Virus record (IMG/VR): IMGVR_UViG_3300042542_000083
Location: 1-26,427 of that record
Strand: one strand, 5' to 3'
DNA from: a virus
Length of the DNA stretch: 26,427 nucleotides
Positions 1 to 26,427 of the stretch are shown here, piece by piece (the stretch's first letter is position 1; each line of letters starts with the position of its first letter). The notes under the pieces are model-generated. The model saw nothing but the letters and a program-made list of their open reading frames with translations. It had not been told where the DNA came from and ran no database searches. A program made the position numbers and the translations under genes.

Positions 1-367
1 TATAACGTGACGGCCCGGAACCGAGGGAGGTTTAGAACTTTTAATTATATAAAATGGGGAGTCTCGGTTCCTCTGGGCTGGGCGCTGGACCGGCAGTGGG
101 AAGGTTGAGGCTAGGTTGGCTACGAAAGCTACAGACGTGCGAAGGGAGTCGTAGATATTTGCATGGCTTTGCAAATGTCTTCCAGTATCCGTTTAGCATC
201 TAGTGTGTAGCCACTAGGGAAGCTCAGGCCGTATTACCGTTAGGTGCGTACCGTTTTATTGCTTCCGACCCAGTCTTCCCTTTCGGGTGGTACCGTTCTT
301 CACGGTTGGGCCAAATGTATATCTCATGCCATTGAGGGCGCGACTCCTTACGCCCGGATACTTGTTT
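1..367. other. Gene-free, strongly folded left-end region
   Basis: No convincing gene is seen here. The stretch is dense in inverted repeats that could fold as RNA on either strand: 17-25 with 63-71 (9 bp), 120-125 with 149-154 (6 bp), 154-162 with 171-179 (9 bp, one G-U), 200-205 with 212-217 (6 bp), 292-296 with 302-306 (5 bp) and 336-340 with 351-355 (5 bp). The heptamer TACCGTT occurs at 235, 249 and 291, with starts 14 and 42 nt apart. The density of hairpins suggests a non-coding RNA or a cis-acting region, but no known family is recognised and the strand is undecided. The plus-strand reading frame over 244-483 runs antisense to the HNH gene and has no protein-like features, so it is not called. 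Confidence 0.4.
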
Positions 368-850
368 CTACCTTCTCCAATCGGTTTGATCCAGATTGGA
401 TTTACCTACGTTGCAAGCCTCACACAAGACTTGCAGATTACTTGGTTCAAGCTCCAGCTCTGGGAACTTGGAACGTGGCTTGATGTGGTCTACGTGTAAG
501 TAGCCATCCTTCGAGCCACAGCACATACAGATTTTGCCATATTTTACAAAGATGGAGTACCTAAGCTGTCTCCATTCTTTAGTGATATAGAAGTCAGAAC
601 CCATGCCTTTTTGGTATATAGGCGCATTGCTTAAATTGACAGGCTTTGCCTTCTTTGATTGCTTTTTTGAAATGGCAGTAGCTCGTTGAGATATGAGCTT
701 TTGAATTTCAGGGGATTGACTGGCTAGTTTGGCAAGTGTCTTCTTAGCCTTTTCTTGACGCTTCTTTTTTTTCTTGGCAGCGTCTTTGTAGATGGAAGGC
801 TTGCCGTAGCTCATCGAAAGACGAACCGGGCCGATGGTGGGAGTTTTCAT
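368..850 (-). CDS. HNH homing-type endonuclease (free-standing)
   Basis: 160-residue protein of the HNH nuclease superfamily, which nicks or cuts DNA with a beta-beta-alpha metal finger. The N-terminal half (about 20-70) is lysine-rich and likely binds nucleic acid. The HNH core fills 105-150: Cys108 and Cys111, the VDHIKPRS segment with Asp121 and His122, Asn138 in the SNLQ segment, then Cys143 and Cys146 followed by Asn147. This is the order expected for an intact zinc-supported HNH fold. It is the only gene read leftwards in the window and is divergent from the SSB-like gene. Sampled GC is about 40%, lower than the head genes. No strong ribosome site precedes the start. It ends next to the folded region 1-367. 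Probably a mobile nuclease; a packaging-associated HNH is possible but those usually lie beside terminase. Confidence 0.8.
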   Translation of the reverse strand: MKTPTIGPVRLSMSYGKPSIYKDAAKKKKKRQEKAKKTLAKLASQSPEIQKLISQRATAISKKQSKKAKPVNLSNAPIYQKGMGSDFYITKEWRQLRYSIFVKYGKICMCCGSKDGYLHVDHIKPRSKFPELELEPSNLQVLCEACNVGKSNLDQTDWRR

Positions 851-965
851 AATGGAAAGCCCATTGAAAAGACCTTGTTAGCGCCCCCCGATGGAGTTTT
901 CGGAGGCAAGGCCTTATCAATAAGCTTTCAGTCTGGCGCTAAACAGACGATTAAGATTATACTCA

Positions 966-984
966 GTTGCCAACTGTCGGCAAC
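966..984 (+). promoter_or_regulatory. Perfect inverted repeat before the SSB-like gene
   Basis: GTTGCC (966-971) and GGCAAC (979-984) form a 6-bp stem around a 7-nt loop, 18 nt before the ATG at 1003. It lies in the 152-nt divergent gap between the HNH gene and the SSB-like gene. It could be an operator or a 5'-leader hairpin; the following AATATTTT is too poor in T for a confident terminator. The rest of the gap (851-965) shows nothing that can be named. Confidence 0.25.
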
Positions 985-1002
985 AATATTTTGGAGAGCT
1001 AT

Positions 1003-1299
1003 ATGACTAATTACGTGACTCCGTACGAGTTAAAAGATAACCGTGGGAATCTGTTTTTAAACAAGAAAAAGAAGAATGAGGACAGCCCGGACTGGTCGGG
1101 GAAGTTGAAGTTGAATGGGCAGGAGTTTTACCTGTCAGCATGGGAAAAGAAGACAAAAGCTGGGGATACGTTTTTTAATGTGTCTCTAGGAAAGATGGTC
1201 CCAGCACAGCCCACAATGAGCCAGCACAGTATAGATAAGGGCAATGGGTATGCCCCCGGCGATAGGAAAGACACGCTGGATGAGGAAATCCCATTCTGA
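1003..1299 (+). CDS. Small SSB-like protein with acidic C-terminal tail
   Basis: 98 residues from the ATG at 1003, chosen because GGAG at 993-996 sits 6 nt upstream; an in-frame TTG at 967 lies inside the inverted repeat and has no ribosome site. The central part has short beta-strand-like segments (KLKLNGQEFYLSAWEKK, then DTFFNVSLGKM), as in small phage proteins that resemble OB-fold or DUF736-like proteins. The protein ends in DEEIPF, very close to the DDDIPF tip that bacterial single-stranded DNA-binding proteins use to recruit partner proteins. This suggests a replication or recombination role on single-stranded DNA. The tail match is seen directly; the fold is inferred. It is the only replication-type gene in the window. 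Confidence 0.6.
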   Translation: MTNYVTPYELKDNRGNLFLNKKKKNEDSPDWSGKLKLNGQEFYLSAWEKKTKAGDTFFNVSLGKMVPAQPTMSQHSIDKGNGYAPGDRKDTLDEEIPF

Positions 1300-1303
1300 T
1301 ATA

Positions 1304-1331
1304 TTGACAGGGGGAAAGCGGATTTTACTGT
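1304..1331 (+). promoter_or_regulatory. Candidate sigma70-like promoter before the Cys-rich pair
   Basis: A perfect -35 hexamer TTGACA (1304-1309) and a TACTGT hexamer (1326-1331, 4 of 6 to consensus) are separated by 16 nt. They begin just after the SSB-like stop codon and could drive the two cysteine-rich genes separately from the replication genes. The -10 is mediocre, so this is a candidate only. Confidence 0.35.
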
Positions 1332-1405
1332 TCGGCATATGCCCCCACGCGGCAGAAGTTCAGTAATGGAGCGAGTACCCATCCTATAACCCCAAAGGGA
1401 GCCAC

Positions 1406-1552
1406 ATGACCTACCTGTTAGCAATATCACTAAGCCTGCCACCGCCAGATACTTTAGAGAAGTGCTTCTGGCGACACTACTGTACGCTAGAGAAGTGCGT
1501 CAGTTGCTCAATCTGCTGTTATGAGTCATCCTGTATGAAAAGCTGTTTCTGA
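1406..1552 (+). CDS. Cysteine-rich 48-residue protein, copy A
   Basis: Starts at the ATG at 1406, behind a good ribosome site (AAAGGGAG, 1394-1401). The 48-residue product has cysteines at 20, 26, 31, 34, 37, 38, 43 and 47, spacing C-x5-C-x4-C-x2-C-x2-CC-x4-C-x3-C. Copy B, 231 nt downstream, has the same length and exactly the same cysteine positions with about 40% identity (19 of 48 by hand). The N-terminus MTYLLAISLSL is hydrophobic, but it lacks the basic residue and the clear signal peptidase site seen in copy B, and PPPD follows it. Copy A may therefore be poorly secreted or diverging. Eight cysteines in 48 residues suggest a disulfide-rich miniprotein or a metal-binding knuckle. No family is recognised. 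Confidence 0.7.
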   Translation: MTYLLAISLSLPPPDTLEKCFWRHYCTLEKCVSCSICCYESSCMKSCF

Positions 1553-1636
1553 AATACGGGGGAAAGCTGTGTCGATCATCAGTAGGTCGTCAAGGGTTAC
1601 AGTGAGTACCCCACCCGATAATCCGAAAGGAGCCAT

Positions 1637-1783
1637 ATGAAATACCTGTTCGCACTCTGGCTGGCAATTACAGCCCCTCTGGTCTACGCGACCTGCACCT
1701 ATAACACTTACTGCGATGCTGGCCGGTGCGTTACTTGTACCACCTGTTGCTATGGAGCAAGTTGTAATACATCCTGCTACTAG
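1637..1783 (+). CDS. Secreted cysteine-rich 48-residue protein, copy B
   Basis: Starts at the ATG at 1637 after AAAGGAG (1626-1632). Residues 1-18 (MKYLFALWLAITAPLVYA) form a near-ideal signal peptide: Lys2, a hydrophobic core and a V-Y-A cleavage site. The predicted mature peptide is only 30 residues and holds all eight cysteines (20, 26, 31, 34, 37, 38, 43, 47), in the same register as copy A. Non-cysteine positions are rich in Thr, Tyr, Ser and Asn. Export to an oxidising compartment would allow four disulfides. A role at the cell surface or periplasm (superinfection exclusion, interference with a host or competing-phage receptor, or an envelope effect) is only a guess. An inverted repeat overlaps its stop codon. 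Confidence 0.75.
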   Translation: MKYLFALWLAITAPLVYATCTYNTYCDAGRCVTCTTCCYGASCNTSCY

Positions 1784-1789
1784 CAGGAT
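1771..1789 (+). terminator. Hairpin across the stop codon of Cys-rich copy B
   Basis: ATCCTGCT (1771-1778) pairs perfectly with AGCAGGAT (1782-1789) around a 3-nt loop, covering the last codons and the TAG stop. No T-run follows directly, so it is at best a weak or factor-assisted terminator. It may instead be the first helix of the folded region that follows. Confidence 0.3.
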
Positions 1790-1797
1790 TTAGCCCA

Positions 1798-2100
1798 GCC
1801 GCAGGTGGCGCAGGTTTTTAGTTTGTTTTTCCCTGCTAACAGCGGCAGTGTGGAACCGCTCCCCTATGAATCGGTCAGACCACACGGACACCTCGGAAAG
1901 ACGAGGACTAACACGCATGAGGATTGGCTTACTACTGGAAAGTCCGGACTAAAGGTAGTGAGATCAGCGGAGTGTCCTTAGTGACTAAGCGGCCTCGTAA
2001 GGGCGCAGTCCTCAGTCGTGTTGGTGAATGCGTAGGCTGATACGCGACGATTGCGGCCCCTCCCAGTCGGTGCTAATGCCGGAGATCAGTACCGGCCACC
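1798..2100 (+). ncRNA. Putative structured non-coding RNA upstream of terminase
   Basis: No gene is supported between the second Cys-rich gene and terS. The stretch folds by hand into consistent helices: 1798-1802 with 1842-1846 and, nested in it, 1810-1814 with 1832-1836; 1848-1853 with 1880-1885 extended by 1855-1858 with 1872-1875; 1891-1895 with 1902-1906 (GAAAGA loop). A long-range helix 1908-1915 with 2017-2024 encloses 1919-1925 with 2007-2013. Inside that lie 1928-1935 with 1955-1962, 1977-1981 with 1985-1989, and 1989-1995 with 2000-2006 (one mismatch). Then come 2030-2034 with 2041-2045, and 2078-2082 with 2092-2096 capped by 2069-2072 with 2097-2100. The layout resembles a multi-branched RNA. 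Position suggests a packaging RNA, a pac-site element or a leader regulating terminase; none of these is shown. The plus strand is inferred from the neighbouring genes. No known RNA family is recognised. Confidence 0.5.
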
Positions 2101-2118
2101 AACAACCTATAAAAGACT

Positions 2119-2562
2119 ATGAGCGTAAGCAAACAAATACCATCGATTAAGAACTGGGGCGGCGTTCGCAGAATCCAAGAACGATTAGGCGGCTCCACCA
2201 CCATCGCTAAAAACAGAGAAGCAGTGGCCTATGCCCTGCTAACGATTGCCAATACCAAGTTGACCGACATCATGGAGTGGGATGAAACCGGCAACATTAA
2301 GGTCAAAGCCAGCAAAGACATCCCTGAACACGCCCTGCAAGCAATCAAGTCCATTAAGGTCAACGAACGCTACGACAAAGAAGGCGGGTGCGTCAGAACA
2401 CTCGACATCGAACTGTACGACAAAGTGGGTGTACTACGCATCTTGGCTAAAGCCTCTGGCCTATTGGATACCGTTGAGGATTCCGATAAACCGAGTGTGA
2501 TCGGTATCAACGTCAAAGCCCCTGAGATCATCGACGCAGAGGAAGTCCGTGAGCAAAACTAA
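2119..2562 (+). CDS. terS: Terminase small subunit
   Basis: 147-residue protein that would recognise the phage packaging site and load the large subunit. It resembles podovirus small terminases: a helical N-terminal DNA-binding part (residues about 15-60, including the RIQERLGGSTT and AVAYALLTIANTKLTDI segments), a central stretch KVKASKDIPEHALQAIKSIKV, and the LYDKVGVLRILAKASGLLD helix near 105-125 that is typical of the family. The C-terminus is acidic and loosely conserved and probably meets the large subunit. It lies directly before and overlaps the large-subunit gene, the normal order. The ATG at 2119 has no clear ribosome site, so translation may depend on the folded leader upstream. 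The family call rests on pattern similarity. Confidence 0.75.
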   Translation: MSVSKQIPSIKNWGGVRRIQERLGGSTTIAKNREAVAYALLTIANTKLTDIMEWDETGNIKVKASKDIPEHALQAIKSIKVNERYDKEGGCVRTLDIELYDKVGVLRILAKASGLLDTVEDSDKPSVIGINVKAPEIIDAEEVREQN

Positions 2563-4105
2563 AGAAGCAGGTACCAAAGAGATGCCCGTAACCGGGCTGA
2601 ACTTAGACTTTTCCACCAGCCCAATGGCGTGGAAATTCCTGCGGTCTAACGCTTTCGTTCGCGGCATCATGGGGCCAGTAGGTTCCGGCAAGTCATACGC
2701 CTGCTGCGCTGAGATCATGATGAAGGCCGTGCAGCAAAAGCCTTCTCCGATTGACGGCATCAAGTACAGCCGCTTTGCGATTGTCCGAAACAGCTACCCA
2801 ATGCTGAAGACGACAACAATCAAGACATGGCTCGACCTGTTCCCAGAAAATACTTTCGGGCCACTGCTATGGACACCACCGATTACTCACCACATCCGAC
2901 TGCCTGCGAGAGAAGGTGCCGCTGGAATCGATTGCGAAGTCATCTTCCTTGCACTGGATCAGCCAAAGGATGTCAGAAAGCTGCTGTCGTTGGAGTTGAC
3001 TGGTGCATGGGTCAACGAAGCACGGGAACTACCCAAGGCAGTCATCGATGGACTGACACACCGAGTCGGACGATACCCGACTAAACGTGATGGTGGTGCA
3101 ACTTGGCACGGCATCATCATGGATACCAACCCAATGGATGACGACCATTGGTGGTTCAGACTGGCAGAAAAGGAGAAAATGAGTGGGGCCTTCAAATGGG
3201 AGTTCTTCAGACAACCCGGTGGAGTCGAAGAAGCAGATGTTGCAGAACTTCCAGAAAATCCTGAAGCTAACGATTGCATCTATAGTGCAGGAAGATGGTG
3301 GAAAAAGAATAGCAAAGCTGAAAACATCGGCAATCTACCAGCAGGCTACTACCAGCAAATGCTCCTTGGAAAAAACCTAGACTGGATTCGCTGCTACGCC
3401 GAAGGTAAATACACTTATGTGCAGGAAGGCCGACCCGTATGGCCTGAGTACGACGACAATATGATGTCATCCGACTTGGATTACGACTCCAGCCTGCCCA
3501 TCCACGTTGGCCTCGACTTCGGCTTGACCCCAGCCGCCGTCATCGGACAGAAAACAGGCGCAGGTACATGGAATATCCTGCACGAAATCGTCACCTTCGA
3601 CATGGGCCTTGAGCGTTTCGGCCAGCAATTACTGGGTGAACTGAACGCCAGATACCCAAAAGCCCAAGTATTAGTGTGGGGCGACCCCGCCGGTATGCAA
3701 CGTGACGCTATCTACGAAGTCACTGCCTTCGATCACCTGCGAACACTGGGGTTACGCGCACAACCTACCCCCAGTAACGACTTCAAAGTACGCCGGGAAG
3801 CCGCAGCCGCACCCATGCAACGCCTAATCGGCGGTAAACCCGGCCTGCGTGTGGACAAATCCTGCAAACTTCTTAGGAAATCCCTAGCCGGTGGCTACCA
3901 CTTCAAGCGAATTTCAGTCGGCGCAGGGCAAGAACGCTTCCGGGACGCACCCAACAAGAATGAACACTCCCACGTTGGCGACGCATTCGGGTATCTACTG
4001 CTAGGTGGCGGCGAACACCGCAGAATGACCAAGAATTCCCACCTGCCCACAGGGACCTTCACCGCACAAACCATCGCTAACAGCGACTTCGATGTCTTCG
4101 CATGA
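2549..4105 (+). CDS. terL: Terminase large subunit (packaging ATPase and nuclease)
   Basis: 518-residue DNA-packaging motor that translocates DNA into the procapsid and cuts it. ATPase half: Walker A GPVGSGKS at 42-49, Walker B region LSLELTGAWVNEA at about 147-159, and coupling motif MDTNP at 191-195. Nuclease half (RNase H fold): GLDFG at 321-325 with Asp323, VWGDPAG at 376-382 with Asp379, and HVGDAFGY at 475-482 with Asp478, giving the usual acidic triad. Length is normal. The start is the GTG at 2549, supported by GAGGAA at 2538-2543; it overlaps terS by 14 nt in another frame, so the two subunits are probably translationally coupled. The gp13-like gene starts within its stop codon. Confidence 0.95.
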   Translation: MSKTKEAGTKEMPVTGLNLDFSTSPMAWKFLRSNAFVRGIMGPVGSGKSYACCAEIMMKAVQQKPSPIDGIKYSRFAIVRNSYPMLKTTTIKTWLDLFPENTFGPLLWTPPITHHIRLPAREGAAGIDCEVIFLALDQPKDVRKLLSLELTGAWVNEARELPKAVIDGLTHRVGRYPTKRDGGATWHGIIMDTNPMDDDHWWFRLAEKEKMSGAFKWEFFRQPGGVEEADVAELPENPEANDCIYSAGRWWKKNSKAENIGNLPAGYYQQMLLGKNLDWIRCYAEGKYTYVQEGRPVWPEYDDNMMSSDLDYDSSLPIHVGLDFGLTPAAVIGQKTGAGTWNILHEIVTFDMGLERFGQQLLGELNARYPKAQVLVWGDPAGMQRDAIYEVTAFDHLRTLGLRAQPTPSNDFKVRREAAAAPMQRLIGGKPGLRVDKSCKLLRKSLAGGYHFKRISVGAGQERFRDAPNKNEHSHVGDAFGYLLLGGGEHRRMTKNSHLPTGTFTAQTIANSDFDVFA

Positions 4106-4593
4106 TCGCCTTCGACTTAAACGAACAAGTCCGTCGCCCCAATGGGGCGATTTTTATGCCTTACGCCCCAGACCATGTTAGTTACATAAATACTAACAAC
4201 AAAGACATCCTCTGTATTGGGGATAGCGTTTCCCGTGAGCAACTGGTGACCGCTCAAGCCAACATGGGGGAGGCCACAACCGTCATGATCCACGGTCAAC
4301 CCGTCGGCGTGTTCGGTATGGTGCCACTTTGGCCGGGCGTTGCCGAGATGTGGTTCATCCCAGATGAACGTCTACGCGCCTATCCTATATTCATGACCCG
4401 TGGCGGCAGAGCATTTATGGATATATGCGCGATATCCTACGGTTTACACCGGCAACAGATTACAGTAAGGTGCGACCACGAAGCAGCGGTTAAATGGGCG
4501 AATGCTATTGGCTTTAAGCAAGAAGGTATCTTAAAAGCCTATGGAACCGATAAGGCTGATTTCTACATGATGAGCATTGTGAGGCAAACATGA
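4102..4593 (+). CDS. gp13-like GNAT-fold internal virion protein
   Basis: 163 residues resembling the T7 gp13 (internal virion protein A, DUF2833) group, which has a GNAT acetyltransferase-like fold. The GNAT-like part spans about 60-160: an opening strand around GQPVGVFGMVPLWP, the WFIPDERL strand with a following helix through ICAISYGLHRQQITVRC, and the terminal HEAAVKWANAIGFKQEGI segment that matches the last helix and strand of GNAT proteins. A classic acetyl-CoA loop (Q/RxxGxG/A) is not obvious, so it may be structural rather than enzymatic. The gene overlaps terL by 4 nt (ATGA). In T7 the equivalent lies after tail tubular B; here it follows terminase. A genuine acetyltransferase remains possible. 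Confidence 0.6.
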   Translation: MIAFDLNEQVRRPNGAIFMPYAPDHVSYINTNNKDILCIGDSVSREQLVTAQANMGEATTVMIHGQPVGVFGMVPLWPGVAEMWFIPDERLRAYPIFMTRGGRAFMDICAISYGLHRQQITVRCDHEAAVKWANAIGFKQEGILKAYGTDKADFYMMSIVRQT

Positions 4594-4841
4594 GTGGATT
4601 ATTTGGCGGCAAAACAGATCGGTTAGTTAAAGAACAAATGGAAATGCAGCGCCAAGCTAATGAGCGCGAGTCGGCACGGATTAAAAAACAAGAAGACCAA
4701 TTAGCCGAAATGAAAACAGAAGAAGCGATGCGGATGCAAGCGCAAGCCAGAGCTAGACGGCGTGGCGGTCAACGCGCATTGCTGTCTGCCGAGCGTATGG
4801 ACGCAGAAACAGGAGTTCCACAATTGGTCGTAATGGAATAA
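4590..4841 (+). CDS. Small helical protein with RALLS motif, copy 1
   Basis: 83 residues. After MSGLFGG the protein is strongly charged and predicted to be a long helix or coiled coil (residues 8-60, rich in Glu, Gln, Lys, Arg). A C-terminal motif follows: RRRGGQRALLSAERMDAETG. The next gene ends with the same kind of motif on an unrelated N-terminus, so this is a shared short module. The gene overlaps the gp13-like gene by 4 nt and starts the train of tiny genes between terminase and portal. Small proteins of this sort are common beside podovirus portals, but their job is not known. Possibly a minor head component or assembly adaptor. Confidence 0.65.
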   Translation: MSGLFGGKTDRLVKEQMEMQRQANERESARIKKQEDQLAEMKTEEAMRMQAQARARRRGGQRALLSAERMDAETGVPQLVVME

Positions 4842-4851
4842 GGAGCTAATC

Positions 4852-5121
4852 ATGAGCGCTATAGCAAAAGGCGTTGGAAATGTATTTGTAAAAGCAGGTC
4901 AGGCGATAAGTGGCAAAACTCGGCAAGCAGTCCCAGCCGGAACAACGGCAACAGCATCAGCAAAAGCCGAGGCACCACAGCCTGCTGCCAGAATGGCAAG
5001 TCCTGAAGAAAAGGTTTTAGCACTACGTCGTCGCCGTGGTTCTCGCGCATTGCTTTCACAAGAGCGCGTAGATGCTGAAGCTGGCCTTGGCGGTCAGCAG
5101 ACAACGCTCGGAGGAATGTAA
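4852..5121 (+). CDS. Small protein with RALLS motif, copy 2
   Basis: 89 residues, with a ribosome site AAGGAG at 4840-4845 before the ATG. The N-terminus (about 1-25) is mildly hydrophobic and small-residue rich; residues 26-50 are an Ala/Pro-rich linker. The C-terminus carries RRRRGSRALLSQERVDAEAG, matching copy 1 at most positions, followed by a Gly/Gln-rich end. Shared tails on different N-termini suggest a docking or assembly signal. The stop overlaps the next start (TAATG at 5119-5123). No function is assigned. Confidence 0.65.
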   Translation: MSAIAKGVGNVFVKAGQAISGKTRQAVPAGTTATASAKAEAPQPAARMASPEEKVLALRRRRGSRALLSQERVDAEAGLGGQQTTLGGM

Positions 5122-5279
5122 TGGAAAAGTCCGACAAGATGAAGAATAAAGTCACGAAGGTGATGCGCGAGTACAAAGCTGGCAAGCTGAAATCATCGAG
5201 CGGACAAAAGGTTAAGTCACGCGATCAGGCTGTGGCGATTGCAATGTCCGAAGCTGGATACAAGCAGAAAGGCAAGTGA
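5121..5279 (+). CDS. 52-residue basic protein, DUF6496-like
   Basis: A small Lys-rich protein beginning MEKSDKMKNKVTKVMREYKA and ending with the AVAIAMSEAGYKQKGK helix. The pattern of a KVMxEYKxGKL segment, then SGxKVKxRxQAxAIAxSEAG, matches a family of tiny phage proteins of unknown function (recalled as DUF6496). Both ends overlap neighbouring stop or start codons (TAATG at 5119-5123, TGATG at 5277-5281), and GGAGGAA lies just upstream. It is probably translated as part of the coupled train. The positive charge suggests nucleic acid or capsid-interior binding, which is inference. Confidence 0.7.
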   Translation: MEKSDKMKNKVTKVMREYKAGKLKSSSGQKVKSRDQAVAIAMSEAGYKQKGK

Positions 5280-5431
5280 TGAAAGAAGTCTGGGATAAAC
5301 CACGCCCTAAAGACTTGGGCGAACCAAAGAAGCTTTCTCCTATGCAGAAGAAGGCAGCACAGATGATGGCAAAGAAAGCTGGCCGTCCTTACCCAAATCT
5401 TGTCGATAACTTGGCGGCATCAAAAAAATGA
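5279..5431 (+). CDS. 50-residue protein, possibly with 3' end altered by HNH insertion
   Basis: Lys- and Pro-rich protein with segments KKLSPMQKKAAQMM and KKAGRPYPNLVDNLAASKK. The AGRPYPNLVDN signature is common in tiny podovirus proteins, whose versions I recall usually end in a segment like NMRAARGK. Here the protein ends NLAASKK, with the HNH gene starting inside its last codons (ATG at 5428). The HNH protein itself ends NMRAAKGK. The nuclease therefore seems to have inserted near this gene's 3' end and carried off the original tail. Function unknown. Confidence 0.65.
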   Translation: MKEVWDKPRPKDLGEPKKLSPMQKKAAQMMAKKAGRPYPNLVDNLAASKK

Positions 5432-5883
5432 AAAAGTTTTGTCCCGTTTGTTCCGAGGAAAAACAAATTGCTGATTTTTGGAAAGGGCAATATTGCTGCA
5501 TAGACTGTCAAAAACAAAAACAAAAAAAATCTTGGAACAGCAGAACGCCAAAAAAAAGACTTGAGCAACATTTAAAATATAAATATGGGATAACTCACTC
5601 CGAATTTTCAAAAGCTTGGGACGAACAAAATGGATGTTGTTCAATTTGTAAAAAAGAATTGCCCGACTTAATGGTTTATGAAAATAGAAAAAGGGGTTAT
5701 GCGATTGACCACAATCATGTTACAGGTGAGTTCCGTGGTATTTTGTGTTTGCCTTGCAACTCTGTTTTAGGCTTGGCAAAAGATTCTGTAGAAATTTTAA
5801 AGGCAGCCATTTATTACCTCGAAGAACGCGGGTCGTATGGCTTAACTTTGATAAGCAACATGAGAGCCGCGAAAGGTAAATAA
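5428..5883 (+). CDS. Endonuclease VII-like HNH nuclease
   Basis: 151 residues of the phage endonuclease VII-type HNH group. The N-terminus has a zinc-ribbon-like set (Cys5, Cys8, Cys24, Cys27), then a basic linker (28-50). A YGITHSEFSKAWDEQNG segment leads into the catalytic part: Cys71 and Cys74, the DHNH motif at 94-97 inside YAIDHNHVTGEFRGILC, and Cys107 and Cys110 followed by Asn111. All key residues are present, so it is probably active. Sampled lines are 30-45% GC against roughly 50-55% in flanking head genes. Both ends overlap neighbours (ATGA at 5428, TAATG at 5881-5885), so it rides the operon without breaking it. Most likely a mobile homing-type nuclease rather than a resolvase. Confidence 0.85.
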   Translation: MKKFCPVCSEEKQIADFWKGQYCCIDCQKQKQKKSWNSRTPKKRLEQHLKYKYGITHSEFSKAWDEQNGCCSICKKELPDLMVYENRKRGYAIDHNHVTGEFRGILCLPCNSVLGLAKDSVEILKAAIYYLEERGSYGLTLISNMRAAKGK

Positions 5884-6239
5884 TGGCAACCAGAGCATTG
5901 CAGTTCGTGTCTGGCGATAGACACGCAAGGATTTACAAGTGGGAAGGTCTGCTGATAGGCGACGATGGTGCCGCGCTTCAGGTCGATGAGTTCCACCACA
6001 TCACAATTCATGGCTTCGGTAGCTTTTCTGGTGGCGCAGGATTAAATATCCTCGGCTCAAACAGCGGTACAAACTTTGCTGTTACTAAGAAACATGACGT
6101 TGGATCAATGATCCTGACGGCTGACTCGATAGAAACTTTGCTAACAGAGCCACGGTTTATTAAGCCATCGATTACTTCTGGTAATGGAAGCACGGATATT
6201 GATTGCTGGGTGATCTTAAGGACTGACGGGACGACATGA
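5883..6239 (+). CDS. Small beta-rich virion-associated protein
   Basis: 118 residues. Begins MATRALQFVSGDRHARIYKW, a start shared by a family of unnamed podovirus proteins near the portal. The body alternates short strands and turns (ITIHGFGSFSGGAGLNILGS, then VGSMILTADSIETLL and IDCWVILR) and ends in a weak acidic tail, consistent with an all-beta decoration or neck-type domain. It overlaps the HNH stop and the next start (ATGAG at 6236), so it belongs to the coupled train. The function is not known; a structural role is inferred from fold appearance and location. Confidence 0.65.
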   Translation: MATRALQFVSGDRHARIYKWEGLLIGDDGAALQVDEFHHITIHGFGSFSGGAGLNILGSNSGTNFAVTKKHDVGSMILTADSIETLLTEPRFIKPSITSGNGSTDIDCWVILRTDGTT

Positions 6240-6556
6240 GTAAGCTGAAGGACCCTGAAGGTGGTTTGACAGCCGCAGGCCGAGCGCACTTCAAGCGTAA
6301 AGAAGGCGCAAACCTAAAGCCGGGTGTCAAAGGCGCAGCCGATACGCCAGAGAAGATGCGGCGTAAGGGGTCGTTCTTGACGAGATTCTTTACCAATCCG
6401 TCTGGCCCGATGAAGAAGCCAAATGGGGAACCAACGCGATTGGCGTTGTCAGCAAAAGCATGGGGCGAACCAGTGCCAAGCGACCGTTCTGCCGCAGCAA
6501 AACTGGCAGCAAAAGGCAGGGCTTTATTGAAACGATACGAAGCGAGTAAAAAATAA
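6236..6556 (+). CDS. Basic small protein, DUF6321-like
   Basis: 106 residues, strongly basic (Lys and Arg throughout). The pattern GGLTAAGRAHFKRKEGANLKPGVKG, then ADTPEKMRRKGSFLTRFF, WGEPVPSDRSAAAKLAAKGR and a terminal ALLKRYEASKK, matches a widely distributed small phage protein family recalled as DUF6321, whose role is unknown. It sits immediately before portal with overlapping stop and start (TAATG at 6554-6558). High charge suggests contact with DNA during packaging or ejection. Confidence is good that it is a real gene, low for any role. Confidence 0.7.
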   Translation: MSKLKDPEGGLTAAGRAHFKRKEGANLKPGVKGAADTPEKMRRKGSFLTRFFTNPSGPMKKPNGEPTRLALSAKAWGEPVPSDRSAAAKLAAKGRALLKRYEASKK

Positions 6557-8145
6557 TGGCTTACTCAGTTGAAGAGATCATCAAGCGTCACAAGACCGCA
6601 CGGGCAAAGAAAGAATTGTTCCGCGATTTGTACGAAGACGCTTACGAATTCTGCTTACCCCAGCGTAACCTCTACGGTGGGGAATACGAGGGCAAAAGCC
6701 CCGGCCAGAAAAAGATGGCACGGGTGTTTGACTCGACCGCGATCAACTCTATCCAACGGTTTGCGAACCGGATGCAGTCTGGTGTTTTCCCGCCACAGCG
6801 CAAGTGGTGCCGCCTAGAGCCGGGTCCTGATATTCCAGATGATCGTCGCTACGAAGCGCAGGTTGCACTCGACCAGTACACAGAGAAGATGTTCGCTGCC
6901 CTAAAGCAGTCGAACTTCGATATGGTTATTGGCGAGTTCTTGCTAGACCTGTCCATTGGTACCGCTGTCATGATGGTGCAGCCGGGAGATGATGACAATC
7001 CGATCAACTTTACCCCTGTGCCACAGTTCTTGGTGAGCTACGAGGAAGGTGCGAACGGTCAGGTAGACAATGTTTACCGCATGATGCGTATCAAAGGCGA
7101 GGCCGTCTTCCAGCAATGGAAGGGCGCGAAGGTTACAGGTGACCTTGCCCGGATGATTCAAGACAAGCCGACTGACGATTTCGACTTTGTTGAAGCTACC
7201 ATCTACGACTATCGCCGTGGCGAATACCACTACTGCGTGATCCATGAGCAATCAAAGCAGAAGATTTATGAGCGCCTGCTAAAGCGTAGCCCGTGGGTCG
7301 TTAGCCGTTACATGAAGGTGGCCGGTGAAATCTATGGCCGTGGTCCTGCGATTACCGCGCTGCCTGACATCAAGACGCTGAATAAAACACTGGAACTCCT
7401 GCTAAAGAACGCATCACTGGCAATCAGTGGTGTGTACACCGCAGCAGATGATGGCGTGTTGAATCCGCAGACAGTGAAGATTATCCCCGGTGCGGTTATA
7501 CCTGTGGCGAGAAACGGTGGTCCGCAAGGCGAGTCTCTCAAAGCATTGCCCCGTGCTGGGGATTTCAACGTCAGCCAGATCGTTATCAATGATCTGCGTC
7601 AAAGCATCAAGCGTACCCTGCTAGATGAGTCACTGCCACCGGACAATATGTCGGCAAGATCGGCCACCGAAGTCGTTGAGCGCATGAAAGAGCTGTCGCA
7701 AAACCTTGGCTCTGCTTTTGGACGCTTGATTAACGAAACCATGATTCCTTTGGTATCCAAAATCCTTGAGGTGATGGATGAAAAAGGCTTGATCGTAATG
7801 CCGCTGAAGGTCAACGGTATGCAGGTCAAGGTGTCGCCAGTAGCTCCGCTGGCAATGGCACAGAACATGGAAGAGATCAGCAACATTATGCAGTTCAAGC
7901 AGCTTGCTGAAGCGTTTGGTCCTGAAGGCCAGATGGCATTGAACAACGGTGAGACAGTCGATTACATCGGCGACAAGCTGGGTGTACCTGCCACACTGCG
8001 GATGAGTTCGATTGAGCGTCAGCAGGCAATGGCGCAGCAGGCACAGATCGCCGCAGCAATGGCTGAACAGCAAGGTATGGTGCCAGCCGGTGCGACACAA
8101 GTAGTAGAGCAGGCATCGGGTGAAATGGAAGAGGGGGTGATGTAA
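6556..8145 (+). CDS. Portal (head-to-tail connector) protein
   Basis: 529-residue protein of the podovirus head-to-tail connecting family; twelve copies form the ring through which DNA enters and leaves the head. Family-like segments include the N-terminal KELFRDLYEDAYEFCLP, the VFDSTAINSIQRFANRMQSG stretch near 60-80, the YGRGPAITALPDIKTLNKTL segment near 260-280 and the stem and crown helices around 340-400 (SARSATEVVERMKELSQNLG). The C-terminus (about 460-529) is Gln/Ala/Met-rich, as in tunnel or barrel helices. Length is typical of T7-like connectors (about 500-550). It overlaps its neighbours on both sides, and scaffold and capsid genes follow. Confidence 0.92.
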   Translation: MAYSVEEIIKRHKTARAKKELFRDLYEDAYEFCLPQRNLYGGEYEGKSPGQKKMARVFDSTAINSIQRFANRMQSGVFPPQRKWCRLEPGPDIPDDRRYEAQVALDQYTEKMFAALKQSNFDMVIGEFLLDLSIGTAVMMVQPGDDDNPINFTPVPQFLVSYEEGANGQVDNVYRMMRIKGEAVFQQWKGAKVTGDLARMIQDKPTDDFDFVEATIYDYRRGEYHYCVIHEQSKQKIYERLLKRSPWVVSRYMKVAGEIYGRGPAITALPDIKTLNKTLELLLKNASLAISGVYTAADDGVLNPQTVKIIPGAVIPVARNGGPQGESLKALPRAGDFNVSQIVINDLRQSIKRTLLDESLPPDNMSARSATEVVERMKELSQNLGSAFGRLINETMIPLVSKILEVMDEKGLIVMPLKVNGMQVKVSPVAPLAMAQNMEEISNIMQFKQLAEAFGPEGQMALNNGETVDYIGDKLGVPATLRMSSIERQQAMAQQAQIAAAMAEQQGMVPAGATQVVEQASGEMEEGVM

Positions 8146-8471
8146 TGGACTACGGCAAGCGACCAGACGGTAGCCCAAAGGGCAAAGGATTCTTCGGTGA
8201 AATCCCCCGCCCAGACGGCAATGTGATGACCGAGGTTAGCATTGGTGTAGGCTTAAACGGCAAGGAAACGCTGATCCCGTTGATCGTCCCGACACTTACC
8301 AAGCAAGAGTTGGATTACTTGCGTAAGAGCAATGTCGATTCACCTGACTTTATGAAGAAGATTCCTCCATCGATTATCGATAAGGCGGTTGATTATGCGG
8401 CAGGGAGAGTCAAGCAGAACAAGTCTCCCTTTGCTGATTCCACGGAGAAGTTTAGTTTGCCAACAAAATAG
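8145..8471 (+). CDS. Conserved small phage protein between portal and scaffold
   Basis: 108 residues with a recognisable phage pattern: GSPKGKGFFGEIPRPDGNVM, TEVSIGVGLNGKETLIPLIV, PTLTKQELDYL, then IIDKAVDYAAGRVKQNKSPF. Homologous domains occur alone in podoviruses and also fused to larger structural or internal virion proteins, so it is probably a virion or assembly protein. It has alternating strands followed by two helices and no membrane segment. The start overlaps the portal stop (TAATG at 8143-8147). Exact function unknown. Confidence 0.7.
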   Translation: MDYGKRPDGSPKGKGFFGEIPRPDGNVMTEVSIGVGLNGKETLIPLIVPTLTKQELDYLRKSNVDSPDFMKKIPPSIIDKAVDYAAGRVKQNKSPFADSTEKFSLPTK

Positions 8472-8479
8472 GGAGAGTT

Positions 8480-8740
8480 ATGGCTGGGTGGGATGATTTA
8501 GAAGCAATTCCTACAGTCGATGCGGCTGAAGTTATATCAAAAAGAGAAGAACTAGACCGCTTAGTGCAGCGCGTGTTTGGCACTGAGGACGGTAAAAAAT
8601 TGCTGCAATGGATGCGAGGGGCTTACCTTGAGAATCCATCGTGGCAACCCGGTGCGGATAACAGTTATGGCTACTGGCGCGAAGGTCAGAACGCCGTTAT
8701 CCGCGATCTTGAAGCTCGAATAAGGAGAGCCCTGCAATGA
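8480..8740 (+). CDS. Bbp19-like small structural protein
   Basis: 86 residues behind a good ribosome site (GGGAGAG, 8471-8477). The RVFGTEDGKKLLQWM segment, followed by a Trp/Tyr-containing loop and the REGQNAVIRDLEARIRRAL helix, matches the short helical domain found in proteins such as Bordetella phage Bbp19, located beside portal and scaffold genes. It probably assists head assembly or is a minor head protein. It overlaps scaffold by 4 nt (ATGA at 8737). The family call is by pattern only. Confidence 0.65.
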   Translation: MAGWDDLEAIPTVDAAEVISKREELDRLVQRVFGTEDGKKLLQWMRGAYLENPSWQPGADNSYGYWREGQNAVIRDLEARIRRALQ

Positions 8741-9519
8741 CAGACACAGCAGATACTGGTGGCCTTCTCGCCGGCGAATCGATTGATTCCGCTGACGAGG
8801 CGACAACCCCGGAGGCTGGTGTAAGTGTTCCACATATTGACCAACCAACATCCCAAAACCTGTCCGCTGAGATCGATGACGATCCGCTAGAGCGGCCAGA
8901 CTATTGGCCCGAGAAGTTCTGGGTCAAAGACAAGAACGAACCCGACCTCGAAGGGCTGGCAAAATCCTACTCGGAACTGGAGAAAAAGTTTCGTGCAGGA
9001 AAGCACAAGGCTCCCGAAGGCGGTAAATACGATACTTCCGTGCTGGGCGAGGACATCTCCGATGATCCTTTGGCAAGTGCTTATGTCGGCTGGGCGGCTA
9101 AATACGGTCTAAGCCAAGAAGCATTTGACGAAATGGCAAGTCAGTTTGGCGAGATCATGGGCGCTCAGTCCGAGATGACCCAGCAAAGTGCCGAGCGGGA
9201 ACGGGCATTACTAGGTCCTAAAGCCGATGCCATCATCCAAGGCCATGCCCAGTGGGCAAGAGGTCTGGTGCAAAAGGGTATCTGGTCTGCGGACGACTTC
9301 GAAGAGTTTAAGGTCTGGGGCGGCACAGCCAAAGGTCTTAACGCTTTGACAAAACTTCGGGAGGCCTATGAGGGCCGGGTTCCTGTAGAATCCGTTCCTC
9401 TTGAGGGTGCGCCTAGTAAGGACGAACTCTACGAGATGGTAGGTCGCCCAGAGTACAAGACCGATCCACAATATCGGCGCAAAGTCGAAAAGCTTTTTCA
9501 GCAGGCGTTTGGCAGCTAA
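8737..9519 (+). CDS. Capsid assembly scaffolding protein
   Basis: 260 residues, acidic overall, with a disordered N-terminus (1-50) rich in Asp, Thr and Glu. The RPDYWPEKFWVKDKNEPDLE and LAKSYSELEKKF segments (about 53-86) form the family signature seen in T7 gp9-like scaffolds. A central helical part (105-200) follows, then a C-terminal basic helix (RRKVEKLFQQAFGS) that is expected to bind coat protein. The role is to organise capsid subunits into the procapsid, after which it is removed. It lies immediately before the capsid gene, from which it is separated by a strong terminator and a new promoter. Length is near the family norm. Confidence 0.88.
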   Translation: MTDTADTGGLLAGESIDSADEATTPEAGVSVPHIDQPTSQNLSAEIDDDPLERPDYWPEKFWVKDKNEPDLEGLAKSYSELEKKFRAGKHKAPEGGKYDTSVLGEDISDDPLASAYVGWAAKYGLSQEAFDEMASQFGEIMGAQSEMTQQSAERERALLGPKADAIIQGHAQWARGLVQKGIWSADDFEEFKVWGGTAKGLNALTKLREAYEGRVPVESVPLEGAPSKDELYEMVGRPEYKTDPQYRRKVEKLFQQAFGS

Positions 9520-9540
9520 CCTCCTCCTTCGTGGAGACTT

Positions 9541-9562
9541 CCCCGCTTCGGCGGGGTTTTTT
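9541..9562 (+). terminator. Intrinsic terminator after scaffold
   Basis: CCCCGC (9541-9546), loop TTCG (9547-9550) and GCGGGG (9551-9556), followed at once by six T (9557-9562). This is a perfect GC stem with a stable tetraloop. It ends the packaging and head-assembly transcript 22 nt after the scaffold stop and insulates the capsid gene. A smaller CTCC/GGAG hairpin (9524-9536) precedes it. Confidence 0.93.
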
Positions 9563-9564
9563 AT

Positions 9565-9593
9565 TTGCAATTTCCAAAAATGTAGTGTATAAG
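9565..9593 (+). promoter_or_regulatory. Sigma70-like promoter for the capsid operon
   Basis: TTGCAA (9565-9570, 4 of 6 to the -35 consensus) and TATAAG (9588-9593, 5 of 6 to the -10) are separated by 17 nt. The promoter lies directly behind the intrinsic terminator, and transcription would start near 9600. This placement makes a dedicated capsid transcript likely. It indicates use of host RNA polymerase for this late gene, though a phage polymerase site in the same gap cannot be excluded. Confidence 0.65.
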
Positions 9594-9598
9594 CTTGT

Positions 9599-9617
9599 CA
9601 CAAGGACAACCCTTGTG
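9599..9617 (+). promoter_or_regulatory. 5'-end stem-loop of the capsid mRNA
   Basis: CACAAGG (9599-9605) pairs perfectly with CCTTGTG (9611-9617) around ACAAC. It coincides with the expected transcript start, so the capsid mRNA would begin with a hairpin, a feature known to protect abundant mRNAs from 5'-end decay. The rest of the leader to 9734 includes a smaller GCGT/ACGC repeat (9649-9663), and GAGG at 9724-9727 serves as the ribosome site. Confidence 0.5.
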
Positions 9618-9734
9618 GCCCTTTATAGAAGTGAACCTTCTCGCATTGGCGTGGCGTAAACGCAAGTCGCGGCCCAGTAATTCTGGATAACCAAGGCAAA
9701 GAGTGTTTTTTTAACTTTTTGACGAGGTAATAAT

Positions 9735-10580
9735 ATGGCAATCTCAGTATCTAATGCCTTTGTTACCCTGTTCGATGCCGAAGTTAAGCAGGCTTATCAA
9801 GCTGAGTCGGTCCTGCGTAACACGGTTCGTCTTCGTACAGGTGTAGAGGCTGCAACCCACAAGTTCCCGAAAATCGGCAAGGGCGTTGCAACAGTTCGCG
9901 TTCCGCAAACTGATGTTACTCCGCTGAATGTTACTTACTCGCAAGTAACCGCGACCCTAAGTGACTATATCGCTGCCGAATACTCGGACATTTTCAACCA
10001 AGCTAAGATCAACTTTGACGAGCGTCAAGAACTCGTTCAGGTTGTGTCGAAGTCGATTGCTCGTCGTCAAGACCAGCTTATCATCGATGCTCTGACAAAC
10101 TCCAGCACTGGCTTGACCGTTGCTTCCAGCGTTGGTGGTGCAAACAGCAACATGAATCTGGACAAGCTGCTGTCGGCTAAGAAGCAGTTGGATGCCAAGA
10201 ACGTCCCTCCGACTGACCGCTTCATTGTCATCCACGCTAACAACCTCGCGTCGTTGCTGGACGAGACTGAAGTGAAATCGTCTGACTTCAACACCGTCAA
10301 GGCACTGGTGGCTGGTCAGCTTGATACCTATCTGGGCTTCAAGTTCATCACCATTGGCGACCGCGACGAAGGTGGTCTTGCAATTTCGTCGGGTGATCGC
10401 AAGGTCTATGCGTTCCACAAGCAAGCAGTGGGTATGGCTGAAGGCATGGGCCTGACCACTCGCATCGATTACATCCCAGAGAAGACTTCGTATCTGGTTG
10501 CTTCGATGTTCTCGGCTGGTGCTGTGGCTATCGACGCTGAAGGCATCGTGGAAATCACTTGCGATGAAAACGGCGCGTAA
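9735..10580 (+). CDS. Major capsid protein
   Basis: 281-residue protein that builds the icosahedral shell. It starts MAISVSNAFVTLFDAEVKQA, and the segments THKFPKIGKGVATVRVPQTD, LSDYIAAEYSDIFNQAKINF, RRQDQLIIDAL and the C-terminal HKQAVGMAEGMGLTTRIDYI, then YLVASMFSAGAVAID, match a family of podovirus capsid proteins with an HK97-like fold (long helix, A domain and beta-hinge). It is compact for the class, with no obvious extra surface domain. It has its own terminator-flanked promoter and a structured leader, in keeping with the amount of coat protein needed. A decoration-like gene follows after 12 nt with a strong ribosome site (AAGGAGAG). Confidence 0.9.
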   Translation: MAISVSNAFVTLFDAEVKQAYQAESVLRNTVRLRTGVEAATHKFPKIGKGVATVRVPQTDVTPLNVTYSQVTATLSDYIAAEYSDIFNQAKINFDERQELVQVVSKSIARRQDQLIIDALTNSSTGLTVASSVGGANSNMNLDKLLSAKKQLDAKNVPPTDRFIVIHANNLASLLDETEVKSSDFNTVKALVAGQLDTYLGFKFITIGDRDEGGLAISSGDRKVYAFHKQAVGMAEGMGLTTRIDYIPEKTSYLVASMFSAGAVAIDAEGIVEITCDENGA

Positions 10581-10592
10581 AGGAGAGTAATC

Positions 10593-10871
10593 ATGGCATT
10601 TTCAGCAACTGGCTTTACTGCCTACTCCACGTCAAAGCGTGGCAATGCGCCTTCGATGTATGCTTACAAGACAACCGATGCAATTGCGGATGTCAATACA
10701 TCTGGGTATTTCAACTCACTATCAAGCACCCTTGAAGTGGGCGACATCATCCACTGCGTGACTTCGACCGGCACGACCGCCGTCGTCACTTTAGTGTATG
10801 TTGTGTCCAATGCATCTGGTGTTGTGGACGTAACTGACGGCACTACGCTGTCAAATACTGACAGCGATTAA
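10593..10871 (+). CDS. Small capsid decoration-like protein
   Basis: 92 residues, with ribosome site AAGGAGAG at 10580-10587. The sequence is Ser/Thr/Val-rich with alternating strands: MAFSATGFTAYSTSKRG, then YKTTDAIADVNTSGYFN, LEVGDIIHCVTSTGTTAVVT and a final VVDVTDGTTLSNTDSD. Similar short all-beta proteins follow the coat gene in many phages and are thought to be head decoration or fibre-base proteins. It shares the capsid transcript and is followed by a 12-bp hairpin. The virion role is inferred from position and fold type. Confidence 0.65.
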   Translation: MAFSATGFTAYSTSKRGNAPSMYAYKTTDAIADVNTSGYFNSLSSTLEVGDIIHCVTSTGTTAVVTLVYVVSNASGVVDVTDGTTLSNTDSD

Positions 10872-10892
10872 GCTGTCATCACTGAAGTGTCG

Positions 10893-10922
10893 GGGGCTGG
10901 TCTCTTTTAAGGGATCGGCCCC
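10893..10922 (+). terminator. 12-bp hairpin between decoration gene and tail tubular A
   Basis: GGGGCTGGTCTC (10893-10904) pairs with GGGATCGGCCCC (10911-10922) around TTTTAA; three of the twelve pairs are G-U. The following bases TTCTCACATT hold only a few T, so termination is probably partial. It would lower expression of the tail genes relative to capsid. It could also be an RNA-processing site. Confidence 0.5.
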
Positions 10923-10943
10923 TTCTCACATTAAGAGGTTTAC

Positions 10944-11558
10944 ATGGCAGCAGGCGATACATCAATTCGAATCTGTTCTGATGCGTTACTGCTGATCGGA
11001 GCAAAACCTATTTCGTCGTTCAGTGAAGGTACAGACGCAGCCAACATTTGCGACCGTATCTATCCCAACGTCCGCGATTCACTGCTACAGCAGTATCCGT
11101 GGGCTTTCTCATTCAAAAAAGTCTCACTGTCCCAGATTATTACTGCCCCAATCAATGAATGGCGGTACGCTTACCAGCTCCCTGCGGATCGTATTGGCCC
11201 ACCCCGTGCTGCATTTACCAGCACCGCTGTCGGTGAGCGTCCGTTCCAGCAATGGGAGATTTATGAAGACAAACTATTAACTAACTCGCCTACGATAGTT
11301 GTTGACTATCAGTTCTCGGTACCTGAAAACAAGATGCCGGTGTACTTCGTTCAGTTGTTGAAGTACATGATGGCATGGCATTTGGCAGAACCGCTGACCG
11401 ATCAGGCCAGCAAGGCACAATATTGGCAAGGTGTTGCGGTTGGCGCTCCGTCTGAGAATGGCCGTGGTGGCTACTTCCGCATTGCTGCCAACATCGAAGG
11501 CCAAGGCCAGCCACCGCAGTCGATTGAAGATTACAGCCTAATTGCTGTGAGGTATTGA
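10944..11558 (+). CDS. Tail tubular protein A (gp11-like)
   Basis: 204 residues. The N-terminal helix pattern (IRICSDALLLIGAKPISSF, then ANICDRIYPNVRDSLLQQYPW) is the hallmark of T7 gp11-like gatekeeper proteins, which form the ring joining portal to the tail nozzle. The rest (AFSFKKVSLSQI, then WRYAYQLPADRIGPPRA and WEIYEDKLLTNSPTIVVDYQ) matches the beta-rich half. T7 gp11 is 196 residues, so the length fits. AAGAGG precedes the ATG. The stop overlaps the tail tubular B start (TGATG at 11556-11560), so the two parts of the tail are translationally coupled. Confidence 0.9.
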   Translation: MAAGDTSIRICSDALLLIGAKPISSFSEGTDAANICDRIYPNVRDSLLQQYPWAFSFKKVSLSQIITAPINEWRYAYQLPADRIGPPRAAFTSTAVGERPFQQWEIYEDKLLTNSPTIVVDYQFSVPENKMPVYFVQLLKYMMAWHLAEPLTDQASKAQYWQGVAVGAPSENGRGGYFRIAANIEGQGQPPQSIEDYSLIAVRY

Positions 11559-13534
11559 TGACACGCTTCATCAACATTCAGACCAACTTTACTTCGGGTG
11601 AGATTGACCCGTTGCTCCGTGCGCGTATTGACCTAAAGCAATACGAGAATGCCTGCGAGAAGTTGACGAATGTTATTGTGCAGCCACAGGGCGGTGTAAA
11701 GCGTCGTTCAGGCTTAAAGTACATTGCAGAGATTGCTAATGCCTCATCTGGCGCACGGTTAGTTCCGTTTGAGTTCTCGGTAACAGACAGCTATATGTTG
11801 TGCTTTACCAATAACCAGATGGCTGTCTTTAAGGATGGCGTACTGATTACGAACATCAATGCGTCTGGCAACGATTATCTAAGCACCAGTGGCGTTGGCT
11901 TGACAGGTTCTCGCTTAAACACCATCTGCTACACGCAGTCAGCAGATACCATGATTATTGTCCACCCGGACGTTGCCCCAGTTAAATTAGTGCGTGGTGC
12001 CAATGATGCGTCTTGGACAATATCTACGATTACTTTTGATTCGATCCCGTTTTACGCATTTACTCAGACCTTTACGAATCCTGCTGCGACGCTTACCCCT
12101 GATAAGACTTCTGGGACGGTTAAGGTTACGGCATCCGCTTCGGTGTTTACGTCTGGCAGCGTCGGGCAATACATCAATGCTACGCCGCAGGGACGATTAA
12201 GGATAACGGCTTTTGATTCTGGCACGGTGGTACGTGGAATTACTGAGATTCCCTTCTTCGATACAAACGCCATTGCCAGTGGTTCATGGGAAGTCGAAGG
12301 CGGCTACGAAGCTGTTTGGTCTAGCACTAAGGGCTGGCCGAGAACCGTCACTTTCCACGAAGGACGGCTGTACTTTGGCGGCAGTAAGTCCAGAGTGTCA
12401 ACGATCTGGGGCAGCAAGGTAGGTTTGTTCTTCGACTTTAGACCGGACAGTGGATATGAAGACGATGCGCTTGAGGCAACTCTGGACACGAACCAGCTTA
12501 ATACCATCGTTGATCTTATTTCAGCTCGTGATCTTCAAGTGTTTACTACTGGTGCTGAGTTCTATGTGCCGCAGTCTGGTCTGGACCCTATCACGCCGAC
12601 CAACTTCTTTGTCAAAGGCGCAAGTAAGAACGGAGCAAAAGAAGGTGTCCGAGTTCAGCAGCTTGACGGCAGTACCATCTACCTACAGCGCCAAGGCAAG
12701 TCGCTTAACGAATTCCTCTACACGGATACCGAAGCGACTTATGTAACGCAGCGTGTATCGCTGTTGTCTTCGCACTTGATGAAGAACCCAAAGCGTCTTG
12801 CTTTGCGGAAAGCAACGTCTACCGATGAAGGTGACTTGCTGCTGATACCGAATGTAAGTGATGGCACAATGGCGGCTTACACAATCCTAAGAAGCCAGCA
12901 GATTGTCGCTGCTACAGAGTTTACGACCGACGGCACGTTTGAAGAAGTTGGCGTAGATGTAACCGATATTTATGTACTGGTGAAACGAGTTATTGGTGGA
13001 ACGAATCGTTACTTTGTTGAGCTGTTTACCGATGGTACTTTCACCGATTGTAACAAGACTGGTGGTGCTGGTTCTGGTGCTTCAGGCCTGCCGCTTAATG
13101 GCAAGACTGTTAATGTCATAGCCGATGGCGTTGTGCTGGAGAACGAGGTGGTGGCAAGTGGTGCGGTAACATTTGAGCGCCCGGCTGCAACTAGCTACGA
13201 GGTTGGCTTGCCGTTTAACACTCGCGTCAAGACCATGCCTGTTGAGGTAAAGACAACGGCTGGCGTTAGAACATCCTTCAAGAAGCGCATTGTTGAAGTC
13301 AATGCGATTGTTTACGAGACACAGCACTTTGTTATCAACGACAAGCTAGTGACGTTTAAGAAGTTTGGTGAAGATATTCTTGACCAACCTGAACCGTCAT
13401 ATACTGGCATCAAGGAACTTGAAGGCATCCTTGGCTACACCAGAGAAGCATACGTCGATGTCACGCAGACTTTGCCGCTGAAGATGACATTGCTTGGTCT
13501 TGAATATAAAGTGTCTACTTACGCGGGGACATAA
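11558..13534 (+). CDS. Tail tubular protein B (gp12-like nozzle)
   Basis: 658 residues from the ATG at 11558, preferred over an in-frame TTG one codon earlier because it overlaps the tail tubular A stop and follows GTGAGG. The N-terminal part (FINIQTNFTSGEIDPLLRAR, then YENACEKLTNVIVQPQGGVK and RRSGLKYIAEI) is the conserved opening of podovirus nozzle proteins. A WSSTKGWPRTVTFHEGRLYF segment near 250 and LYFGGSKSRVSTIWGSKVG are also typical. The remainder is beta-rich. It forms the distal tube to which fibres attach. It is shorter than T7 gp12 (794 residues) but within the range of environmental podoviruses. Confidence 0.9.
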   Translation: MTRFINIQTNFTSGEIDPLLRARIDLKQYENACEKLTNVIVQPQGGVKRRSGLKYIAEIANASSGARLVPFEFSVTDSYMLCFTNNQMAVFKDGVLITNINASGNDYLSTSGVGLTGSRLNTICYTQSADTMIIVHPDVAPVKLVRGANDASWTISTITFDSIPFYAFTQTFTNPAATLTPDKTSGTVKVTASASVFTSGSVGQYINATPQGRLRITAFDSGTVVRGITEIPFFDTNAIASGSWEVEGGYEAVWSSTKGWPRTVTFHEGRLYFGGSKSRVSTIWGSKVGLFFDFRPDSGYEDDALEATLDTNQLNTIVDLISARDLQVFTTGAEFYVPQSGLDPITPTNFFVKGASKNGAKEGVRVQQLDGSTIYLQRQGKSLNEFLYTDTEATYVTQRVSLLSSHLMKNPKRLALRKATSTDEGDLLLIPNVSDGTMAAYTILRSQQIVAATEFTTDGTFEEVGVDVTDIYVLVKRVIGGTNRYFVELFTDGTFTDCNKTGGAGSGASGLPLNGKTVNVIADGVVLENEVVASGAVTFERPAATSYEVGLPFNTRVKTMPVEVKTTAGVRTSFKKRIVEVNAIVYETQHFVINDKLVTFKKFGEDILDQPEPSYTGIKELEGILGYTREAYVDVTQTLPLKMTLLGLEYKVSTYAGT

Positions 13535-14085
13535 TGCAGGCTATTCCTTATATTTTTGCCGCAGTTGCCGCTGGCTCCAAGATTTATGGTGGCATCCAGC
13601 AGCAGAAAATGTACAACTTTCAGGCCGAGCAAACTCGCCTGCAAGGTGAACGAGAGGCTTTGAAAGGCCGCATTACTGCGCTGAACTACAACAATCAGGC
13701 ATTGGACATTCTGAAGAACCAGCGCCGTTTCTACGCTGCGGTCAACGCTCGTGCAGCGGCTGGTGGCGTACTAAGCCAAGAAGGTTCTGCGGCAGAAGTT
13801 GCATTCCAGCAAGGTGTGCAATCTAGCCGTGATTTTGATATTTCACGCGAGAACGCGATCCAATCACTGAATGCTGGCTTAGAGGCACAACTGGCTTCTG
13901 GCGTACAGGCAGACATCTACCGCTCGGCTGGTAAGGCAGCGATGACCTCGGCATTGTTCGATGCTGCGATTGGTTCCGTCTTTGCGTTCAAGGCAGGTAA
14001 AGATTTAATGACACCATCCACGGGTGGTGGAAGTCCGTTTGCGCCGATTGAAGAGCGCAGCATTGGCTACGGAATGGAATCTTGA
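13534..14085 (+). CDS. Internal virion protein, gp14-like
   Basis: 183 residues. It opens with a hydrophobic, small-residue segment (IPYIFAAVAAGSKIYGGIQQ), then long Gln/Glu/Arg/Ala-rich helices (25-115) with the AAVNARAAAGGVLSQEGSAA motif common to this family, and ends in a second mildly hydrophobic stretch (SALFDAAIGSVFAFKAGKDL). In T7, gp14 leaves the head at infection and forms the outer-membrane part of the ejection channel. T7 gp14 is 196 residues. The start overlaps the tail tubular B stop (TAATG at 13532-13536). Confidence 0.8.
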   Translation: MQAIPYIFAAVAAGSKIYGGIQQQKMYNFQAEQTRLQGEREALKGRITALNYNNQALDILKNQRRFYAAVNARAAAGGVLSQEGSAAEVAFQQGVQSSRDFDISRENAIQSLNAGLEAQLASGVQADIYRSAGKAAMTSALFDAAIGSVFAFKAGKDLMTPSTGGGSPFAPIEERSIGYGMES

Positions 14086-14086
14086 C

Positions 14087-16267
14087 ATGGCTGAATTACC
14101 TAAAGTACAAGCCGCCAATGTACAACGTGCAGCACTTGCTGACGTTCCTTCCTTACGCTTTGAGGACTTAGCAGTCACTGCCAGAGCTGGCGGCAACATT
14201 GGCGATGCACTTGATCGGATGTCGCAGTCCTTGCTTAAGGCGCAAGAGGAAGATGTTCGCCGTAAGGCAGCAGAGTATGCGATTGAAAGGCCGCTGACCC
14301 CAGAACAATGGGCTGACATTCGACGCGAACCTAAAGAGCTAGACAAGTACTTCAAAGGTCAGGGCAAGGTTTTCAAAGAAACCTACATGGCCGCACAGGC
14401 ATCTCAGCTAAGTTCGGAGTTGACGGTCCGGCTTGAGAACCAGTTTGACCTGTTAAAGAAAAAGCTTGAGTTAGGCGAGATTAAAGAAGCAGAAGCTGTC
14501 AAGGCAGTACAAGATGCCATTGATGGCTCAGTTCCAGTTGTCGCCTCGATGAGTCCAGAAGTCGGCTTAAAGTTCAAAGCCAATGTGGCTATGCGCGGAT
14601 CGTCTGTGTACGAGAAAGCCGTGCAGATGACGGCAAGGCGCACTAAGGCGACTGATGAAATTGTACTGAAGCAGTATACCGACAATATCCCTACGCAAAT
14701 TGATGCTCGAATAGCCAATTTAATTGGCTCTGGTATCCCAGTTGATATGCGGGATGTTGAGGCTCTTGTCTTGCAAGAACCTGCCAGATTTGCCGCAAAG
14801 CATGGTGATGAAAATACATTCTTTGCGCCTGCAAAGAAAGCATTCCGAGCTGCTGTTACCGCAAGAATCAAGGATGCTGTCAACTCGCCTGCTGCTTTGG
14901 ACAATCCACAGATTGTTCAGAAAGCATTAGAAAGTGGACAATTCAATATCAAGGTCAATGTTGCTGGCAATGAGGTGCCGATTGACTTGCAGGCCGAGTG
15001 GAACTACCTGAACGACGAAGAGAAGAACGCTGTCCGTGCAGAGTTCAATGCTGGATTCAATGCGCGTTATAACTTAATTACCAAGAGCCGTGAGATTGAT
15101 AAGTTGACTTCATCTCGGGCGGTCGTTGAAGTTGCTGAAGGATTAAAAAGCAAGTTGCTGGCTTTGGATGCCAATGATCCGGGCGTGAGTGAAGCAGGCA
15201 TCTCTGAGTTCTTGGCTGGGAAAGCCAAAGAGTTTAATAGTACGGCTTCGGCTGTCAATTCTCCTGAGATTACCAAAGCTGCATCGGACGGCCTGATGGT
15301 CGTTTATAAGCAGTTTATCTCTGACTTTGTACAAACAAAGATGACACCGGACCAGCAAAAGAATCTGGTGCTTGGTCAGCCTGCTACTGGCGACAACTCT
15401 AAGTCGATCAACTACATCTTCCAGTCTGCTGATCTGGCTACCAAAGTTGAACTTCAGAAACATCTGCGTGAGGAAATCACTGCGCGTAACTCATTCCTTG
15501 CCAGCGAAGACCGTCGTGTAGAAGACGCTCGTAAAGATGCGGTAAGAGAAAAAATACAAATAATCTTTGGGAATCCTAGAAACTCTCAAAAAGTTAAAGT
15601 TGCGCTTGCTGAACTAAAAACGCTTGATTCCCTCAAGTGGACTGATATTACTAAAGCATTTGCGGCTGGCCGTACCCAAGATGATGCCGGCACAATTCGT
15701 CAGCTACAGATTGCCAGAGCGAATGGCACACTGAATACAGACATGGTGTTGCGATTAGGCAGTAACTTGACAATAAATTCTCAAGAGCAATACTTTGGTT
15801 ATGCTTTGACAACATCTGACAAAGAGAATGAGATTGCGCTGACTACGGCAAGAAACAAGCTTAAGTACACCAGAGACATTGCTGCTGCGGTCAACAAGAC
15901 TGCTTCTGACATTGAGGCACAAAACTCCTACATTGCTGTTGAGACGGAGTTTTCTAATCGCTTCCTGAAGAATCGTCAGCAGATTGGCGCTAAAGATTAC
16001 AAGCCTTGGAATGCTGTGCAGGAAATGGATAGTCTGCTGAAAGATGCGGTCAAAGACAAAGAGGCAAAGGTTGTTAATGGCGCTCGATCAAGGGTCGATT
16101 CGTTCCGCAATACTTACTTGCCAAAAGGTAAGACATATACTGATGATGCTATTCGCACTCAAATTCAATTGAGTATTTCTGGGCAGAAGAATGACCTGAC
16201 GACGAAGCTTGCCCCGCAAGACTTGCGCTTGTACATCAATGATCTTGATTCGCTGAAGGGCAAATAA
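14087..16267 (+). CDS. Internal virion protein, gp15-like
   Basis: 726 residues from the ATG at 14087, just past the gp14-like stop, with GGAATGGA upstream. An in-frame start at 14024 would add 21 residues inside the previous gene and is less likely. The protein is almost wholly alpha-helical, Ala/Glu/Lys/Gln-rich, with no membrane segment or enzymatic motif. The N-terminal VQRAALADVPSLRFEDLAVT and SQSLLKAQEEDVRRKAAEYA segments and the overall size are typical of T7 gp15 (747 residues), which forms the periplasmic tube of the DNA-ejection machine. The stop overlaps the next start (TAATG at 16265-16269). Confidence 0.78.
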   Translation: MAELPKVQAANVQRAALADVPSLRFEDLAVTARAGGNIGDALDRMSQSLLKAQEEDVRRKAAEYAIERPLTPEQWADIRREPKELDKYFKGQGKVFKETYMAAQASQLSSELTVRLENQFDLLKKKLELGEIKEAEAVKAVQDAIDGSVPVVASMSPEVGLKFKANVAMRGSSVYEKAVQMTARRTKATDEIVLKQYTDNIPTQIDARIANLIGSGIPVDMRDVEALVLQEPARFAAKHGDENTFFAPAKKAFRAAVTARIKDAVNSPAALDNPQIVQKALESGQFNIKVNVAGNEVPIDLQAEWNYLNDEEKNAVRAEFNAGFNARYNLITKSREIDKLTSSRAVVEVAEGLKSKLLALDANDPGVSEAGISEFLAGKAKEFNSTASAVNSPEITKAASDGLMVVYKQFISDFVQTKMTPDQQKNLVLGQPATGDNSKSINYIFQSADLATKVELQKHLREEITARNSFLASEDRRVEDARKDAVREKIQIIFGNPRNSQKVKVALAELKTLDSLKWTDITKAFAAGRTQDDAGTIRQLQIARANGTLNTDMVLRLGSNLTINSQEQYFGYALTTSDKENEIALTTARNKLKYTRDIAAAVNKTASDIEAQNSYIAVETEFSNRFLKNRQQIGAKDYKPWNAVQEMDSLLKDAVKDKEAKVVNGARSRVDSFRNTYLPKGKTYTDDAIRTQIQLSISGQKNDLTTKLAPQDLRLYINDLDSLKGK

Positions 16268-17907
16268 TGGATTTCGATCAAGAATATCTAAAAGCCAAGA
16301 TCATGAAGTCTGGCGACCAGCCGCTTGATATGCGGTTGGATGCTGATGGCGTGATGCGCTACTACCTACCTGAAGCAGAAGTGGCGATGGAAGAAGCGCC
16401 TGCGCCTGCACCGTCATTGCCTGAAGTCGTGGTTACTGGTAGCTTGCCGAAGCCTGAGAAGAAGGTTGTGAAGCCACCAGTGTCGCCAAAGCAAGGTCAA
16501 CTTGATCTGGGTGAGGCAAAGCCAATCCAGCCTGCTGGTGCGATGGGTGTACTGAAGACTGTAGGCGAGATGATCCAGTCTGGTGCTGAGAAGATTGACT
16601 TTGATGTGCTGGGCTTGCCCGGCATTGGCACACTGACGCTGAAGGACTTGACCGTTGGTGACTTGGGTAAAGTGCTAGTCAACATTGCGGAAGGCTTCCC
16701 GCCTGTGACTGGTAGCGGCCAGACGTTAAGCCCGACAATGGAGTCGGCTGAACTAATTAACTTGGCTCCGGTAGCCGGGGCTGCATACAAAGGCGGCAAA
16801 ATGCTTGCCAAAGGTGTGGTATCTGGCACCAAGTCTTTGGCTCCTGTTGCCGGCGAGATGTTCTCAAACTACGCAGAACGTACCGGCCTCACTCAATATG
16901 TAGTTAATCCAAGTCGCGTATTCGCTAATTCTTCTGGAGAATACATTCAGCCGACTCGTCGTTTAAAGTCATTGGTTGATAAGCTTGAGTCTGGCTCTAT
17001 CAGTGAGCAAAGATACATTGAGGAAACAAAGACTCTTAGCAGCCAGATGAAGGAGCGTGTTACTAAGGTAACGCCAGATGACAAGGTTCGTGGCGCTGAC
17101 GAGATAACTAGACGTTTGCTTGGCGCGTTGAATCCTAATGCACAAATTCAACTGAAAGAAGAAACAGTTCGATTTGCTAAATGGCTTCTTGATAACAATC
17201 CGCAACTTGCTACTGACCTTGGCATTTCCATTAAAGGTGCTGGTGAAAAAGGAACTGCTGGCAGTTATAGGTCTATTGACATGGTTGCGACTATTTTTGC
17301 TGACAAAGCAAATCCGACAACCGGGGTGCATGAGATTTTGCATCACACCGAACAAATGATGCCGGTTGCTGTGCAGAATGGAATTCTGGACGAATGGACA
17401 AAATCTTACCTTAGTGCATACCGGACTGCCGACCCGAAAGTTCAGGCGTATCTGAAGCAGATTCCTGATGCAATCGCAGGTAAGCCGCTTGCACGAAACC
17501 TGATTATGGAAGGTTTTAAGAAGGGTGTATTGAATTACGATGCTCATTATCAGCTTGTAAACCCATCTGAATACTGGGCTGTTAATGCGACAAGGCTAAT
17601 GAAGTCTCGTTACGAAGCTGGCTCTTGGATAGGCAAGGCAAAAGTTTGGCTCAATGAGTTTACTGAACAAGCAAAAGGTGCTTTTGGTTTGCCATCAGAT
17701 TCTCCTGTCTTGAAGGGTTTAAAAGACGTTACCAAAGGGTCCGGGCAATTGCAAAGTGAAATGCTGACTGGTACAGAAAATGTTGCCGAATCTGCTGGTC
17801 GTGTTAAAAAGCAGAGACAGCAAGCCGAGGAAAGAAAGAACATCGTAAAAGGCGCTGCTGTAACTGGTGCTGCATTGTCAATGACTGGTGAGCAGGAGAA
17901 GAAGTAA
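16267..17907 (+). CDS. Internal virion protein with zincin-type metalloprotease domain
   Basis: 546 residues. Residues 40-95 are a Pro/Lys/Glu-rich linker, and 100-200 hold Gly/Ala-rich segments that might be membrane-active (GVLKTVGEMIQSGAEKI, then AELINLAPVAGAAYKGGKML). Residues 280-450 hold a predicted zinc protease: the HEILHH motif at 355-360 gives His355, Glu356 and His359, and NPSEYWAVNATRLM (432-445) offers Glu435 as a third ligand. The C-terminal tail is Lys/Gln-rich with a small hydrophobic end. Sampled GC falls to 40-45% between about 16,880 and 17,700 against about 55% outside, suggesting an acquired module. It lies between the gp15-like and gp16-like genes, so it is probably packed in the virion and delivered at infection. 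It could cut peptidoglycan peptides, host envelope proteins or phage proteins; no choice can be made. Confidence 0.7.
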   Translation: MDFDQEYLKAKIMKSGDQPLDMRLDADGVMRYYLPEAEVAMEEAPAPAPSLPEVVVTGSLPKPEKKVVKPPVSPKQGQLDLGEAKPIQPAGAMGVLKTVGEMIQSGAEKIDFDVLGLPGIGTLTLKDLTVGDLGKVLVNIAEGFPPVTGSGQTLSPTMESAELINLAPVAGAAYKGGKMLAKGVVSGTKSLAPVAGEMFSNYAERTGLTQYVVNPSRVFANSSGEYIQPTRRLKSLVDKLESGSISEQRYIEETKTLSSQMKERVTKVTPDDKVRGADEITRRLLGALNPNAQIQLKEETVRFAKWLLDNNPQLATDLGISIKGAGEKGTAGSYRSIDMVATIFADKANPTTGVHEILHHTEQMMPVAVQNGILDEWTKSYLSAYRTADPKVQAYLKQIPDAIAGKPLARNLIMEGFKKGVLNYDAHYQLVNPSEYWAVNATRLMKSRYEAGSWIGKAKVWLNEFTEQAKGAFGLPSDSPVLKGLKDVTKGSGQLQSEMLTGTENVAESAGRVKKQRQQAEERKNIVKGAAVTGAALSMTGEQEKK

Positions 17908-20871
17908 ATGGCTATCCAACAAGGCATTGAGAACAAGCTGGATCAGATGACGGCATCTGTTGCTGCTGAGACTATCCCAGTACCGGATGCGTCCCCAATT
18001 GATGTTCAAGAGGTTGAGCAGGAAGTTGCTGTCCAGACAGGTGTTGCGCCAGAAGAGTTCCCGGAGTACGAGCCGTTAGCTACCATCGGTGAAAAGGTCG
18101 GTGGGCTTGTTATCAAAGGCGCTAAGAAGATGCTGCCGAAGAAGGCGGCTACCACAGTAGAGGAAGCTGTTCAGGCTGTCCCCAAGGTTATTGAGCGCGT
18201 CAAGAATGCCACCAAAGCTGCTGAACAGCGCAGCGTGATGATTGATGAGCCGGTTGAGCCAAAGGTCCGTGGTAATACCATCACAATTATGCCGGAGACT
18301 GAAGCCGGTATGCAGTCGTTTCTGGATGGCCTTGGCGCTCAGAAGGGCAAAGGCATCAACATTGTCCGTCTGATCGACGATGCCACTGGTGATGCAAGGG
18401 ATAGCCTTGAGTACCTGAATGCGATCAAGAACGCCAACCCTGATCTGATTGAGTCTGCCCGTCGTGGCACATTGAACATGGATGCGTTGATGGCTGCGGC
18501 TGAAGCCCGTGGCATGGACGACATCGTTAAGATGTTCCTGAACCGCAAAGAGGGCGAGGTCTTCAATGCAGAGGACTTCTTAGCTGGTTTCATCTCATCG
18601 GTTGCGCTGAACAACGAAGCCCGTGCTTTGGGCAAGAAGGCTATCCAGACTGGCACAGATGCCGACAAGGCTGCATGGCTGAAGGTTGTCAACGCTGAAG
18701 CCGATATGCTGGCCTCAGTATCTGGTGTGGCAAGTGAGAGCGCCAGAACCATGTATACGGTCAGTCAGTTGGCACAGACCACTGGCATTGACATGGCATC
18801 GATTGCTGGCCGCTCACAGAATATTCAGCAGATTGCCAGAGACTTTGGTGGTGGCAAGAACATTGATGTTGCTATCCGGCTATATGAGAGTTTAAACAAT
18901 CCTGCCCAGCAGGCACGGTTTATTAAGAAAAGCATTGCTGCCAAAACTATTGATTCCTTGATGGAGATTTATATTAACTCCATCCTGAGTAGTCCAGTTA
19001 CCCACATGGTCAACGTCACATCGAACTTTATTCGATTGGTCGCTGACATTCCTGAGACAGCATTGGCTGGTGTTATTGGGAAGGCAAGGACTTCAATTAC
19101 AGGATCAAAGGATCGGGTGTATTCCAGCGAGGCATTTGCTTCGTTGTCTGATCTGCCTGAAATCATGCGTGACTCGTTCTTGATTGGCGGCAAGGTGTTT
19201 GCCCGTGGTGAGCCTGTCAGCACTGTCAGCAAATTGGAATTAGATACCCGTAAGGCAATCACTGCAAAGAACTTTGACATCCCTGAAAACAGTCTTGGTG
19301 GCCGTGCTGTCGATGTGTTGGGTAACTACTACCGGTTGCCGGGCAGATTCTTGGTGACAGAAGACGAAGTATTTAAGTCGGTAGCTTCCCAGCATTTGCT
19401 GCGTAAGGCGGCAAAGCGCGACAGCATGAAGCTGTACGATGACCTATTAGAGCAAGGTCAAAGCAAAGAGTTTGCTCGTCAGGCTGCGGCCAAGCGGTAC
19501 GCAGAAACGATGAGCGCACCGCCTGAAACTGTCATCGATGATGTCCGTGAAGGTGCAAAGGAGATGGTATTCCAAGGCGATCTGCCTGACTTCCTTGCAA
19601 AGATGGAGCCGTTCTTCAACCATCCGGCTGTCAAGCTGATCGTCCCGTTCTACAAGACACCAAGTAATGTCATTCTGCAAACAATAGAGCGCAGCCCGGC
19701 ACAGTTCTTTAATCCAAAGTTTTACCAGACTTTGAAGGCTGGTGGTCCTGAAGCTGATCTGGCTTTGTCCAAGGCAGCACTAGGTTCGTCTGTATTTAGC
19801 ATGATCGCTTGGGGCGCTATGGGTGGCTTTGGCGACAACGTGATGATTACTGGTGCTGGCCCTAGTAACTTTGCCGCACAGGAAAACTTGCAGGCAATGG
19901 GCATCATGCCGTACACCATCAACTTCAAGGATGCTGATGGCAACTGGACTGGCTACAGCTACAACCAGCTAGGACCGGAGGCTGGTGTCATTGCGATGGC
20001 TGCTGACTTTGCCTACTACGCCCAGCACGAAGAAGACAACTCAGTGCTTGAGAATTTGGCATTGGCGATGACTCTTGGAACAGCCGAGATTATGACTAGC
20101 CTACCTATGGTCGAAGGCATTGCGGACATCTCGAAAGCCTTTGGAGCGCAGCAGCCAGAATTAAGGGACAAGCTGAAAAGATTCGGCGAAGTTTCCTCAG
20201 AGAAAGTTGTGTCTGCTGGCCTGAATGTCTTCCCAACTGTCTCGTCTGGCTTTGCAGCCACAGAGCGTTGGATCATGCCGGATGGCTCCAGCACAAGGCT
20301 GCCAGCCAAGGGTATGCTTGGTGAGGACCCTACTCGGCTTCCATTCTATTTGCGAGGCTTCTACGAGGCGCTACAGAAGGCCAAGGCGCGTAATCCGTTC
20401 TTCTCTAAGGATATGCCACCAAAGCTTAACCGTTGGGCTGAAACTGTCCCACAGGGCAATGGCTCGGCATATGAACTGTTCACCCCGTGGAAAACCTATA
20501 GCCAGCAATATAGCCAAGTTGGCAAGGAATTGCAGCGACTGGAGGCTGGCATAAAAATGCCAGAAAAGAAAAAAGGTGGTGTTATTTTTAACGCCGAGCA
20601 ATATAATTTTCTTCTGAAAACGGCGATGGAGATTGATGCTGCTGGCCGGGGTCCGGGAGAGAAGAGCGCAACTGGGGATGGGTACGATCCCGGTGCCACA
20701 ATGTATTCGATGATGGTCAATAAGATTCGTTCACCAGAGTACGCCCTGATGGACAAGGAGCAAAAGGCTGATTCTTTGCAGGCAATCGCTTCTGTCTTTG
20801 ACAGGATGGCACTGGAGAAGCTGAAGATGAAAGACCCCGATCTCGCAACCCGTTTAAGGCTTGAGGACTAA
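17908..20871 (+). CDS. Large internal virion (ejection) protein, gp16-like by position
   Basis: 987 residues, mostly alpha-helical. The N-terminal 130 residues are acidic and Val/Glu-rich. Residues 150-340 are helical and Ala-rich. The SILSSPVTHMVNVTSNFIRL segment (about 355-375) and a KLIVPFYKTPSNVILQTIER segment (about 575-595) are typical of the large polyvalent or ejection proteins of podoviruses. A Gly/Ala hydrophobic stretch (SSVFSMIAWGAMGGFGDNVM) follows. No lytic transglycosylase signature like that of the T7 gp16 N-terminus is visible. It is shorter than T7 gp16 (1318 residues). It likely forms the inner-membrane part of the ejection channel. It starts directly after the stop of the zincin gene. 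Confidence 0.72.
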   Translation: MAIQQGIENKLDQMTASVAAETIPVPDASPIDVQEVEQEVAVQTGVAPEEFPEYEPLATIGEKVGGLVIKGAKKMLPKKAATTVEEAVQAVPKVIERVKNATKAAEQRSVMIDEPVEPKVRGNTITIMPETEAGMQSFLDGLGAQKGKGINIVRLIDDATGDARDSLEYLNAIKNANPDLIESARRGTLNMDALMAAAEARGMDDIVKMFLNRKEGEVFNAEDFLAGFISSVALNNEARALGKKAIQTGTDADKAAWLKVVNAEADMLASVSGVASESARTMYTVSQLAQTTGIDMASIAGRSQNIQQIARDFGGGKNIDVAIRLYESLNNPAQQARFIKKSIAAKTIDSLMEIYINSILSSPVTHMVNVTSNFIRLVADIPETALAGVIGKARTSITGSKDRVYSSEAFASLSDLPEIMRDSFLIGGKVFARGEPVSTVSKLELDTRKAITAKNFDIPENSLGGRAVDVLGNYYRLPGRFLVTEDEVFKSVASQHLLRKAAKRDSMKLYDDLLEQGQSKEFARQAAAKRYAETMSAPPETVIDDVREGAKEMVFQGDLPDFLAKMEPFFNHPAVKLIVPFYKTPSNVILQTIERSPAQFFNPKFYQTLKAGGPEADLALSKAALGSSVFSMIAWGAMGGFGDNVMITGAGPSNFAAQENLQAMGIMPYTINFKDADGNWTGYSYNQLGPEAGVIAMAADFAYYAQHEEDNSVLENLALAMTLGTAEIMTSLPMVEGIADISKAFGAQQPELRDKLKRFGEVSSEKVVSAGLNVFPTVSSGFAATERWIMPDGSSTRLPAKGMLGEDPTRLPFYLRGFYEALQKAKARNPFFSKDMPPKLNRWAETVPQGNGSAYELFTPWKTYSQQYSQVGKELQRLEAGIKMPEKKKGGVIFNAEQYNFLLKTAMEIDAAGRGPGEKSATGDGYDPGATMYSMMVNKIRSPEYALMDKEQKADSLQAIASVFDRMALEKLKMKDPDLATRLRLED

Positions 20872-20882
20872 GAGGTAACAAT

Positions 20883-23204
20883 ATGGCAATCGATATTTCT
20901 GATGTACTGCGTAGAGTTGTCTATGCGCCTAATGGTACAGGACCGTATCAGTTTACCTTCGAGGTTCTCGCGCAGACAGACATTGCTGTCTATCGTGGCT
21001 CCACGTTGCTGACACTAACGACTGACTATACCGTCAGTCTTAATGTCGATGGCACTGGCTCGGTTACGCTGGTAACTACCGCAGGCACAAGTAACATCAC
21101 CATCGTTGGGGACCGTGGTATTGCCCGGTCTACTGACTTCGTGACTGGTGGCGATCTGCTGGCTAACTCGCTGAACGAAGAGTTAGATGCTCAGACGATC
21201 TTCAATCAGCAGACATATGAGTTGGCACTTCGTGGTCTAAAGGCTCCGGTCTATGACCCGACTGACATCAACATGACGCTGCCAAGCAAGTCATCTCGCG
21301 CAAACAAAACTTTGTCATTTGATGCAGATGGTAATCCAACGCCGGGTGTCTCTGCGGCTGATGTCGCCAATGCGGTGACCTATGCGACCAATGCGGCTAA
21401 CAGTGCCACAGCGGCTGCGGCATCGGCTAGTGCGGCGGCAAGCTCGGCCTCAAGCGCGTCAAGCTCTGCCAGCACAGCAACGACGCAGGCCAGCAATGCC
21501 TCGACCTCTGCGTCGAATGCTTCGACCAGTGCGACGAACGCATCCAACTCGGCCAGCTCGGCATCGACTAGCGCCACCAACGCAGCAACCTCGGAGACGA
21601 ACGCATCCAACAGCGCGAGTGCAGCTAGTACGTCGGCGACCAACGCATCGAACTCAGCAACAGCTGCCAGCACGTCTGCCAGCAATGCCAGCACAAGTGC
21701 AACAAACGCAGCGAACAGCGCCACTGCTGCGGCCACAAGTGAAACAAATGCAGCGACATCTGCTGCGGCTGCTGCGGCTGCGCTGGATAACTTTGATGAT
21801 CGCTACCTTGGCGCGAAGTCTAGTAACCCGACGGTCGACAACGACGGCAACGCGCTGCTGACAGGTGCGCTGTACTACCGCACGACAACGCCTGTGGGCA
21901 TGAAGGTCTACGACGGCGCTCAGTGGCTTGAGGCTTCTGCTGCCCAGCAGTCTTTGCTGGTGACATATGAGTATGTCGCTACTGCAGGCCAGACCACCTT
22001 CTCCGGCACAGATGCCAACGGCGCGACTCTGTCCTATGTCGCCAACAGCATCAGCGTATCGTTGAACGGCGTGACGCTGCGTCCGGGTGATGACTACACC
22101 GCGACCAACGGCACCAGCGTTGTGCTGAATGTTGCTGCTGCGCTGAATGATGATCTGATGGTGATCGCCTTCGCTGTGTTTAACGTGGCGAATGCTGTCG
22201 CTAAGACCGGCGACACGATGACCGGATCGCTGCTGCTGCCTGCTGGTACTGTTTCGGCTCCTGCGCTGACTACCTCTGCCGATACCAATACGGGGATATT
22301 CTTCCCTGCTGCTGACACCATAGCCTTTGCTGAAGGCGGCGTGGAAGCGATGCGGATTGATAGCAACGCGAATGTGGGCTTGGGGGTTACGCCGAGTGCG
22401 TGGCAGACTGGATTTAGAGTTCTTCAAATTGGTAGTACGGGGTCTTTGTATTCAAACAATACAGCTGCCGTTGCGAATAATTTTTATGTTGATTCGGGTG
22501 GCACTAACAGATACTTAACCTCCAGTTTTGCTACGGCATATCTTCAAAACAGTTCTGGGCAACATGCTTGGTACAACGCAGCCTCCGGCACAGCAGGTAA
22601 CGCTATTACCTTCACACAGGCGATGACGCTCGACTCCAGCGGTAATCTGCTGGTGGGGACGACGGGTGGAGGAAAAAGGCTAAGTGTAGCTGGCTCCAAT
22701 AACGTAGACCTTTCCTACACAAACAGTGACGGCGGGTACACATGGAATTCTGGCCCGCTTGGCACAAGTCTTTCCGGGAGATTCAACTGGTATTACGCCA
22801 ATACTACAAGCGACCGGATGTATCTCACGACAGGCGGTGCGCTTTATAACTCTACCGGGACATACGGGACAATTTCCGATGTTTCTTTAAAAGAAAACAT
22901 TGTTGACGCAACTCCTAAACTTGCTGATTTGATGCGTGTGCGGGTTCGCAACTACAACATGAAAGCTGACCCTGAGAAGCGGAAAGTCATCGGTGTTGTG
23001 GCTCAAGAACTGGAAGAAGTGTTCCCCGGCCTTATTGAAGAAACGGTTAACCGAGTCGCGCTTGAAAATGGCACGTTTGAAGAAAACTCCGTCAAGGCCG
23101 TTAAGTACAGCGTGCTTACGACCATTCTTGTCAAAGCCATCCAAGAACAACAGCAGATGATTGAAACACTACAGGCGAAAGTCGCCGCATTGGAGGCCAA
23201 ATAA
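20883..23204 (+). CDS. Tail fibre with T7-like base and S74 self-cleaving chaperone
   Basis: 773 residues. Residues 1-155 match the T7 gp17 N-terminal domain that attaches the fibre to the tail (LRRVVYAPNGTGPYQFTFEV, then LANSLNEELDAQTIFNQQTY and ELALRGLKAP). Residues about 160-300 form an Ala/Ser/Thr/Asn repeat shaft. Residues 300-660 include beta-rich repeats such as MRIDSNANVGLGVTPSAW and MTLDSSGNLLVGTT. From 662 there is an intramolecular chaperone of the endosialidase type (peptidase S74): SDVSLKENI supplies the Ser665 and Lys670 dyad, and a coiled coil ends the protein. The chaperone trimerises the fibre and cuts itself off. GC drops from about 60% to 38% in the receptor-binding part (sampled near 22,441), a sign of exchange. 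Confidence 0.9.
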   Translation: MAIDISDVLRRVVYAPNGTGPYQFTFEVLAQTDIAVYRGSTLLTLTTDYTVSLNVDGTGSVTLVTTAGTSNITIVGDRGIARSTDFVTGGDLLANSLNEELDAQTIFNQQTYELALRGLKAPVYDPTDINMTLPSKSSRANKTLSFDADGNPTPGVSAADVANAVTYATNAANSATAAAASASAAASSASSASSSASTATTQASNASTSASNASTSATNASNSASSASTSATNAATSETNASNSASAASTSATNASNSATAASTSASNASTSATNAANSATAAATSETNAATSAAAAAAALDNFDDRYLGAKSSNPTVDNDGNALLTGALYYRTTTPVGMKVYDGAQWLEASAAQQSLLVTYEYVATAGQTTFSGTDANGATLSYVANSISVSLNGVTLRPGDDYTATNGTSVVLNVAAALNDDLMVIAFAVFNVANAVAKTGDTMTGSLLLPAGTVSAPALTTSADTNTGIFFPAADTIAFAEGGVEAMRIDSNANVGLGVTPSAWQTGFRVLQIGSTGSLYSNNTAAVANNFYVDSGGTNRYLTSSFATAYLQNSSGQHAWYNAASGTAGNAITFTQAMTLDSSGNLLVGTTGGGKRLSVAGSNNVDLSYTNSDGGYTWNSGPLGTSLSGRFNWYYANTTSDRMYLTTGGALYNSTGTYGTISDVSLKENIVDATPKLADLMRVRVRNYNMKADPEKRKVIGVVAQELEEVFPGLIEETVNRVALENGTFEENSVKAVKYSVLTTILVKAIQEQQQMIETLQAKVAALEAK
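21360..21780 (+). repeat. Ala/Ser/Thr/Asn coding repeat of the fibre shaft
   Basis: About 140 codons built from variants of a seven-residue unit (such as SASNAST and SATNASN), i.e. degenerate 21-nt repeats. Heptad spacing with Ala at regular positions fits a trimeric coiled-coil shaft. The repeated codons also create an open antisense frame (21736 to 21380) with an artefactual Ala/Val/Leu-rich translation, not a gene. Confidence 0.85.
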
Positions 23205-24334
23205 TGCCACGATCCAGAGAACTAGCAGAACTTGCCACCAGCTATGACAGCGGTGGCTCACTTGGTTTCCGTAACCGCATCATTAACGGTGACTGTAGGA
23301 TCGACCAGCGCAATAACGGTGCGAGTGTGACGATCCCCGCCACGACAAGTCAATTCACGCTTGATCGCTGGATGGTGCAGTCGTTTGGAGCAAATAAATT
23401 TAGTGTTCAACAAACGCCGAGCGCAACTGAAACTGGTTTTGGTACACGCATAGCTGCGGGTTTTCAAAACTATTTGGGAATTACGTCTTTGGCGGCTACT
23501 TCATCGGCTTCCGGCGACTACTACGCGCTATTTCATTTTATTGAAGGCTTCAATGTTGCCGATCTTGCGTGGGGTACATCCGCTGCCAAGCCAATCGTTT
23601 TGTCTTTCTTGGTCTACTCATCTTTAACTGGGACTTTTAGCGGCTCTCTAAAAAATAGCGCAGATAACCGCTCTTATGTGTTCACCTACACGGTAAGCGC
23701 TGCAAACACATGGACGACCATCAACATCAACATTTCCGGGGATACGACAGGTACATGGCTCGTTAACAACGGCAAAGGTCTCGCTCTGGTCTTCGATCTA
23801 GGTTCTGGCACTTCATACCGGACAACTGCGGGCTCTTGGCAAGCCGGTAACTTTTACGGAGCCACAGGCGCAACCAGCGTAGTCGCAACCAACGGGGCAA
23901 CCTTCTACATCACCGGCGTACAACTCGAAGCTGGCTCAGTAGCAACACCGTTCGAGCGCAGAGATTATGGGCGTGAGTTGATTATGTGTCAGCGGTATTA
24001 TGAGAAATCATACAGCATTGCCACTACACCGGGAACCGTAGCAACGTCGGGATTTTTGTGGAACTACATGGGTCTTAGCTCTGGTAGTGTTACTGATGTT
24101 GGCAGTACAGCGCATTTTAAGGCATCAAAACGTGCTACTCCAACGATGACGTATTACTCACCAGATACCGGAGCATCTGGAAAAGTGTCTATGTGTGATT
24201 CGTTTGGCAATGCAGCAGATGCTAATGCTCAATCTGATGGTGTTAATGAAAATATGTCTACTGTTTATGGGGCTAGAGCAACAAGTGTAAACGCTCAAAT
24301 TAGAGTGCATTGGGTTGCGTCTGCGGAGCTTTAA
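23204..24334 (+). CDS. Second tail fibre or adhesin
   Basis: 376 residues. The N-terminal GGSLGFRNRIINGDCRIDQR, then NNGASVTIP and FTLDRWMVQ, matches a common phage fibre module with a carbohydrate-binding jelly-roll-like body. The middle holds alternating strands (ANTWTTININISGDTTGTWL). Residues about 230-265 carry the ITGVQLEAGSVATPFERRDY signature, then GRELIMCQRYYEKSY, at the junction to a variable tip (270-376). The tip and part of the body are visibly AT-richer. It overlaps the first fibre (TAATG at 23202-23206), so the two are made together and may assemble into one receptor-binding apparatus. Confidence 0.8.
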   Translation: MPRSRELAELATSYDSGGSLGFRNRIINGDCRIDQRNNGASVTIPATTSQFTLDRWMVQSFGANKFSVQQTPSATETGFGTRIAAGFQNYLGITSLAATSSASGDYYALFHFIEGFNVADLAWGTSAAKPIVLSFLVYSSLTGTFSGSLKNSADNRSYVFTYTVSAANTWTTININISGDTTGTWLVNNGKGLALVFDLGSGTSYRTTAGSWQAGNFYGATGATSVVATNGATFYITGVQLEAGSVATPFERRDYGRELIMCQRYYEKSYSIATTPGTVATSGFLWNYMGLSSGSVTDVGSTAHFKASKRATPTMTYYSPDTGASGKVSMCDSFGNAADANAQSDGVNENMSTVYGARATSVNAQIRVHWVASAEL

Positions 24335-24336
24335 TT

Positions 24337-24498
24337 ATGTACAAACTACAAACATCCTTTGGTACAAGTTTTATTGTCCGTATTGCAGACAATGCTTTCA
24401 TTCCTATGAGTGAAGACAACACCGACTATCAAGCCTATCTAAAGTGGCTTTCCGAAGGCAACGAACCATTGCCAGCAGATGAGGTGTCAGGTGAATGA
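24337..24498 (+). CDS. Small fibre-associated protein
   Basis: 53 residues from the ATG at 24337, chosen because GGAG at 24325-24328 lies upstream. An earlier GTG inside the adhesin gene has no support. The pattern FIPMSEDNTDYQAYLKWLSE followed by GNEPLPAD is very common in tiny genes after phage fibre genes and in fibre-assembly proteins. It may help fold the fibre or be a remnant of a fibre-assembly chaperone. Confidence 0.7.
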   Translation: MYKLQTSFGTSFIVRIADNAFIPMSEDNTDYQAYLKWLSEGNEPLPADEVSGE

Positions 24499-24769
24499 TT
24501 GGCTGACTAACCTTGGCGTGGGTGCTGGCGCTGCTGTGGCCGGTGCCTATGCCATGTACCGTAAGGTGCTAGCTGACAACCGCGAAGGCCGCATCAACAG
24601 CACGACAGACGCTGCTACCCAGCAGGTCATCCAGATGCTGCGGGATGAAGTGTCGCGCCTGTCTGATCGGCTGGCTGCGGTCGAAGAGCAGAACCGCAAG
24701 TGCGAGGAAGCTAATGATGCCTTGCGCGAAGAGATCATCAGCATGAAAAAGCAGCTCCACCTGTTCTGA
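24491..24769 (+). CDS. Membrane-anchored coiled-coil protein of the lysis region
   Basis: 92 residues from the GTG at 24491, preferred because GAGG at 24481-24484 is well spaced; an ATG at 24479 lacks a ribosome site. Residues 5-23 (LTNLGVGAGAAVAGAYAMY) are a Gly/Ala-rich membrane segment. Residues 36-88 form a coiled coil (VIQMLRDEVSRLSDRLAAVE, then ENANDAL-like heptads) with a basic end. One N-terminal membrane segment plus a coiled coil is the plan of an inner-membrane spanin (Rz), but it also occurs in phage proteins of unknown role. It is followed after 4 nt by the next membrane protein gene. Confidence 0.6.
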   Translation: MNDWLTNLGVGAGAAVAGAYAMYRKVLADNREGRINSTTDAATQQVIQMLRDEVSRLSDRLAAVEEQNRKCEEANDALREEIISMKKQLHLF

Positions 24770-24773
24770 TGTT

Positions 24774-25472
24774 GTGCTTGATCCGATCACAATTGCTGCG
24801 GCATACAAGGCCTGTACCACAGCAATCGATCTTGCCAAGAAGGGTGTCGAACTTTACAAGCAGATCAAGAGTACCAGCGGGGATGTCAGCGACGTACTGA
24901 AAGACCTGCGAGAGCAGTACAACAGAATAGCCAGCCCGAGTAAGGAGCAGACGAAGCAGTACAACGAAGAGGTAAAGAAGGTGCAGGAGGTGGCGAAGGC
25001 CACGCCGGATGATGTGCTGAATGACATCTGGTCAAACCTTGGCAACTTCATTGACCAGTACGAGGCGCTTGCAAAGATATATGTGCAGAGCGAGGCAGCA
25101 GCGAAGGAGGTTTACAAGGGTGATCTGTCGCTAGGTCGCAGGGCTCTGGAGCGTATCCGTCTGGAGTCTAAGCTGGACGAGATGCTGGCGCAGGTGCGAG
25201 AGCAAATGGTCTACAACACGCCACCGGAGCTGGGGTCTGTGTGGTCAAGGTTTGAGAAGGCATGGCACGACATTCAGAATGAGCAGGCAGATGCGCTGGC
25301 AATAGAAACCAGAAAGATTCAGGCAGCTAGATGGCAACGAAAGCAGGCGGTAAATCGGCTCAAGGCGCGTCTGGTATACGTTGGGGCGACCGTGTTCGTG
25401 ATTCTATGGGCGGTGGGAATAATGCTTCTGGTGGTCAGAAGCGCGACAATGAGGATGTACCTTGGTCACTGA
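24774..25472 (+). CDS. Helical protein with C-terminal membrane anchor
   Basis: 232 residues from a GTG at 24774, 4 nt after the previous stop; no ribosome site is clear, so it is probably coupled. The N-terminus (DPITIAAAYKACTTAIDLAK, then KGVELYKQIKSTSGDVSDVL) matches a family found downstream of fibre genes in T7-like environmental podoviruses. The middle is a long charged helix, and residues 200-221 are a single transmembrane segment (LVYVGATVFVILWAVGIMLLVV), placing the bulk in the cytoplasm or at the membrane face. The last 142 nt also encode the start of the next gene in another frame. Its role in lysis or virion release is inferred from position only. Confidence 0.65.
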   Translation: MLDPITIAAAYKACTTAIDLAKKGVELYKQIKSTSGDVSDVLKDLREQYNRIASPSKEQTKQYNEEVKKVQEVAKATPDDVLNDIWSNLGNFIDQYEALAKIYVQSEAAAKEVYKGDLSLGRRALERIRLESKLDEMLAQVREQMVYNTPPELGSVWSRFEKAWHDIQNEQADALAIETRKIQAARWQRKQAVNRLKARLVYVGATVFVILWAVGIMLLVVRSATMRMYLGH

Positions 25473-25675
25473 TTGCTACAGTAATGGCTGTGGTGCTGAT
25501 GTTCTTTATCGTCATGCCGATCCTGGCTTTCATGTACTACGACATGTGGTTCGCCACCCAGGCTGCGGTGCATGAAGTAAAGAAGATGAAACAATTAAGG
25601 CGTGAAATACAGGAAGAGCGGAGGCAAGGCAATGCTTACAGAGAGCCAACTGAAGCAACTGATCCCAGGGAATAA
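25331..25675 (+). CDS. Small membrane protein, out-of-frame overlap with previous gene
   Basis: 114 residues. Residues 1-44 are Gly/Lys/Asp-rich and hydrophilic. The DEDVP-like NEDVPWSLIATVMAVVLMFF segment begins a strong transmembrane stretch (45-70), followed by YYDMWFA and a basic amphipathic helix (HEVKKMKQLRREIQEERR). This pattern of a DVPW motif, one membrane span and a charged tail recurs in environmental podovirus lysis regions, so the frame is taken as real although its first 142 nt lie inside the preceding gene. A holin-like or spanin-partner role is possible. It overlaps the endolysin gene by 44 nt. Confidence 0.65.
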   Translation: MATKAGGKSAQGASGIRWGDRVRDSMGGGNNASGGQKRDNEDVPWSLIATVMAVVLMFFIVMPILAFMYYDMWFATQAAVHEVKKMKQLRREIQEERRQGNAYREPTEATDPRE

Positions 25676-26270
25676 GTATGTGTCCTATTGGCACAACGCA
25701 CTGGAGCAGCTGCTGCCGGACTATGACATCAATACGCCCCAGCGCATTGCATCCTTTATTGCTCAATGCGCCCATGAGTCTGGCAACTTTGTCGCACTAA
25801 AAGAGAATCTTAATTACAAGTGGGAAACCCTGCGCAGGTTGTTCCCTAAATACTTTCCCACCGATGAGATGGCCAAAGATTATGCCAGCCGCCCCAACCG
25901 GCAAGAGGCTATTGCAAACCGCATCTATGCTGGCCGCATGGGCAATGGCGATGAGTCTAGTGGCGATGGTTTTCGTTACTGTGGCCGTGGTCTTATCCAG
26001 CTCACTGGACGATCAAACTACCAGGCATTTGCTGACAGCATTGAGGTTGACGGCAGGCCACTGAATATCGACGAGGTGCCTGAGTACCTGGCTACCTTCG
26101 AGGGCGCTGCACAGTCTGCCTGCTGGTTCTGGGAGACCAATGGTCTAAACAAATTCGCCGACGCTGATGACATCCTCGGTATGACGAAGCGGATAAATGG
26201 CGGGGTCATAGGGCTGAACGACCGGATCAAGCATTACAAACACGCGCTGCATGTGCTGGGGGTGCAATGA
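25632..26270 (+). CDS. Endolysin, GH19 chitinase-like family
   Basis: 212 residues from the ATG at 25632, chosen because GGAGG at 25620-25624 is ideally spaced; an upstream in-frame start at 25602 has no ribosome site. GH19 features: the AQCAHESGNF motif with the first catalytic Glu49, ENLNY with Glu58 as the likely second acid, YCGRGLIQLTGRSNY at 116-130, and the terminal ITKRINGG-like TKRINGGVIGLNDR segment. Phage GH19 proteins cut peptidoglycan rather than chitin. It has no signal peptide, so it needs a holin to reach the wall. T7 instead uses an amidase, so this lysis module differs. It overlaps the following lipoprotein gene (ATGA at 26267). Confidence 0.92.
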   Translation: MLTESQLKQLIPGNKYVSYWHNALEQLLPDYDINTPQRIASFIAQCAHESGNFVALKENLNYKWETLRRLFPKYFPTDEMAKDYASRPNRQEAIANRIYAGRMGNGDESSGDGFRYCGRGLIQLTGRSNYQAFADSIEVDGRPLNIDEVPEYLATFEGAAQSACWFWETNGLNKFADADDILGMTKRINGGVIGLNDRIKHYKHALHVLGVQ

Positions 26271-26427
26271 GATACCTGCTGATCTTGCTGCTGTTGGTTG
26301 GGTGCGAAGACAGATTCAGATACCCGTGCCAGGACAATAAGAACTGGAATAAGCCCGAGTGCCAGCGACCGACCTGTGCGGTGACCGGCACTTGCCCCGA
26401 CCAGCTGGTGCCAGCTGCTGACTTTAA
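26267..26427 (+). CDS. Small cysteine-containing lipoprotein (runs off the window)
   Basis: 53 codons are visible before the window ends. MRYLLILLLLVGC is a short lipoprotein signal with a lipobox ending at Cys13. The mature part has Cys21, Cys32, Cys37 and Cys43 and is rich in Asn, Pro, Asp and Trp (EDRFRYPCQDNKNWNKPECQ). Small lipoproteins placed after an endolysin often act as outer-membrane spanins (Rz1), and this gene starts inside the endolysin stop. However, spanin lipoproteins are usually Pro-rich without paired cysteines, so the assignment is tentative. Confidence 0.65.
   Translation, partial: MRYLLILLLLVGCEDRFRYPCQDNKNWNKPECQRPTCAVTGTCPDQLVPAADF

What the first reader, a model, noticed from the sequence alone, without database searches (positions are those of the whole stretch)
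1798..2100. Putative multi-branched structured RNA immediately upstream of terminase
At least ten helices of 4-8 bp can be drawn by hand without conflict, including a long-range 8-bp helix (1908-1915 with 2017-2024) enclosing a second 7-bp helix (1919-1925 with 2007-2013) and a branched interior. The only small reading frames are unsupported. An alternative pairing, 1904-1909 region with the same AGTCCTC strand, could make a switch. The position before terS suggests a packaging-related RNA, a pac element or a leader controlling terminase. I cannot match it to a known RNA class.
Basis: partly seen in the sequence, partly recalled or inferred. Interest (0 to 1): 0.75.

Follow-up and report, generated by a model that had tools for sequence, protein, structure and literature searches.

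The report
Widespread tRNA-shaped phage RNA module
The stretch before the terminase gene encodes a real folded RNA whose 3' part belongs to a family, found in no RNA catalogue I could search, carried by more than a hundred unrelated phages and prophages; it has the stem lengths of a tRNA with its two loops locked together, and its function is unknown.

Summary
Folding energy alone would not show it (z -1.1); homologues do. Window 2020-2103 is one copy of an RNA module found in more than 100 unrelated phages and prophages. It has a 7-bp closing stem, an AAT linker, a 4-bp hairpin (loop AGGCTGAT), a hypervariable insert (12-178 nt) and a 5-bp hairpin (loop AGATCAGYA) abutting the closing stem. 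The two loops can pair over up to 6 bp. Closing-stem pairs are 97-100% kept over 72 distinct arms, with many compensatory changes, and the loop-loop pairing also covaries. Stem lengths 7/4/5 are those of tRNA. In E. coli prophages one slot holds this module, another fold, or a real tRNA-Arg gene. No Rfam family matches it; the nearest, STnc100, shares the frame. The overlapping upstream hairpin (1908-2024) belongs to a recurrent partner, so the proposed alternative pairing is real in sequence, its use untested. The terminase link is not supported: near relatives lack the RNA, and only one other copy lies beside terS. I read it as portable noncoding-RNA cargo, a tRNA-like scaffold presenting a variable segment. 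Fold and family are well supported; mechanism is inferred.

The parts
1848..1885 (+). Hairpin Pa, GTGTGG (1848-1853) with CCACAC (1880-1885)
   Evidence: Kept in L003, L007 and L015; replaced by CAGCAGG/CCTGCTG in L012/L013, a compensatory change (read; positions)
1889..1906 (+). Hairpin Pb, CACCTCGGAAAGACGAGG
   Evidence: CCTCG/CGAGG becomes CCCCG/CGGGG in L012/L013. Nearly the same hairpin stands upstream of the module in Enterobacter phage BUCT554 and in E. coli prophages
1908..2024 (+). Upstream ('class B') hairpin: helices 1908-1915/2017-2024 and 1919-1926/2006-2013, branched interior
   Evidence: Helices exact, compensatory changes in L011. Recurrent partner of the module: 49 of 131 copies have the exact upstream 6-nt complement against 7.6 expected, about 60% of copies with an upstream complement have an inner helix of at least 7 bp
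2020..2026 (+). 5' strand of the 7-bp closing stem, GTTGGTG
   Evidence: Pairs 2097-2103; 97-100% paired over 72 distinct arms, 8th pair only 60%
2027..2029 (+). Conserved AAT linker
   Evidence: Invariant or nearly so in alignment A1
2030..2045 (+). Hairpin 1, GCGT-AGGCTGAT-ACGC (4 bp, 8-nt loop)
   Evidence: Compensatory stems GCGC/GCGC, GCGT/ACGC, GCAC/GTGC, GAGC/GCTC
2046..2077 (+). Hypervariable insert, 32 nt here, 12-178 nt in the family (median 70)
   Evidence: Length list; no 12-nt sense or antisense match elsewhere in the window
2078..2096 (+). Hairpin 2, GCCGG-AGATCAGTA-CCGGC (5 bp, 9-nt loop), directly abutting the closing stem
   Evidence: 94-98% paired at each pair over 101 copies chosen by loop, not stem
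2036..2041 (+). Loop 1 kissing strand GCTGAT, complementary to 2085-2090 ATCAGT
   Evidence: 95.9% of cells paired in A1; double changes in 3 of 6 pairs
2085..2090 (+). Loop 2 kissing strand ATCAGT
   Evidence: As above; GGTCGAT/TCGAC variants in L203, L208, L300
2097..2103 (+). 3' strand of the closing stem, CACCAAC
   Evidence: no CCA end follows (AACCTATAAA)
2119..2562 (+). terS, 15 nt downstream of the module; neighbour, not part of the RNA
   Evidence: Pfam PF03592 Terminase_2, E 3e-05, 1 bit under the cut-off

Best explanation
The window carries a phage noncoding-RNA cassette of roughly 250 nt (1848-2103). Its 3' domain (2020-2103) belongs to a widespread RNA module that is not in Rfam: a 7-bp stem, a 4-bp hairpin and a 5-bp hairpin whose loops kiss. 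That gives the stem lengths and loop-to-loop contact of a tRNA elbow, with a hypervariable insert where the anticodon arm would be. Phages carry it as interchangeable cargo: in one E. coli prophage slot the same flanks hold this module, another fold, or a real tRNA-Arg gene. Most likely the constant frame makes a compact, nuclease-resistant scaffold that is recognised by a constant host factor (a tRNA-processing or RNA-binding protein), while the insert and the upstream hairpin loop carry what differs between phages, so that it works as a noncoding RNA and not as a terminase leader or packaging signal. Shown: sequence family, base pairing, loop-loop covariation, slot exchange, independence from terminase. 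Inferred: tRNA-like three-dimensional shape, transcription here, host factor, role.
For: BLAST matches in two conserved blocks of 100 phage records, mostly in unannotated intergenic DNA. Closing stem 97-100% paired over 72 distinct arms chosen without reference to that stem, pairing drops at the 8th position. 98.8% of cells paired in A1, 11 of 22 pairs with double changes, 0 of 500 shuffles, sliding destroys it. Kissing-loop double changes in L203, L208, L300 and single-site compensation in L097, L304, P7. Hairpin 1 compensation. Slot exchange between identical flanks: module in about 460 E. coli genomes, tRNA-Arg form in about 490, third fold. Nearly identical module (98.5%) in a lambdoid prophage type and a P1-like plasmid. 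Terminators within 160 nt downstream in 21 of 112 copies against 5 of 112 controls. Related STnc100 and PasD RNAs are transcribed, PasD Hfq-bound (PMC5331693, PMC13192938).
Against: No transcript evidence for this RNA. tRNA neighbourhood is modest overall: 14 of 100 loci within 1 kb against 6% for random points. No CCA end, no T-loop, no ARAGORN hit, so it is no tRNA. The tRNA likeness rests on stem lengths and loop contact, not on a solved structure. The window copy has no promoter or terminator of its own by pattern scan. The loop pairing could be between molecules.
Confidence: 0.5

Rival explanations
1. It is a trans-acting base-pairing small RNA of the STnc100/PasD kind: the frame protects it, Hfq binds it, and the variable insert is the seed that pairs with mRNAs.
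For: STnc100 (RF02076) has the same frame: closing GGUG/CACC stem, AAU linker, hairpin 1, hairpin 2 of 5 bp abutting, and both types stand in one array in P1-like plasmids. PasD aligns with STnc100 and was found by Hfq RIL-seq (PMC13192938). Some copies have a promoter-like site and a terminator close by.
Against: The window copy runs into terS without a terminator. Only 21 of 112 copies have a nearby intrinsic terminator. No 12-nt complementarity of the inserts elsewhere in the window.
Confidence: 0.2
2. It is an RNA antiterminator like HK022 put, which modifies RNA polymerase so that it reads through terminators into the early, tRNA or late operon.
For: In L196/L204 it starts just after a sigma-70-like promoter and stands before a terminator; in L335 it lies just after nutL and before N; in phiEt88 it follows an antitermination gene.
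Against: put RNA is two stem-loops of about 70 nt (PMC9378689), a different architecture. HK022 25-35.5 kb lacks the module. The next downstream ORF is on the opposite strand in 41 of 112 copies, by simple ORF calls. L335 has N as well.
Confidence: 0.12
3. It is a cis-acting leader switch for terS: strand 2020-2024 swaps between the upstream hairpin and the closing stem and so sets terS translation.
For: Both pairings exist and lie within about 2.5 kcal/mol; the double complementarity recurs in about a third of the family; terS starts 15 nt downstream.
Against: Relatives express the same terS with the RNA absent or replaced; copies elsewhere have no common downstream gene.
Confidence: 0.08
4. 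The module is the footprint of a small mobile DNA element that inserts into hairpins; the structure serves transposition, not RNA function.
For: Discrete presence or absence, different sites, near-identical copies in unrelated phages.
Against: Arms, stems and loop-loop contact covary to keep G-U as well as Watson-Crick pairs, hairpin 1 too; copies lie within longer conserved RNA frames that also accept a tRNA. No transposase travels with it in the 13 annotated phage loci read.
Confidence: 0.07
5. A packaging RNA or pac element.
For: Position before terS in the window and L015.
Against: As for the leader: absent or replaced in close relatives, elsewhere unlinked to terminase.
Confidence: 0.03

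Closest known systems
STnc100 RNA (Rfam RF02076) and PasD sRNA
   Same: Closing stem ending GGUG/CACC, AAU linker, hairpin 1, variable middle, 5-bp hairpin 2 abutting the closing stem; prophage-borne; stands in one array with the present module in P1-like plasmids
   Different: Other hairpin 1 and loops, no AGGCTGAT/ATCAGY pair; the Rfam model does not match the module in any locus searched; STnc100 ends in a terminator, the window copy does not
GOLLD and ROOL RNAs
   Same: Phage RNAs of unknown function often near tRNA islands, kissing loops, a variable linker that can hold tRNAs (PMC12286853)
   Different: Several times larger, other sequence and fold, no Rfam match here
tRNA
   Same: Stems of 7, 4 and 5 bp, 5-bp arm directly on the 7-bp stem, loops of the 4-bp and 5-bp arms in contact; replaces or is replaced by tRNA-Arg in one slot
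   Different: 3-nt linker, no anticodon arm of fixed form, no T-loop, no CCA, ARAGORN negative
HK022 put RNA
   Same: Phage RNA that can lie just after an early promoter (PMC9378689)
   Different: Two stem-loops; no kissing three-helix module

Membership tests
STnc100 (RF02076) | Score above the Rfam gathering threshold | tested here: not met
   No match in the window even at E up to 10
STnc100 (RF02076) | Closing stem, AAU linker, abutting 5-bp hairpin 2 | tested here: met
   Compare
STnc100 (RF02076) | 3' intrinsic terminator | tested here: not met
   None in window 1250-2300
GOLLD / ROOL | Rfam model match and length of several hundred nt | tested here: not met
GOLLD / ROOL | Homo-oligomeric cage | not testable with these tools
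   needs cryo-EM or native gels
tRNA / tmRNA | tRNA or tmRNA gene finder or Rfam hit, T-loop, CCA | tested here: not met
tRNA / tmRNA | 7/4/5 bp stems with loop-to-loop contact | tested here: met
HK022 put antiterminator | Two stem-loops of about 70 nt | tested here: not met
   Three-helix module with a loop-loop pair; put described in PMC9378689
HK022 put antiterminator | Terminator read-through | not testable with these tools
   needs transcription assay
Packaging RNA / pac | Constant link to terminase | tested here: not met

The most novel reading that the evidence does not exclude
A distinct class of phage RNA that mimics the tRNA elbow with a kissing loop, swaps places with tRNA genes, and engages the host tRNA machinery (for example as a processing signal or as a decoy for tRNA-cutting defences).
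Probability: 0.25. Interest if true: 0.85.

Novelty: new variant of a known kind. Interest (0 to 1): 0.62.

Why it matters
A structured RNA present in lytic and temperate phages of Klebsiella, Escherichia, Pseudomonas, Aeromonas, Xanthomonas and others, and with pieces in about a third of complete E. coli genomes (1962 of 5426), is unannotated in almost every record and absent from Rfam 15. Its exchange with a tRNA gene between identical flanks gives a direct handle on what the slot selects for, and links it to STnc100 and Pas RNAs, whose role is also open.

Tried and rejected
Rfam at gathering and relaxed thresholds: no family for the module; the sR4 hit in the window at E 4.3 (1276-1321) is chance. 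Group I intron, ribozyme and riboswitch ideas had no model hit. A tRNA or tmRNA in the window: none. A general tRNA-cluster RNA: only a modest excess near tRNAs. put-like antiterminator: architecture differs. Antisense match of the inserts within the window: none. Covariance model R1 was built with the structure out of register by one column and was not used. The literature search for the conserved sequences found nothing; only open-licence papers were searched. Alignment A1 leaves out several ill-fitting or near-duplicate copies, which I picked by hand, and includes two genome copies (L300, L304) taken for their loop variants, so its percentages are favourable; one search gives the unselected counts. 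Of the genome-contig pattern matches I estimate about 30 to be chance from pattern content, so only copies with a matching hairpin 2 were counted.

Full report
WHAT IS IN THE WINDOW. The window is a 26,427-base virus fragment with terS at 2119-2562, terL at 2549-4105, a head-tail connector and a capsid gene. Between a small cysteine-rich peptide gene (ending 1783) and terS lies no ORF of 60 aa or more.

CLOSE RELATIVES. TerL found 80 related loci. The DNA just before terS is a variable slot: L003 and L007 end the RNA after hairpin Pb and have TCACCC in place of about 1908-2104; L002, L004, L005, L008 and L016 have protein ORFs there; in L009 and L014 the terS start overlaps the stop of the peptide gene; L011 shares the upstream hairpin at about 90% identity with compensatory changes; L015 has the whole arrangement. 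Hairpins Pa and Pb change in compensation in L012/L013.

DISTANT RELATIVES. Blastn of the region hits 100 phage records in two blocks, 2022-2048 and about 2075-2107, with the middle of any length. Thirteen loci were read: Alcaligenes CASP1, Klebsiella UPM 2146, 6991 and Magnus, Pseudomonas ZC08 and PS-1, Aeromonas ST4, Escherichia ep3 and 24-32N, Enterobacter BUCT554, P7, Xanthomonas Kintu, mEp460. In nearly all the match is in unannotated intergenic DNA, several beside tRNA genes.

STRUCTURE. With copies chosen by the loop sequences only, the 7 closing pairs are 97-100% standard pairs over 72 distinct arms, pairs 5-7 using G-C, U-A, A-U and C-G; pairing falls to 60% at the 8th. Hairpin 2 (5 bp) and hairpin 1 (4 bp) are kept, hairpin 1 with GCGC, GCGU, GCAC and GAGC forms. 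Loop 1 GCUGAU and loop 2 AUCAGY are complementary; GGUCGAU goes with UCGAC in L203, L208 and L300, and ACUGAU with AUCAGU in L097, L304 and P7. L113 (ACUGAU with AUCAGC) and L212 (AUAAGC) break one pair each. On alignment A1 98.8% of cells pair, 11 of 22 pairs have double changes, no shuffle of 500 reaches this and sliding by one to three columns destroys it. The 84-nt module alone folds into the family structure as its best and centroid fold.

THE OVERLAPPING PAIRING. The strand before GTG can pair with an upstream strand as well. An exact 6-nt upstream complement occurs in 49 of 131 copies against 7.6 expected, over 14 different sequences, and where an upstream complement exists an inner helix of 7 bp or more follows in most cases against about 5-7% in controls. 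In the window the two states differ by 2.5 kcal/mol in ensemble energy, without counting the kissing pair.

A SLOT THAT ALSO TAKES A tRNA. In mEp460-like prophages a conserved upstream RNA ends in ...GTGCTCTCAGCGTTGTGG and then carries the module, closing with CCACAAC. In E21845 and EH2252 the same flanks hold a wholly different fold. In VE-T9 a real tRNA-Arg begins at the same point. The forms occur in hundreds of E. coli genomes (module form 460 with at least 80% cover; tRNA form 490). In a P1-like plasmid four or more such units stand in a row, including kissing modules and an STnc100-type unit. This is why I compare the module with a tRNA: 7, 4 and 5 bp stems, no spacer between the 5-bp arm and the 7-bp stem, loop-to-loop contact, and an exchangeable position. 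It is not a tRNA: there is no CCA, T-loop or anticodon arm.

FUNCTION. Copies have no common downstream gene. By simple ORF calls the next downstream ORF is on the opposite strand in 41 of 112 cases, and terminators are enriched just downstream (21 against 5 of 112). A general role as cis leader or packaging signal is therefore unlikely. STnc100 copies are transcribed in EHEC and one was seen on a Northern blot (PMC5331693); PasD, related to STnc100, was found with Hfq (PMC13192938). The best reading is a noncoding RNA with a constant tRNA-like frame and a variable displayed part. The host factor and the benefit to the phage are not known; my confidence is about 0.9 for the family and fold, about 0.35 for the mechanism.

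LIMITS. No expression data; no three-dimensional modelling of RNA; only open-licence papers searched; the PasA/PasC sequences were not compared.

Noticed in passing
L083, L089, L090, L091 (about 200-250 nt upstream of the module): A tmRNA-like tag reading frame (for example ANDNTFLAVA*, ANDDVILMAA*) with a sub-threshold match to Rfam tmRNA_permuted (31 bits in L089) stands just upstream of the module in Klebsiella and Escherichia phages.
   Followed up: partly
L087, L091, L095, L099, L211, L339: The apical insert of the upstream hairpin holds T-arm-like GGTTCGAATCC stretches, at its 5' or its 3' side, as if decayed or permuted tRNAs had been built in.
   Followed up: no
L087 2780-2960, L094 2760-2960, L333, L338, L340: A further conserved structured RNA (GGCATATGGCACATG...GTAGCCGGAATGTGCAAGTC) upstream of the module in E. 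coli prophages has no Rfam match either.
   Followed up: no
L335 2480-2640: In a lambda-like prophage the module sits just after nutL, upstream of N, where I recall phage lambda has its N-leader stem (from memory).
   Followed up: partly
window 1406-1552 and 1637-1783: Two 48-aa cysteine-rich peptide frames with a repeated start (GGAGCCAYATGA..TACCTGTT), the second conserved in relatives.
   Followed up: no
window 1-360: A long noncoding stretch beyond an HNH endonuclease gene (368-850, minus strand) looks structured; no match among annotated phages.
   Followed up: partly
L092 2715-2794: Rfam Proteo-phage-1 RNA (RF03044) lies directly upstream of the module in Pseudomonas phage PS-1.
   Followed up: no
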